Shown here: one piece after another, positions 1 to 55,823 of the stretch
Position numbering within the stretch: the first letter of the stretch is position 1
How the letters are laid out: each line of letters starts with the position of its first letter
Source: an uncultured Bacteroidales bacterium
GTDB lineage: Bacteria; Bacteroidota; Bacteroidia; Bacteroidales; UBA932
Assembly (NCBI GenBank): GCA_944325505.1
Contig: CALVAJ010000013.1
Coordinates: 1-55,823, forward strand
Direction: 5' to 3'
DNA: 55,823 nt
Notes under the pieces: generated by a model
Told to the model about the DNA's origin: nothing
Database searches by the model: none
The model's input: only the letters and a program-made list of their open reading frames with translations
Position numbers and translations under genes: made by a program

Positions 1-103
1 GAATCTATAATTGCCTATAACAAATTGAATTTCAATAATTTCAAAGAACTTCTATGATTTTTTAGTGGACACTAATGCCTCGGACTGGAAAATTACGGTT
101 ATT

Positions 104-1258
104 ATGAAGATGAAGAATATCGTTTTAATGACGTTTGCTGCGGCGGTGGCGGTTACAGGCTGCGGGCAGACAAAAAATGCGGCTCCTGCTAAGGAAGGGT
201 CCGCAGTCGGTTATTCCATATCGTTTTTCAGAAATGCTGTATCAGGTGCAGGGGAAAACGAAAATGTCTTTGTCTCCCCGTACAGTGCCGGAGTGGCTTT
301 GTCGATGCTGGCGGAAGGAGCTGACGGACAGACTCTTGAAGAGCTGAAAGCCGCTCTTGGCGGAGTGAAGTTCACGGCGGACGGGCTCTCGTCCGATTCC
401 CTTGCCGATATCCGCTCGGCCAATGCGGCATGGATCCGTAACGGCTTTAAGGTGAAGTCTCCGTATCTGCAGACGCTTGCTTCTTCTTACGGGGCCAGGG
501 CGGAGAATCTTGATTTTTCCGATCCGGCGAGCGTGGGGGTCATCAATTCATGGTGTTCGGAAAATACAGAAGGGAAAATTACTGAAATAATTGATCGGAT
601 AGAGCCCGATATGGTGATGTTTCTGATGAATGCGCTGTATTTCAAGGCTCCGTGGGAAAAGACGTTCGACAGGAACGCTACCGCGGAGGATACTTTCCAC
701 GGCTCTTCCGCTGACAGCAAGGTCCCTTTCATGAACATCAAGGCAAGCTACAGATATGCCGAATATTCGGGGAACCAGCTGATACAGCTGCCATATGCGG
801 GCGGCAGGTACAGTATGCTGGTGTTCCTCCCTTCTGAAAACGTATCTCCGGATGCAGTTCTGCCGTATCTGAATGCAGATGCATATGATGAGGCACTTGC
901 CTCAATGCAGAAAAAGGAAGTGATACTGCGTCTTCCGAAATTCAGGCTCGAGACCACGACTTTGCTGAACAGGACATTGGCTGCTATGGGCGTAAGAAAG
1001 GTTTTCACACGGTCAGCGGAGCTTGGCGGCATTTCGGACGGCAGGATAGCAGTGGATGAAGTCAGGCAGAAATGTTTTATCGAGGTGAATGAGGAAGGGT
1101 CCGAAGCTGCTGCCGTTACAAGCATAGGAGTCAGGCTGACATCGGCTCGGGTCGAGCCTCTTCCTGTAAGGATGACGGTGGACAGGCCGTTCCTGTTTGC
1201 AATCACAGATACTGAAAGCGGCAATATCCTTTTTGCCGGCAGAGTAATGGATCTTTAG
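104..1258 (+). CDS. Serpin family protease inhibitor, lipoprotein
   Basis: A serpin: a suicide inhibitor of proteases with a mobile reactive-centre loop. The mature part has the serpin core, including a region ending NALYFKAPWEKTF, a hinge EEGSEAAAVTS like that of inhibitory serpins (small residues at P12-P9), and the closing strand DRPFLFAITDTESGNILFAG. The N-terminus is a lipoprotein signal with lipobox VTGC, so it probably sits on an outer or periplasmic membrane face. A GTG lies in frame at 65, but the signal peptide fits the ATG at 104 or 110. The segment between the hinge and the DRPF strand is about five residues longer than in alpha-1-antitrypsin, so P1 cannot be fixed; counting from the hinge gives Thr-Ser. 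It may protect the cell from host or competitor proteases (inference). Confidence 0.92.
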   Translation: MKMKNIVLMTFAAAVAVTGCGQTKNAAPAKEGSAVGYSISFFRNAVSGAGENENVFVSPYSAGVALSMLAEGADGQTLEELKAALGGVKFTADGLSSDSLADIRSANAAWIRNGFKVKSPYLQTLASSYGARAENLDFSDPASVGVINSWCSENTEGKITEIIDRIEPDMVMFLMNALYFKAPWEKTFDRNATAEDTFHGSSADSKVPFMNIKASYRYAEYSGNQLIQLPYAGGRYSMLVFLPSENVSPDAVLPYLNADAYDEALASMQKKEVILRLPKFRLETTTLLNRTLAAMGVRKVFTRSAELGGISDGRIAVDEVRQKCFIEVNEEGSEAAAVTSIGVRLTSARVEPLPVRMTVDRPFLFAITDTESGNILFAGRVMDL

Positions 1259-1275
1259 TCCCGTGTTGGAATACT

Positions 1276-2571
1276 ATGATGAAGAAATGCATGATTACGG
1301 CAGTCGCGGTGTCCTTTATGGCCATCGTGACTGTTTCTTTTTCGCAGGAACTTTCCGCAAGAAACAGAAAACCGTCCGTTCCGGCGGTCCGGCCGGGAAT
1401 TGAGGTCCTGGAACTTACGGGGTTCGAGTGCCTTAAAGGCAAGAGAACAGGGTTGGTGACCAATCCGAGCGGCGTCGACAGGAACATGAGGTCTACAGTC
1501 GATATCCTGTACAATGCGCCAGGGGTCAATCTCGTCGCCCTTTTCGGCCCGGAACATGGCGTGCGCGGGGATGTCTATGCCGGAGGAAAGGTCACTGATT
1601 CCGTGGACCCTGCAACAGGTCTGCCGGTGTATTCACTCTATGGGGCGACCAGGAAACCGACGCCCGGGATGCTAGACGGGATAGATGTCATGGTGTATGA
1701 CATACAGGATGTAGGGGTGCGGTCCTATACTTTCATCAGTACTCTTGGGCTGGTGATGGAGGCCTGTGCCGAGAAAGGTATAGAGGTGGTGGTACTTGAC
1801 CGTCCTAACCCGTTGGGAGGTAACAAGATAGAAGGCCCGTACGTCGAGCCCGGATTCTTTTCCTTTGTCAGCCAGTACAGGATACCGTATGTTTACGGAC
1901 TTACGGTAGGGGAGCTGGCCCTTCTGATTAACAGTCAGGGACTGAACAGGGGGCAGCTCGGTGACAGGAAACCGGCAAGATGCCGTCTTACCGTAATCCC
2001 TATGTCCGGATGGAACCGTGACATGCTGTATAAGGATACAGGCCTGCCGTGGGTGCTCCCGTCTCCGAATATCCCTTCCGATGAGGCTGCGCTGGGATAT
2101 CCGGCTGCCGGTCTGTGCGGAGAACTGTACGGGTTTCTCAATATAGGTGTGGGCTATACGCTCCCGTTCCAGGTCTTCGGAGCGGAATGGATTGACGCCG
2201 AACGGCTTAAAGAAGTGCTGGACAGCTACCGCCTGCCAGGGGTCGCTTTCCGGACAATATATTACACGCCGCTTTTCGGCAGTTCTAAGGGGAAGCTTGT
2301 CAAAGGAGTGCAGTATTTTTTCACTGATTATGATGCCGCGGCAATAACTGAAGTGCAGTTCTATGTTATGCAGGCTGTCGCGCAGCTGTATCCGGACAAG
2401 GGTGCCTTTGAAGAGGCCGATGGTGTCGGACTGTTCGACAAGGTCTGCGGAAGCGATTATGTCAGAAAGAAATTCGGAGAGAGGTACATCTTCTCCGACA
2501 TCGAAGACTACTGGCGGAAGGATGCCGGGCCGTTCCGTCAGCTGTCAAAGAAATACCATCTTTACAAATGA
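1276..2571 (+). CDS. namZ: DUF1343 / NamZ-type exo-beta-N-acetylmuramidase
   Basis: This belongs to the DUF1343 family, whose characterised member NamZ (GH171) removes N-acetylmuramic acid from the non-reducing end of peptidoglycan fragments. Family hallmarks visible are GLVTNPSGVD near the N-terminus, FGPEHGVRG, YDIQDVGVRSYTFISTL, LDRPNPLGG and the SPNIPS segment. The N-terminus (MMKKCMITAVAVSF...) is a signal peptide, so the enzyme is exported. Length (about 432 residues) is normal. It starts 17 bases after the serpin stop, so the two may be co-transcribed. A dispersed SD-containing repeat follows the stop codon by 14 bases. The specific substrate is taken from the family, not proven here. 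Confidence 0.9.
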   Translation: MMKKCMITAVAVSFMAIVTVSFSQELSARNRKPSVPAVRPGIEVLELTGFECLKGKRTGLVTNPSGVDRNMRSTVDILYNAPGVNLVALFGPEHGVRGDVYAGGKVTDSVDPATGLPVYSLYGATRKPTPGMLDGIDVMVYDIQDVGVRSYTFISTLGLVMEACAEKGIEVVVLDRPNPLGGNKIEGPYVEPGFFSFVSQYRIPYVYGLTVGELALLINSQGLNRGQLGDRKPARCRLTVIPMSGWNRDMLYKDTGLPWVLPSPNIPSDEAALGYPAAGLCGELYGFLNIGVGYTLPFQVFGAEWIDAERLKEVLDSYRLPGVAFRTIYYTPLFGSSKGKLVKGVQYFFTDYDAAAITEVQFYVMQAVAQLYPDKGAFEEADGVGLFDKVCGSDYVRKKFGERYIFSDIEDYWRKDAGPFRQLSKKYHLYK

Positions 2572-2584
2572 CTGAGGGTGAATT

Positions 2585-2632
2585 CAAAAGGAGGAATTTC
2601 AAGCGTAACGCAGTAAGTACCCTTTGGGGGCT
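2585..2632 (+). repeat. Dispersed intergenic repeat, copy 1 (same strand as namZ)
   Basis: Begins CAAAAGGAGGA, holds the core AAGCGTAACGCAG and ends CCCTTTGGGGGC. A second copy on the minus strand at 42017-42067 shares these blocks with a few base changes and a 2-3 base length difference. The outer parts (CAAAAGG and CCTTTTG in copy 2) can pair into a weak stem. Both copies begin about 15 bases after a stop codon and read in the direction of the gene they follow, so a 3'-end role is possible. No function is assigned. Confidence 0.65.
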
Positions 2633-2683
2633 CTGGACCCTATTTTAGTCCCTTCATAATTATCTGATTTTCAGTATGAGTTG

Positions 2684-3080
2684 TGGAGCTGGGCGGACTC
2701 GAACCGCCGTCCAAACACCGCACCAGGCAGCTTTCTACACGCTTAGTCTCTCTTTGTCTGTCGGCTGCAGACTGCCGGGAGACAGGCTATCCGCAGCTTA
2801 TCCTTTAAGTCTTGGCAGAGTTTAAAGGAGTCCCTCTGTGCATCCGGTTTGGATGATACCTCGTATTCCGGACATAACCGGCCTAAAGCCCGGAGAGATA
2901 CTCGTCGCGGCCGCAGCCTTGGCGGCCGTCGATTAAGCTAAACTACTTGGTAGGTTAGGCAGCGAGTGCATAGTTGTTGTTGCCAACTGAATTTTTGGAG
3001 GCTGAGATTAACGGGCAAACCTCCGACGCCCGACGTGCTTACCGTCCGATGTCATGTGCTGTCAAAACCAAAACAGCCCC
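2684..3080 (-). ncRNA. ssrA: tmRNA (ssrA)
   Basis: Transfer-messenger RNA, which rescues stalled ribosomes. On the minus strand the 5' end GGGGCTG (3080-3074) pairs with CAGCTCC at the 3' end to form the acceptor stem, and a T-arm with GGTTCGAGTCC lies just before the 3' end. The tag reading frame is at 2984-2955: GGC AAC AAC AAC TAT GCA CTC GCT GCC TAA, giving GNNNYALAA after the alanine carried by tmRNA. The YALAA ending is the classic protease-recognition tail. A full CCA is not encoded. About 397 nt, as expected. Confidence 0.95.
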
Positions 3081-3180
3081 ATTTCCTTTTTACGTGGAAT
3101 CAATATCCATCGCATATTATTATACTCCTGTCCTGTGAAAATGTTTCAGGATAACTGAAAATAAATTGAAAACAGGCAAA

Positions 3181-3220
3181 AGACAGAGGCCGGCTCAAAA
3201 ATCAGGGCCGGCCTCTGTCT
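3181..3220 (-). terminator. Rho-independent terminator after the SusE/F-like gene
   Basis: A 14-bp perfect stem (3181-3194 with 3207-3220, AGACAGAGGCCGGC) and a 12-base loop, followed on the minus strand by TTTT. It lies 90 bases past the stop of the minus-strand lipoprotein gene and could also work in the other direction. Confidence 0.8.
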
Positions 3221-3309
3221 TGTAATTCATCCTGCCTGGAGCCTCATCTCGGATTCAGTCTTCAGAAGGAAAATCCTTTTGGAATGGCTCCATATTTTCT
3301 GAAAGCGCG

Positions 3310-4972
3310 TTACTGCAACTTTTCGATGTTGTATGTCATCGTGTCGAGATATACATCGATTTTGTAACGTCCAGGTTCTTCGACATCGATGTTAGTCGAA
3401 GGATCATAGAAGTAGAAGGCCAGCCTGTTCTTCATATCCGGATCATTTGATACGACCTTTCCATAGCGTGGCCACCAAAGCTCGTTCGGGTCTCTTTTAC
3501 TGAAGAACGCGAAAACTCCGCCATCGACTTTGTGCTCTTCTCCGGTTTCGGTGATCTCTCCCTCCCACGAAAAATGCCCGTTTCCTTCATTTATCATTTC
3601 CTGACCATCGTCCGGATTCCATGCGGTGTTGAGCACAATATAGAGATGTTCATCTAAAATAGTCTTGTCCGGATGCTCCTCGTTGCAGATGAGATCCACT
3701 TTTCTCGTTTCGAAATTGACCGTAACCGTATATTTGCCTGCTTTGTGTACATCGAATCCAAGATCCTGATATGGCTCGGATACACGCTCTGATAACGTCC
3801 AATAGTCTTCCGATTCACCGTCTCTGATATATCCCGGCCAATAATTGTCTGTCGGTATGGCGAATCGGAATGATCCTCTGACAAGGTCTCCTGTCCATTC
3901 GAAGCCTGTCTCCGTTGGTGTCATTTGCCTGTCTTCTCCCCATGTCCAGGCGTCCCCTAAGGCAGTTCCGCCGATTACAAGCGTTTCGGGCATGCCATAT
4001 GTGACGGCAACAGTCATATCACTGATATTGGCAGTGATACGTTTATAGTCGGACGTTCCCTCATAAGTGAACGGAAGATAGGTTTCTGCAGCCTCGGGTT
4101 CAGTGCCGAAATAGCGGAGAGCAGTCCCGTCCTCGCTGCCGGCGTCCTTTACGAAGCCGGGCCACCAGGAGTCGGCTTTCGTTAAGAATCTGTAAGTCGT
4201 GCCGGTTTCTATCCATCCGTTGTATCCAAATGCTCCGTTCCCGAGATTTTCCATCTGGACTGCATTTTCAAAGCTGTCACCGAATGCGATGTAGAGTGTC
4301 TCTACATTCATCTGTATTGAGTAGGTAAGACTCAGAAGATCGACCGTTATGGTATAGTTTCCTGCTTCTACATTTATGGCTACGTCAGAATCCGGCATTT
4401 CATTATATAATGCCAGTTTCCCCGCTTCTGCTCCCGCTCCGTATGCCGGCCAGTCCGTTTCATCTGATACTTTGAAGATTATAGAACCTCTGCCGGTGAT
4501 CGTTCCGGACCATGAGAACTGTCCCAGGGCGCTGCTTGTCATAGGTACCGTTTCCGTGAGTGCGGAGCCGGCGATGAACAGCGTAGAAGTGGTCGGAGAG
4601 AAGGTGGTTGCCGAGAATTCTGTTTCTGCGGTCTGTGTAAGGTCTTCCCTGTTTGATACAGTAGCTGTAATCCTTGCCTTGTATTTTGCTGCCGTACCGC
4701 TTGCCGCATCGAATTCTTCAGTGAGGAAACTGTTGAGTTCGGAGTTAGTCCAGGATTTGCTCATTGTGGTCTTTCCCATATCCTGGCTGTAGCCGTCGGA
4801 ATAGTCGGAGCCGTCTTTAGTGATTTCGAGAGTGTAATTTATCTCCTCATCGAGTCCGTAATCGGATGCCGGTGTCAATGAGCTGATCCCCCTCCGGGGT
4901 TTCTTCCTTTGTGCATCCGGAAATCAGGAGCCCGGCTGCAGCACCAAACAAAATTAGTCGGTACAATTTCAT
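3310..4972 (-). pseudogene. SusE/SusF-like surface glycan-binding lipoprotein, single-base frameshift
   Basis: The minus strand encodes a lipoprotein signal (ATG at 4972; MKLYRLILFG...LISGC) that runs out of frame after about 37 codons. The body, in another frame, is 522 codons long from a TTG at 4878. Removing one G from the G5 run at 4888-4892 joins them as CTKEETPEG-ISSLTPASDYG, the expected SusE-like layout. The body has an N-terminal SusE-type Ig-like region and then four modules of about 90-110 residues. Each opens with a strand such as TLFIAG, ETLYIAF, ETLVIGG or EHLYIVL and carries a WPxY/WPGF-type motif, as in SusE/SusF starch-binding domains. No susC/susD partner lies nearby. Either a real frameshift, a slippage-controlled gene, or a homopolymer sequencing error. 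Confidence 0.85.
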
Positions 4973-5186
4973 AGCTATTTTTCAGTTTTAATGTTAAATA
5001 TTTTTGTGAACCACAAAATTCACCGTTTATTCAGACTTATCAAATACCCTTAAATGAAATAGTAGTGGATTTGGAAAAGATTTTGGGTCTAATTCGTTGA
5101 TATTCAGTACGGATTCTCTGCAGAGAGCGAGGCGATTTAGTAGTGGGATAGGCTGTGCTGATGACGATATGATCGGCGGATTATAC

Positions 5187-5505
5187 GGTATAATTGACAT
5201 TTTTGGTTGGTGACAATGACAAAAGTGGTTGGTGGAATGCAGCAAGACTTTTCCATCCCTTGCTTGGTACACCTGCAGTTGGGTGATGCGTGTAACTTAT
5301 TGTAAATAAATGCATTCCTGCAATGTCGCTTTTTCAGGTGTCACACTTTAATGCACGCCTGCGGTAACAGATGTGCCCTACAGGTACGTGTAGTGAGGTT
5401 TCACTACTGCAGGTGTGTCCGAAAATGTTACACCTGGAATTGATGCTTTTGTTGAATTATTTAAATATCAACGGCTTACATATATGAGCCATTTCCAAGT
5501 GTGCG
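5187..5505. repeat. Structured intergenic repeat, copy A
   Basis: About 319 bases that match a second copy at 28649-28980, very roughly 70% by eye. The matching ranges from GGTATAATTG and a conserved TTTTGGTTGGTGACAATGAC near the left end to AGTGTGCG/GGTGTGCG at the right. Inside are alternating half-sites ACACCTG and CAGGTGT (5269-5275, 5335-5341, 5355-5361, 5410-5416, 5430-5436) that can form successive 7-bp stems, and a hairpin GTAGTGA/TCACTAC (5390-5396 with 5401-5407). Paired bases change together between the copies. No convincing protein is encoded. It fills most of the space between the lipoprotein gene and tRNA-Val. Confidence 0.7.
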
Positions 5506-5562
5506 CGACATTCTTCCTCATTTCGGGCAGCGCTGGGCCGCCTTATTTTTCGATTATCACTC

Positions 5563-5588
5563 ATTAGATGAAACTCGTTTCATCTAAT
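5563..5588. other. Perfect 11-bp hairpin
   Basis: ATTAGATGAAA (5563-5573) pairs perfectly with 5578-5588 around the loop CTCG. It lies between repeat copy A and the tRNA-Val terminator, has no strong T tract, and its role is unknown. The rest of 5506-5662 shows nothing recognisable. Confidence 0.55.
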
Positions 5589-5662
5589 TTCTATATATTA
5601 CAGAATTTTTCGGGGCCCACTCGGTATGAATTAACCGTATTTTGCGGTCCGCCATAAACAAA

Positions 5663-5692
5663 AAATCCCGAAGTCGCAGGACTTCGGGATTT
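5663..5692 (-). terminator. Rho-independent terminator of the tRNA cluster
   Basis: AAATCCCGAAGTC (5663-5675) pairs with 5680-5692, loop GCAG, and on the minus strand a run of T follows. It lies just downstream of minus-strand tRNA-Val. Confidence 0.85.
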
Positions 5693-5714
5693 TGGTTTGA
5701 TTTGCCCTTTCGGG

Positions 5715-5792
5715 TGGTGGGAGCAGAGGGAGTCGAACCCCCGACCCTCTGCTTGTAAGGCAGACGCTCTGAACCAACTGAGCTATGCTCCC
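5715..5792 (-). tRNA. tRNA-Val (anticodon TAC)
   Basis: Cloverleaf on the minus strand: 5' GGGAGCA, D-arm GCTCAGTTGG, anticodon loop CTTACAA (anticodon TAC, reads GUA), T-arm GGGGGTTCGACTCCC, and a genomically encoded CCA at 5717-5715. Last gene of a minus-strand cluster Gln-Met-Val. Confidence 0.95.
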
Positions 5793-5814
5793 TTTTTTCG
5801 TTTCTTTTTGGCGA

Positions 5815-6103
5815 TTACTGCGTTGGACTTCGTATCGTCAGTCAGTCATTTACATGAGTAAACTCCTTCCCTCCTCACTTGTCCGTCTTGTACTCACCAA
5901 AAACAAACTTCAAAATAACAGATCTTTCTGAAAATAAACTTCAAAAATTCTGTTGTTTATCTTTTGGGAAGTTACTGCGTTGGACTTCGTATCGTCGGTC
6001 AGTCATTTACATAAGTAAACTCCTTCCCTCCTCACTTGTCCGCCTTGTACTCACCAAAAACAAATTTCAAAATAACAGATCTCTCTGAAAATAAACTTCA
6101 AAA
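5815..6103. repeat. Tandem duplication of a 132-bp unit between tRNA genes
   Basis: Two copies (5815-5946 and 5972-6103, period 157) that differ at five positions by eye, all transitions. Each runs from TTACTGCGTTGGACTTCG to AAAATAAACTTCAAAA. They fill the gap between tRNA-Val and tRNA-Met, so they would lie inside the precursor of the minus-strand tRNA cluster. They encode nothing convincing. The near-identity points to a recent duplication. Confidence 0.85.
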
Positions 6104-6113
6104 GAACTTTTAG

Positions 6114-6187
6114 TAGCGGGTCGCAGGATTGAACTGCGGACCTCATGATTATGAATCATGCGCTCTAACCAGCTGAGCTAACCCGCC
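6114..6187 (-). tRNA. tRNA-Met (anticodon CAT)
   Basis: Minus strand: 5' GGCGGGT, D-arm AGCTCAGCTGGTTAGAGC, anticodon stem-loop ATGATTCATAATCAT with anticodon CAT, T-arm GCAGTTCAATCCTGC. CCA is not encoded. It lacks initiator features (the GGG/CCC anticodon stem), so it is most likely elongator tRNA-Met. tRNA-Ile2 with a modified CAT cannot be excluded by eye. Confidence 0.9.
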
Positions 6188-6247
6188 ATCATTGGCTTTG
6201 TCTTTTTAGACTCTCCCGCCCGGAATGACGGTGCTGTCTGGAATTTG

Positions 6248-6318
6248 TTGAGATAGAAGGACTCGAACCCTCACTGACAGAGCCAGAATCTGTAGTGCTA
6301 CCATTACACCATATCTCA
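6248..6318 (-). tRNA. tRNA-Gln (anticodon CTG)
   Basis: Minus strand: 5' TGAGATA pairs with TATCTCA at the 3' end; anticodon stem ACAGA/TCTGT with loop TTCTGGC, so the anticodon is CTG (reads CAG). T-arm GAGGGTTCGAGTCCTTC. CCA is not encoded. First gene of the minus-strand tRNA cluster. Confidence 0.93.
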
Positions 6319-6360
6319 GTTTTTCTCCCCGCGCTATAGCAGCGTTTTGTTTTGGGACTG

Positions 6361-6390
6361 CAAAGGTACAAAGGTTTTTTGAAAATGCAA
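6361..6390 (-). promoter_or_regulatory. Promoter of the tRNA-Gln/Met/Val cluster
   Basis: On the minus strand TACCTTTG (6368-6361) matches the Bacteroidetes -7 box TAnnTTTG, with TTG (6390-6388) 19 bases upstream as -33. It lies about 45 bases before tRNA-Gln. Confidence 0.65.
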
Positions 6391-6438
6391 TATTTTGTGA
6401 CAATTTTTATATGGTTGGCTGCAGAAAAGTGCGATATG

Positions 6439-6918
6439 CTATTTTATCAGCAGTACAGTGGCATAGACGGCGCATCCTTCGCCGCGTCCGATGAAGCCGA
6501 GTTTTTCGGTGGTGGTGGCCTTTACCGATACCCTGCTGATTTCAAGTCCCATTATTTCTGCGAGTGTCTGACGCATCGGCGTGATGTAAGGCGCCAGTTT
6601 GGGTCGTTGCATTGCTATGGTTATGTCGGCATTGCTGACTCTGTAGCCGGCAGAAGCGACCATTTCCATTGTTCTGTGCAGCAGTATCTTGCTGTCTATG
6701 CCCTTGAACTCTTCCGATGTGTCGGGGAAGTGTTTTCCTATATCGCCCAAGGCCAGGGCGCCAAGAAGCGCATCGCAGAGCGCATGTATGGCCACATCTC
6801 CGTCGGAGTGGGCGATGCATCCTGTCGGGCTGTCTATCCGTACTCCGCCTAAAAACAGCGGCAGTCCTTCCGCAAGGGCATGGACGTCATATCCGTTGCC
6901 TGTCCTGATATCTGTCAT
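6439..6918 (-). CDS. ispF: 2-C-methyl-D-erythritol 2,4-cyclodiphosphate synthase
   Basis: IspF catalyses the cyclisation step of the MEP isoprenoid pathway, turning CDP-ME 2-phosphate into ME-cPP and CMP in the cytoplasm. Visible signatures are GNGYDVH at residues 8-14 (metal-binding Asp and His), HSDGDVAIHALCDALLGAL around residue 40, the DIGKHFPDT loop, and KATTTEKLGFIGRGEG near the C-terminus. At 159 residues it is full length. It stands alone on the minus strand, with a good -7 box upstream and divergent from the small membrane protein gene at 7020. Confidence 0.97.
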   Translation of the reverse strand: MTDIRTGNGYDVHALAEGLPLFLGGVRIDSPTGCIAHSDGDVAIHALCDALLGALALGDIGKHFPDTSEEFKGIDSKILLHRTMEMVASAGYRVSNADITIAMQRPKLAPYITPMRQTLAEIMGLEISRVSVKATTTEKLGFIGRGEGCAVYATVLLIK

Positions 6919-6937
6919 TTCTGGGGTTTTAGTCCTG

Positions 6938-6945
6938 CAAATATA
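6938..6945 (-). promoter_or_regulatory. -7 box for ispF
   Basis: TATATTTG on the minus strand (TAnnTTTG), about 20 bases before the ispF start codon. Confidence 0.6.
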
Positions 6946-6987
6946 GAAGCAGTTTTGATTTTTTGAAAAGAATCGACAAAAAATCAG

Positions 6988-6995
6988 TACATTTG
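6988..6995 (+). promoter_or_regulatory. -7 box for the 7020 gene
   Basis: TACATTTG (TAnnTTTG), 24 bases before the ATG at 7020, divergent from the ispF promoter. Confidence 0.55.
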
Positions 6996-7019
6996 TATTT
7001 TGCCATTAAACGGATTATT

Positions 7020-7313
7020 ATGGGATTTAATTTCAGTTTCTTCGGAACCCCGGAGCACAGGGTCTTCAACTATAAGCCCCGGTATTATGATCCTGAGAAA
7101 GAAGCTTTGAAGGAAAAGTTCGGAAAGGTGGACGGCCGTCTCGAAAAGGAGAAATATGTTCCCGGAACCTATATCAAGGGGAGCTTCCGCAACGGGAATT
7201 ACCAGAAGACCCGCGGTACCAGCAAGGCACAGAAGATAATAGGTGCTGTCGGGCTGGCGATATTTTTCGTGGCGCTGGTTTATATAGCCAAATTCTATTC
7301 ATTGCTTTGGTAG
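7020..7313 (+). CDS. Small membrane protein of unknown function
   Basis: A 97-residue protein. Residues 1-70 are polar and charged (FFGTPEHRVFNYKPRYYDPEKEALKEKFG), and residues about 75-94 form one hydrophobic helix (IIGAVGLAIFFVALVYIAKF) ending in YSLLW. The start at 7020 is chosen over an in-frame ATG at 6963 because a promoter box lies between them. I do not recognise a characterised family. It ends 30 bases before mutL and may share its transcript. The layout suggests an inner-membrane anchor with a cytoplasmic N-terminal part. Confidence 0.75.
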   Translation: MGFNFSFFGTPEHRVFNYKPRYYDPEKEALKEKFGKVDGRLEKEKYVPGTYIKGSFRNGNYQKTRGTSKAQKIIGAVGLAIFFVALVYIAKFYSLLW

Positions 7314-7343
7314 CCGTGCGGTAAGTGTAGGGGGACAGGAAGG

Positions 7344-9239
7344 ATGGATATCAGGATATTACCGGGCAATATAGCCAATATGATAGCTGCAGGAGAGGTC
7401 GTGCAGAGGCCTGCTTCTGTGGTCAAGGAACTTATGGAGAATGCCATTGATGCCGGCGCAGACCATGTGTCGGTAGTCGTCAGGGATGCAGGGAAAACCC
7501 TTATCCGGGTGATAGACAACGGTTGCGGCATGACTCCTGATGATGCGGTCGTGTGCTTTGAAAGGCATGCGACTTCCAAGATAGCATCCAAGGAGGATCT
7601 GATGAACATAACGACTTTCGGATTCAGGGGAGAGGCCCTTGCTTCCATTGCCGCTGTTTCAGAGGTTACCCTGAAGACCCGCAGGGCAGAGGACGAACTG
7701 GGATGTGAAGTGGTGTTTGCAGATTCCAGACACGTGTCTACCAATGAGATATCCACTCCTAAAGGATCCAGTTTCGCTGTGCGGAACCTGTTCTATAACG
7801 TCCCTGCCCGCCGCAAGTTCCTCAAGTCCGACAATGTGGAGTTCAAGCACATAGTCTCAGAGTTCACCCATGTCGCGCTGACACGGCACGACATGGAATT
7901 CGATCTGGTCCACAATGACCGGGATGTTTATGTGCTGAAACCGGCCAAGTCCCTGAAGTTCAGAATACAGGATATGTTCGGCAAAGGTGTGGCACAGAAC
8001 CTTGTGGACATCCATGCCGAAACTTCTGTCGTAAAGGTCGGCGGATATGCGGCCAGGCCGGATTCCGCGACCAAGACCCAGAGCAACCAGTATTTTTTCA
8101 TCAACGGCCGCTATTTCAGGAGCGCGTATTTCCATAAGGCTGTAATGCGTGCTTATGAGAAATTGCTGCCGGACGGTTACAGTCCGTCCTATTTCATTTA
8201 CATGGAGACGGATCCGGGTGCTGTGGATGTGAACATCAGTCCGACGAAGACTGAAGTCAAGTTTGAGGATGACAGCGTCATTTTCCAGATTCTGTATGCC
8301 TGTGTCAAGGAAGCTTTGGGAAAGAACTCATTCGGGGCGGCCATCGATTTCGATACTGAAGGGATGCCTGATATTCCGGTGTTCGGACGGCATTTCGATG
8401 ATCTGTACCAGACCAGGGAACCCTCTACAGGGGCTGATTCAGGATACAATCCTTTTGACAATGACGGCTTTCCGTCCGAAGAGCAGCATTTTACCAATGT
8501 CATCGGTGGATTCTCCCCGTCTTCCGGCTACCCTGAAGGCAGTGACGGTTTCCCGCCGGTATCGGGTGACGGCACGCCGGCCGGCGTACAGGACCGGACA
8601 CCGTTCCATGGTACGTCAGGATATGTCGATGAAAGGGATGACTACGGGAAACTTTTCGAAGACAAGACATTGCCGTCGAAGTCCGTACTCATTTTCCAGG
8701 GAAAGTATATTCTGACCCAGGTGAAGTCGGGACTGCTTGTGGTCAATATCAGGAGGGCTACTGAACGCATTCTGTTCGAGAAATTCCTGGACGCATATTC
8801 AAAGAACGGACATATCACTCAGACAACCCTTTTCCCTGTTTCGGTCCGGACCGGAGTGGAAAATGTCCTGCTGTTCCGTGAGCATGCCGGAATGCTCGCT
8901 TCTTTGGGATTCGACATAAGTCCGTTCGGGAATGATACCATAGTGGTAAACGGCGTTCCTGAGGGCTATTCCGCCGAGCCGGGGAAAGTAGAGATGATGG
9001 TTACTGATCTGATAGCGGTGCTTTCCGATGACCGGAGTCTGCTTCCGGAGACGATGGCCTCGACAATAGCAGGGCGTTTTGCCAAGATCGGGGCTGCGGG
9101 CAGAGACCCTCTGACTTCTCCGATAGAGGCCCAGAGGCTGATAGATTCCCTTTTCGCCTGTTCCAATGCCGAATATACCAGCTCCGGACACAAGACCATG
9201 GTCATCCTGCCGGCAGATGAACTGGACAGGAGATTCTGA
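7344..9239 (+). CDS. mutL: DNA mismatch repair protein MutL
   Basis: MutL couples mismatch recognition by MutS to strand removal. The N-terminal GHKL ATPase is intact: ELMENAIDAGAD (motif I), DNGCGM (motif II), ATSKI and GFRGEALASIAAVSEV (motif III), plus the transducer domain with the conserved segment VDVNISPTKTEVKF. A variable linker follows (about residues 350-440), then a C-terminal dimerisation domain. At about residue 468, where endonuclease-type MutL proteins have DQHAxxER, this protein reads NIRRATER, so the metal-binding Asp and His appear lost. Length 631 is typical. Confidence 0.95.
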   Translation: MDIRILPGNIANMIAAGEVVQRPASVVKELMENAIDAGADHVSVVVRDAGKTLIRVIDNGCGMTPDDAVVCFERHATSKIASKEDLMNITTFGFRGEALASIAAVSEVTLKTRRAEDELGCEVVFADSRHVSTNEISTPKGSSFAVRNLFYNVPARRKFLKSDNVEFKHIVSEFTHVALTRHDMEFDLVHNDRDVYVLKPAKSLKFRIQDMFGKGVAQNLVDIHAETSVVKVGGYAARPDSATKTQSNQYFFINGRYFRSAYFHKAVMRAYEKLLPDGYSPSYFIYMETDPGAVDVNISPTKTEVKFEDDSVIFQILYACVKEALGKNSFGAAIDFDTEGMPDIPVFGRHFDDLYQTREPSTGADSGYNPFDNDGFPSEEQHFTNVIGGFSPSSGYPEGSDGFPPVSGDGTPAGVQDRTPFHGTSGYVDERDDYGKLFEDKTLPSKSVLIFQGKYILTQVKSGLLVVNIRRATERILFEKFLDAYSKNGHITQTTLFPVSVRTGVENVLLFREHAGMLASLGFDISPFGNDTIVVNGVPEGYSAEPGKVEMMVTDLIAVLSDDRSLLPETMASTIAGRFAKIGAAGRDPLTSPIEAQRLIDSLFACSNAEYTSSGHKTMVILPADELDRRF

Positions 9240-9269
9240 TTATTTTTTAATAAGGAAATTTTCAATCAA

Positions 9270-9962
9270 ATGAGTTATTACAGCTATAACAGCGGAGGTT
9301 TCTTTTCTTCAATCCCTCCTGTTACCAAGAATATAATAATCATAAATGTGCTGGTGTGGATCATGGCCGCACTGAGGCCGGATTTCATGTACGAGACATT
9401 TTCGCTCTTCTATCCGACATCGCACTACTTCAGACCATGGCAGATCATAACCCATATGTTCATGCACGGGGGCTTCTGGCATTTGTTCTTCAACATGTAC
9501 ACTCTGTTCATATTCGGATGCGTGCTCGAGAGGATGTGGGGACCGAAAAAATTCCTGCTTTTCTACTTTGTTACAGGCATAGGGGCTGCGCTTCTGCATA
9601 CGGGAGTCCAGGCATTGGAAATGCAGGCATACATGTCGCAGGCAGCGGAGGGCTCCGTATCGGCGGTAAAGGCAATCCATGATCTGAAAATGACTCCTAC
9701 GGTGGGGGCCTCCGGGGCAATATACGGTGTCCTGATAGGATATGCCATGCTGTTCCCGGATTCGGTCCTTACGCTGATCTTCCCTCCGGTGTCCTTGAAA
9801 GCCAAATGGTTTGTCATTATTTTCGCAGTGATAGAACTTGTAACCGGCGTGTTCGGGATGGGTGGAGGTATCGCCCACTTCGCACATCTCGGCGGCATGC
9901 TTTTCGGCTGGCTGCTGATACAGTATTGGAAAAAAAGGCACACTCTCTATACATACAGGTAG
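9270..9962 (+). CDS. Rhomboid family intramembrane serine protease
   Basis: A membrane protease that cuts transmembrane substrates. It shows the rhomboid signatures HMFMHGGFWHLFFNMYTLFIFG (oxyanion Asn about residue 75), GASGAIYG (nucleophile Ser148) and HFAHLGGMLFGWLL (catalytic His about residue 206), spread over about six hydrophobic segments. The insertion at residues 115-140 (MQAYMSQAAEGSV...) between two membrane segments is somewhat long. The gene follows mutL by 30 bases and precedes the EEP gene by 3 bases, so they form a transcription unit. The substrate is unknown. Confidence 0.93.
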   Translation: MSYYSYNSGGFFSSIPPVTKNIIIINVLVWIMAALRPDFMYETFSLFYPTSHYFRPWQIITHMFMHGGFWHLFFNMYTLFIFGCVLERMWGPKKFLLFYFVTGIGAALLHTGVQALEMQAYMSQAAEGSVSAVKAIHDLKMTPTVGASGAIYGVLIGYAMLFPDSVLTLIFPPVSLKAKWFVIIFAVIELVTGVFGMGGGIAHFAHLGGMLFGWLLIQYWKKRHTLYTYR

Positions 9963-9965
9963 GTT

Positions 9966-11045
9966 ATGTCCAGGAACGGATTTGCAGGTATTACGGCCCG
10001 CATCCTGATGCTCATGGCGGCAGGAGTGCAGGTGCTCTCATACCTGTCGGTTCTGGTGAATCCTTCCAGGATGTGGATAATGACCGTATTCGGACTGTTT
10101 TTCATTCCGGTTTTCCTTCTTAATACGGTTCTGCTGGCCTGGGCCCTGAAGCGCAGGTCGCGTACTTTCATTATTCCGCTGCTGGCTTTGCTGCCGTCCG
10201 TCTTTTTTGTAGGGAAATATGTGCAGTTTTCCGCTTCTGGCGAAGAAGCGCGCCGTAGCGGGGATGACGGGAAACGGACCGTCAGGATTGTATCCTATAA
10301 CGTGGGACGTTTCGCCTCGTCGTCATATATAGACAGGAGGCAGGATTGCGCCGATTCGGTGACCGTATTCCTGAAAAGCTGCGATGCCGACATTATCTGC
10401 CTGCAGGAGGTCTATTTCCGGAACATCGCTTCCCTGAGGGCTTTCCTGTCCTCAGGATTCAAGGGATACAAGGCGGAATATTACATGAATATAGGGAAGA
10501 AAGGATGTTTCGGGAATGTGACTCTCAGCCGGTTCAAGGCAGTGGATAAAGGCGTGGTGTCTTTTGAGAAGAGTACGAATATGGCTCTGTATACTGATTA
10601 TTCCACGGCCGGCGGCAATGTGAGGATATACAATTGCCATTTGGAAAGCTATGCCCTTTCCTTGCCGAAGTTCGTCAAATCGCTAAGGAATCATGACAGG
10701 GAATTCTTCCGGAAAACGGAAGAAAAAGTCCGGGAATCCATTGCCCGCAGGCCGGAGCAGGTGGATATGATACTTGAAGACATAGCCTCGTCTCCGGTGG
10801 AGTCTTTTGTCTGCGGGGACTTTAATGACAACCCGATGTCTTATACGTATTTCAGGCTTTCGAAAGACAGGTCCGACAGCTTTGTCGAAGCCGGGACCGG
10901 ATTCGGTGCGACATATTCGTTCCTGTGGCCCATGCTCAGGATAGACTATGTGCTTTATCCGGAACGGTTCCGTGCCGTATATCATAAAACTCTTAAAGTC
11001 AAGTATTCTGATCACTATCCGGTGGTAGCGGATATTATTATATGA
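9966..11045 (+). CDS. Membrane-anchored endonuclease/exonuclease/phosphatase family protein
   Basis: Residues about 10-90 hold two or three hydrophobic segments. The rest is an EEP-fold metal-dependent phosphoesterase: VSYNVGRF (metal-binding Asn), DIICLQEVYF (catalytic Glu), GDFNDNP (Asp/Asn pair), IDYVLYP and YSDHYPV at the C-terminus (catalytic His). The same fold serves nucleases, sphingomyelinases and inositol phosphatases, so the substrate cannot be told. The catalytic part probably faces outward from the membrane (inference). It starts 3 bases after the rhomboid stop and is followed within 10 bases by the M23 peptidase gene. Confidence 0.88.
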   Translation: MSRNGFAGITARILMLMAAGVQVLSYLSVLVNPSRMWIMTVFGLFFIPVFLLNTVLLAWALKRRSRTFIIPLLALLPSVFFVGKYVQFSASGEEARRSGDDGKRTVRIVSYNVGRFASSSYIDRRQDCADSVTVFLKSCDADIICLQEVYFRNIASLRAFLSSGFKGYKAEYYMNIGKKGCFGNVTLSRFKAVDKGVVSFEKSTNMALYTDYSTAGGNVRIYNCHLESYALSLPKFVKSLRNHDREFFRKTEEKVRESIARRPEQVDMILEDIASSPVESFVCGDFNDNPMSYTYFRLSKDRSDSFVEAGTGFGATYSFLWPMLRIDYVLYPERFRAVYHKTLKVKYSDHYPVVADIII

Positions 11046-11054
11046 TGATTGTTT

Positions 11055-12323
11055 ATGAACCGGTATAATTTATTCAGGACAATATTTCCGTCTGTTCTTC
11101 TTCTTGTGTGCTCCGTTTCTTGCGGCAGGGGCGGTCAGGACCGTACAGACGGGCATGCGGAGGAAAATATCGCAGACAGTACAGAAGTGTATGGCATACA
11201 GGGGTTCGATGCCGGTAATTATACTCTCAGGGAGGATAAGGTCCGCAGGGGAGAGTTTTTTGCCGATCTTCTTATGAAGCTCGGTATGGATGCGCAGCAG
11301 GCGTACAACCTGTCTGCGTCCTGCGATACGGTCTTCGATGTAAGGACTCTGCGGGTGGGCAACGGCTATAAGGCCTATTATACCGCAGATACGCTTGAAT
11401 ATCTGGTGTATGAGAAAGACAGGCTTAGAAGTGTGGTTTTCAAGTGTACCGAACCTTATGTCATATACAACACGGAAAAGCCTGTGAGTGTGGAGAGAAG
11501 ATATGCTGACGTGACTATCGAACATTCCCTGTGGGAAGACATGCTGGAAGAAGGCGTTTCCCCGCTTCTGATTCTCAGCCTGTCTGATATCTATGCCTGG
11601 ACGGTCGATTTTTTCGGGCTTCAGAAAGGCGACCGCTTCAGGGTCTTCTATGACCAGAAAGTCTGTGAAGGGGATGTAATAGCCGTAGATACGGTCAGAT
11701 ATGCTGTCTTTTCCCATGCAGGAGAAGAGTTCCCGATGGTAATGTTCGACCAGGGAGACGGGGGCAACATTTATTGGAACGAAAAAGGGGAGAGCATGAG
11801 AAAGGCTTTCCTGAAAGCGCCTCTGTCCTATTCCAGAATAAGTTCCGGATTTTCCTATGCCCGCAGGCATCCTATCACGAGGAAAGTGCAGCCGCATACC
11901 GGAGTGGATTATGCTGCCCCGAAAGGGACACCGGTGATGTCTATCGGCGACGGGGTGGTGACGAGTATGAAAAATGAAGGCGCCGGAGGCAATGTAGTGC
12001 GTATCAAGCACAACTCTGTATACCGGACGGCTTATCTGCATCTTTCGAAGTTTGCTTCGGGGCTCAGGACAGGCCAAAGGGTGCATCAGGGGCAGGTCAT
12101 CGGCTATGTCGGCTCGACAGGGCGCAGCACCGGACCTCATCTTGATTTCAGGGTATGGAAAAACGGTACCCCGATCAACCCCCTGAAGATGGAATCTCCT
12201 CCTGCAGAGCCGGTAAAGGCTGAATTCAAGGCGGAGTTCGACAGAGTGGCAGCCTCCTGCCGCAGTATGGCTGATACGCTGAAAGCAAGGGATCTGTCTT
12301 TGGAAGTATTCGGATATCTATAA
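11055..12323 (+). CDS. M23 family metallopeptidase, lipoprotein
   Basis: A murein hydrolase-type protein anchored by a lipoprotein signal (lipobox-like SVSCGRG). The N-terminal half resembles the regulatory part of Bacteroidetes M23 enzymes. The C-terminal half is the LytM-like domain: HTGVDYAAPKGTPV (zinc ligands His and Asp), AYLHLS, and GPHLDFRVWKNGTPINPL. Where most M23 peptidases have HxH (GPHLHFE) this one has HLD, so the last zinc ligand is Asp, if used. It may cleave peptidoglycan cross-bridges or be a non-catalytic activator. The start is the ATG at 11055; an in-frame TTG at 11049 is less likely. Confidence 0.9.
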   Translation: MNRYNLFRTIFPSVLLLVCSVSCGRGGQDRTDGHAEENIADSTEVYGIQGFDAGNYTLREDKVRRGEFFADLLMKLGMDAQQAYNLSASCDTVFDVRTLRVGNGYKAYYTADTLEYLVYEKDRLRSVVFKCTEPYVIYNTEKPVSVERRYADVTIEHSLWEDMLEEGVSPLLILSLSDIYAWTVDFFGLQKGDRFRVFYDQKVCEGDVIAVDTVRYAVFSHAGEEFPMVMFDQGDGGNIYWNEKGESMRKAFLKAPLSYSRISSGFSYARRHPITRKVQPHTGVDYAAPKGTPVMSIGDGVVTSMKNEGAGGNVVRIKHNSVYRTAYLHLSKFASGLRTGQRVHQGQVIGYVGSTGRSTGPHLDFRVWKNGTPINPLKMESPPAEPVKAEFKAEFDRVAASCRSMADTLKARDLSLEVFGYL

Positions 12324-12330
12324 TTTTCAA

Positions 12331-12939
12331 ATGATTATGATAAAAAATATCATATTCGATTTCGGCGGGGTCCTTCTGGACTGGAATCCGGAATATCTCT
12401 ATAAGGATTATTTCAAGGACGGACGGGAAATGAGGCATTTTCTGGACAACGTCTGTACGTTGGAGCGCAATTCGGAGCTGGACTGCGGCGTACCTTTCGT
12501 CGACTGGGTGAAGAAATACCAGGCAATGTATCCTGAGTATAGCGAAGCCATCGCCTTGTACCATACAGGCTGGCCGAAGATGCTTGGCGGGCTGCTCCCT
12601 GACGGGGTTGCGTTGCTCCGTGACATGAAAGCGGCAGGATATGGCATTTACGGGCTTACCAACTGGTCGGCGGAGACTATATGTTATGCGTATGAGGCTT
12701 TCGGGGATATGAAGCGGCTTTTTGACGGCATCGTCGTTTCAGGTGAGGAGAAGACGCTGAAGCCCGGGCCTGAAATCTACCGTATTCTTCTGGACCGTTA
12801 CTCTCTCCGGTCTGAAGAATGTGTCTTTCTGGATGACAGCCGGAAAAATGTGGACGGAGCCATAGCCGTGGGAATCAACGGTATACTGTATGACGACATC
12901 ACCCGCGTACGCAGCGAACTGTCCGGATTGCTGAAGTGA
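12331..12939 (+). CDS. HAD-superfamily hydrolase (subfamily IA)
   Basis: A small-molecule phosphatase or dehalogenase-like protein. It has HAD motif I IIFDFGGVLLDWN (nucleophile Asp), a helical cap, motif II in GLTNWS, motif III lysine in KTLKPGPEIYRILL, and motif IV VFLDDSRKNVDGA. About 200 residues, complete. It starts 7 bases after the M23 gene. The DFGGVLLD form is typical of the YihX / alpha-D-glucose-1-phosphatase-like branch; the actual substrate is unknown. An ATG at 12337 is an alternative start. Confidence 0.9.
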   Translation: MIMIKNIIFDFGGVLLDWNPEYLYKDYFKDGREMRHFLDNVCTLERNSELDCGVPFVDWVKKYQAMYPEYSEAIALYHTGWPKMLGGLLPDGVALLRDMKAAGYGIYGLTNWSAETICYAYEAFGDMKRLFDGIVVSGEEKTLKPGPEIYRILLDRYSLRSEECVFLDDSRKNVDGAIAVGINGILYDDITRVRSELSGLLK

Positions 12940-13035
12940 GTGCAGAGTCTCCATTGCCGGAGGCCGGACATGACTGATGAAAACGATGACAAGATTCTGT
13001 CACAAAAGACAGGGTCATCCGTCTATATATGCAGA

Positions 13036-13530
13036 ATGGAAGGAAAGACACTGGAAAATACCTTGGGCAGCATCAGGCCGCGTCTGCTCTTTTACGCCAC
13101 GAGACTGCTGCATGACGCATCCCAGGCGGAAGATATAGTACAGGATGCCGTACTTTCATTCCTCGGATCGCTTGACAAGGGTACGGAAATCCGGAACAGG
13201 GAGTCATTCCTGATGAGGACGGTGCGGAACGCATGTCTGGACAGGATAAGATACGGTTCCGTGCGGGTGACGGTTCCGGTTGAGGAGCTGAAGTCTTCCG
13301 GTCCGGCCGTGCAGGGAGAAAGAGAGGCAGAGCTTTCCGACCAGGTCGCACTGGTGGCCAGAATGGTGGAGAAAATGCCTGAGAATTACCGCTCCATATT
13401 CATCCTCAGGGACATGATGGGATATGAACTGTCCGAGATAGCACAGATGATGGATATGAAGGAGCCGGCTGTCAGGAAGGCCCTTTCCAGGGCCAGGATG
13501 CAGATCAGGGAAACCCTTATGGAACCATAG
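13036..13530 (+). CDS. ECF-type RNA polymerase sigma factor
   Basis: A sigma-70 family factor with only regions 2 and 4. Region 2: RLLFYATRLLHDASQAEDIVQDAVLSFL, then SFLMRTVRNACLDRIR for core binding and -10 recognition. Region 4: LPENYR-like MPENYRSIFILRDMMGYELSEIAQMM and VRKALSRARMQIRETL, a helix-turn-helix. An in-frame ATG at 12970 would add 22 residues that do not look like sigma sequence. One base separates it from the next gene, which looks like its anti-sigma factor. Neighbouring susC/D genes, the usual partners, are absent. Confidence 0.92.
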   Translation: MEGKTLENTLGSIRPRLLFYATRLLHDASQAEDIVQDAVLSFLGSLDKGTEIRNRESFLMRTVRNACLDRIRYGSVRVTVPVEELKSSGPAVQGEREAELSDQVALVARMVEKMPENYRSIFILRDMMGYELSEIAQMMDMKEPAVRKALSRARMQIRETLMEP

Positions 13531-13531
13531 C

Positions 13532-14047
13532 ATGGACATGGAAACTAAAGATAAACATATCAGACGCCTTGTTGACAAATATTTTGAAGGCCGGACTTCG
13601 CTGGACGAGGAAAAGGAGCTCTCGGAGTATTTCCGCGGCGGGGAAGTGCGGGAGGAATTCCGCAGGTTCGCCCCTCTGTTCGCTTTCAGGGACGCCTGTG
13701 CATACCGCCAGGCCATGCCGGAAAGGAAATCATGGACACGTCCGAAGGCGGTGAGGCTACTTGTCGCAGCCGCGGCGGCCGCAGCCGTTGTCTGTGCTGT
13801 CGTTATCCCGCGGTCTTTCAGTAAAGACCATGAAGCGGAGACGGGTGTCATCAGTCCGGCCTGCATGGCGGAAAACTTGCAGCGGGTCATGGAACTGGGC
13901 GGAAACGGCATTTCATCGCTTTCTGCAAAGCCTGCCGGCAATGCTGCCCTTGTTACGGCTACCATGGCTGACGGAACGGTAAAGACATATATCATGACGT
14001 GTGATGACGGTGAAGGATCCGCATCGTTTATCGCATTGAATGAATAA
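13532..14047 (+). CDS. Probable anti-sigma factor, single-pass membrane protein
   Basis: A 171-residue protein with an acidic/basic helical N-terminal part (KHIRRLVDKYFEGRTSLDEEKELSEYF, residues 8-34) resembling Bacteroidetes anti-sigma helices. One alanine-rich transmembrane segment follows (about residues 75-91, LLVAAAAAAAVVCAVVI) and then a periplasmic tail of about 75 residues. It lacks the large periplasmic FecR domain, so it is a short form. Its position directly after the sigma gene is the main reason for the call. The periplasmic tail may sense the product of the next gene (inference). Confidence 0.7.
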   Translation: MDMETKDKHIRRLVDKYFEGRTSLDEEKELSEYFRGGEVREEFRRFAPLFAFRDACAYRQAMPERKSWTRPKAVRLLVAAAAAAAVVCAVVIPRSFSKDHEAETGVISPACMAENLQRVMELGGNGISSLSAKPAGNAALVTATMADGTVKTYIMTCDDGEGSASFIALNE

Positions 14048-14099
14048 TCAAGATTTATATCATTAAATTTCAAAACAGCTTCTAAAAACAGAAAAAGAC

Positions 14100-14867
14100 A
14101 TGAAAACTCTGATAATCTCGGCATTATGCGCTCTGGCGCTGTGTTCCGTACCGTATGGTGCGGAGGCAAGACCTGCACAGTCCGACACTCTTGACAGGTA
14201 TGTGATAGACGGTGTGGATGTTACTGGCTTCGACGGAAGCCAGCTGGTAGGGAAAACAATACAGTCGTATGATGTTACGGTCTCCAAATCCGGCAGGACC
14301 GTATGTCGTACCCACTCTATAACGACTTTGCCTTCCTTGTCTGATCTTCGGGGGAAGTTTTCCGGCATGAGCCTGAGTCTGGATGCGCTGAAAAAGTTGG
14401 AAGATATTGATTTTGAGGAAATCAAGAAAATGGGAGCCGGTGATATGGAGAAGTTGAAAGAACAGATAGACGACCTGAAGGATGAACTGGAGATATACAG
14501 GAACATCTCGGCAGATGTAATGTACCGTCCGCTGATAATTGTAGACGGCACGGAGACCGAATCATTTCCGGATCCTCAGGATATCGCTTCGGTCATAGTC
14601 ATCAAACCCGGTTCAAAAGCAGCCCTGGAGTATGGGGACAAGGCCAGGAACGGCGTTCTGGAGATCAACACCAAGAAGAACGCTCCGCTTGATTCTGCCA
14701 GGCCTGTGGTCATACTGGACGGCAAGGAAGTCTCCTCGGATGTCATGAATACTCTCGACCCAGAGAAAATACAGTCCGTCACCGTGTTCAAGAATGCGGA
14801 AGATGTCAAAAAATACACCGATGACCCGAACCGCGGTGTGATAGTGATCAAAACGAAGGGCAAATAG
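14100..14867 (+). CDS. Exported protein with two TonB-plug-like segments
   Basis: Signal peptide at residues 1-24, then a first region (residues about 30-85), a charged helical stretch (LEDIDFEEIKKMGAGDMEKLKEQIDDLKDELE, given here only as about residues 98-132), and two repeats at about 140-200 and 200-255. Each repeat reads like the plug of SusC-type receptors: a VVDG/ILDG turn, then DPQDIASVIVIK...ARNGVLEINTKK or DPEKIQSVTVFK...NRGVIVIKTK. There is no barrel. It follows the sigma/anti-sigma pair by about 50 bases and ends at a strong terminator, so the three form one operon. Function unknown; it may signal to the anti-sigma tail (inference). Confidence 0.75.
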   Translation: MKTLIISALCALALCSVPYGAEARPAQSDTLDRYVIDGVDVTGFDGSQLVGKTIQSYDVTVSKSGRTVCRTHSITTLPSLSDLRGKFSGMSLSLDALKKLEDIDFEEIKKMGAGDMEKLKEQIDDLKDELEIYRNISADVMYRPLIIVDGTETESFPDPQDIASVIVIKPGSKAALEYGDKARNGVLEINTKKNAPLDSARPVVILDGKEVSSDVMNTLDPEKIQSVTVFKNAEDVKKYTDDPNRGVIVIKTKGK

Positions 14868-14937
14868 ATGTCAGGGGGTGCCGGGAAATCGGCGGGAGTG
14901 TCCTGGGAATAACAGAATATCGGATAATATCCGAGGC

Positions 14938-14970
14938 ATATCCGGAAATTGCATTTTCCGGATATTTTTT
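14938..14970 (+). terminator. Rho-independent terminator after the sigma operon
   Basis: ATATCCGGAAA (14938-14948) pairs perfectly with 14955-14965 and runs into TTTTTT (14965-14970). It closes the ECF sigma operon. Confidence 0.88.
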
Positions 14971-14977
14971 ATCTTTG
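14970..14977 (+). promoter_or_regulatory. -7 box for the FabH-like gene
   Basis: TATCTTTG overlaps the end of the preceding terminator's T tract by one base. It implies a leader of about 120 bases before the start at 15108. I see no recognisable riboswitch in that leader. Confidence 0.5.
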
Positions 14978-15107
14978 CACCCGCAGTTTGCCATCCTGTG
15001 CTGTGCGCAAGATGCTCAGACGGGTTCCGGTTGTTAAATGGTAGAATATTGAATATTAGGATAATATAATTAAATAAAACCGTCGAACTGACGTTAAATA
15101 TTTAGAG

Positions 15108-16085
15108 ATGAATAAGGTAACCGTAACAGCCATAGGGGCATACCACCCTTGTGACAAGATCACTAATGAATTCTTTGAAAGCCGCCTGGACACTTCCGAC
15201 CAGTGGATAAGGGAACGGACAGGTATCGAAAGCAGATATTTCACCCAAAAAGACGAATATACAGGAGACATGTGCGTAAAGGCCGCCCTGGACATGAAGG
15301 AAAACTACGGAGTGGATTTCTCCGATGTGGACATGATCCTGGTGGCTACCATGACTGCCGACCATGTCGTACCGAATGTCGCATGTCAGATACAGGACAG
15401 CTTTGGCATCAGATCCACAGGCGCCATAGACCTCACCTGCGCTTGTTCAGGCTTCTGCTATGCCATGTCTCTGGCAAAAGGCCTTATAGCCAGCGGAATG
15501 CATAAGAAAATCCTGGTTTTCGGAGCGGAGACCATGTCCAGGATCCTTGATTTCACCGACAGGAACACCTGTATCCTTTTCGGCGATGCTGCCGCTTGTG
15601 TCCTTGTAGAGGCTACGGAAGGGGAGAACACAGTGTTCGAGTCCATCTGCGGGACGGACGGCAGTATGGGCAAGGAACTGTATATGAGCATGAGAAGCAA
15701 CCGTGCCAACGGCGAGGAAATCCTGGCCGACGGATTCGTCCACCAGAACGGGAGGGCAGTCTACAAATGGGCTGTCACCACTCTTGCACAGGGACTGGAA
15801 GACCTGGCCGCGAAGAACGGGCTTACGCTTGACGGGGTGGACAGGTTCGTTCCTCACAGCGCCAATTACAGAATGCTCGAAGCGGTATTTTCACGTCTCG
15901 GCATACCGATGGACAAATGCGTTGAAAGTGTCTGCAAGTACGGAAACACTTCCGCCGCATCAGTACCTCTGGCATGGTATTACGGCATTAAGGAAGGCCG
16001 CATAAAGAAAGGAGACACCATGCTGATGCTCGGTTTCGGTGCGGGACTTACATACGCAGGTATCTGTGTGAAGAATATGTTATAA
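15108..16085 (+). CDS. fabH: 3-oxoacyl-ACP synthase III (KAS III, FabH-like)
   Basis: A condensing enzyme that joins an acyl-CoA primer to malonyl-ACP. It has the FabH start (TSDQWIRERTGIESRY), the nucleophile in DLTCACSGFCYAM (Cys113), the histidine in VDRFVPHSANYRM and the asparagine in GNTSAASVPLAWY, giving the Cys-His-Asn triad. Length 325 is normal. It has its own promoter and stands apart from other fatty-acid genes, so it may be a second, specialised FabH (for branched or unusual starters) rather than the housekeeping one (inference). Confidence 0.93.
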   Translation: MNKVTVTAIGAYHPCDKITNEFFESRLDTSDQWIRERTGIESRYFTQKDEYTGDMCVKAALDMKENYGVDFSDVDMILVATMTADHVVPNVACQIQDSFGIRSTGAIDLTCACSGFCYAMSLAKGLIASGMHKKILVFGAETMSRILDFTDRNTCILFGDAAACVLVEATEGENTVFESICGTDGSMGKELYMSMRSNRANGEEILADGFVHQNGRAVYKWAVTTLAQGLEDLAAKNGLTLDGVDRFVPHSANYRMLEAVFSRLGIPMDKCVESVCKYGNTSAASVPLAWYYGIKEGRIKKGDTMLMLGFGAGLTYAGICVKNML

Positions 16086-16179
16086 AATTTCAGCAATTCA
16101 AATTACCAGGTTCATTTGCATTGCTCTCTGCTTTTCATTATATTTGGCTTCGCCATTTATACCGTGGCCACATAATGTT

Positions 16180-16827
16180 ATGGTACCGGTTCATCTTCAT
16201 TTGTCGGAACTGTCCGGAAAGCCGGATAAAGGGATTTCCCGTTTCTGGGGAAACCCCGATCTGCCTTGCGGTACGGATTTTCCGTCCTATACGGATGAAA
16301 ACGGGGAAGAGTGTCCATATGTCTTCCTCTGCCAGATAAATCTGAAAGAACTGGCCTTATACGATAAGGAAAACCTTCTTCCGCATGAAGGCATATTGTC
16401 CTTTTTCGCCAAGATAGCCGGCTATCTCGGATATTATTCCGGAGCGGACTGTATCGGTGGAAGCATAAGCGCCAGGGAAGATGTTAAGGTGCTTTATTTT
16501 CCTGATAATGAAAGTCTTGAAGAAACAGTATATGCCGGCAAAGGGCCTGCCGTGGATTCCCCGTCCCCTCTGAAAATGGACTTCAGCACAGAGCCGGGCC
16601 TGCGGCCGGATGACCATGCCGTTTTCGCCCTGCCGGAGCACAGGCCGTGGGAGAATTGGGATGCCCCTTTCGAGGACTGGCCGATACTGCTTCAGGTCGA
16701 TTCCTTCGAGGGTAAAGACTTCGGATTGAACTTCATGGATGTCGGTGTCCTTGATTTCATTATTTCCCCGTCGGATCTTGAACGTCATGTGTTCGACGAT
16801 GTCAGAGCTATTGTTTTATCATCTTGA
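16180..16827 (+). CDS. YwqG-like (DUF1963) family protein
   Basis: About 215 residues with the pattern of the DUF1963/YwqG family: SRFWGNPDLPCG near the start, YVFLCQINLKELA, a LPHEGILSFF strand, WENWDAPFEDWPILLQVDS, and DVGVLDFIISPSDLERHVFDDV at the end. No signal peptide. The family is common but its biochemical role is not established. An in-frame TTG at 16144 gives a longer form; the ATG at 16180 is preferred. It ends 14 bases before the next gene, so the two may be co-expressed. Confidence 0.7.
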   Translation: MVPVHLHLSELSGKPDKGISRFWGNPDLPCGTDFPSYTDENGEECPYVFLCQINLKELALYDKENLLPHEGILSFFAKIAGYLGYYSGADCIGGSISAREDVKVLYFPDNESLEETVYAGKGPAVDSPSPLKMDFSTEPGLRPDDHAVFALPEHRPWENWDAPFEDWPILLQVDSFEGKDFGLNFMDVGVLDFIISPSDLERHVFDDVRAIVLSS

Positions 16828-16841
16828 TTCATGTCCTGCCT

Positions 16842-19649
16842 ATGAAAAGATTGTTGTTGCTTATATTGTCTGCATTGGCCGTATGGCAACTGGATGCACA
16901 GACGAGGTATCTTGTAAATACCCTTTCCCCGGTGGATTCGTATATGTACAGGTCTTACAGGTATTCCGGCCCGAATTCCGGAAAAATGGAACTTACCGGC
17001 GGACTGGACTGGTACGGAGGTTTTACCATAGGTGCGTCAGTGGGACCTTACAAGCCGGGATACGCCACATTCAGGCTCGGCGGACAGTACGAGTCCCTTA
17101 TGTTTGTTCTCGGACGTATATATGATCCTGAATCCCTTGATTATGAGCCTGCTATAGTGACGGTCTATGCCGACGGAAAGAAAATTGCTGACGAGGTGGT
17201 CCGCAAATACGATGTGCCCAGACGCATGACTCTCGATGTAAAGGGCGCGGATGAACTCAGGTTCGTGCTTGTAAAGGGTGAAGACGAGATAGGGTTTGCT
17301 GAAGCGACTTTATGGAAGGAAGGCGAGGAACCTCGGGAGACGGGAAACCTCATCGGCTCCGCCCCGGGAATAACCTCTTTGGTTAAGGATCTGGAGCCGT
17401 ATGCCCAGTACAACCATTTCTGCGTATCTCCAGAGCGTGAATACAAGAGCGTATATATCAACGGGAAGAAATACCACTACGGTATAGTTTGCAATATGAA
17501 CATGGCGTTCATCGGGGTCCAGCCCGGGGCTTCGTATTTCAATCTTCGCGGGCAGTACGAGACTCTGAGCCTGCTTGCCGGTCCGGTGGACAATGACAAG
17601 AGTAGCGGAGGCAAAGGATGGATAACCATAAAGGCAGACGGGAAGATAATTTACGAATACGAGGTCTCGCAGACCGACATAGCTAAACGTATAGTGCTGG
17701 ATGTCAGCGGGTGCGAGCAGCTTTCCTTCCATACGGAGCAGGCTGACCAGAGCATGTATGCGGCGATAGCGGATGCCGTCCTTTATCCCGAAGGGACATT
17801 CAAGGAAGACGGGCAGACGGAGGACAGCGATATCGACCCGCGTCTGAAAAGCCTGCCGGATGTATGCAAGCTCGTTTCCAATATCCCTCCATACGCAGTC
17901 GGAGGACAGATAGAGCACCAGGTGTATGGCGGCGAGTCGGACCATGTCACCTTTTCGATGGGAGGCACGAGATTCAGCGAGGGGTTCATCCTGTACGAAA
18001 AGGCTGATTTCTGGAACGACAACATCGTTTCATACGCCGTATTCGATCTGGGAAGGGAGTTCGACTATGTCAGTTTCACGGCGGGATATGTCGGAAAAAG
18101 CTGGTCGATGACCAATGATGTCATAAGGGTCTATGCCGATGATGAGCTTATCCTCGAGGCCCCTATGATGGCGACTTACCCCAACCGGGATTTTGTCCTT
18201 CCTTTAAGGAAATGCCGGAAACTGCGGTTCGAGAACGGCGGGTCAGGAAACCTCAATGTAGGGGCCTACGGCATAGCCGATATCGTGGTATACAGGGGCG
18301 AGCCTGTAGACAATGACCTTTTCGTCCATCCCCAGCCGGAGTGTCCGTACGAAATCGATCTCATAGACCTCGGGGCCCCTTATATCCATTATGTGAGTAC
18401 GAAATCGGATGACAGGGACGGGATATTCTATGACGGGAGTACGCAGAGGAGATATTTCGAGATGCCGGACGGTACAAGGATCAACAAGGGGTTCATGCTT
18501 CAGACCAGCGTGCATTTCTCTCTTGACCACGGTGTCCTTTCGGGGACGGATAACGCTGCCGCAGCTGCCATAGGAGGAGCTGCAGTCGGATCTGCGTTCG
18601 TGGCTGCCGGAGCAGTCGGCGGGGCCCTCGTCGGCAGCACCCTTGTCGGGGCTGCCGCCTTTCTTATGCTTGCCGCTGGCGGCAATGCGGTAGAGAATTC
18701 CTGTGCGGCCTTCAATACATACGGGCAGTACAACAGCGTCACTTTCACCGTAGCCTGTCTCCGCCCTTTCTCCGAAGAACCTACCGACTATAAGGAAACA
18801 CTCCTTATAGGGGCGGACCAGAAGGTAGTCGCACAGCTGACGGTCTATGAGACTATGGAGCCGCAGACCGTCACTGTCCCTATAAACGGTTGCGGGCAGC
18901 TTATGTTCTGGCTGGCAAACACCTACAATACATCGGGGCAATACGTGTTCTATGATATCAGACTTACCAAGGATGTCCTTCCGCTGACAGTCCCGAAGGA
19001 AGCGCGGCTTTCTCAGAGTGTCGTGACGGCTCCGGCGTACACTGAAAAGAATCTGGGCGTCGAATGGCAAAGGCCGGAATTTTCCGGATCCCAGAGCGTT
19101 GACGAGTACATATCCGGCTGTACTTACGCTTACAGCGAGACCCTCAGGCTGATAGAGGATACGAGACCGTACTACAAGATACATACATGGTACCTGGAAA
19201 CTGCTTCCGGAGGGGTGTGCAAGGCCGTTTCATTGAAAATCGACGATGAGGACAGGCTCAATGACGGCGATTTCGTCAACATAGTTCAGGAGTACGGTGC
19301 CTGCATGGAGGAAATGAGACGCCTGAATGAACTGAAAGGCAAACTGATAGAGCTGGAAGTGTCATTTGTCGGTGCGAACCTCGGCCTGCCCGAACTCGGA
19401 TTGAGGGCGATAGCATACGGCAAGGTCCTCAAGCTCGGACGGGATGCTATGGCTGCATGTCGGGCAGCTGTCGACAGTATGATAGAAGAGAAGCGTTCGG
19501 AGATCGTGGAGATGGAATCCTGGCTGCTGAACGCCAGGGACATAGACGGGACCAGCAGTACGGAGTACACCATACTTTGCCCTCTCGCGGACGGTGAAAC
19601 CCCTCCGACCGACCAGCTTCAGCTTCTGTCGAAGTTCAGTGTCAGATGA
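16842..19649 (+). CDS. Large exported protein with NPCBM-like modules
   Basis: A 935-residue exported protein (signal peptide MKRLLLLILSALAVWQLDA). Four beta-rich modules (about residues 15-155, 180-320, 335-490, 510-715) repeat the pattern ATFRLGGQYESLMFVLG...ADGKKI...MTLDVKGADELRFVL seen in NPCBM/NEW2 carbohydrate-binding domains. The fourth is interrupted at residues about 570-618 by an alanine/glycine-rich hydrophobic stretch (IGGAAVGSAFVAAGAVGGAL...). The last 190 residues are mainly helical. No catalytic domain is recognised, so it is probably a surface or periplasmic glycan-binding or structural protein. It is convergent with fkp. Confidence 0.72.
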   Translation: MKRLLLLILSALAVWQLDAQTRYLVNTLSPVDSYMYRSYRYSGPNSGKMELTGGLDWYGGFTIGASVGPYKPGYATFRLGGQYESLMFVLGRIYDPESLDYEPAIVTVYADGKKIADEVVRKYDVPRRMTLDVKGADELRFVLVKGEDEIGFAEATLWKEGEEPRETGNLIGSAPGITSLVKDLEPYAQYNHFCVSPEREYKSVYINGKKYHYGIVCNMNMAFIGVQPGASYFNLRGQYETLSLLAGPVDNDKSSGGKGWITIKADGKIIYEYEVSQTDIAKRIVLDVSGCEQLSFHTEQADQSMYAAIADAVLYPEGTFKEDGQTEDSDIDPRLKSLPDVCKLVSNIPPYAVGGQIEHQVYGGESDHVTFSMGGTRFSEGFILYEKADFWNDNIVSYAVFDLGREFDYVSFTAGYVGKSWSMTNDVIRVYADDELILEAPMMATYPNRDFVLPLRKCRKLRFENGGSGNLNVGAYGIADIVVYRGEPVDNDLFVHPQPECPYEIDLIDLGAPYIHYVSTKSDDRDGIFYDGSTQRRYFEMPDGTRINKGFMLQTSVHFSLDHGVLSGTDNAAAAAIGGAAVGSAFVAAGAVGGALVGSTLVGAAAFLMLAAGGNAVENSCAAFNTYGQYNSVTFTVACLRPFSEEPTDYKETLLIGADQKVVAQLTVYETMEPQTVTVPINGCGQLMFWLANTYNTSGQYVFYDIRLTKDVLPLTVPKEARLSQSVVTAPAYTEKNLGVEWQRPEFSGSQSVDEYISGCTYAYSETLRLIEDTRPYYKIHTWYLETASGGVCKAVSLKIDDEDRLNDGDFVNIVQEYGACMEEMRRLNELKGKLIELEVSFVGANLGLPELGLRAIAYGKVLKLGRDAMAACRAAVDSMIEEKRSEIVEMESWLLNARDIDGTSSTEYTILCPLADGETPPTDQLQLLSKFSVR

Positions 19650-19674
19650 AGTGATGCTGCCGGATAGTCCGAGG

Positions 19675-22521
19675 TCAAGACCGGCTTACCTGCATCCCTT
19701 TGACCGAAAGACTCATGTCTACGAACCTCGAACTGTCGTTGAGAGGTGAGGATGTGAGTTCTTTTTTTATCCGCGCCGCCGCTTCCGGGTCTTTGGCTAC
19801 AATGTACAGGTATCCTCCTCCTCCGGCACCAGGGAGCTTATATCCTGCGGCATAGTCCTTTATCCGTGAAATGAGCGTCTCGACTGCAGGCGGGTTAGTA
19901 CCGGAGTCCAGCATTTTGTTCTGTTCCCAACTCTTGCCTATGAGGCGTCCGTATTCGTTGAAATCCCCTTTCAGGATCGCTTCATACATATCGAGCGCAT
20001 GTGTTTTCATTTCTGCGAGCAGTCGCAGATGCCGCCCGCTGTTGAGGAACATCCTGCGGACTATCTCGGCGAGTATCCCTTTGGCCGTGCGGGTGATTCC
20101 CGTGTAGTAGAGCAGATGGCAGGCCCGGTATTCAGGCTGCGTGAAAAGATATTCGGGGAGCCATTTTATGGACGGGACCTGGCGCAGCCCCTCGGTAGTC
20201 TGCAGAAGCTTTACTCCATGCATTATGCCGCCGTACTGGTCCTGCCATCCGCCTCCGGTCGTAAGAAGCTGTTCGAGGATCAGGGTGCGGTTCCCTGTTT
20301 CGCTCTTGTCCCAAGCAAGCCCGCAGAAATCCGACAATGCGCCAAGAACTGTGGCTGACAGTATGGAACTTGTCCCCAGTCCGGAGCCGGCGGGTATGGC
20401 GGCAAGAAGAGTCACTTCGATGCCGCAGCCGAATTCCTTCAGCTGTTCTTCAAGCGAATTGTACTGCCGTGCAGAGAATTCAGGAATGAATCCGGCAAGT
20501 GAGAGTGCCGCTTTCGGAATCGAGAACGGCGAGCCCACCTTTTTATAGTCTTTAAGTTCTTCCCAGGTGCTTACAGTCTCCATTGCACCCAGATCTATCG
20601 ATCTTAAGGTGATCCGGTATTCCGGCGAAGGCTTTACATATACCTGCAGTGGAGGCTGTCCGTTGAGTTCTATGGCCAGATTCACGACCGAGCCTCCTGC
20701 GTACAGACAGTAAGGAGGCGTATCTGTCCATCCTCCGGCAAGGTCGATGCGCACCGGGCTTCTTCCCCATACTATCTGGTCTTTGTAGACATCCAGACGC
20801 GGCGACTGTTTTTCGGCAAGGACCGTGTCGACAAGTCCTTCCCGCAGCAATGAGAAAGCCTGCCGCTCCGTTTCTGCATATCCGGAATCATTCCTTGATT
20901 TCATTACCTGTGACCGGAACATGCTGTCCTGGATTCTTTTCATCACCGGGGCATCTTGCGGCAGCTGCGGAGGTAGAGTAAGCTTTCCGGCGACGAATTC
21001 TGAAGCGGCATCTGCCAGATCAAGCTGGTAGAATATGCTCTTTCTGTAGTTTGCCGCCAGCATCGGCCAGTTGTCTTTCCGGAATTTCCTTCTCTGGTCG
21101 AACAGACGGTGCAAGTCTGCCCTGTCAGAGAGCTGGTTGGCTGACATTTTTTCGGCCCGCATCCATATTTGCCGTCCCTCCTCAAGTTCAGGCTCCGATA
21201 CCATCCACCTGAGGACTGCGCCCAGTTGCCGAATGTCCTGGCAGACCGGGAAAAGCTCCGCATTCTGGATATCAGGACAGTCTGGCAATGTCACTCCGCG
21301 CTCTTCCGCCCATTCTGCCGCCGGGCGTCCCATGAAAAGAGTCCTGCTGTCCGATGTGCTTCCCTTGAACGGGTCATTGAACCCGTATGGACGTGCCGCC
21401 CATTTGCCGGGTCCGACAGGTACGGTATCTATGCAGACTCCTGACGGGACATCCAGCGTCCAGTCGTTTTCCGGTACTCCTGTTATGACATGATGGTCTG
21501 AAAGTGTCCATCCGCTGCCGATGAAGCTGTTTTCAATCCAGAGGTCGGAGTTGTCTGATGTCAAGGGCCTGTGCAGGACTGCATTCTGTACGAACATTGC
21601 AGGATGCGGCTTGATCGTCTGCTGCATAATGATACGCTGGTCATGGACGAGGTTCTGTATGGCCAGCGTCGAGGAAATCAGTTCCCTGCTTGTGCCGTAA
21701 TGGTAGAATTCTCCCCCGGGAAGCGGCAGTATGGCTACGGACAGCCCGTTCAGCTCCTTGTCTTCAATGCGAGGTGCCCTCCCGAGCGACAGTCCGAATT
21801 CCGAGTACAGGTCGTATTCTTTCATTTTCTTTCCGTCCGGCGTATATGACCTTTTTGCCAATAGTTCTACGGCCCGGTCGCTCAGCAGCCATATTCCCGT
21901 ATCTATCATGAAGTAGTGTGATCCCGTCAGTTTTCCCAGCTCGTCGAGCGATGGTTTCTGCAGCATATAGTCAAGCTCTCCCGGCCTGTCTTTTCTTGTT
22001 ACGAAGACACCGTGCCGTGTAGCCAGGTCAGGGTTTTCCCATAGTCCGTAGCATACGACATCTGCATCCGGTATATCCTGCAGCGGTTCCGTGCAGCGGA
22101 TATATACGTCCCCGCTTGCAATCAATGTATGAAGCGAATCGGGGGCTTTCTCCATGATCTTCTCATAAAGAGGCAACTGAAGTGAGAGCAGATCCTGCGA
22201 CAGTTTCTGCCCTCTTTCCCACCTGAAAACCGGTATGGGAGTGAGTATTTTCCCTGATGGGGCGTATGCCGGCACCCGGCGGCCCTGTCCTCCTGCATGA
22301 AGCAGTATCCGCTTTTCCTTTCCGAGCCAGTCACTGAAACTGCATCCTCCGTCCATATTTTCCGATTGGCGGCATGATTCGAGCAGCCATGCCGTGCCTC
22401 CTCCAGAGCCGAGACGGGCTCCGATGGGGTCGCAGCAGCAGAACCACTCTGCCGGGTCATACTTCGTTATCTCATGAAAGCAGCCTACCAGATTCGGCGG
22501 CAGGGAAAGCAATTTTTTCAT
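19675..22521 (-). CDS. fkp: Bifunctional fucokinase / L-fucose-1-phosphate guanylyltransferase (Fkp)
   Basis: Fkp turns free L-fucose into GDP-fucose in two steps, supplying fucose for capsule and glycoprotein decoration. The N-terminal pyrophosphorylase half shows GARLGSGGGTAWLLE and LLHAGGQGRRVPAYAPSGK. The C-terminal GHMP kinase half shows GRSPVRIDLAGGWTDTPPY and PAGSGLGTSSILSATVLGAL with a closing GAGGGGYLY. About 948 residues, full length. I take the ATG at 22521 (MKKLLSLPPNLV), which matches the start of Bacteroides Fkp; an upstream ATG at 22545 is possible. A catabolic fuc operon lies 14 kb away, so the cell both uses and salvages fucose. Confidence 0.96.
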   Translation of the reverse strand: MKKLLSLPPNLVGCFHEITKYDPAEWFCCCDPIGARLGSGGGTAWLLESCRQSENMDGGCSFSDWLGKEKRILLHAGGQGRRVPAYAPSGKILTPIPVFRWERGQKLSQDLLSLQLPLYEKIMEKAPDSLHTLIASGDVYIRCTEPLQDIPDADVVCYGLWENPDLATRHGVFVTRKDRPGELDYMLQKPSLDELGKLTGSHYFMIDTGIWLLSDRAVELLAKRSYTPDGKKMKEYDLYSEFGLSLGRAPRIEDKELNGLSVAILPLPGGEFYHYGTSRELISSTLAIQNLVHDQRIIMQQTIKPHPAMFVQNAVLHRPLTSDNSDLWIENSFIGSGWTLSDHHVITGVPENDWTLDVPSGVCIDTVPVGPGKWAARPYGFNDPFKGSTSDSRTLFMGRPAAEWAEERGVTLPDCPDIQNAELFPVCQDIRQLGAVLRWMVSEPELEEGRQIWMRAEKMSANQLSDRADLHRLFDQRRKFRKDNWPMLAANYRKSIFYQLDLADAASEFVAGKLTLPPQLPQDAPVMKRIQDSMFRSQVMKSRNDSGYAETERQAFSLLREGLVDTVLAEKQSPRLDVYKDQIVWGRSPVRIDLAGGWTDTPPYCLYAGGSVVNLAIELNGQPPLQVYVKPSPEYRITLRSIDLGAMETVSTWEELKDYKKVGSPFSIPKAALSLAGFIPEFSARQYNSLEEQLKEFGCGIEVTLLAAIPAGSGLGTSSILSATVLGALSDFCGLAWDKSETGNRTLILEQLLTTGGGWQDQYGGIMHGVKLLQTTEGLRQVPSIKWLPEYLFTQPEYRACHLLYYTGITRTAKGILAEIVRRMFLNSGRHLRLLAEMKTHALDMYEAILKGDFNEYGRLIGKSWEQNKMLDSGTNPPAVETLISRIKDYAAGYKLPGAGGGGYLYIVAKDPEAAARIKKELTSSPLNDSSRFVDMSLSVKGMQVSRS

Positions 22522-22674
22522 TGTCTGCGGATGATTAGATTCCAACCTGTAAAGATAATGATTGTTGTTTTAAAGTTGTAATCCGGGAAAAGAAAAAACT
22601 TTCCGTTTCTTGAATTCCGGCGGAAATCGGTGAAAATCGCATTGGCGGAATTTGCTCGGAAAGGCAAAAGACCC

Positions 22675-22682
22675 TAATTTTG
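22675..22682 (+). promoter_or_regulatory. -7 box for the CAT-family gene
   Basis: TAATTTTG (TAnnTTTG) 22 bases before the ATG at 22705. The rest of 22546-22704 holds the divergent fkp upstream region; a weaker -7-like TATCTTTA sits there on the minus strand. Confidence 0.55.
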
Positions 22683-22704
22683 CCGGTCCAAACAATGGTA
22701 TTCT

Positions 22705-23331
22705 ATGGCAGGAAAACATACAGTCGACATGCAGTCGTGGACAAGACGCGAGCATTACCGTTATTTCGGAGAACTGGATGACCCGTATTTCGGCATCACG
22801 GCAAAGGCTGATTTCACATCATGCTACATGCAGTCCAAGCAGGACGGGGCCTCATTTTTCCTGTATTCATTGCATAAGATACTGAGGGCGGCCAACGCCA
22901 TAGACGAGTTCCGGTACAGGGTGGAGGACGGAAACATTGTCCTGTACGACCTTATCGGGGCCAGTCCTACTATCGGCAGGGAGGACGGGAGTTTCGGTTT
23001 CGGGGTTTTCGAATACCATGAAGACAGGAAACTGTTCGTCGAGGAGGCTTCAAAGGAGATAGCCCGCGTGAAAAACGCTTCCGGGCTGTGTCTCGGAGAA
23101 GGAGAGTCGAGGAATGACCTGATCTATTATTCTTCCATCCCCTGGATAGACTTCACCGACCTCAAGCATGCAGGAAAGATGTCCAGGGGGCAGTCGATCC
23201 CGAGAATCTCCACAGGCAGGCTGGTCCCTCAGGAAGACAGGCTCATGATGTCCGTATCGGTAGAACTGAACCACGGGCTTGCCGACGGATACCATGTCGC
23301 GCAGTTTTTCAGACTGTTGAATATGCTTTAG
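22705..23331 (+). CDS. Chloramphenicol acetyltransferase-family acyltransferase
   Basis: A 208-residue member of the CAT fold (trimeric CoA-dependent acyltransferases). The signature NHGLADGYHVAQFF near the C-terminus gives the catalytic His190 and structural Asp194 of HxxxDG. The N-terminus KHTVDMQSWTRREHYRYF and DFTSCYMQSKQDGASFFLYSLH fit CAT proteins. Many Bacteroidetes carry such chromosomal genes, and not all give chloramphenicol resistance, so the true acceptor is uncertain. A HAD hydrolase gene follows 5 bases after its stop. Confidence 0.88.
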   Translation: MAGKHTVDMQSWTRREHYRYFGELDDPYFGITAKADFTSCYMQSKQDGASFFLYSLHKILRAANAIDEFRYRVEDGNIVLYDLIGASPTIGREDGSFGFGVFEYHEDRKLFVEEASKEIARVKNASGLCLGEGESRNDLIYYSSIPWIDFTDLKHAGKMSRGQSIPRISTGRLVPQEDRLMMSVSVELNHGLADGYHVAQFFRLLNML

Positions 23332-23336
23332 TTTAT

Positions 23337-24044
23337 ATGGATTCAAGTTTAAAGGACAATATCAAGGTCATCGCCTTCGATGCGGATGACACTCTTTGGG
23401 CGAACCAGCCCTATTTCGACGATGCCGAAGACAGGCTGTGCTCCATCCTTGCGGAATACGGTGAGCCCCGATATATAAAATCAGAACTGTTCAAGACGGA
23501 GATGCAGAATATGGCGGAGCTCGGATACGGCGTCATGGCATTCACTCTGTCTATGATCGAGACGGCCCTGAGGCTGGGCGAAAGTCGTCTTTCTGTGTCT
23601 GCCGTCTCGGAGATCTACAGTCTCGGACGATCGTTGCTCCGTATTCCGGCCACTCCGCTGCCCGGCGTGAAAGAGACCCTGGAGAAAATCAGCCGTTCCC
23701 GTTCATACAGGACAATAGTCATTACCAAAGGCAACATGCTGGACCAGGAGCGCAAACTTGAATGTTCCGGGCTGAAACCGTTCTTCGACCATGTGGAAAT
23801 TGTATCTGACAAGAACGAGAAAACCTATTCCGACCTGCTGGCATTCCTGGGCATCGGCGCTTCTGAACTTCTGATGGTCGGCAATTCATTCAAGTCCGAC
23901 ATCTCCCCCGTCCTTAATCTCGGCGGCTATGGCGTCTACATCCCCTTCCATACCACCTGGCAGCACGAACAGACCGACGAATACGACCACCCGAACCTGT
24001 TCAGGGCAGACAATTTCCGTGAGCTGGAGAATATTGTCCTGTAA
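23337..24044 (+). CDS. HAD-superfamily hydrolase
   Basis: A 235-residue HAD protein: motif I VIAFDADDTLWANQPYF (nucleophile Asp), a helical cap, motif II ITKGN, motif III KNEKTYSDLL, and motif IV LMVGNSFKSDISP. The DxDDTLW form is common in HAD phosphatases of the YjjG type and in uncharacterised Bacteroidetes proteins. It is translated from an ATG 5 bases after the CAT-family gene, implying one operon. Substrate unknown. Confidence 0.88.
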   Translation: MDSSLKDNIKVIAFDADDTLWANQPYFDDAEDRLCSILAEYGEPRYIKSELFKTEMQNMAELGYGVMAFTLSMIETALRLGESRLSVSAVSEIYSLGRSLLRIPATPLPGVKETLEKISRSRSYRTIVITKGNMLDQERKLECSGLKPFFDHVEIVSDKNEKTYSDLLAFLGIGASELLMVGNSFKSDISPVLNLGGYGVYIPFHTTWQHEQTDEYDHPNLFRADNFRELENIVL

Positions 24045-24069
24045 TCGGGAGAGATAAGCTGGAAAATCG

Positions 24070-24077
24070 TAACTTTG
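24070..24077 (+). promoter_or_regulatory. -7 box for the WYL regulator
   Basis: TAACTTTG (TAnnTTTG) 25 bases before the ATG at 24102. Confidence 0.55.
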
Positions 24078-24101
24078 AAAGACAGATAAAATGAAAACAT
24101 C

Positions 24102-25028
24102 ATGTCCAAACAAGGTTATATCCAGCGGTATCTGCTGATTATCCGGTTGATACGGAACAACCGGTACATTTCCCTCCCGGAACTTATCCGCAAAGTCGAG
24201 GACGGTCTGGCATATTATGAAGACACGGAAGATGTCGGCATCTCCCGAAGGACGATTCTGCGAGACCTGAAGGAAATCCGCTCGGGAATGGGTATCAGCA
24301 TTGAATACTCCAGGACTGAAAACGGCTACTATATACCTGAAGATGAGGACCAGGTATCCGATATCGAAAGGATATTGGAGCAGTACGACCTTATTACATC
24401 TCTCCATGCCCGGGAAGAGCTGTCTTCTATCGTCTTTCCCGAAAGGAGGAAGCCCCGTGGTACAGAACACCTGTCCCCGTTGATCCATGCGATCAAACGC
24501 AGCCTGATAGTAGAGTTCACCTATGTGAAATTCAACAATTCAGTCTTTCGCACTCGCAGTGTCATGCCTTATGCCTTGAAAGAAGGACGGGGCCGGTGGT
24601 ACCTGTTGGCTGTCGAGATAGGGGATAATGTCCGGCATGCCGGAGAAATAAAGAGTTGGGGACTTGACCGTATCCGGGACTTGAATGTTACTAAGAATCG
24701 GTTTACGCGGAATTCCGCGATAGATCCTGAAAAAGAGTTCAAGGATGTCGTAGGAGTCTATTCGAATAATGACCTTCCGGTCGAGGAAGTCATCCTGTCG
24801 TTCTCCCCAAAAGGAGGCCGGTACAACGAAGCTTTCCCACTTCATGAGTCGCAAGAGACACTGATAGATGACGGAAAGGAATTCCGTATCCGGTTGAAAG
24901 TCAAGATAACATACGACTTCAAACAGGAACTCCTTTCCCAAAGCGACGACCTTGTCGTCATCGCCCCCGAACACCTCCGCAAAGAACTCTGCGAAGTCTA
25001 CAGAAAAGCGCTGAAACGGATGGAATAG
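24102..25028 (+). CDS. WYL-domain transcriptional regulator
   Basis: The N-terminal helix-turn-helix (residues about 1-80, with SRRTILRDLKEI as a likely recognition helix) is followed by a WYL domain. The hallmark is GRWYLLAVEIG at residues about 165-175, and a C-terminal WCX-like part ends LVVIAPEHLRKELCEVYRKAL. WYL domains sense ligands such as nucleic-acid products or nucleotides, and they often control DNA-repair or defence genes. The neighbour downstream is an AT-rich PD-(D/E)xK-like gene with its own promoter, so the regulator could act on it (inference). Confidence 0.92.
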   Translation: MSKQGYIQRYLLIIRLIRNNRYISLPELIRKVEDGLAYYEDTEDVGISRRTILRDLKEIRSGMGISIEYSRTENGYYIPEDEDQVSDIERILEQYDLITSLHAREELSSIVFPERRKPRGTEHLSPLIHAIKRSLIVEFTYVKFNNSVFRTRSVMPYALKEGRGRWYLLAVEIGDNVRHAGEIKSWGLDRIRDLNVTKNRFTRNSAIDPEKEFKDVVGVYSNNDLPVEEVILSFSPKGGRYNEAFPLHESQETLIDDGKEFRIRLKVKITYDFKQELLSQSDDLVVIAPEHLRKELCEVYRKALKRME

Positions 25029-25061
25029 GTGCGAGGTGTCACAGAATGGCATCGTGTGGGG

Positions 25062-25069
25062 TAAATTTG
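25062..25069 (+). promoter_or_regulatory. -7 box for the 25091 gene
   Basis: TAAATTTG (TAnnTTTG) 21 bases before the ATG at 25091. Confidence 0.55.
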
Positions 25070-25090
25070 GCATCACATAAATTTTAGAAA

Positions 25091-25771
25091 ATGAATACAG
25101 GCTATCATTTACTTTTAAAAAGTATTATGGATGAATCGTGGGAACGTTTTGTCCAACTATTCACTTCACATAAAATAATGTATCGGGATTTAAGTATGAA
25201 TGAAGCGATGTTTCAGTTTCATTTTGCAAATTTGATACAGACAATAGGTAATGATAAGGTGTCGCAAAATGAGACATTTGAGGTCAATCTGGAAACCAGA
25301 TGGTATCCTAATTGTAAAAATGGTAAAAAGAGCAAAAAGTATAAAGATATAGACATAACCTGCTATATTTATTGTGGAGAAGAAAAGAAATATTCATGCG
25401 CCATTGAACTTAAATTCAAGAGGAAACGAAATAAAAAAGGCACTTTTGCCAAAGATAGGATGTTCAATATATATAGAGATCTTGAATACCTTGAACATGA
25501 AATAGGCATTAATGGGAAGAATGGACAATATCAGGAAATTTATTCAGAAGGACGATTCTATTTTATGACGGATAATATTGATTATGTCAATCGGCAAGTA
25601 GAAAATACCGGGAAGGAAATTGTTCCGTTTGGCCTAAAGAAAGACACATGTACTGCTAGTGGGAAAATTGTCATAGACTCAAAGAAGGAACTTAATTTAA
25701 ATAAGTCATATCACATAAATTGGGTTTCTTATGGTGAATGGCACTTTCTTGAAATTGATGTAACCAAATAA
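25091..25771 (+). CDS. Putative PD-(D/E)xK nuclease-fold protein, AT-rich
   Basis: A 226-residue protein I cannot place in a named family. It does contain the spacing of a restriction-endonuclease-like core: Glu38 in an N-terminal helix, Asp86/Asp88 in KDIDITCYIY, and E106-L-K108 in CAIELKFKRK, i.e. E...D...ExK. The middle is lysine-rich (KNGKKSKKYKD, KRKRNKKG), as expected for a nucleic-acid binder. The gene is much AT-richer than its neighbours, which suggests recent transfer. It lies between a WYL regulator and the Ro60/Y RNA locus. Nuclease activity is inferred only from the motif. Confidence 0.6.
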   Translation: MNTGYHLLLKSIMDESWERFVQLFTSHKIMYRDLSMNEAMFQFHFANLIQTIGNDKVSQNETFEVNLETRWYPNCKNGKKSKKYKDIDITCYIYCGEEKKYSCAIELKFKRKRNKKGTFAKDRMFNIYRDLEYLEHEIGINGKNGQYQEIYSEGRFYFMTDNIDYVNRQVENTGKEIVPFGLKKDTCTASGKIVIDSKKELNLNKSYHINWVSYGEWHFLEIDVTK

Positions 25772-25796
25772 CACATATTTTTATTTTCCGGTGTCG

Positions 25797-25804
25797 TACT
25801 TTTG
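25797..25804 (+). promoter_or_regulatory. -7 box for the Y RNA-like transcript
   Basis: TACTTTTG (TAnnTTTG), with a T-rich stretch about 20 bases upstream. It predicts a transcript starting near 25812 that covers the tRNA-like RNA and could read on into the Ro60 gene. Confidence 0.55.
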
Positions 25805-25861
25805 CACTTATGGGATGTATATTTGCATCACTTGATCGGAATTGAGTTGGATGTGTGTAGT

Positions 25862-25994
25862 ACAGGCAGGTGCCGTAGGTCAGAACTACTTCGTAACTGG
25901 TACATGGTACGCCGGTTCGAATCCGGCCCGGCAAATAGCCGGTAGCTTAGTCGGTAGAGCACATGAAAAAGAGTCTGCCCGTTTGTCGCCCTGC
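25862..25994 (+). ncRNA. Y RNA-like (YrlA-type) RNA with a circularly permuted tRNA domain
   Basis: Between the promoter and the TROVE gene the elements of a tRNA core occur in permuted order. They are: T-arm GCCGG-TTCGAAT-CCGGC (25911-25927); a 5-bp acceptor mini-helix CCGGC/GCCGG (25928-25942) capped by AAATA; U8-A9; and D-arm GCTT-AGTCGGTA-GAGC (25945-25960). CATG (25903-25906) pairs with CATG (25962-25965) where an anticodon stem would start, leaving a 4-base variable loop. Outside, GGCAG (25865-25869) pairs with CTGCC (25975-25979), and a small hairpin GTAG/CTAC lies in the 5' arm. This is the layout described for bacterial YrlA RNAs: a stem for Ro binding plus a tRNA-mimic domain. The exact ends are estimates. 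Confidence 0.8.
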
Positions 25995-26011
25995 TTTTAA
26001 AAACAGAAGCT

Positions 26012-27535
26012 ATGAAATACAACAGCAATGCAAGGTCTTCAGCCATTTGTGCCAATTATGAAGGAGAAAAATCGTATGTGATGTCTCCGGAACTGGAATT
26101 GTACACCGCTGTTGTGACAAGTTCAATGGATCGGAGCTTTTATGAGACGAAGGATTCCAGAGAAGTCCGCATGGTGCGTCTCCTGCAGAAAGTGGATCCC
26201 GTATTTGTGGCGAAACTTGCAGTATATGCCCGGACGAAGATGAATCTGCGCAGTATTCCGCTTTTCCTCCTTGTGGAATTGGCGAAAATCCATAACGGCG
26301 ATTCCCTGGTCAGTTCAGCTGTCAGCAAAACAGTGTTGAGGGCTGATGAGATAACGGAGCTTCTGGCCTGTTATCAGTGGAGGAATGAATCAGGAAAAGG
26401 AGACAAGAAATTAGGAAAACTCTCCCGTCAGATCCAGAACGGACTCAAGATGTCGTTCAACAGATTCGATGAATATCAGTTTTCAAAATATGATAGAAAG
26501 AAGGCTGTGGTAAACTTGAAGGATGCTCTGTTCCTTGTGCACCCGAAAGCCAAAGACGACGCGCAGCAGATGATTTTCGATAAGATTGCCTCCGGTTCCC
26601 TTGATGTACCATATACCTGGGAGACCCGTTTTTCTGTATTGGGGCAGAAACATTTCGGCTCGGAAGAAGATAAGATGTTGGCATTCAGGAAACTCTGGGA
26701 AGAATTGCTCGATTCGGGGAAATTGGGGTACATGGCACTGCTACGCAACTTGAGGAATATCCTCAATTCAAATGTGTCGCAAGAACATATTTCAAGGCTT
26801 TGCAGAAGACTGTCCGATCCGGTTCATGTGGCGGCTTCAAAACAGCTTCCGTTCAGATTCCTTTCGGCATATAAAGAGATAAAGAATTGCAGGTCTGTAT
26901 ATTCTTCTTCTGTGCTTTCTGCTTTGGAGCAGGCTGCCCTGGCTTCGGCTGCCAATATTGACGGCTTCGGCCCGGAAACCGGAGTGCTTGTGGCTGCGGA
27001 TGTCTCTGCTTCGATGATGCATCCGGTTTCAATGAACAGTTCAGTGGAATTATATGATATTGCCATTCTCTTGTCGATGATATTGAAAAGCCGGTGTGCA
27101 TCGGTCATAAGCGGAATGTTCGGAGACAAGTGGAAAGTCATTAATATGCCTCAGTCACACATACTTGCCAATACTATGGAGATGCGCCGTCGCGAAGGCG
27201 AAGTAGGTTACAGCACGAACGGATATAAAGTTATTGACTGGCTGATAAAAGAGGATATACGGATGGACAAGGTGATGATTTTTACAGATTGCCAGATGTG
27301 GAACAGTTTATACTCGGATGCTCATATTGAAACATTGTGGAAAAAATACAAGTCCGTCTATCCCGGTGCGAAACTTTATTTGTTCGACCTTGCAGGTTAC
27401 GGCCGAACCCCTTTGCGGATTGAGAAAAACGATGTATTCTTGATTGCAGGCTGGAGCGACAAGGTATTTGATGTGCTGTCGGCTATAGAGAAAGGAGAAA
27501 GTACATTGTCTGAAATCCGGAAGATAGAGGTATAA
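26012..27535 (+). CDS. rsr: Ro60 orthologue (Rsr), TROVE-domain protein
   Basis: A 507-residue ring-type RNA-binding protein. Residues about 20-310 form the TROVE HEAT-like ring (for example RMVRLLQKVDPVFVAKLAVYAR and MALLRNLRNILNSNV). Residues about 320-500 form a von Willebrand A domain with an intact metal-site motif DVSAS (Asp330, Ser332, Ser334) and MIFTDCQMW. Bacterial Ro proteins bind Y RNAs and help degrade or check structured RNAs, in some species together with PNPase. A Y RNA-like element lies directly upstream, ending about 17 bases before the ATG. No rtcA/rtcB or pnp gene is next to it. Confidence 0.93.
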   Translation: MKYNSNARSSAICANYEGEKSYVMSPELELYTAVVTSSMDRSFYETKDSREVRMVRLLQKVDPVFVAKLAVYARTKMNLRSIPLFLLVELAKIHNGDSLVSSAVSKTVLRADEITELLACYQWRNESGKGDKKLGKLSRQIQNGLKMSFNRFDEYQFSKYDRKKAVVNLKDALFLVHPKAKDDAQQMIFDKIASGSLDVPYTWETRFSVLGQKHFGSEEDKMLAFRKLWEELLDSGKLGYMALLRNLRNILNSNVSQEHISRLCRRLSDPVHVAASKQLPFRFLSAYKEIKNCRSVYSSSVLSALEQAALASAANIDGFGPETGVLVAADVSASMMHPVSMNSSVELYDIAILLSMILKSRCASVISGMFGDKWKVINMPQSHILANTMEMRRREGEVGYSTNGYKVIDWLIKEDIRMDKVMIFTDCQMWNSLYSDAHIETLWKKYKSVYPGAKLYLFDLAGYGRTPLRIEKNDVFLIAGWSDKVFDVLSAIEKGESTLSEIRKIEV

Positions 27536-27565
27536 GCAAATTTTTGAAACAAACCGCAGTCGCAT

Positions 27566-27760
27566 ATGCAAAAGACTTTATCGGCGTCCCTCTATGAGGA
27601 CGACAACCCTAATGAGTCAAGAGGCGACAGAGTTGAGATAAAAGACGGACTTGTAACATTCGAGCAGCGGGACTACAATATACCGGATACGTTCGACAAA
27701 TTTTCAGGGTTCATCTGTAATAATCATCTGGAAATACGATGTATATTGCGGTTAATATAA
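27566..27760 (+). CDS. Small open reading frame between rsr and the HD hydrolase gene
   Basis: A possible 64-residue protein (starts MQKTLSASLYEDD, ends EIRCILRLI) in the gap between two clear genes, on the same strand and 30 bases after the rsr stop. The part VEIKDGLVTFEQRDYNIPDTFDKFSGF looks protein-like but I do not recognise it. It may be a small partner or the remains of a longer gene. Confidence 0.35.
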   Translation: MQKTLSASLYEDDNPNESRGDRVEIKDGLVTFEQRDYNIPDTFDKFSGFICNNHLEIRCILRLI

Positions 27761-27769
27761 ACGAGTAAA

Positions 27770-28255
27770 ATGGCGATAGAAGAAACATTACAGATTGCGC
27801 TCGATGCGCACAAGGGTCAAAAAGACTTGGACGGCAAGCCTGCTATCCTGCACCCGATTGCTGTCGGTCTCATGGGCAGTAATGACGCAGAAATCAAGGC
27901 AGGTTTCCTGCACGATGTTGTCGAGGACACGAACTTGACTATTGATGATCTGCACCGGAAAGGTGTGGATGAGGATGTGCTTGCAGCATTGGAACTGCTG
28001 ACCCACGACAAGGAAACGGACTATTTCGAGTATGTCTATAAGATTGCCCATTCCGACAATTACACGGCTATCCATACGAAAATTAACGACTTGAAACACA
28101 ATTTAGACCGTGGCCGGAAGTCTTACAAGATGGCAAGGGAACTGAACGACACGGAAATGGCTGAACGGCTTAAAGGTATCAACGAAAAACATCGGAAAGC
28201 CTTGCAGATATTTGGAAATATACCCCTGTATGACAGTTTTGATAGTCTGGATTAA
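27770..28255 (+). CDS. HD-domain hydrolase, Mesh1-like (candidate small alarmone hydrolase)
   Basis: A 161-residue single-domain HD protein. All residues that Mesh1/Rel hydrolases use are present in order: His28 (HP), His48-Asp49 and Glu52-Asp53 (HDVVEDT), and Asp107 with Asn111 (NDLKHN). Such proteins remove pyrophosphate from (p)ppGpp, or in some cases act on NADPH. The match is to the hydrolase half of Rel only; there is no synthetase, TGS or ACT part. It follows rsr on the same strand and may share its transcript. Alarmone hydrolysis is a family-based prediction. Confidence 0.82.
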   Translation: MAIEETLQIALDAHKGQKDLDGKPAILHPIAVGLMGSNDAEIKAGFLHDVVEDTNLTIDDLHRKGVDEDVLAALELLTHDKETDYFEYVYKIAHSDNYTAIHTKINDLKHNLDRGRKSYKMARELNDTEMAERLKGINEKHRKALQIFGNIPLYDSFDSLD

Positions 28256-28258
28256 AAA

Positions 28259-28519
28259 ACCGAGGGGATAGAGTGGAGTGCCGTTATCGGCACCGGGTCA
28301 AGTCCGGTCAGTCGGCACCCTAATACCTTCTGAAATGGCTCTGCACCCGTTCAACCTTGCCGAATCGTGTGCGTTTGTACGCCTTGACTCTGACAAGTCT
28401 GACAATCTCCGCTCTGACGGAAATTATGACGAGTCTGCAATATGTTCTTCTTTTCATTATAGAATTCTTACTTTAGCCGTAAGAACAATTGGCTCCTCGT
28501 ATAAGTACCTCCCCTCGGT
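28259..28519. other. Intergenic region bounded by a perfect 10-bp inverted repeat, candidate structured RNA
   Basis: ACCGAGGGGA (28259-28268), 3 bases after the HD gene stop, pairs perfectly with 28510-28519. Inside are hairpin GTGCCG/CGGCAC (28278-28283 with 28288-28293, loop TTAT), a T-arm-like stem-loop ACCGG-GTCAAGT-CCGGT (28292-28308), a second CGGCAC at 28313-28318, and a TTCTTAC/GTAAGAA hairpin near 28470. An 83-codon reading frame crosses it but looks unlike a protein. Overall this suggests a folded RNA of about 260 nt, not identified. Confidence 0.45.
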
Positions 28520-28527
28520 CGTAGTCT

Positions 28528-28563
28528 AAAAAAGCAGACATCCATTTAGGGATAGATGCCTGC
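28528..28563 (-). terminator. Rho-independent terminator (minus strand)
   Basis: On the minus strand GCAGGCATC pairs with GATGTCTGC (one internal mismatch; 28563-28534) and is followed by TTTTTT (28533-28528). The nearest upstream element on that strand is structured repeat copy B, so it may end a transcript through that repeat. A further 9-bp hairpin (AAAATCATT, 28579-28601) lies between them. Confidence 0.55.
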
Positions 28564-28648
28564 CTTAATTGCTAAAGTAAAATCATTTCTATAATGATTT
28601 TGCAAAAATAATAATAATTTTCAGAACAGCAATGTTTTTGATTTTCCT

Positions 28649-28980
28649 GGTATAATTGGCATTTTGGGGCATTTTTGGTTGGTGACAATGACAAAAGTGC
28701 TTGCCGGCGTACAGTTGTCCGCACGTGTTCTGCTTCCCGTGGCACACCTGCAGTTGGTCATTATGCATAACTTTATGTAAATGAATACATTTCGGTGAAA
28801 TTCTATTTGCAGGTGTCACACTTTTATGCACACCTGCGGTGACGGATGTGTCTTACAGGTGAGCGTAGCAGGGGTTCGCTACTGCAGGTGTGCCGGGAAA
28901 TGTCACACCTGGAATTGATGCTTTTGTATAATTTCTTAAATATCAACGATTTATATTCATAAGCCATTCCCAGGTGTGCG
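28649..28980. repeat. Structured intergenic repeat, copy B
   Basis: About 332 bases homologous to 5187-5505. Half-sites ACACCTG/CAGGTGT lie at 28744-28750, 28810-28816, 28830-28836, 28885-28891 and 28905-28911; the last pair extends to 8 bp (CAGGTGTG/CACACCTG). The central hairpin is GTAGC/GCTAC (28865-28869 with 28878-28882), where the fifth pair is C-G instead of the T-A of copy A. Like copy A it lies just downstream of a minus-strand tRNA gene (here tRNA-Leu). 28981-29096 shows nothing recognisable. Confidence 0.7.
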
Positions 28981-29096
28981 GGAGGGCCAGCTGAATTCCT
29001 GTTCCTTGCTCCACACCCAAATCAACATTGGTCCTCAAAAATGGTTATGTGAGCGGCCTTTTGATACCGTTTCTCTGGGAATAATTAGAGAAAAGT

Positions 29097-29139
29097 AACA
29101 AGGGGTAATTATTTGATTTTCAAATAATTACCCCTTGTT
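29097..29139 (-). terminator. Rho-independent terminator of tRNA-Leu
   Basis: A 20-bp perfect hairpin (29097-29116 with 29120-29139, loop of three T) directly downstream of minus-strand tRNA-Leu. Its outer end on the minus strand is only weakly T-rich, so it may also serve in 3'-end processing. Confidence 0.75.
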
Positions 29140-29140
29140 G

Positions 29141-29224
29141 TACCCGGAGCCGGGGTCGAACCGGCACATCCTTTCGGACATTGGTGTTTGAGACCAACGC
29201 GTCTACCGATTCCGCCATCCGGGC
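29141..29224 (-). tRNA. tRNA-Leu (anticodon CAA)
   Basis: Minus strand: 5' GCCCGGA pairs with TCCGGGT; anticodon loop CTCAAAC gives CAA (reads UUG); a long variable arm TGTCCGAAAGGAT, as in class II tRNAs; T-arm GCCGGTTCGACCCCGGC. CCA is not encoded. Confidence 0.95.
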
Positions 29225-29271
29225 TGGTGTGGCAACGGGCGGTAGAGCCGCTGCTGTAAAAATTGGAAGTG

Positions 29272-29302
29272 CAAAGGTATTGTAAATTGTCTGAAAAAAC
29301 AA
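29272..29302 (-). promoter_or_regulatory. Promoter of tRNA-Leu
   Basis: TACCTTTG on the minus strand (29279-29272) with TTG (29302-29300) about 20 bases upstream, about 48 bases before the tRNA 5' end. Confidence 0.65.
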
Positions 29303-29427
29303 TATGCCGCGGAAATGTTTTGGAATGTCGGATGGCGATTATCCAAATGGCGGCGTCATTCTCTCTGACGAAGATAACGGACATCCATCCATACGGCGGG
29401 TACGGGAATGGCTTGACGGAAAATTTT

Positions 29428-29435
29428 TAACTTTG
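29428..29435 (+). promoter_or_regulatory. -7 box for mazG-tcdA
   Basis: TAACTTTG (TAnnTTTG) 30 bases before the mazG ATG at 29465. Confidence 0.6.
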
Positions 29436-29464
29436 CACCGCAAATCAATAGCGATGCATTGAAA

Positions 29465-30283
29465 ATGAATACAAGAGAAGAAAAACTGGCGGCTTTCGGC
29501 CGTATTCTGGACATAATGGACGAGCTGCGTGTCAAATGCCCGTGGGACAGGGAACAGACATCCGAATCCCTCAGGCCGCAGACCATAGAGGAAGTCTATG
29601 AACTCAGTGATGCCATTCTCAAAAATGACGGCAAGAATATTTCCAAGGAACTGGGCGATGTCCTCCTGCATGTAATATTCTATTCCAAAATAGGGGAGGA
29701 GAAAGGACAGTTCGATATTGCAGATGTCATCAATCTGTTGTGTGACAAGCTGATATACCGTCATCCGCATGTCTTCTCCACTGTCCAGGTGGAGAATTCC
29801 GCGCAGGTGATGCAGAACTGGGAAATGCTTAAGGCCAAGGAAAAGGACGGCAACAAGCGCATACTTTCAGGTGTCCCTGATGCCCTTCCTCCGCTTCTGA
29901 AAGCATACAGGATGCAGGATAAGGCCCGCGGAGTCGGATTCGACTGGGAGAAGAAAGAGGATGTCTGGGACAAGGTGAAAGAGGAACTGTGTGAATATCA
30001 GGCAGAACTGGACTGTATGGAGGCGGCGTCTTCCGAGCAGGAGCGGAAAGCTGCATACGACAGGGCCGAAGGAGAGCTCGGCGACTATCTTTTCGCCGTT
30101 GTGAATGCTGCAAGACTCTACGGCCTTAACCCTGATACCGCACTGGAACGCACCTGTGCCAAATTCAAGAGACGCTTCACCTATCTGGAAGAGCATACCA
30201 TCCGCCAGGGACGCAACCTGCATGATATGACCCTTGAAGAGATGGATGCCATCTGGGACGAGGCCAAGGCGAAAGGACTTTGA
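29465..30283 (+). CDS. mazG: Nucleoside triphosphate pyrophosphohydrolase MazG
   Basis: MazG hydrolyses (d)NTPs to NMP and pyrophosphate, cleaning the nucleotide pool. The N-terminal MazG domain shows DELRVKCPWDREQT, the metal site EEVYE with KELGDVLLHVIFYSKIGEE (ExxE and ExxD), and YRHPHVF. A second MazG-like half follows (ELGDYLFAVVNAARLYGLNPDTALERT...KFKRRFTYLE). About 272 residues, the usual two-domain size. An in-frame TTG at 29459 is ignored in favour of the ATG. tcdA starts 3 bases after the stop, so the two form an operon. Confidence 0.96.
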   Translation: MNTREEKLAAFGRILDIMDELRVKCPWDREQTSESLRPQTIEEVYELSDAILKNDGKNISKELGDVLLHVIFYSKIGEEKGQFDIADVINLLCDKLIYRHPHVFSTVQVENSAQVMQNWEMLKAKEKDGNKRILSGVPDALPPLLKAYRMQDKARGVGFDWEKKEDVWDKVKEELCEYQAELDCMEAASSEQERKAAYDRAEGELGDYLFAVVNAARLYGLNPDTALERTCAKFKRRFTYLEEHTIRQGRNLHDMTLEEMDAIWDEAKAKGL

Positions 30284-30286
30284 AAA

Positions 30287-31006
30287 ATGGAAATCTGGAA
30301 AGAACGTACAGCGATGCTTATAGGAGAAGAAGGCCTGGAAAGGCTTTCGGAATCTTGTGTAGCTGTAATCGGAGTCGGAGGAGTCGGCGGCTATGCCGCT
30401 GAAATGGTAGTGCGTTCAGGTGTCGGCCGCCTTATAATCATGGACAGCGATGATGTTTCCGTGTCCAACAAGAACCGTCAGCTTCTGGCGCTGGATTCGA
30501 CAGTAGGAAGGCCCAAGTGTGATGTCCTGAAAGAAAGACTGCTTGACATCAATCCGCAGCTGGACATCACTGTGATAAAAGAGTATCTGGAAGCGGATGC
30601 AGTGGAGTCCGTTCTGGGAGGCTATAAGATAGATTTCCTGGTGGATGCCATAGATACACTGTCACCGAAAATGGCTCTTATAAAATATTGTATGGACAGG
30701 CACATACCGCTGGTATCATCCATGGGGGCCGGGGCCAAGACCGATGCCACCAAAGTGAGGCTCACGGACATATCCAAGTCCTTCAACTGTCCTCTGGCTT
30801 TCGTAGTGCGCAAGAGGCTCAGACGGATGGGGATAAGGAAGGGATTCCAGATAGTGTTTTCCGAAGAACTCCCGAAAAAGGAAGCGATTGTCGAATGCGA
30901 TGACCGCAACAAGAAGTCCCTTGTCGGGACCATATCCTATATTCCTGCGGTATTCGGCTGTGTCTGCGCCCAGGCCGCCATTGAATCCCTGTTACAGAAA
31001 GCGTGA
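30287..31006 (+). CDS. tcdA: tRNA threonylcarbamoyladenosine dehydratase
   Basis: TcdA is an E1-like, ThiF-family enzyme that uses ATP to cyclise t6A37 of tRNAs to ct6A. The nucleotide site VAVIGVGGVGGYAAEMVVRSG, the RSGVGRLIIMDSDDVSVSNKNRQ arm and the DAIDTLSPKMALIKYC segment match TcdA. Length 239 is slightly shorter than E. coli TcdA. It is co-transcribed with mazG. Confidence 0.93.
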   Translation: MEIWKERTAMLIGEEGLERLSESCVAVIGVGGVGGYAAEMVVRSGVGRLIIMDSDDVSVSNKNRQLLALDSTVGRPKCDVLKERLLDINPQLDITVIKEYLEADAVESVLGGYKIDFLVDAIDTLSPKMALIKYCMDRHIPLVSSMGAGAKTDATKVRLTDISKSFNCPLAFVVRKRLRRMGIRKGFQIVFSEELPKKEAIVECDDRNKKSLVGTISYIPAVFGCVCAQAAIESLLQKA

Positions 31007-31040
31007 ACCTTTTTCAGGGAAAGTCACAGAAAGACAGTCA

Positions 31041-31113
31041 ATATGTGTTAAGTGTTTTCTGTAAAAAACATTTTAACACATATTTTATTTTCTATAGAAA
31101 ACACCTATCTTTG
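31041..31113 (+). promoter_or_regulatory. Inverted repeats and -7 box before the first DUF4143 ATPase
   Basis: ATATGTGTTAA (31041-31051) pairs perfectly with 31073-31083, with an inner TGTTTT/AAAACA. An alternative pair GTGTTTTCT (31052-31060) with AGAAAACAC (31096-31104) would form a competing structure next to the -7 box TATCTTTG (31106-31113). The ATG follows 16 bases later. It looks like an operator or self-regulatory site. Confidence 0.6.
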
Positions 31114-31129
31114 GTGAAAAATCAGGATT

Positions 31130-32335
31130 ATGGAAAAACTTTTTGAACGCCACGATGAATATCTGAATGTTGTCCCTATGGATTTCATTCGGAGTTTCAT
31201 GTACACCATAAACTGGAATAGCAGGCTTGTTTGCATAAAGGGACCGAAGGGCGTTGGAAAATCCACTTTAATCCTGCAGAAAATCAAAAAAGACTTCGCT
31301 GTCGGGGACAGACATGTGCTATATTGCGCTGCAGATACAGGCTATTTTTCCACCCATACCCTGGTTGATACGGTTGACCGGTTTGTCAAACTGGGAGGGA
31401 GATATATCTTTATTGATGAAATTCACAAATATGATGGATGGAGTCAGGAATTGAAAGAAATATATGATCTGCACAGGGAACTGCATATTGTTGTCAGCGG
31501 CAGTTCATTGCTGGAAATAAACAATGGGAAGGTGGATCTGTCAAGAAGAATGGTGGAGTATGAAATGCCTGGAATGTCTTTCCGGGAATACCTGTGCTTC
31601 ACGACAGGTCTGGATTTCGTTCCGACAAGTCTTGACAATCTTCTGGAAAATGCATCTTTCTTCTGCAATGAAATAAAAAAGAAGTGTTATCCGTTAGAAC
31701 ATTTCAGCCAATATCTCAGAACCGGGTACTACCCTTTCTATTTTGAAGATAGGTTTACATATAATTTCCGCATTGAAAATATTATCAATTACACTATTGA
31801 CACGGAATTGACGGCTCAAAGAAATATTGAATCCGGAAATACCAGAAAAATAAAGGCTCTGCTCCAGATTATTTCCGGGTTGGTCCCGTTTGAAGTGGAT
31901 ATAGCAAAAATTTCAAGAAATATCGGCATCCAGCGTCTGACAACACTGAAATATCTCAAAAGTCTGGAAGAGGCCAGGATTATAAGAAGACTGTTTACGG
32001 ATCTGTCATCTACGGGAGATTTACAGAAACCGGATAAAATTCTTCTGGATAATACCAACCTTCTATATATCCTTTCACTGGAAATGCCTGAAAAAGGAAC
32101 TGTACGGGAGACTTTTTTCTGTAACCAACTTGCCTCTGCCGGGCATACGGTGGAGTACGGTGGAATGAAAACAGGTGATTTCCGTATAGACAGAAAATAT
32201 ATTATCGAGGTCGGAGGCCGGGACAAGGATTTCAGTCAGATAAAGGATGCGGAAAACGGGTATGTGGCGGCGGATGATATCGATTCCGGAATATTCAGAA
32301 AAATCCCTCTGTGGGCTTTCGGATTCCTGTATTGA
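31130..32335 (+). CDS. ATP-binding protein, AAA_14 / DUF4143 family (first copy)
   Basis: A 401-residue P-loop ATPase with a C-terminal DUF4143 nuclease-like domain. Walker A is GPKGVGKST (residues about 43-51), Walker B is YIFIDEIHK, and SGSSLLEI is the sensor segment. The C-terminal half includes NNLLYILS-like LLDNTNLLYILSLEM and IEVGGRDKDFSQI. The cellular role of this very common family is unknown; roles in defence or conflict systems have been suggested. The gene is AT-richer than its neighbours and has its own promoter covered by inverted repeats. A second member lies at 44476. Confidence 0.9.
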   Translation: MEKLFERHDEYLNVVPMDFIRSFMYTINWNSRLVCIKGPKGVGKSTLILQKIKKDFAVGDRHVLYCAADTGYFSTHTLVDTVDRFVKLGGRYIFIDEIHKYDGWSQELKEIYDLHRELHIVVSGSSLLEINNGKVDLSRRMVEYEMPGMSFREYLCFTTGLDFVPTSLDNLLENASFFCNEIKKKCYPLEHFSQYLRTGYYPFYFEDRFTYNFRIENIINYTIDTELTAQRNIESGNTRKIKALLQIISGLVPFEVDIAKISRNIGIQRLTTLKYLKSLEEARIIRRLFTDLSSTGDLQKPDKILLDNTNLLYILSLEMPEKGTVRETFFCNQLASAGHTVEYGGMKTGDFRIDRKYIIEVGGRDKDFSQIKDAENGYVAADDIDSGIFRKIPLWAFGFLY

Positions 32336-32456
32336 CCCGGGCTCTGGATTATCGGAACGATTTCGTCTCAAGGGCCGGATTTACCTTTGCTTATCGCGGC
32401 CTCTTGCCAGGAGCCTTATCTGCATGTTGACAGGACTTGTATTATATAATTTTTAC

Positions 32457-32498
32457 TACCTTTGCATCCGGTAAGTTGGCGAAAGCCAAGCCGGATGC
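32457..32498 (+). promoter_or_regulatory. Promoter with overlapping inverted repeat
   Basis: -7 box TACCTTTG (32457-32464) overlaps the start of GCATCCGG (32464-32471), which pairs with CCGGATGC (32491-32498). An inner stem TTGGC-GAAA-GCCAA sits between. The outer arm lies at the expected start site, so it is more likely a DNA operator than a complete RNA hairpin. Another TACCTTTG at 32382-32389 could be a second start. Confidence 0.5.
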
Positions 32499-32525
32499 GT
32501 TTATTGTATTAAAATACAGAGATTT

Positions 32526-33650
32526 ATGCCTGACTATCGTATCGTAGAGGTCAAGTCGAAAAAGGACCTCAAGAGATTCATCGGATTTCCTGACAGATTG
32601 TACAAGGACTGCCCGCAGTATGTGCCGGCACTCCATTCGGATCAGGTGAAGTCGCTGACCAGTGTTTCTACATTGAGCTACTGTTCGCACAAGATGTGGA
32701 TGGTGCTGGACGGAGACAAGGTGGCAGGACGTATCTGCGGCATGATAAATCCGAGGTACAACGAGCGTTACGGCAAGAAAAGGGCCCGTTTCGGATGGTT
32801 TGATACCATAAATGACATTGAGGTGGCCCGCCTGCTTATATCCACTGCCGAGGCGTGGGCGAAGGAGCACGGAATGAACGAGATTCACGGGCCGCTGTAT
32901 TACAATACTTTGGGCAAGCAGGGCATGCTGGTGGAAGGCTATGAGAACATACCTCCGTTCAACTGCCTGTACAACTACCCTTATTACAACGACTTGGTGA
33001 CAGCTCTCGGATTTGAAAAGGAGTGCGACTGGGTGCAGTACAAGCTTCGCGCTGACCAGCCTGTCCCTGACAAAATGACGGCTATAGCTGACCGCCTGAT
33101 GGAGAGATACAAACTCGTGGAAGGGGACATAGATTCTCTGAAGCATGACAAGGCTCTGGTACGCAAGTTTTTCCGGATATACAACGAGAGTTTTGCGGAA
33201 GCGGTCTACAACTTCATCCCGTTCACGGACGAGGAAATTGCGGAAGAGGCGGAGCAGACCATCGGCCTGCTGGACAAGCGTCTGTGCTGCTTCCTGCTGG
33301 ATGAGGACAAGGAGATAGCGGCATTCGGCATTTCTTTCCCGAGCATATCGAAGGCCCTCCAGAAAGCGAAAGGATCGATGTTCCCATTCGGATGGATACA
33401 TTTTCTGAAGGCTCTCAAGAATGTCGAGACGATCGACCTGATGATCAACGGAGCCGCACCGAAATGGCAGAATACCGGAGTGTCATCCGTATTCCACAGC
33501 ATAATGGCCCGCCAGTACCGCGAATGCGGGGCGAAGTGGGCTATCACAAATCCTCAGATTGACACCAATTCCGCATCGTTCGTCTGGAACAAATACGGTG
33601 ACTGCGAGCTTTATATGAGACGCAGATGCTATATAAAGGCGATAGAGTAG
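32526..33650 (+). CDS. GNAT-like acetyltransferase-fold protein, conserved
   Basis: A 374-residue cytoplasmic protein, conserved in Bacteroidetes as far as I recall and often labelled N-acetyltransferase. Features: FIGFPDRLYKDCPQYVPALHSDQ near the N-terminus, DGDKVAGRICGMINPRYNERYG, the segment GWFDTINDIEVARLLISTAEAW, and EIHGPLYYNTLGKQGMLVEGY, which resembles the core of a GNAT fold. A second half (residues 185-374) resembles a repeat of it. No pathway is suggested by the neighbours (DUF4143 ATPase upstream, prfA downstream). Confidence 0.7.
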   Translation: MPDYRIVEVKSKKDLKRFIGFPDRLYKDCPQYVPALHSDQVKSLTSVSTLSYCSHKMWMVLDGDKVAGRICGMINPRYNERYGKKRARFGWFDTINDIEVARLLISTAEAWAKEHGMNEIHGPLYYNTLGKQGMLVEGYENIPPFNCLYNYPYYNDLVTALGFEKECDWVQYKLRADQPVPDKMTAIADRLMERYKLVEGDIDSLKHDKALVRKFFRIYNESFAEAVYNFIPFTDEEIAEEAEQTIGLLDKRLCCFLLDEDKEIAAFGISFPSISKALQKAKGSMFPFGWIHFLKALKNVETIDLMINGAAPKWQNTGVSSVFHSIMARQYRECGAKWAITNPQIDTNSASFVWNKYGDCELYMRRRCYIKAIE

Positions 33651-33672
33651 TGTTGGCATCCCGGGTATGGCC

Positions 33673-33681
33673 GGGGGGGGG
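33673..33681. repeat. G9 homopolymer
   Basis: Nine G in a row, about 20 bases after the acetyltransferase-like gene and 42 bases before prfA. Such runs slip easily in replication and sequencing. It is intergenic, so only transcription or spacing could change. Confidence 0.7.
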
Positions 33682-33723
33682 AATATAATCAGACATAATA
33701 AAGCATAAGGACAAAAAGAATAT

Positions 33724-34806
33724 ATGGCAGAAAATTCATTATTGGAGAAGATCCTGGGACTGCAGGACAAGTATGATTCGCTTCAGGCACAGTTGTCTGA
33801 CCCTGAAGTGATTTCCGACATGAAGAAATACGTGCAGCTCAACAAGGAGTACAAGGAGCTGGCGCCTATCATCAAGGCCGGACAGGAATATAAGAAAATG
33901 ATAGAAGACTATGATGCGGCGAAAGACATCATAGCGAACGAGAAGGACGAGGAGCTCCGTGAGATGGCCAAGGAGGAGATGGCTGAGATAGAACCGAGGC
34001 TTCCGGAGATGGAGCAGAACATCAAGCTGCTGCTTATCCCGGCCGACCCGCAGGACAGCAAGAATGCCATTGTGGAGATACGTGGAGGTACAGGCGGAGA
34101 CGAGGCGGCGATTTTTGCCGGCGACCTTTTCCGCATGTATTCCAAATATATAGAGAAACGTGGCTGGAAAATGGAGGTCACCAACCAGTCCGAAGGTGCC
34201 GCAGGCGGATTCAAGGAGATAGTATTCAAGGTGATAGGGGACGGGGTCTACGGTGTCCTCAAATATGAGTCGGGCGTACACCGTGTGCAGCGTGTGCCGC
34301 AGACCGAGACACAGGGCAGGGTGCATACCTCGGCAGCATCAGTAGCAGTGCTTCCGGAAGCTGATGAGTTTGACATCGAGCTGAATATGAACGATATCCG
34401 CAAGGATACATTCTGTTCTTCCGGCCCTGGCGGACAGTCCGTGAACACGACATATTCAGCTATCCGCCTTACCCACATCCCTTCAGGTATCGTGGTGCAG
34501 TGCCAGGACGAAAAGTCGCAGCTGAAGAACTTCGACAAGGCGCTTGCCGAGCTCCGTACAAGACTGTACAACATGGAGTACGAGAAATATCTGAACGAGA
34601 TATCGGCAAAACGCAAGACGATGGTCTCTACAGGTGACCGTTCTGCAAAAATCCGTACCTACAACTATCCTCAGTCCCGTGTGACAGACCACCGTATCAA
34701 CTATACGATGTACAACCTTCCTGTCTTCATGGACGGTGATATCCAGGAGGTTCTCGACCAGCTTCAGATTGCCGAGAACGCAGAACGTCTGAAGGCTGCG
34801 GAGTAG
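33724..34806 (+). CDS. prfA: Peptide chain release factor 1
   Basis: RF1 releases nascent peptides at UAA and UAG. The catalytic [10 protein letters not shown] holds the GGQ loop, and the codon-recognition site is VPQTE (the PxT motif of RF1, not SPF of RF2). The flanking [20 protein letters not shown] and [18 protein letters not shown] are typical of RF1. Full length at 360 residues. No RF2 or hemK gene is adjacent. Confidence 0.98.
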
Positions 34807-34864
34807 CCGTGTGAACCGGACAGGGTGTGCTTGTTAACCACCCTTTATAATTAAAACAAGGACA

Positions 34865-35584
34865 ATGAAAAACAATCCCATTCCGGGGCCTCCGGCCCCT
34901 GGACAGCGTGTCGCGCTGTCTCTTCCTTTCGTGCTGATGGCCATACTTTTCAATGTATGCCTTATAGCGTCAAATCTTTTCGAGACCAAGATATTCACGG
35001 CCGGTATGCTCACCCTTACCGGCGGCGTGATTATTTTTCCGGTATCGTATATCCTGAATGACTGCATAGTAGAAGTCTGGGGATACAGGAAAGCTCGGCT
35101 GGTCATCTGGACTGGCTTTGCAATGAATTTTTTTGTAGTGGCCATGGCACAGATCGTCAGGATTCTTCCTGCGGCTGACTTCTGGGACGGCGGTGCTCAT
35201 TTTGACTATATCTTCGGACTTGCACCGAGGGTTACACTGGCGTCCTTGCTGGCATTCCTGTCAGGGTCTACCGTCAATGCCTACATCATGAGCAAGATGA
35301 AAATCGCCTCGCACGGCAAGCGGTTCTCCCTCAGGGCTGTAGTGTCTTCCATCGGAGGGGAGACCGTCGATTCCCTGGTTTTCTTCCCTATAGCATTCTG
35401 GGGGCTGGCGGGGAACGAGATGCTTAAGCTGATGCTGTTGCAGATTTTTCTCAAGACGGCTTATGAGGTGATTATCCTTCCTGTGACGAACATCGTTGTA
35501 AAGGCTGTCAAAAAATATGAAGGCGCGGATGCATTTGACATCGGCATCTCTTACAACCCGTTTAAAATAACCGACATACAGTAA
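34865..35584 (+). CDS. yhhQ: Queuosine precursor transporter (YhhQ family)
   Basis: An integral membrane protein of about six transmembrane segments, 239 residues, of the YhhQ/DUF165 family, which imports the queuosine precursors preQ0 or preQ1. Signatures: [34 protein letters not shown] and [16 protein letters not shown]. Its stop codon overlaps the queC start by one base, so transporter and synthesis genes are translationally coupled, which supports the assignment. Confidence 0.93.
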
Positions 35585-36255
35585 TGAATATGATGAACAA
35601 TGATGAAGCTCTGGTCGTATTCAGCGGCGGCCAGGACTCCAGTACATGCCTGTTCTGGGCGAAACAGAAATTCAGTAAGGTCCATGCCCTGACATTCATT
35701 TACGGACAGAAGCATAGCCTTGAAGTGGAAATGGCCGGGAAGCTGGCGGAAAAGGCAGGCGTGGACTTCCATCTTATGGACGTGTCGTTCATCGGACAGC
35801 TCGGCAGGAATTCCCTGACGGACCCTTCCATGGCCATGGACCAGGAGAAGCCGGAAGACTCGTGCCCCAACACTTTTGTCCCTGGAAGGAACCTGTTTTT
35901 CCTGAGTATAGCGGCTGTCATGGCCCGGGAGCATGGGATAAACCATATAGTGACCGGAGTCTCGCAGACCGATTTCAGCGGTTATCCAGACTGCCGCGAT
36001 GCCTTTATAAAGTCCTTGAACGTCACCCTGAACCTTGCTATGGACGAGCAGTTCGTAATCCATACCCCTCTGATGTGGATTGACAAGGCACAGACATGGG
36101 CACTCGCCGATGAGCTCGGTGTGCTGGACATTATACGGAACGAGACTCTTACCTGCTATAACGGTGTTCCCGGTGACGGGTGCGGACATTGCCCTGCCTG
36201 CAGGCTCCGCAGAGCCGGCCTGGAAAAATACCTGGCATCCCGGAGCGAAAAATGA
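35584..36255 (+). CDS. queC: 7-cyano-7-deazaguanine synthase
   Basis: QueC makes preQ0 from 7-carboxy-7-deazaguanine, ammonia and ATP. It has the PP-loop [10 protein letters not shown] at the N-terminus and the zinc site [12 protein letters not shown] at the C-terminus, with the conserved [13 protein letters not shown] segment between. 223 residues, full length. queD and queE are not in the window. Confidence 0.96.
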
Positions 36256-36340
36256 TTATCTGCAGATTCCCCGGTTTCGCCACCCGGAGTGAAATTTCTA
36301 TGAAATTGCAGACATGAATCTATAAAAATCAACATATCAC

Positions 36341-36799
36341 ATGGAAAACAGAGAAAATGAAGGCCTCAAATCATTGGGCCGCAAGACGGAATACAAGAGT
36401 GACTATGCTCCTGAAGTTCTTGAGACATTCGAGAACCGGCACCGGGACAACGATTACTGGGTCAGGTTCAACTGTCCCGAGTTCACGAGCCTCTGCCCTA
36501 TAACCGGGCAGCCGGACTTCGCGGAGATACGTATCAGCTATATCCCCGACGTGAAAATGGTAGAGAGCAAGAGCCTGAAACTATATCTTTTCAGTTTCAG
36601 GAACCATGGCGATTTCCATGAGGACTGCGTGAATAAAATCATGAAGGACCTCATAAAGCTGATGGACCCTAAATACATCGAAGTTACAGGCTTCTTTACA
36701 CCGCGTGGGGGCATTTCCATCTATCCGTACGCAAATTACGGCCGTCCCGGTACCCGATATGAAGCTCTTGCGGAAAAACGGATGGCGGAGCACGAATGA
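36341..36799 (+). CDS. queF: NADPH-dependent 7-cyano-7-deazaguanine reductase (type I)
   Basis: QueF reduces preQ0 to preQ1. The catalytic Cys is in [14 protein letters not shown] (with the Asp in the same motif), and the QueF motif [20 protein letters not shown] follows. At 152 residues it is the short, single-domain type. It is separated from queC by 85 bases without a promoter I can recognise, so it is probably in the same operon. Confidence 0.96.
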
Positions 36800-36802
36800 T
36801 AT

Positions 36803-36833
36803 TTTGGATTTACCGGATGTATTGTTAAATTTG
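36803..36833 (+). promoter_or_regulatory. Promoter of the fuc operon
   Basis: -33 TTTG near 36803-36806 and -7 TAAATTTG (36826-36833), spacing about 19, 34 bases before fucI. No repressor site is obvious, and no fucR-type regulator gene lies beside the operon. Confidence 0.65.
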
Positions 36834-36866
36834 TCGAATTCGTGAAACCACATAATACACTGAAAT

Positions 36867-38639
36867 ATGAACAAGTATCCGAAGATCGGCATCCGTCCGG
36901 TCATTGACGGACGCCAGGGCGGTATCCGTGAGAGTCTTGAGGACAAGACTATGAATCTGGCAAAAGCCGTTGCCTCTCTCATTTCCGAAAATCTCCGTAA
37001 CGGAGACGGTTCTCCTGTCGAATGCGTTATTGCCGACGGTACCATTGGCCGTGTGGCTGAAAGCGCGGCATGTGCCGGGAAGTTCGAACGGGAGGGTGTA
37101 GGTTCCACCATCACAGTCACTTCATGCTGGTGCTACGGTGCAGAGACCATGGATATGAACCCATATTATCCCAAGGCAGTATGGGGATTCAACGGTACGG
37201 AACGTCCGGGTGCCGTCTATCTTGCAGCGGTCCTTGCCGGACATGCACAGAAGGGGCTTCCTGCATTCGGAATCTACGGACATGATGTTCAGGATATCGA
37301 GGACAATACCATTCCTGCTGATGTGGCGGAGAAGATACTCAGGTTCGCCCGTGCAGCCCAGGCCGTGGCTGTAATGAGGGGAAAGTCATACCTTTCTATG
37401 GGCGGAGTGTCCATGGGAATCGCAGGTTCCATCGTCAGCCCTGATTTCTTCCAGGAATATCTCGGGATGCGCAATGAATCTGTCGACCTTACGGAAATCA
37501 TCCGTAGGATGACGGAGGGTATCTATGACAAGGAGGAATATGCCAAGGCGATGGCCTGGACCGAGAAATACTGCAAGGTGAACGAAGGCGAGGATTTCAA
37601 TACTCCGGCAAAGGTCAAGACACGTGAGCAGAAGGACCGCGACTGGGAGTTCATCGTGAAGATGACCATGATTATGAAGGACCTCATGCACGGCAATCCG
37701 AAACTTCTCGAAATGGGATTCAAGGAAGAGTCTCTCGGCCACAATGCCATTGCGGCCGGATTCCAGGGGCAGCGCCAGTGGACGGATTTCTATCCTAACG
37801 GAGACTATTCAGAAGCTCTCCTGAATACTTCCTTCGATTGGAACGGAACCAGAGAGGCTTATGTGGTCGCTACCGAAAATGATGCATGCAACGGAGTCGC
37901 CATGCTTTTCGGCCACCTTCTCACCAACCGCGCACAGATATTCTCCGACGTGCGTACATACTGGAGCCCGGAGGCGGTAAAACGGGTTACAGGAAAGGAA
38001 CTCACAGGGCTTGCATCCAACGGTATCATACATCTTATCAATTCCGGGGCAACGACTCTCGACGGTACCGGACAGCAGAAGGACAGCGAAGGCAAACCTG
38101 TGATGAAGCCGTACTGGGAGGTGTCTCAGGATGAAGTGGAGGCATGTCTCGGAGCGACTACCTGGTATCCTGCCAACAGGGACTATTTCCGCGGAGGCGG
38201 ATTCTCGTCCAACTTCCTTTCAAAGGGCGGAATGCCTGTGACCATGTCGCGTCTCAACCTTGTCAAGGGCCTCGGCCCGGTACTCCAGATAGCGGAAGGA
38301 TGGACTGTGGACATCGACCCTGAAATCCACAGGATCCTCAACGAGCGTACCGACCGTACGTGGCCTACGACATGGTTTGTCCCTCGTCTTTGCGACAAGC
38401 CTGCATTCAAGGATGTCTATTCTGTCATGAACAACTGGGGCGCCAACCATGGTGCAATCAGTTACGGACACATAGGGAAGGACCTTATCACGCTGGCTTC
38501 AATCCTCCGTATACCTGTATGCATGCATAATGTGGATGAAGACGGAATCTTCCGTCCGGCAGCATGGAACGCTTTCGGCATGGACAAGGAAGGGGCGGAC
38601 TACAGGGCATGTGCAGCTTACGGACCTATCTATAGATGA
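36867..38639 (+). CDS. fucI: L-fucose isomerase
   Basis: FucI converts L-fucose to L-fuculose, the first step of fucose catabolism. It opens with [20 protein letters not shown] and contains [13 protein letters not shown], the active-site region [18 protein letters not shown] (metal-binding Glu and Asp) and a C-terminal [18 protein letters not shown]. 590 residues, matching E. coli FucI (591). First gene of fucI-fucA-fucK-fucP; its stop overlaps the fucA start (ATGA). Confidence 0.98.
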
Positions 38640-39286
38640 CGTTGGCCATGATAGCAGAGGAATATTTCGAAAAATTCATAAGTCAGGCCCATCGCGCAGG
38701 CGATGCCGGCCTGACAATATGCAGCAGCGGCAACCTTTCATGGCGTATAGGCGAGGAGGCTCTGGTATCCGGTACAGGTTCATGGGTGCCTTCGCTTCAG
38801 CGCAGGAACGTGTCGGTCTGCAGGATAGCGACAGGTGAAGTGCTCAATGGAGTGAAGCCTTCCATGGAAAGCGGTTTCCATCTGGGCATCATGAGGCAGA
38901 GGCCCGAGGTGAATGTCGTCCTCCATTTCCAGTCCGTTTATGCTACGGCCGTTGCATGTATGAAGGAAATACCGTCGGATTTCAACGTGACAGCCGAGAT
39001 CCCGTGTCATGTCGGGACGGAAATCCCTGTAATCCCGTATTTCCGGCCTGGCTCGAAGGAACTTGCTGAACATGTCGTGGCTGCAATGAAGGATCACGAT
39101 TCGATTCTCCTGAGAAAGCACGGACAGGTAGTTTGCGGAAAAGATTTCGACGAGGTCTTCGAGAGGGCCATGTTCTTCGAGATGGCCTGCAGGATAATCG
39201 TTCTGACAGGCGGGTCGTGCAACACTCTTTCAAAAGAAGAGATCTCCGACCTGGAGACTTATGTTCTTGGAAAAGTAACCGGGTAG
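38636..39286 (+). CDS. fucA: L-fuculose-1-phosphate aldolase (class II)
   Basis: FucA splits L-fuculose-1-phosphate into dihydroxyacetone phosphate and L-lactaldehyde. It retains Glu79 (PSMESGFH) and His162 ([11 protein letters not shown]). Where E. coli has the zinc pair HNH (His92, His94), this protein has HFQ (His97, Gln99), so one classical zinc ligand is replaced. The context between fucI and the kinase makes the role clear. The start overlaps the fucI stop; an ATG at 38648 is an alternative. 216 residues. Confidence 0.93.
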
Positions 39287-39289
39287 GAT

Positions 39290-40678
39290 ATGGCGACATA
39301 TTTGGCAGTGGACTTCGGGGCAGGAAGCGGCAGAGTGATTGCCGGGACTGTCTCCGGAGCCCGTATGAAGACAGTTGAGGTCCATCGTTTCCTGAACCGT
39401 CAGGTCAGGCTCGGTGACAGGCTTTACTGGGATTTTCCGGCTTTGTTCGAAGAGATGAAGACCGGACTGCGGCTTGCCGCCAGACAGTTTCAGGACATAA
39501 GGAGTATCGGCATCGATACGTGGGGTGTCGATTACGGTCTGGTCGATGACAGCGGCAACCTGCTCGGCAACCCTATATGCTACCGTGATTCCGCGACGGA
39601 CGGAGTCGTCGGAGAGTGGTGCAGGGAGCATGACGTTGCGGCACATTATGCTCAGGCCGGAATCCAGATTATGCCTATCAATACGCTTTTCCAGCTGTAT
39701 GTCCGCCGCAAGGCCGGCGACAAGGCCCTGAATATTGCCAGACATCTGCTTTTCATGCCGGATCTTTTCAGTTATTATCTGACTGGAGTCCCTGACAACG
39801 AGTACAGTATAGCTTCCACTTCAGAACTTCTCGATGCAAGGAAAAGGGACTGGAACCGGCCTCTGATAGACAGTCTCGGCCTTCCGGAACGTCTTTTCGG
39901 TAAAATCGTCTTTCCTGGAACGGAAAGAGGGACTGTCAGGAAGGAAATCGCTGAAGAACTCGGCCTTCCGGACGATGTGAAAGTGGTGGCGGTCGGCTCT
40001 CATGATACTGCGAGTGCAGTGTTTGCGACTCCGTATGAAAAGGGAAAGGAAGGAGTGAGTGCGTTCCTGAGTTCCGGGACATGGTCCCTGCTCGGCGTCG
40101 AACTGGATGAGCCGGTCCTTACGGAAGCGGCCAGAAAAGCCGGATTCACGAATGAAGGCGGGGTCGGAGGCAAGATATATTTCCTGCAGAACATTACGGG
40201 AATGTGGATTCTCCAGTGCCTGATGAAGCAGTGGAAGGAAGTCGGACTTCCGGACACTTATGACTACCTTCTCGCAGAAGCGGAGACCTCGGACATCGGG
40301 TCCGTGATAGACGTGGATGCCGATGTTTTCATGCACCCGGATGACATGCAGGAGGCTGTGGCCGGGTATTGCCGCGAATCAGGGCAGAGGGTACCTTCTT
40401 CGCAGGGTGAGTTCGTCAGATGCGTCCTGCATTCTCTCGCAGTAAGGTACCGGAAGGGCATTTCCGGACTGAATTCGTTGATAAGCAGGCCTGTGGAACG
40501 ACTCCACATCATCGGGGGAGGAAGCCGTAACCGGCTCCTCAACCGGCTTACGGAACAGGAGACAGGCCTTCCTGTAATCGCCGGACCTGTAGAAGCTACC
40601 GCTATAGGGAATCTTCTTGTCCAGGCGATTGCCTGCGGAGAAATCAAAGACAAGAGTGAAATAGAATCCATACTGTAA
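39290..40678 (+). CDS. fucK: L-fuculokinase (rhamnulokinase-like FGGY kinase)
   Basis: A FGGY-family sugar kinase of 462 residues: YLAVDFGAGSGRVIAG (phosphate loop), SIGIDTWGVDYGLVD, FLSSGTWSLLG and IIGGGSRNRLLNRLT. By sequence it is closer to RhaB than to E. coli FucK, which is usual in Bacteroidetes fucose operons. The substrate (L-fuculose) is inferred from its place between fucA and fucP. 3 bases separate it from fucA and 14 from fucP. Confidence 0.93.
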   Translation: MATYLAVDFGAGSGRVIAGTVSGARMKTVEVHRFLNRQVRLGDRLYWDFPALFEEMKTGLRLAARQFQDIRSIGIDTWGVDYGLVDDSGNLLGNPICYRDSATDGVVGEWCREHDVAAHYAQAGIQIMPINTLFQLYVRRKAGDKALNIARHLLFMPDLFSYYLTGVPDNEYSIASTSELLDARKRDWNRPLIDSLGLPERLFGKIVFPGTERGTVRKEIAEELGLPDDVKVVAVGSHDTASAVFATPYEKGKEGVSAFLSSGTWSLLGVELDEPVLTEAARKAGFTNEGGVGGKIYFLQNITGMWILQCLMKQWKEVGLPDTYDYLLAEAETSDIGSVIDVDADVFMHPDDMQEAVAGYCRESGQRVPSSQGEFVRCVLHSLAVRYRKGISGLNSLISRPVERLHIIGGGSRNRLLNRLTEQETGLPVIAGPVEATAIGNLLVQAIACGEIKDKSEIESIL

Positions 40679-40692
40679 CCCGAAACCATATA

Positions 40693-42003
40693 ATGAATAA
40701 GAATACTGCAAGAATCCCTGTAATCGGAAGCGGACTTCGGCTGCCGTTCATCCTTATAACGGCGTGTTTCGCCCTGTGGGGCTTTGCCAACGACATCACC
40801 AACCCGATGGTCAAGGCGTTTTCCAAGATATTCAGGATGAGTGTCACTGAAGGGGCGCTGGTCCAGGTCGCATTTTACGGAGGCTATTTTGCAATGGCTT
40901 TCCCGGCGGCAATTTTCATCAGGAAATACTCCTACAAGGCCGGAGTGCTGCTCGGTCTCGGGATGTACGCCCTCGGTGCGTTCCTGTTTTTCCCTGCGAT
41001 GAAGACAGGGACCTACTATCCGTTCCTCGTGGCGTATTTCATCATGACGTGCGGACTTTCGTTCCTGGAAACGAGCTGCAATCCTTACATCCTTTCGATG
41101 GGGCCGCCCGAGACTGCCACAAGACGTCTGAATTTCGCCCAGACTTTCAATCCTATGGGGTCCCTTATCGGAATGTATGTGGCGATGAACTTCATCCAGG
41201 ACAGGCTTCATCCTATGGACACTGCAGACAGGGCCCTGCTGACCGATGTCGAGTTCGAGGCCGTCAGGGACGCCGACCTGGCTGTCCTTGTGGCTCCGTA
41301 TCTGTTTATCGGCGCAGTCATCCTGGTCATGCTCATCTTGGTGGCCGTGGCAAGGATGCCCAAGAACTGCGACCAGTCCCACGGCATTGATTTTGTCCAT
41401 ACTGTCAGGCGGATATTCTCCAGACCGAACTACCGTGAAGGCGTCATAGCCCAGTTCTTTTATGTCGGAGCACAGATAATGTGCTGGACATTCATCATCC
41501 AGTACGGCACGCGTCTGTTCATGGGTATGGGAATGAAAGAGCAGGATGCCGAGGTCCTGTCGCAGAAGTACAACATCGCCGCCATGGCGATTTTCTGCTG
41601 CAGCCGTTTCATCTGCACTTTCCTTCTCAAATACATCAACCCGGGAAGACTTCTGGAGATTCTGGCCGTTGCTGCCGGTATCTTTACCCTGGGGACGATA
41701 TTCTTACAGAATATACTGGGAATGTACTGTCTGGTAGCCATTTCGGCCTGCATGTCGCTCATGTTCCCTACGATATACGGTATTGCCCTTGACGGGATGG
41801 CGGATGATGCGAAATTCGGCTCGGCCGGACTTATCATGGCCATTCTTGGAGGTTCCGTCATGCCTCCTCTGCAGGCAGCCGTCATCGATTTGGGTACAGT
41901 CGCCGGAATGCCGGCGGTCAACGTGTCGTTTGTCATTCCGCTGATTTGCTTCATTGTGGTGACAATCTACGGATACAGGACTGTAAAAAGAGGTATTGCA
42001 TAA
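40693..42003 (+). CDS. fucP: L-fucose:H+ symporter, MFS permease
   Basis: FucP imports L-fucose with protons across the inner membrane. It has 12 hydrophobic segments in 436 residues, with family motifs FALWGFANDITNPMVKAF (TM1), GGYFAMAFPAA (TM2) and LSFLETSCNPYIL (TM4 with the proton-linked Glu), plus NFAQTFNPMG. Last gene of the fuc operon; a dispersed repeat lies between it and the convergent relA gene. Confidence 0.95.
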   Translation: MNKNTARIPVIGSGLRLPFILITACFALWGFANDITNPMVKAFSKIFRMSVTEGALVQVAFYGGYFAMAFPAAIFIRKYSYKAGVLLGLGMYALGAFLFFPAMKTGTYYPFLVAYFIMTCGLSFLETSCNPYILSMGPPETATRRLNFAQTFNPMGSLIGMYVAMNFIQDRLHPMDTADRALLTDVEFEAVRDADLAVLVAPYLFIGAVILVMLILVAVARMPKNCDQSHGIDFVHTVRRIFSRPNYREGVIAQFFYVGAQIMCWTFIIQYGTRLFMGMGMKEQDAEVLSQKYNIAAMAIFCCSRFICTFLLKYINPGRLLEILAVAAGIFTLGTIFLQNILGMYCLVAISACMSLMFPTIYGIALDGMADDAKFGSAGLIMAILGGSVMPPLQAAVIDLGTVAGMPAVNVSFVIPLICFIVVTIYGYRTVKRGIA

Positions 42004-42016
42004 TCAGGAAAGAGGC

Positions 42017-42067
42017 CGGCCCAAAAGGGAATTCCTGCGTTACGCTTGATTCGAAATCCTCCTTTTG
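42017..42067 (-). repeat. Dispersed intergenic repeat, copy 2
   Basis: Minus-strand copy of the element at 2585-2632. It reads CAAAAGGAGGA, then CAAGCGTAACGCAG, then GGAATTCCCTTTTGGGCC. It starts 15 bases after the relA stop codon, in the direction of relA. The ends CAAAAGG/CCTTTTG can pair. Confidence 0.65.
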
Positions 42068-42082
42068 TGTCGTCCTCTTCTT

Positions 42083-44266
42083 TTATGATCTTGTGACTTT
42101 CATCACGTTGCGCAGTATGCGGAGCTGGGACAGCACCTTGTCAAGTTCCAGATTGCTCGGGATTGACAGCTTGACGGATATGTCGTAAGTGCCGTTCTTG
42201 ATGTTTTCGTTGACATTGAAAGAACGTATCGATGCCCTGAAGGTATTGATGATGTCTATGATCTCGTTTATTACCGACGGTTCCAGCGCCGCGATAATCC
42301 TGAGGGTAGTCTGGAAACTTGATGTGGCAGGAGTATCGCTCCATTTTACCTTCTGTATACGGTACGGGTACATTTCCATCAGCCTTGCCGCATTGGGACA
42401 GGACATCCGGTGTATCTTTATTCCGTCCTTGATAGAGACGAACCCGAATACGTCATCGCCGTAGACAGGGTTGCAGCATTTGGCCATCTTGTAGTCCAGA
42501 TGCTTGACATTCTTTGCGTTCAGCACCAGTATGTCATCGGAAGAGACGGCCTTTCCGTCCCATGTCTTTTTCTCGGCCCCCGGTCCGCCCTGGGAAGCTG
42601 CATCGGCGTCCTGGGCTCCGGAAGTCTGCTCTGCGGGTTTCACTCCGGTGACGGACTGGATTATGTCTTTCAGGTTTCCGATGTCTACGGTCCCGTCACC
42701 TATGGCTGCATAGAAGGCGTTCACGTTTTTGTACTGGAGCTTTTTCATCAGTGCTGCCAGAGTCTCGTCATCCACCTCCATTTTCCAGTTTTTCAGTCTC
42801 CGGCCCAGCAGTTCCTTGCCTTCAGCGGCTTTCTGGAACTCCGCTTCACTGAGTTTCTGCTTTATTTTTGTACGTGCCTTGGATGTGACCACGAAGTTGA
42901 GCCAGTCCTGCGACGGTTTCTGGTTCCTGGTGCTCATGATTTCGACGACATCTCCGGTCTTCAGAGCTTCCTTTATAGGTACTGCCTTACCGTTTACCTT
43001 GCCTCCGGAACATCTGATACCGAGGTTGGAATGGATGTCGAATGCGAAATCGAGCACGGTCGCTCCGGCAGGAAGTTTTCGGAGTTCGCCTGTAGGAGTA
43101 AACACGAAAATCTCTTTGGACGGAGGTTCCGGAAGGTCGTCTTCATAGTAATTCTCTCCGCTGTGCGGATGCTCCAGAGCGTAGCGGACGGACGTAAGCC
43201 AGTTGTCGAGGGTGGCTTCATGCTTTATCCCTTTATATGACCAGTGGGATGCCAGACCGCTTTCCGCGATGTCGTCCATGCGCTTTGTACGTATCTGGAC
43301 TTCAAGGTACACGTTGTCGCTGTTCTTTACGGTTATGTGGAGAGATTCGTAGCCGTTCGGTTTCGGGTTCGATATCCAGTCGCGCAGCCTTCTGGTATCG
43401 GACTCGTATTCTTCCGTAACATATGAGAAAACTTTCCAGCACAGGGCGTGTTCGGTCTCCCTGTCTGCATCACAGTCGATGATGAACCTTATGGCGAATA
43501 CATCGAAGACGCCTTCGAACGGAACTTTCTGCTTGACCATCTTCCTCCATATGGAGTATGCTGTCTTGGTCCTGATTTTCAGCTTGTACCGTATGCCGGC
43601 ATCCGAAAGCTTGTGCTTGAGCGGCTCGATGAACTGGGTCATGAGTGCCTGACGGTCTTTTTCGGTTGCTTTCAGCTTGTTGGTGATGGTCCGGTACTGC
43701 TCGGGCTCGGCGTAGCGGAAATAGGTATCCTCCATTTCGCTCTTCATGTTATAGAGTCCGAGCTGATGCGCCAGCGGGATATAGAGCATGAGGGTCTCCA
43801 GGATTTTCCTTTCCCTGGACAGTTTCGGGAACATGTCGAGAGAGCGCATGACTTCAAGCCTGTCAGCGAGTTTGAGGACAGTCACGCGGGGGTCTTTGGA
43901 ATATGACACTATGAGTTTTTTGTAGTTTTCCGCTTCGAGACGGGTGTCCTTGGGCTTGATGGTCGAAATCTTGTTCAGACCGTCCACTATTGTCAGGATG
44001 TCCTTCCCGAATTTTCCCCCGGATGTGATGTCGGTCTCCGGATGGAACCTCGTGGCTTCATGCAGGAATACGGCAGCTATGCACTCTGCCGGCAGACCGA
44101 TTTCATCTGCTGCAATCTTCGCCACCCTGACCGGGTGTTCTATAAACGGCTTCCCGTTTCCTCTTGTCTGCTGTTCAAGAGCCTTTTCCGCTATGGCATA
44201 AGCGGACCTTACGAGCTCTTTCCCCTTTTCATCGAAAGAAGGGAACATTTCATCTACTGTGTCCAT
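42083..44266 (-). CDS. relA: RelA/SpoT-family (p)ppGpp synthetase with degenerate hydrolase domain
   Basis: A long RSH protein (727 residues) for the stringent response. The synthetase domain looks active: TAYSIWRKM, FDVFAIRFII, RLRDWISNPKPNGYESLH and YLEVQIRT. It is followed by TGS (IFVFTPTGELRKLPAG), a CC motif (AKCCNPVYGDDV) and an ACT domain at the C-terminus. In the hydrolase domain His44 and Asp135 remain, but the HDVVEDT motif reads HEATRFH (residues 69-75), so the catalytic Asp and the Glu-Asp pair are lost. The ATG at 44266 is preferred; an in-frame extension to 44344 has no RSH features. Confidence 0.93.
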   Translation of the reverse strand: MDTVDEMFPSFDEKGKELVRSAYAIAEKALEQQTRGNGKPFIEHPVRVAKIAADEIGLPAECIAAVFLHEATRFHPETDITSGGKFGKDILTIVDGLNKISTIKPKDTRLEAENYKKLIVSYSKDPRVTVLKLADRLEVMRSLDMFPKLSRERKILETLMLYIPLAHQLGLYNMKSEMEDTYFRYAEPEQYRTITNKLKATEKDRQALMTQFIEPLKHKLSDAGIRYKLKIRTKTAYSIWRKMVKQKVPFEGVFDVFAIRFIIDCDADRETEHALCWKVFSYVTEEYESDTRRLRDWISNPKPNGYESLHITVKNSDNVYLEVQIRTKRMDDIAESGLASHWSYKGIKHEATLDNWLTSVRYALEHPHSGENYYEDDLPEPPSKEIFVFTPTGELRKLPAGATVLDFAFDIHSNLGIRCSGGKVNGKAVPIKEALKTGDVVEIMSTRNQKPSQDWLNFVVTSKARTKIKQKLSEAEFQKAAEGKELLGRRLKNWKMEVDDETLAALMKKLQYKNVNAFYAAIGDGTVDIGNLKDIIQSVTGVKPAEQTSGAQDADAASQGGPGAEKKTWDGKAVSSDDILVLNAKNVKHLDYKMAKCCNPVYGDDVFGFVSIKDGIKIHRMSCPNAARLMEMYPYRIQKVKWSDTPATSSFQTTLRIIAALEPSVINEIIDIINTFRASIRSFNVNENIKNGTYDISVKLSIPSNLELDKVLSQLRILRNVMKVTRS

Positions 44267-44389
44267 AGTAATGTCCGTTTCAGTCCGAAGCCAAATATAC
44301 GCAAACTCGCCCACATACTGATAGATTTTAGAGAAATAATGCAAGCTGTTGGAAATGAAAGGTGATGTGCGGTTCCATTCTCAAATGGT

Positions 44390-44471
44390 ATATTCTATTG
44401 GAGAAAAATGGAAGGAGTTCCAAATTTCTCCAATAGAATATCCGTAATCCGGATATTTTTCTCTACTTTTG
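44390..44471 (+). promoter_or_regulatory. 17-bp perfect inverted repeat and -7 box before the second DUF4143 ATPase
   Basis: ATATTCTATTGGAGAAA (44390-44406) pairs perfectly with 44425-44441 across 18 bases. The -7 box TACTTTTG is at 44464-44471, only 4 bases before the ATG at 44476. The mRNA would therefore be leaderless or nearly so. A palindrome ATCCGGAT lies between. Confidence 0.65.
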
Positions 44472-44475
44472 CTGC

Positions 44476-45732
44476 ATGATCATACCTAGAGACAAATACT
44501 TACGTGAACTGAAAAGCGCAATGCACAACGGAATGATTAAGATCATTACCGGAGTGCGTCGTTGCGGCAAATCCTACCTTCTTTTCGAGCTGTTCAAAAA
44601 ATACTTGCTTGAAGACGGTGTGGATGAAAACCATATCATTCAAGTTGACTTGGAGGACCGTCGTAACATACGACTAAGGAATCCGGATGCATTATTGGAT
44701 CACATCGACAGCCGTATTGCTGACGATAGCATTTATTACATCTTGTTAGACGAAATCCAATTGGTTCCTGAGTTTGAGGATGTGCTCAACAGCTACCTGA
44801 AAGTAAAAAATGCCGACGTATATGTAACAGGCAGCAACAGTCGTTTCCTGTCCAGCGATGTAATAACCGAATTTCGCGGGCGCGGGTATGAGATAAGGGT
44901 CCATCCGCTGAGCTTTTTAGAATTTCTTAAGGCGGAACAGCACGAAAGCGAACTTTCAGCTCTGCAGGACTACATGATATATGGCGGACTGCCGCAAATT
45001 ACAACTTTTTCAAACAGGGAGGAGAAGGAAAAGTATCTGAAATCATTGTTTCAAGGTACCTATATCCGTGATATAAAGGAGCGATATGGCATCAGAAATG
45101 ATGACGATTTAAGTGAGCTTATAGATATCATTGCTTCCAGTATCGGGTGCCTGACAAATCCGACCAATCTTGAAAATACATTCAAATCCGTAAAGGGCCA
45201 CAGTATTTCAGATACTACCATACAGAGTTATCTTGGTATGTTGCAGGATGCGTTTCTGCTGGAAAGGGCCATCCGGTACGATATCAAGGGAAAGCATTAT
45301 ATCAACACCCCGTCAAAATACTATTTTGAAGATACGGGACTGCGCAACGCCCGTCTGAATTACAGACAGATTGACAGCGGACATCTTATGGAGAATATCA
45401 TATACAATGAACTCCGTATCAGAGGTTATTCGGTTGATGTGGGGCAGGTAGAAGTACGCAAGACAAATGATGACGGAAAGAAAATACGGAAACAGCTGGA
45501 AGTGGACTTTATCTGCAACAGGGGAGACAAGCGCATGTATATCCAATCGGCGCTTGACATGCCTACGCAGGAGAAAATCGAACAGGAGACCAATTCTCTC
45601 CGTCATATAAGAGATGGATTCCCTAAAATCATCATAACCGGAGGTTTGACGCCGTCCTATGTAAATGAAGATGGCATATCGATCATTAATGTCATTGATT
45701 TCCTGAAAGACACGGAAGGTTTTTCACTATAG
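44476..45732 (+). CDS. ATP-binding protein, AAA_14 / DUF4143 family (second copy)
   Basis: 418 residues. Walker A GVRRCGKSY, Walker B YILLDEIQL, sensor TGSNSRFLSSD, then a winged-helix-like middle (SISDTTIQSYLGMLQDAFLLERAIRYD) and a DUF4143 C-terminal domain with the nuclease-like ELRIRGY...QLEVDFICNRGDKRMYIQSAL (E...D...). Same family as the 31130 gene but diverged. Its role is unknown. It has its own promoter under a 17-bp inverted repeat and is divergent from relA. Confidence 0.92.
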   Translation: MIIPRDKYLRELKSAMHNGMIKIITGVRRCGKSYLLFELFKKYLLEDGVDENHIIQVDLEDRRNIRLRNPDALLDHIDSRIADDSIYYILLDEIQLVPEFEDVLNSYLKVKNADVYVTGSNSRFLSSDVITEFRGRGYEIRVHPLSFLEFLKAEQHESELSALQDYMIYGGLPQITTFSNREEKEKYLKSLFQGTYIRDIKERYGIRNDDDLSELIDIIASSIGCLTNPTNLENTFKSVKGHSISDTTIQSYLGMLQDAFLLERAIRYDIKGKHYINTPSKYYFEDTGLRNARLNYRQIDSGHLMENIIYNELRIRGYSVDVGQVEVRKTNDDGKKIRKQLEVDFICNRGDKRMYIQSALDMPTQEKIEQETNSLRHIRDGFPKIIITGGLTPSYVNEDGISIINVIDFLKDTEGFSL

Positions 45733-46055
45733 GTCCGATACTCATGTAAAAACATTATTATGTGTGCATATAAAGAGTTATTTGAAAACATGAGTGATAT
45801 AATGGTCTGAACAGTCCGGCATTTTCTTATCCGTTGCCCGTTCTCGTGTGAGTTTTTATAAAAAGTAGATAATCAGATAATTATACAGGTGTGCTACAAA
45901 TATACGCAGAAGTCCAGAGCAATGCAATGAACTTGACCGATTTACATTGCCGAGGCGTGAACCGTATAAATGACGAAGCCAAATATACTTAAAAACGGAA
46001 GATATTCCAATGCTGAAGTCTTTTTAATCTACATTGGATTCTCTTATATTATTGT
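45733..46055. other. Intergenic region, little recognisable
   Basis: ACTCATGT (45740-45747) can pair with ACATGAGT (45788-45795) just after the ATPase stop. The remaining AT-rich 250 bases show no gene, repeat or known RNA that I can identify. Confidence 0.4.
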
Positions 46056-46063
46056 TACCTTTG
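46034..46063 (+). promoter_or_regulatory. Promoter of the mannose operon
   Basis: -33 TTGG near 46034 and -7 TACCTTTG (46056-46063), spacing about 19, 31 bases before the ATG of the transporter gene. Confidence 0.6.
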
Positions 46064-46094
46064 CCGGAGGTGTTGAAACTTGAACCGCATAATA

Positions 46095-47402
46095 ATGAGT
46101 AACAAGAGCCTTTCTCCGCTCAGATGGGTCCCGAGTGCGTATTTTGCCATGGGTATGCCGTTTGTCGTCCTTAATATGGTATGCGTCCTCATGTTTAAGG
46201 GTCTGGGCATTGAAGACAGCCGGATAGCGCTGTGGACATCCGTAATCATGTTCCCATGGACGATAAAGTTTCTCTGGAGTCCGTTTCTGGAGATGTTCAG
46301 GACCAAGAAGTTCTTCGTTGTGGCCACGCAGCTGGTTTCCGGCATAGGGTTCGGTCTGGTTGCGCTGGCTCTCCATCTTCCGCATTTCTTCGCCGTAAGT
46401 ATCGCGATACTGGCTGTCATCGCAATGAGCGGAGCCACTCATGATATCGCTCTGGACGGACTTTACATGGCCGAGCTTTCCAAGCAGGATCAAGCCAAGT
46501 ATATCGGATGGCAGGGTGCGTTCTATAATCTGGCCAAGCTCGTGGCTACAGGACTGCTGGTCTATGTCGCCGGCATCCTTATCGATCATTTCAAGGCAGG
46601 AGGGGCAACGGCACTGGAAGCCTCTCTTCCGGCCTGGACCATAATCATGATAGCCTGCGGTGCGATTCTGGTCATACTCGGTCTCTATCATGCGAAGTCC
46701 CTTCCTTCGGGCGGGGCGGCTGCTACGCAGGTCAGGACAGCAAGAGAGACATTGGATGAACTCTGGGCTGTCATCAGGGATTTCTTTACCAAGAAATATA
46801 TCGGATGGTACATCCTTTTCATCATCCTCTACCGTCTGGGAGAAGGCTTCGTGATGAAGATCGTGCCTCTTTTCCTGAAAGCGGCAAGGGCTGACGGCGG
46901 ACTGGGTCTGAGCGAGCAGCAGATAGGTATGTTCTACGGGACATTCGGGGCGGCGGCTTTCGTGCTCGGCTCCCTGCTGGCAGGGTACTATATTTCGCAT
47001 ATCGGACTCAGAAAATCGTTGTTTTCGCTTGTATGCATCTTTAACCTTCCGTTTCTGGTATATACGTATTTTGCATGGGCACAGCCGGAGTCTGTGCTGC
47101 TGATAGGAGCCGGAATTATCGTGGAATATTTCGGATACGGATTCGGCTTTGTCGGGCTTACCCTGTTCATGATGCAGCAGGTGGCTCCGGGAAAGCACCA
47201 GATGGCGCACTATGCATTCGCTTCAGGTATAATGAACCTTTCCGTCATGATGACGGGCGCGGTGTCAGGCTTCCTGAGCGACGCTCTCGGGTACAAAGTC
47301 TTTTTTATCGTGGTGATGGCGGCGGTAGTGCCGATTTTCATAATGTCACGCTTTGTCCCGTTCACTTATCCGGACAATGCGGATGCAGACAACAAGGCAT
47401 GA
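46095..47402 (+). CDS. MFS transporter, probable mannosyl-GlcNAc disaccharide importer
   Basis: A 435-residue inner-membrane protein with about 12 hydrophobic segments and the start SPLRWVPSAYFAMGMPF, similar to AmpG-like and N-glycan-locus MFS carriers. SGATHDIALDGLYMAELS and the loop KQDQAKYIGWQGAFYN are family-like. It is followed by GH130 and three GH92 genes, as in the Bacteroides thetaiotaomicron high-mannose N-glycan locus, where the partner imports Man-beta-1,4-GlcNAc. The substrate here is inferred from that context. The ATG at 46095 is used; the upstream TTG at 46080 is unlikely. Confidence 0.85.
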   Translation: MSNKSLSPLRWVPSAYFAMGMPFVVLNMVCVLMFKGLGIEDSRIALWTSVIMFPWTIKFLWSPFLEMFRTKKFFVVATQLVSGIGFGLVALALHLPHFFAVSIAILAVIAMSGATHDIALDGLYMAELSKQDQAKYIGWQGAFYNLAKLVATGLLVYVAGILIDHFKAGGATALEASLPAWTIIMIACGAILVILGLYHAKSLPSGGAAATQVRTARETLDELWAVIRDFFTKKYIGWYILFIILYRLGEGFVMKIVPLFLKAARADGGLGLSEQQIGMFYGTFGAAAFVLGSLLAGYYISHIGLRKSLFSLVCIFNLPFLVYTYFAWAQPESVLLIGAGIIVEYFGYGFGFVGLTLFMMQQVAPGKHQMAHYAFASGIMNLSVMMTGAVSGFLSDALGYKVFFIVVMAAVVPIFIMSRFVPFTYPDNADADNKA

Positions 47403-47463
47403 TGCGTGAAACACTTCTTTGTAATCGTAAATAGTTTAAAATCAATATTATAATATTAAGAAA

Positions 47464-48465
47464 ATGAACGAAGGAATCAAGATTTCAGGCAATCCTCTTC
47501 CGCATATGCCGTGGGAGGAACGTCCGGCAGGAACATCATCCGTAATGTGGAGATATTCGGCCAACCCGGTGATCCCGAGGGACCTGCTGCCTACGTCCAA
47601 CAGTATATTCAATTCGGCCGTAGTGCCGTTCAAAGACGGATTTGCCGGGGTCTTCCGCTGTGATGACACCAACAGGCGCATGCGTCTGCATATCGGTTTT
47701 TCCAAAGACGGCCTGAAGTGGGACATAAATCCGGAAATGCTTGCTTTCCAGTGTGATGACAAGGAGATAGGGGAGTGGGTATACGGTTACGACCCTCGCG
47801 TATGCAAGATAGAAGACAAGTATTATGTCACATGGTGCAACGGCTACCACGGACCTACTATCGGGGTGGCCTGGACCGAAGATTTCAAGACTTTCCACCA
47901 GATGGAAAACGCATTCCTTCCGTACAACAGGAACGGGGTCATGTTCCCTAAGAAGATAAACGGAAATTTCGCCATGCTTTCCCGCCCGAGCGATACAGGA
48001 CATACCGCATTCGGGGACATTTTCTATTCCGAGTCGCCTGATCTTGAATATTGGGGGCACCACCGCCATGTGATGGCTCCGGCTCCGTTTGAGGTCAGCG
48101 CATGGCAGTGCATGAAGATCGGGGCAGGGCCTATCCCTATCGAGACTTCGGAAGGCTGGCTGATGTTCTATCACGGTGTGCTTCATTCATGCAACGGTTA
48201 TGTGTATTCATTCGGGTCCGCCCTTCTGGATCTGGAGCAGCCTTGGAAAGTGATTGCCCGCAGCGGCCCTTACCTCATTTCTCCTCAGAAAGATTACGAG
48301 TGCATGGGTGACGTGCCTAACGTTACTTTCCCGTGTGCCGCACTCCATGACGCGCATACCGGCAGGGTCGCAGTATATTACGGGTGTGCGGATACCGTTA
48401 CCGGGCTTGCGTTCGGTTATATTCCTGAGATCGTTGAGTTTACAAAAAGAACGAATATTCTGTAA
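47464..48465 (+). CDS. GH130 glycoside phosphorylase (probable Man-beta-1,4-GlcNAc phosphorylase)
   Basis: A 333-residue cytoplasmic five-bladed propeller enzyme of GH130. It has the acid residue region [10 protein letters not shown] (Asp110), [10 protein letters not shown]-like [37 protein letters not shown] and [29 protein letters not shown]130 enzymes phosphorolyse beta-mannosides to mannose-1-phosphate. Between an MFS importer and GH92 mannosidases, the likely substrate is the N-glycan core Man-beta-1,4-GlcNAc. No signal peptide. Confidence 0.9.
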
Positions 48466-48473
48466 GGCATCAT

Positions 48474-50738
48474 ATGAAACTGAAGTTATTGTCCCTGTCC
48501 TTCTTCCTTTCTGCTCTGGCGGTTCCGGCCGCCTCCGGAGAAGAAGTCTCTGCCGGAGTTTCCGGATATGTCGATCCGTTCATAGGGACTACCAATTTCG
48601 GGACGACCAACCCGGGAGCCGTATGTCCGAACGGACTGATGTCCGTGTCCCCGTTCAATGTAATGGGTTCCAGTCTCAATGTCTGGGACAAGGACAGCAG
48701 GTGGTGGTCTACCCCGTACGCTTTTGAGAATAAATTCTTTACGGGATATTCCCATGTCAATCTCAGCGGCGTCGGCTGTCCGGAACTCGGGGCCTTGCTT
48801 ACAATGCCTGTATCCGGTCCGCTGCAGGTGGATTATCATATCTACGGGTCGGAATATTCTGACGAACATGCCGAACCCGGGTATTATACCAATCTCCTTT
48901 CTGCATACGGCATCAGGACGGAGGTGACGGCAACAATGAGGACTTCAGCCGAAAGGTACACTTTCCCGGCCGGCGAGAGTCATATCCTTCTCAACCTGGG
49001 AGAAGGTCTCACCAACGAGACCGGTGCGATGGTCCGCAAGGTGAGCGACACGGAGATAGAAGGGATGAGGCTGCTGGGAACGTTCTGCTATAATCCGCAG
49101 GCCGTTTTCCCTATATATTTCGTCATGCGCGTGAACAAGGCTCCGAAAGCAAGCGGCTTCTGGAAAAAGCAGCGCGTGATGACAGGAGTGGAAGCCGAAT
49201 GGACGCCTGACAACGGGAAATACAAGCTTTATACCCGCTACGGACGCGAACTGGCGGGCGATGATATCGGTTACTGGTTCAGTTTCGATACGGAGGAAGG
49301 CGAGCAGGTAGAAGTGCAGATGGGTGTTTCCTTCGTCAGTGTCGAAAATGCCAGGGAGAACCTCGATGCCGAGCAGAAGGGATTCGGTTTCGATTCGGTG
49401 CGGGCTCAGGCCGCTGCGCAGTGGGAACGCGACCTGTCGAAGATAAAGGTGCAGGGCGGTACCGAGGCTCAGAAGACGGTTTTCTATACCGGCCTGTACC
49501 ATGCGCTTATCCATCCTAATATCCTTAATGATGTGAACGGAGAGTATCCTCTGATGGAAAATGAAGGGGTGGGCAAAGTACCTGCAGGGCAGAACAGATA
49601 TACGGTCTTTTCTCTCTGGGACACTTACCGCAACCTCCACCAGCTGATGACCCTTCTTTATCCTGAACGCCAGCTGGACATGGTCCGCTCTATGATAGGG
49701 ATTTACGAGGAATGGGGATGGATGCCGAAGTGGGAGCTTTACGGAAGGGAGACATTCACTATGGAGGGTGATCCTGCAATTCCGGTCATTGCCGATACAT
49801 GGTTCAAGGGGTTGAAGGACTTTGACATCGAAACGGCCTATCAGGCTTTTGTAAAGTCGGCCACTACTCCGGGAGCGCAGAACAGGATGCGTCCGGACGT
49901 GGATCCTTACATAGAAAGGGGGTATATCCCTCTCGGAGTATTCGCTGCCGACCTTTCAGGAGACAATGCCGTTTCGCATGCGCTCGAATATTATATCGCC
50001 GACCACGCGCTTTCCCTGCTGGCTGATTCCTTGGGACACAAGGACGATGCCGCACGATTCAGGGCCGCATCTCTCGGATACAGGCATTATTATTGCCCGG
50101 AATACGGCACGCTCAGACCTTTGAACATGGACGGGAGCTTCTATTCTCCGTTCAATCCGCGCCAGGGTGAGAACTTCGAGACTGCTCCCGGCTTCCACGA
50201 AGGCAGCGCCTGGAACTATACTTTCTATGTTCCTCATGATATCCAAGGCCTTGCAAAACTGATGGGCGGAAAAAAGAAATTCGTGGACAAGCTCCAGATG
50301 GTATTCGACGAGGGACTGTACGATCCTGCGAATGAACCGGATATAGCCTATCCGTATCTTTTCAGCTATTTCAAGGGTGAGGAATGGCGCACCCAGAAGA
50401 CCGTGAAGATGCTGCTGGACAAATATTACCGTCCCGAACCTGACGGCATACCGGGAAATGACGATACCGGAACGATGTCTGCCTGGGCAGTATTCTCCAT
50501 GATGGGATTTTATCCGGACTGCCCGGGAGAACCTCATTATACTCTTACCGCTCCGGTGTTTGACAGGATCGAGCTTACTCTCGACCCTGAATATTCTGGG
50601 TCAGAGAAGCTGGTGATCGAGAAAGACGGAGATGGCTATATACAAGGTGTGACACTCGGCGGGAAACCTTTCAAGGGATTCCGCATCGGACATCATGAAA
50701 TGCTCGAGGGCGGACACATTGTTTTCGACTGCAGGTAA
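48474..50738 (+). CDS. GH92 alpha-mannosidase (first)
   Basis: 754 residues with a cleavable signal peptide (ending near AASGEE), so probably periplasmic. GH92 enzymes are calcium-dependent exo-alpha-mannosidases. Signatures: YVDPFIGTTNFGTTNPGAVCPNGL, SLWDTYRNLHQLMTLLYP, HEGSAWNYTFYVPHD (general acid Glu) and GNDDTGTMSAWAVFSMMGFYP (Asp base). The region HGNEPSHH of the second copy reads PANEPDIAYPY here, so the specificity probably differs. It lies 8 bases after GH130. Confidence 0.92.
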   Translation: MKLKLLSLSFFLSALAVPAASGEEVSAGVSGYVDPFIGTTNFGTTNPGAVCPNGLMSVSPFNVMGSSLNVWDKDSRWWSTPYAFENKFFTGYSHVNLSGVGCPELGALLTMPVSGPLQVDYHIYGSEYSDEHAEPGYYTNLLSAYGIRTEVTATMRTSAERYTFPAGESHILLNLGEGLTNETGAMVRKVSDTEIEGMRLLGTFCYNPQAVFPIYFVMRVNKAPKASGFWKKQRVMTGVEAEWTPDNGKYKLYTRYGRELAGDDIGYWFSFDTEEGEQVEVQMGVSFVSVENARENLDAEQKGFGFDSVRAQAAAQWERDLSKIKVQGGTEAQKTVFYTGLYHALIHPNILNDVNGEYPLMENEGVGKVPAGQNRYTVFSLWDTYRNLHQLMTLLYPERQLDMVRSMIGIYEEWGWMPKWELYGRETFTMEGDPAIPVIADTWFKGLKDFDIETAYQAFVKSATTPGAQNRMRPDVDPYIERGYIPLGVFAADLSGDNAVSHALEYYIADHALSLLADSLGHKDDAARFRAASLGYRHYYCPEYGTLRPLNMDGSFYSPFNPRQGENFETAPGFHEGSAWNYTFYVPHDIQGLAKLMGGKKKFVDKLQMVFDEGLYDPANEPDIAYPYLFSYFKGEEWRTQKTVKMLLDKYYRPEPDGIPGNDDTGTMSAWAVFSMMGFYPDCPGEPHYTLTAPVFDRIELTLDPEYSGSEKLVIEKDGDGYIQGVTLGGKPFKGFRIGHHEMLEGGHIVFDCR

Positions 50739-50808
50739 CCTCTATCGGAGGACAATGCCTGTCGGCCGGAGGATTTGCCGGAAAGAAAAACTGTAAAACA
50801 CACACATA

Positions 50809-52998
50809 ATGAAAACTTTACTGAAATCTTTGCCGCTGGTAATTTCTACCGCACTTCTTGCAGGGTGTGCAGGAGCGTATTCTTCCACGGAAGATTTTAC
50901 AGATTATGTCAATACCAAAATCGGTACCGGAGGGCACGGCCATGTATTTGTCGGAGCCAACGTGCCGTTCGGATATGTACAGCTGGGCCCTACCAGCATT
51001 CCGCAGGAATGGGACTGGTGTTCGGGGTATCATGAAAGCGATTCTACCGTTATCGGTTTTTCCCATACCCATCTCAGCGGTACAGGTATAGGTGACCTTT
51101 TCGATATTACTGTCATGCCTGTCACAGGAGAGGTGACATACGCCAGAGGGACCGTGGATGACCGGACATCCGGTCTGTGGTCATACGCCGACAGGACGCA
51201 GGAAGTAAGTGTCCCGGGGTATTATAAAGTGCCGCTGGTCCGTTATGGGGTGACGGCGGAAATGACAGCTACGGCACGTGTCGGCCTGCACAGATACACT
51301 TTCCCTGCTTCCGAGGAGGCGGCCCTGGTATTCGACCTGCAGAACGGCGGATGCTGGGATGCCGCGACAAAGACGGAGATAAAGGCCGTAGGCAATAACA
51401 AGGTGGAAGGTTACAGATATTCGAAGGGTTGGGCTTCAGACCAGAGAGTGTATTTCGTGGCCGAGTTCTCCAAGCCGTTCGATTCATTCGTTCTTGCCGG
51501 ACAGGATGACATGTACGGAAGGGCTTCTTTCAAGACAGCCGAGGGGGAGCAGGTGCTGCTTAAAGTGGCTTTGTCTCCGGTAAGTATCGAAGGGGCCCGC
51601 AAGAACATGGAAGCAGAACTTCCGGGCTGGGATTTCGAGGCCGTGGCTGACGCTGCCGATGCCGCCTGGAACGAGGAACTCTCCAAGATCCGCATCAAGA
51701 CATCGGACGAGACCTCACGTGAGATTTTCTATACGGCTCTTTACCATACCATGATCGCCCCGTCTGTCTTCTGCGATGTGGACGGAAGCTATTATGGTGC
51801 CGATCATCAGAACCATGCTCCGGAAGGATTCACCAACTACACTACATTCTCTCTGTGGGACACCTATAGGGCCGCAATGCCTCTGATGACCATTATCCAC
51901 CAGGAGAAGATGTCCGATATAGCCAATACGATGCTGAATGTCTACAGACAGCAGGGGAAACTTCCTGTATGGCATCTGATGGGATGCGAGACCGACTGCA
52001 TGGTCGGGAATCCCGGTGTCATCGCAGTGGCTGACGCTGTCTTGAAAGATTTCGGAGGATTCGACAGGGAACTGGCCTTCGAGGCTCTGAAAAACTCTGC
52101 AATGCGGCCGGACAGGGGGCAGGATCTCAGGATGAAATACGGATATATCCCTTGTGACCTGTTCAACGAGGCTGTCGCATACGACATGGAGTATGCCATT
52201 GCCGACGGAGCCGTAGCCGATGTGGCGCAGAAACTCGGTAAAGAAGAGGACTATCGGTATTTCCTTGAGCGCAGCCATTCATATAGGAATTTCTTCGATC
52301 CGCAGACAGGGTTCATGAGAGGCAAGGATTCCAAAGGTAAATTCCGGACTCCTTTCAACCCGTTCGCGTCTACGCACAGGGCGGATGACTACTGCGAGGG
52401 GAACGCGTGGCAGTATACATGGCTTGCACCCCAGGACTTTGACGGTCTTGTGGGATGCTTCGGCTCTAAAGAAGCATTCCTGAACAAGCTGGATTCGCTT
52501 TTCGTCGTATCATCTGACGTAGAGGGCGGCAATACTTCTCCTGACATTTCCGGCCTTATCGGACAGTACGCCCACGGAAACGAGCCGAGCCATCATATCC
52601 TGTATTTCTATACGATAGCCGGGCAGCCGTGGAAGACTGCGGAAAAGGTGCGCGAGGTGCTTTCGACCATGTATCATGATGCTCCTGACGGCCTTTCCGG
52701 CAACGAAGATGTCGGCCAGATGTCAGCATGGTACATCCTGTCGTCGCTCGGATTCTATCAGACCGAGGCCGGCGGAAGATACTGGTTCGGTTCCCCTCTG
52801 TTCGACGAAGCCGAAATCAAGGTTCCAGGAGGTGTGTTTACGGTCAGGACGATTGACAACAGCGCCGAGAACATCTACATCCAGAGCGTAACTCTCAACG
52901 GCAGGCCGTATACTGAAAATTATATTGATTTCAAGGACATGAAGGCAGGCAATGTCCTGGAATTCAAGATGGGACCCCGCTTTTTGACGGAAAAATAA
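50809..52998 (+). CDS. GH92 alpha-mannosidase (second), lipoprotein
   Basis: 729 residues, lipoprotein signal with lipobox LLAGC. GH92 signatures: YVNTKIGTGGHGHVFVGANVPFG, SLWDTYRAAMPLMTIIH, EGNAWQYTWLAPQDFDGL (acid Glu), YAHGNEPSHHILYFY and GNEDVGQMSAWYILSSLGFYQ (base Asp). The complete HGNEPSHH segment resembles the well-studied Bacteroides enzymes. Probably trims alpha-linked mannose outside or in the periplasm. 70 bases after the first GH92 gene, same operon. Confidence 0.93.
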   Translation: MKTLLKSLPLVISTALLAGCAGAYSSTEDFTDYVNTKIGTGGHGHVFVGANVPFGYVQLGPTSIPQEWDWCSGYHESDSTVIGFSHTHLSGTGIGDLFDITVMPVTGEVTYARGTVDDRTSGLWSYADRTQEVSVPGYYKVPLVRYGVTAEMTATARVGLHRYTFPASEEAALVFDLQNGGCWDAATKTEIKAVGNNKVEGYRYSKGWASDQRVYFVAEFSKPFDSFVLAGQDDMYGRASFKTAEGEQVLLKVALSPVSIEGARKNMEAELPGWDFEAVADAADAAWNEELSKIRIKTSDETSREIFYTALYHTMIAPSVFCDVDGSYYGADHQNHAPEGFTNYTTFSLWDTYRAAMPLMTIIHQEKMSDIANTMLNVYRQQGKLPVWHLMGCETDCMVGNPGVIAVADAVLKDFGGFDRELAFEALKNSAMRPDRGQDLRMKYGYIPCDLFNEAVAYDMEYAIADGAVADVAQKLGKEEDYRYFLERSHSYRNFFDPQTGFMRGKDSKGKFRTPFNPFASTHRADDYCEGNAWQYTWLAPQDFDGLVGCFGSKEAFLNKLDSLFVVSSDVEGGNTSPDISGLIGQYAHGNEPSHHILYFYTIAGQPWKTAEKVREVLSTMYHDAPDGLSGNEDVGQMSAWYILSSLGFYQTEAGGRYWFGSPLFDEAEIKVPGGVFTVRTIDNSAENIYIQSVTLNGRPYTENYIDFKDMKAGNVLEFKMGPRFLTEK

Positions 52999-53014
52999 TT
53001 TTAATTACAATAAT

Positions 53015-55321
53015 ATGAAATTCAACAGACTGATAATTTCCGCACTGTGCCCTCTGGCGCTCCTCTCGTGTTCACGGGATGAAGTCCGGATGGTCGACAG
53101 CCCCGCAGACTATGTGACTACGCTTATGGGTACCCTGTCGGACTTTTCCCTTTCTACAGGCAATACGTACCCTGCGACTGCAGTTCCGTGGGGTATGAAT
53201 TTCTGGACGCCGCAGACAGGGACGATGGGTGACGGATGGACCTATCGTTATGACGCCCACATGATAAGGGGCCTGAAACAGACACACCAGCCTTCTCCGT
53301 GGATAAACGATTACGGACAGTTTTCCGTAATGCCGGTGAAAGATGCGTCGAAAGTCGACGAGAACGCACGCGCCAGCTGGTTCTCCCATAAGGGCGAGAC
53401 AGCCAGACCGTATTATTATCAGGTTTATCTTGCCGACCATGATATAAATGCAGAACTGGCACCTGCAGACAGGGCCGCCAAGTTCCGTTTCACTTTCCCG
53501 GAAAGCGGAACATCGGGCGTAGTGGTGGATGCTTTTGACAAAGGGTCCTATATAAAGGTGATACCGCAGACCAATACGGTGGTCGGCTATACAACACGCA
53601 ACAGCGGCGGAGTTCCCGATAATTTCCGCAACTGGTTCGTCCTCACTTTCGACAAGCAGATTGAAAGCTACTGCATTTACGACGGGGACAAGGTCGTGGC
53701 CGAAGGGACTTCCGTCTCTAAAGAACACAAGGGCGAACATGCGCTTGCAGTGGTCAGGTTCAAGACCGTAAGGGACGAACAGGTGAATGTGGATGTGGCA
53801 TCATCGTTCATTTCCGAGAAGCAGGCATATACAAACCAGAAAGAGGTGTCCGGAAAGGATTTCGAGACGGTAAAGAATGCAGCATATTCGCTCTGGAACG
53901 ATGTTCTCGGCAGAATCAGGGTCGGCGGAGGTACCGATGACCAGTACCGTACGTTCTATTCCTGCCTGTACAGGAGCGTATTGTTCCCGAGAAAGTTCTA
54001 TGAAGTGGACGAAAGCGGCGAAATCCTGCACTACAGCCCGTATAACGGCGAAGTGCGTAAGGGCTATATGTACACCGATACCGGCTTCTGGGATACATTC
54101 AGGGCTCTTTTCCCTCTTCTGAACCTTGTCTATCCTTCTGTAAACGAAGAAATCCAGCAGGGTCTTGAGAACGTTGCAAGGGAGAACGAATTCCTTCCTG
54201 AATGGGCCAGCCCGGGACATCGCGGATGCATGATCGGCAACAATTCCGCTTCTGTCGTGGCCGATGCGTATATGAAAGACATCTATCCGGGCGGCATAGA
54301 GAAGCTGTATTCGGCTATCGGGTACGGTACGGAGCATGTCCACCCTCAGGTAAGTTCGACCGGACGTCTGGGGCATGAGTATTACAACAGGCTGGGGTAT
54401 GTGCCGTATAATGTCGGGATAAACGAGAATGTCGCCAGGACTCTTGAATATGCATACAACGACTGGTGTATCCTTCAGATAGCCAAGAAGATGGACCGGC
54501 CTAAAGCGGAACTTCAGAAATGGGCGGCCAGGGCGATGAACTACAGGAATGTCTTTGACCCGTCAACGAAGCTCATGCGCGGCCGTAACGAGGACGGTTC
54601 TTTCCAGAGCCCGTTCAGTCCGTACAAATGGGGAGATGCATTTACCGAGGGGAATGCATGGCATTATACATGGTCCGTATTCCATGATGTCCAGGGGCTT
54701 ATAGACCTGATGGGCGGAGAGGAGGATTTCTGCCGGATGCTCGATTCGGTATTTGTGGTACCGCCGATATATGATGACTCATACTATGGTGTCCGTATCC
54801 ATGAGATAACAGAGATGCAGGTGGCCCACATGGGCAACTATGCACACGGCAACCAGCCGGCCCAGCATATGATCTATCTCTACGGTTATGCAGGCCAGCC
54901 ATGGAAGTCCCAGTATCATGCAAGGAATGTCATGGACAGGCTCTACAGCGCTGCGCCTGACGGATATTGCGGAGATGAAGACAATGGCCAGACCTCGGCC
55001 TGGTATGTATTTTCAGCTTTAGGCTTCTATCCTGTATGTCCCGGTTCTGACGAGTATGTGCTCGGTTCCCCTCTGTTCAAGAAAGCCATGATCAGGCTTG
55101 AAAACGGAAAAACCGTGACTCTGGAGGCCAAGAACAATGCTCCTGAAAACAGATATATCAAGTCCATGAAAGTCCACGGTGACATCTGGAATCACAACTA
55201 TCTGAAATATGAAGACCTTATGAAAGGTCCGTATATCAGTTTCAACATGTCTCCGGTGCCTGACTACACCAGGGGTACGGCAGAAGACGACAAGCCGTAT
55301 TCGTTCAGCAGGGAGGAATAG
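53015..55321 (+). CDS. GH92 alpha-mannosidase (third), lipoprotein
   Basis: 768 residues, lipoprotein signal with lipobox-like ALLSC. Signatures: YVTTLMGTLSDFSLSTGNTYPATAVPWG, TGFWDTFRALFPLLNLVYP, EGNAWHYTWSVFHDVQGL, YAHGNQPAQHMIYLY and GDEDNGQTSAWYVFSALGFYP. It differs from the second copy at HGNQPAQH (Glu to Gln, Ser-His to Ala-Gln), so it may act on a different linkage. It starts 16 bases after the previous stop and ends at a strong terminator, closing the operon. Confidence 0.93.
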   Translation: MKFNRLIISALCPLALLSCSRDEVRMVDSPADYVTTLMGTLSDFSLSTGNTYPATAVPWGMNFWTPQTGTMGDGWTYRYDAHMIRGLKQTHQPSPWINDYGQFSVMPVKDASKVDENARASWFSHKGETARPYYYQVYLADHDINAELAPADRAAKFRFTFPESGTSGVVVDAFDKGSYIKVIPQTNTVVGYTTRNSGGVPDNFRNWFVLTFDKQIESYCIYDGDKVVAEGTSVSKEHKGEHALAVVRFKTVRDEQVNVDVASSFISEKQAYTNQKEVSGKDFETVKNAAYSLWNDVLGRIRVGGGTDDQYRTFYSCLYRSVLFPRKFYEVDESGEILHYSPYNGEVRKGYMYTDTGFWDTFRALFPLLNLVYPSVNEEIQQGLENVARENEFLPEWASPGHRGCMIGNNSASVVADAYMKDIYPGGIEKLYSAIGYGTEHVHPQVSSTGRLGHEYYNRLGYVPYNVGINENVARTLEYAYNDWCILQIAKKMDRPKAELQKWAARAMNYRNVFDPSTKLMRGRNEDGSFQSPFSPYKWGDAFTEGNAWHYTWSVFHDVQGLIDLMGGEEDFCRMLDSVFVVPPIYDDSYYGVRIHEITEMQVAHMGNYAHGNQPAQHMIYLYGYAGQPWKSQYHARNVMDRLYSAAPDGYCGDEDNGQTSAWYVFSALGFYPVCPGSDEYVLGSPLFKKAMIRLENGKTVTLEAKNNAPENRYIKSMKVHGDIWNHNYLKYEDLMKGPYISFNMSPVPDYTRGTAEDDKPYSFSREE

Positions 55322-55377
55322 TCCTGAACGCTCCGGATAGCATCCGGCCCGGATGCAGGCCTTACAGATCTTTTATT

Positions 55378-55406
55378 CCGGCGGATCACAAGTCCGCCGG
55401 TTTTTT
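55378..55406 (+). terminator. Rho-independent terminator of the mannose operon
   Basis: CCGGCGGA (55378-55385) pairs with TCCGCCGG (55393-55400) followed by TTTTTT (55401-55406), 57 bases after the last GH92 stop. Confidence 0.9.
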
Positions 55407-55596
55407 GTTGAAATTCTTCTGAATTGCAACAAAACAAGGCGCATTACTTTATCAAGATTTGTCTTTAAATACCATATAAAGCCGTTTCTGTACATTAAAC
55501 GTTTACATTTTTGTGAACACGGGTATTTCTTTCGTCATTTGCAGAATCATGCAGGCAGAAATCGGATGGAATGTTTGCCGGATAACTAAGAATAAT

Positions 55597-55604
55597 TACA
55601 TTTG
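55597..55604 (+). promoter_or_regulatory. -7 box directly before a small ORF
   Basis: TACATTTG (TAnnTTTG), with only two bases before the ATG at 55607, so the transcript would start at or inside the start codon. Confidence 0.5.
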
Positions 55605-55606
55605 CA

Positions 55607-55714
55607 ATGAGGAAAGAATTGGGTAAATGGTTGATGGACATAGCCAAATATATCACTACGGCAGTAATACTAACTTCCATTTTCGGTGATGTAGATCAAA
55701 AATGGATAATTTAG
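55607..55714 (+). CDS. Small membrane-type protein, possibly DUF6722-like
   Basis: A 35-codon reading frame: MRKELGKWLMDIAKYITTAV, then ILTSIFGDVDQKWII and a stop. The amphipathic start and short hydrophobic stretch remind me of the small Bacteroidales DUF6722 proteins, which are longer, so this could be a truncated copy. The only other support is a good -7 box immediately upstream. From 55715 to the window end I see no clear gene; the sequence there is AT-rich. Confidence 0.4.
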   Translation: MRKELGKWLMDIAKYITTAVILTSIFGDVDQKWII

Positions 55715-55823
55715 GGACTGTCGTAAAAAGAATAAAACTTTATAATGAATTGATTGCCAATGTAATATAAAATTTGTATCTTAGCTAAAGATAAAAAGAA
55801 TACCTCCAATTGCCCTAGAAAAG

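What the first reader, a model, noticed from the sequence alone, without database searches (positions are those of the whole stretch)
25797..27535. Ro60 gene preceded by a Y RNA-like RNA that is a circularly permuted tRNA
Directly upstream of the TROVE gene the sequence holds, in this order, a consensus T-arm (TTCGAAT loop), a 5-bp acceptor-like helix closed by AAATA, U8-A9, and a consensus D-arm (A14, G18-G19, A21 in place). Flanks CATG/CATG and GGCAG/CTGCC close the structure where an anticodon stem would be. All bases needed for the D-loop/T-loop contact are present, so chance is very unlikely. This matches the permuted tRNA mimic reported for bacterial YrlA RNAs bound by Rsr. The 5' arm has a large asymmetric loop with a GTAG/CTAC hairpin, and I do not see the GNCGAA-type Ro motif of enterobacterial Y RNAs, so the Ro-binding part may be of a different type.
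Basis: partly seen in the sequence, partly recalled or inferred. Interest (0 to 1): 0.85.

Follow-up and report, generated by a model that had tools for sequence, protein, structure and literature searches.

The report
Bacterial Y RNA beside Ro60 gene
Just upstream of a Ro60 (rsr) gene in a Bacteroidales genome lies a small RNA gene whose stem looks like a Ro60-binding stem and whose head looks like a tRNA with its parts in rearranged order; related Bacteroidota RNAs carry other imitations of tRNA and, in a few cases, of ribosomal RNA.

Summary
Window 25865-25995 (+), 16 bases before the rsr start codon, encodes a YrlA-type bacterial Y RNA. A covariance model from 28 relatives, window left out, finds it at 101.2 bits (E 4e-23); the next window match has 13.8 bits. 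In the 33-pair structure 29 pairs change on both sides. Joined end to end, its head is called a tRNA by ARAGORN, as are 51 of 118 heads (window included) and 0 of 118 shuffled ones. Rfam's YrlA model matches only the tRNA-like part, below its cut-off (36.5 against 69 bits). In Bacteroidota rsr loci the same stem carries exchangeable heads: permuted tRNAs without or with an anticodon arm, heads without tRNA arms, and in three loci a piece of 23S rRNA. Neighbours include WYL regulators, RtcB or RlaP, and same-strand tRNA genes. Best reading: Rsr binds the stem and the head holds an effector, PNPase by precedent; both are inferred. New member of a known kind; the wider head set may be new.

The parts
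25865..25995 (+). Y RNA body: Ro-type stem closing a permuted tRNA-like head (131 nt)
   Evidence: R1 model 101.2 bits E 4.4e-23; single pattern hit in the window; covariation in 28 relatives
25865..25885 (+). 5' arm of Ro stem: GGCAGG 25865-25870, bulged U 25871, GC 25872-25873, loop CGUAG 25874-25878, upper helix 25879-25885
   Evidence: bulged U in 120 of 120 RNAs; compensatory C:G to U:A at the GC/GC step
25886..25902 (+). junction CUACUUCGUAACUGGUA with the conserved CUUCG
   Evidence: CTTCG in 106 of 120 RNAs
25903..25910 (+). CAUG (3' strand of the anticodon-stem remnant) and variable-loop-like GUAC
   Evidence: probability 0.0 in the single-sequence ensemble
25911..25927 (+). T-arm with loop UUCGAAU
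25928..25942 (+). acceptor-like helix CCGGC/GCCGG closed by AAAUA
25943..25960 (+). U8-A9 and D-arm
25962..25965 (+). CAUG, 5' strand of the anticodon-stem remnant
25973..25998 (+). 3' arm of Ro stem: upper helix 25973-25979, loop CGUUUGUC 25980-25987, GC 25988-25989, CCUGCU 25990-25995, T tail to 25998
   Evidence: the consensus scan found no terminator-like site
26012..27535 (+). rsr, Ro60 orthologue, 507 aa, TROVE plus vWA_Ro60
   Evidence: Pfam; 52-65% identity to 11 relatives of the same phylum, D330, S332, S334 invariant
25791..25825 (+). operator-like GTGTCGTACTTTTGCAC 25791-25807 and -7-like TATATTTG 25818-25825, with the same 10-nt gap as in congener L007 (788-804, 815-822)
   Evidence: comparison by eye, untested; the sigma-70 scan found no promoter-like site
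24102..25028 (+). WYL-WCX regulator gene
   Evidence: Pfam; blastp relatives in 37 of 80 rsr loci

Best explanation
25865-25995 encodes a bacterial Y RNA of the YrlA class. Its two ends form a stem with a bulged U and an internal loop that is bound by the Rsr (Ro60) ring encoded directly downstream. The head is a tRNA core in permuted order (T-arm, acceptor helix, U8-A9, D-arm) that folds like the tRNA elbow and holds a tRNA-recognising or nuclease partner next to Rsr, by precedent PNPase, making a Ro60-Y RNA-nuclease particle that handles damaged or misfolded structured RNA. A WYL-type regulator probably controls the unit under RNA or DNA damage. Shown here: sequence, covarying structure, gene context. 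Inferred: transcription, Rsr binding, effector, regulation.
For: R1 match to the window, which was not in the training set, 101.2 bits. 94.4% paired cells against 70.9% shuffled, 29 of 33 pairs with two-sided changes, slid controls 39-49%. Ro-stem pattern: 128 hits on the rsr strand in 64 of 80 loci against 0, 2 and 0 in minus, reversed and complement controls. Swapped-partner tests for the Ro helices, T-stem and acceptor and anticodon-stem remnant. Joined heads 51 of 118 against 0 of 118 shuffled and 0 of 118 reversed. RtcB in 15 and RlaP in 6 of 43 hand-picked downstream neighbours; WYL in 20 of 54 hand-picked upstream neighbours. PNPase genes or fragments in the same genome. Salmonella YrlA and Rsr bind PNPase: passages of PMC9879122, also PMC8394870.
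Against: No transcript or binding data. Single-sequence folding does not favour the tRNA-like form. The Rfam YrlA score is below its cut-off. The congener L007/L048 RNA keeps the stem without T, acceptor or D arms, and 28 of 64 loci with Y RNAs have no RNA with both T and D anchors, so the head is not universal. 16 of 80 loci gave no pattern hit (some flanks are short and the pattern misses variants). No RtcB or RlaP was seen next to the window's rsr.
Confidence: 0.85

Rival explanations
1. Remnant of two tandem tRNA genes: the 3' half of one followed by the 5' half of the next gives T-arm, acceptor, D-arm order without any Y RNA.
For: Tandem tRNA genes do score with R1: 34.8 bits in the own genome (C20) and 40.4-48.6 bits in L149, L151, L153-L156. 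Such a pair is a plausible evolutionary source of the head.
Against: These scores are far below 101.2 bits; L153-L156 and C20 match only inner model positions (29-109, 40-103 or 32-109), without the Ro stem. The window has a 5-base acceptor loop and both Ro helices, and no tRNA is called there.
Confidence: 0.03
2. The element is a cis-acting leader of the rsr mRNA (riboregulator or attenuator, perhaps Rsr binding its own leader) rather than a separate RNA.
For: It ends 16 bases before the rsr ATG with only four T; the terminator scan found no site.
Against: 75 of 128 related RNAs lie downstream of rsr and several are in tandem; the L007 RNA is followed by nine T.
Confidence: 0.12
3. It is a Y RNA, but the head serves as a decoy or sensor for enzymes that attack or modify tRNA (anticodon nucleases, TruB, Dus) instead of tethering PNPase.
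For: Many relatives keep anticodon-loop bases or a full anticodon arm; RNA-repair neighbours and same-strand tRNA genes. Modification by TruB and DusA is described in a passage of PMC8394870, and a possible competitive-inhibitor role in a passage of PMC7790460.
Against: The window head has no recognisable anticodon by eye; fragments of Salmonella YrlA were not detected when tRNAs were cleaved (passage of PMC7790460), although that passage itself leaves the inhibitor reading open.
Confidence: 0.3

Closest known systems
YrlA bacterial Y RNA (Rfam RF02553; Salmonella YrlA)
   Same: rsr neighbour; end-paired stem plus tRNA-like head in T-acceptor-D order; 3' strand UUGUCGCC-like; Rfam hit to the head
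   Different: 36.5 against 69 bits; Ro stem GGUGCCGUAG ... CUUCG ... CGNNUGUCGC with an invariant bulged U; lies upstream of rsr near a WYL gene instead of in the RtcR-controlled rsr-yrlBA-rtcBA operon of Salmonella (passage)
Deinococcus radiodurans Y RNA / RYPER (passages)
   Same: Ro60 orthologue with a Y RNA that tethers PNPase
   Different: not compared by sequence here
Permuted tRNA genes of algae and archaea (recalled)
   Same: same kind of segment reordering
   Different: those are processed into working tRNAs; this head lacks an anticodon arm and sits inside a Ro stem

Membership tests
YrlA / bacterial Y RNA | encoded next to an rsr (TROVE) gene | tested here: met
   rsr 26012-27535 starts 16 bases after 25995
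YrlA / bacterial Y RNA | long stem formed by the RNA's two ends, of Ro-binding type | tested here: met
   covarying stem with invariant bulged U; real Rsr binding not tested
YrlA / bacterial Y RNA | permuted tRNA-like head (T, acceptor, D arms) | tested here: met
YrlA / bacterial Y RNA | Rfam RF02553 gathering score of 69 bits | tested here: not met
   36.5 bits, model positions 21-89 only. Hits in relatives also stayed below 69 (best 42.7). This is a curated cut-off of one model, not a biological feature
YrlA / bacterial Y RNA | binding to Rsr and tether to PNPase | not testable with these tools
   PNPase matches in the own genome on C19 (over cut-off) and C27 (fragment)
YrlA / bacterial Y RNA | tRNA-type modified bases (pseudouridine, D) | not testable with these tools
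   the target loops are present
Ro60 / Rsr protein | TROVE plus vWA domain with D-x-S-x-S | tested here: met
   PF05731 E 2e-23, PF25045 E 7.9e-9; D330, S332, S334 invariant in 12 sequences
canonical tRNA | called as tRNA in linear order | tested here: not met
   no call at this place; only the joined head is called

The most novel reading that the evidence does not exclude
In Bacteroidota, Y RNAs form a modular adaptor set: one constant Ro60-binding stem displays interchangeable copies of stable RNAs that are cut in biological conflicts. The heads are tRNAs permuted at three different points (in the anticodon stem or loop, between D and anticodon arms, or inside the D-loop, the last two keeping the anticodon arm), an unpermuted tRNA (L109), and a conserved 23S rRNA piece (L112, L113, L116). 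They are often encoded with extra tRNA genes, RNA ligases and WYL regulators. Ro60 particles would then act as bait, sensor or repair scaffold against ribotoxins, and the window carries a minimal member.
Probability: 0.3. Interest if true: 0.85.

Novelty: new member of a known kind. Interest (0 to 1): 0.6.

Why it matters
It gives Bacteroidota Y RNAs a sequence-defined Ro-stem signature, and in the loci checked Rfam's cut-off misses them, so they can now be searched for systematically. The relatives suggest that the head is an exchangeable part and that some heads keep whole anticodon arms or copy 23S rRNA, which makes the open question of what bacterial Y RNAs present to their partners directly testable. 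Commensal bacteria expressing Rsr particles have been reported as a possible trigger of lupus autoimmunity (passage in PMC8394870).

Tried and rejected
Single-sequence folding gave no support (z -0.41; 68 of 200 shuffles folded as well) and is not used as evidence. A first covariation script used too strict a D-arm pattern and kept 12 of 120 RNAs, without the window. The loosened one found a T anchor in 68 and T plus D in 51 of 120. Some of these 51 anchors are wrong or doubtful because the first match was taken to avoid selecting for pairing: L053_3674, L082_6262, L113_6376, L112_6233, L120_5595, L076_5682, L051_3743, L055_3653, L113_5727.

Limits of the tests. The pattern was drawn after looking at the window, L007-L010 and the Bacteroidales loci, which are in the test set. 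One search required at least 4 closing pairs, so the lower-stem pairing is circular; the upper helix, the C:G/U:A step and the bulge were not required. 9 composite entries of 129 were dropped before and 2 more inserts. In one search up to 440 end trims were tried per head, the same for one shuffled and one reversed copy of each; L094_6303, L106_6207 and L088_4816 were called in only 2, 3 and 8 trims, 14 of the 51 shown calls have no assigned amino acid, and one of the 51 (L109_6067) is an unpermuted tRNA. The 28 RNAs of A4 were hand-picked for clear T and D arms, so describes that class only. Relatedness between RNAs is not corrected.

R1 in the family tallied 121 of 249 genomes at E <= 0.001; I do not count these as Y RNAs. 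Of nine opened loci at 40-49 bits, six have two or more tRNA genes (L149, L151, L153-L156), L148 has one tRNA gene beside the hit, L152 is unexplained, and L150 is the true congener Y RNA at 46.0 bits, so a limit of about 50 bits loses it. Six genomes have a hit above 50 bits: G000, G245, G115, G079, G038, G146. In five rsr or a part of it is near (window, L144, L145, L146, L147); none was seen in the 2.3 kb of L143 (G146), which ends 650 bases downstream at a contig end.

A suspicion that the GGGG...CCCC heads (L101, L095, L100, L115, L080 and others) are cobalamin-riboswitch-like: Rfam gave no such hit at E <= 0.5. Rfam gave no LSU rRNA hit at E <= 0.1 for L113 or L116, but blastn matched L116 to E. 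coli 23S rRNA. A plasmid search for 25812-26011 found nothing. Chen 2014, Wang 2018, Sim 2018 and Burroughs 2016 are not held (the DOI tried for Wang 2018 was recalled and differs from the one printed), so I cannot say whether Bacteroidota Y RNAs or anticodon-bearing heads are in print. Literature searches; one search found no held paper with both 'circularly permuted tRNA' and 'Y RNA'. Of the papers named, I saw passages of PMC8394870, PMC7790460, PMC9879122 and PMC7824862; the rest only as listings.

Full report
WHAT IS THERE. T-arm 25911-25927, acceptor-like helix 25928-25942 with loop AAATA, U8-A9, and D-arm 25945-25960 with G18G19 follow one another in an order permuted relative to tRNA. 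Neither ARAGORN nor Rfam at gathering thresholds calls anything here. Relaxed Rfam scanning gives YrlA at 25901-25969, 36.5 bits, E 1.2e-6 in 311 bases, but only model positions 21-89 and below the cut-off of 69. The gene 16 bases downstream is a Ro60 orthologue with TROVE and vWA_Ro60 domains.

RELATIVES. TROVE genes are sparse: 5 of 249 genomes of the family and 28 of 395 sampled in the phylum, the own genome counted in both. A scan of named genomes kept the best 80 of 570 confirmed rsr loci; by their titles I take all to be Bacteroidota. In these, a pattern for the Ro stem, drawn after looking at the window and some of the loci, with at least 4 closing pairs required, hits 128 times on the rsr strand in 64 of 80 loci, and 0, 2 and 0 times in the minus, reversed and complement controls over 706 kb. 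The window has exactly one hit, 25865-25995. 53 of the 128 lie upstream and 75 downstream of rsr.

THE RO STEM. Over 120 RNAs (window included, 9 composite entries dropped) the base after the closing helix is a bulged U in 120 of 120. The next step is GC/GC with C:G in 91, U:A in 26 and U:G in 3, which is compensatory change. A second helix beyond an internal loop is paired in 78-97% of RNAs per position, against 51-83% with partners swapped between RNAs; the closing helix itself was selected for.

THE HEAD. In the 51 of 120 RNAs with T and D anchors, the three outer T-stem pairs are 96-98% paired (44-78% swapped), acceptor pairs 1-5 are 86-92% (40-74% swapped), and pairs 6 and 7 are 73% and 59% (40% and 39%). 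In the 37 with a recognisable D-arm end, a remnant of the anticodon stem joins the flanks: mean 2.59 consecutive pairs against 1.28 swapped, maximum 1.81 in 1000 swaps. In the window this is CATG/CATG. At the place of tRNA position 33, U occurs in 35 of 48 distinct sequences, and at 37 a purine in 36 of 48. Many heads therefore seem to keep the 3' half of an anticodon loop; the window does not clearly do so. Joined end to end, heads are called tRNA by ARAGORN in 51 of 118 (window included; one, L109_6067, is unpermuted), against 0 of 118 dinucleotide-shuffled and 0 of 118 reversed heads. The other side: 69 of 120 RNAs lack the T plus D anchors, and 28 of 64 loci with Y RNAs have none that shows both.

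INDEPENDENT SCORE. On an alignment of 28 hand-picked RNAs without the window (A4), a 33-pair structure has 94.4% paired cells (shuffled 70.9%), 29 pairs changed on both sides, and no shuffle of 500 reaching any of the five measures. Sliding partners by 1-3 columns drops pairing to 39-49%. The covariance model R1 from it finds the window RNA at 101.2 bits, E 4.4e-23 (rough calibration), over its full length; the next window match is 13.8 bits. In the own genome the next is 34.8 bits, at tandem tRNA genes. Of nine loci of the family opened at 40-49 bits, six hold tandem tRNA genes and one is a true Y RNA, that of the congener at 46.0 bits.

EXCHANGE OF HEADS. The congener L007/L048 has the same stem upstream of its rsr, and the same ATGGTAC shortly after the CUUCG, but no T, acceptor or D arm. 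By inspection, other heads are permuted with the break between D and anticodon arms (L044_3725, L045_3851, L050_3452) or inside the D-loop (L044_3130, L049_246, L053_3674, L056_3264, L057_88, L082_6262). L109_6067 holds a tRNA in normal order (Rfam 45.4 bits). L116_7607 matches E. coli 23S rRNA: 34 bases at 100% in one record, query bases 22-67 at 91.5% in another. The same CTAAGGTAGC block in a Ro stem occurs in L112 and L113. A fourth occurrence, in L094, is part of a permuted tRNA head and not of this kind, and one on the minus strand of L086 was not examined.

NEIGHBOURS. The window has a WYL-WCX regulator upstream, with blastp relatives in 37 of 80 loci. I scanned 54 of 76 nearest upstream and 43 of 76 nearest downstream neighbours (counts), hand-picked, all of the downstream ones on the rsr strand: 20 of 54 are WYL; 15 of 43 are RtcB and 6 RlaP, with one Hen1_L and one RNA_lig_T4_1 match. 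The window's rsr has no such gene next to it among the ten proteins scanned; an HD_4-like protein (below Pfam's cut-off) follows, with a relative beside rsr in L048 only. ARAGORN tRNA genes in 23 of 80 loci, 109 on the rsr strand. Four of these calls lie in Y RNA heads; without them 110 remain in 21 loci, 105 on the rsr strand. rsr relatives are found in 80 phage records, all under 60% identity.

HOW IT LIKELY WORKS. Papers held say that the YrlA stem binds Rsr, the head binds PNPase, and the Salmonella operon answers to tRNA fragments via RtcR (passages of PMC8394870, PMC7790460 and PMC9879122). By analogy the window RNA would bind its Rsr by the bulged-U stem and hold an effector with the tRNA elbow; PNPase matches are present in the genome. 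Each of these steps is inferred. The WYL regulator would take the place of RtcR; an operator-like 17-mer sits at the same distance from a -7-like element in the window and in L007, which is suggestive only.

VERDICT. The RNA gene is real and belongs with the YrlA-type Y RNAs; it fails Rfam's cut-off, with its Ro stem left unmatched. The single RNA is a new member of a known kind. The wider set of heads is the more surprising part, and I could not check it against the main papers, which are not held.

Noticed in passing
L116 7607-7830, L113 6376-6620, L112 about 6350-6580: Ro-stem RNAs whose head copies a conserved piece of 23S rRNA (CTATAACGGTCCTAAGGTAGCG in L116; CTAAGGTAGC shared by the three) instead of tRNA.
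   Followed up: partly
L044, L068, L095, L112, L115, L117, L119 and others: 110 tRNA genes outside Y RNA heads in 21 of 80 rsr loci, 105 on the rsr strand, seven loci with 8-17. In the genome of L117, 11 of 62 tRNA hits lie in the array.
   Followed up: partly
L049_246, L053_3674, L056_3264, L057_88, L044_3130, L082_6262: Y RNA heads that look like near-complete tRNAs permuted inside the D-loop, with an anticodon arm; the anticodons called are ggg, cag, acg, acg, gag, caa.
   Followed up: partly
window 28258-28525: Possible long-range stem ACCGAGGGGA / TCCCCTCGGT enclosing a strongly folding stretch (MFE -91.9 kcal/mol for 28255-28545, no shuffle control) with a T-loop-like GGTCAAGTCC; no blastn match in L047, L048 or L050.
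   Followed up: partly
window 25091-25771: 226-aa ORF between the WYL gene and the Y RNA without Pfam match at E 0.001 and without blastp relative among the ORFs of the 80 loci.
   Followed up: partly
window 27566-27760: Short ORF of about 65 codons between rsr and the HD_4-like gene; in congener L048 the HD_4-like ORF follows rsr directly.
   Followed up: no
upstream of rsr in L016, L018, L020-L022, L024-L026, L028-L034: Recurrent inverted repeat of the type CTGCGCA-N8-TGCGCA shortly before rsr, with variations, a candidate operator (by eye).
   Followed up: no
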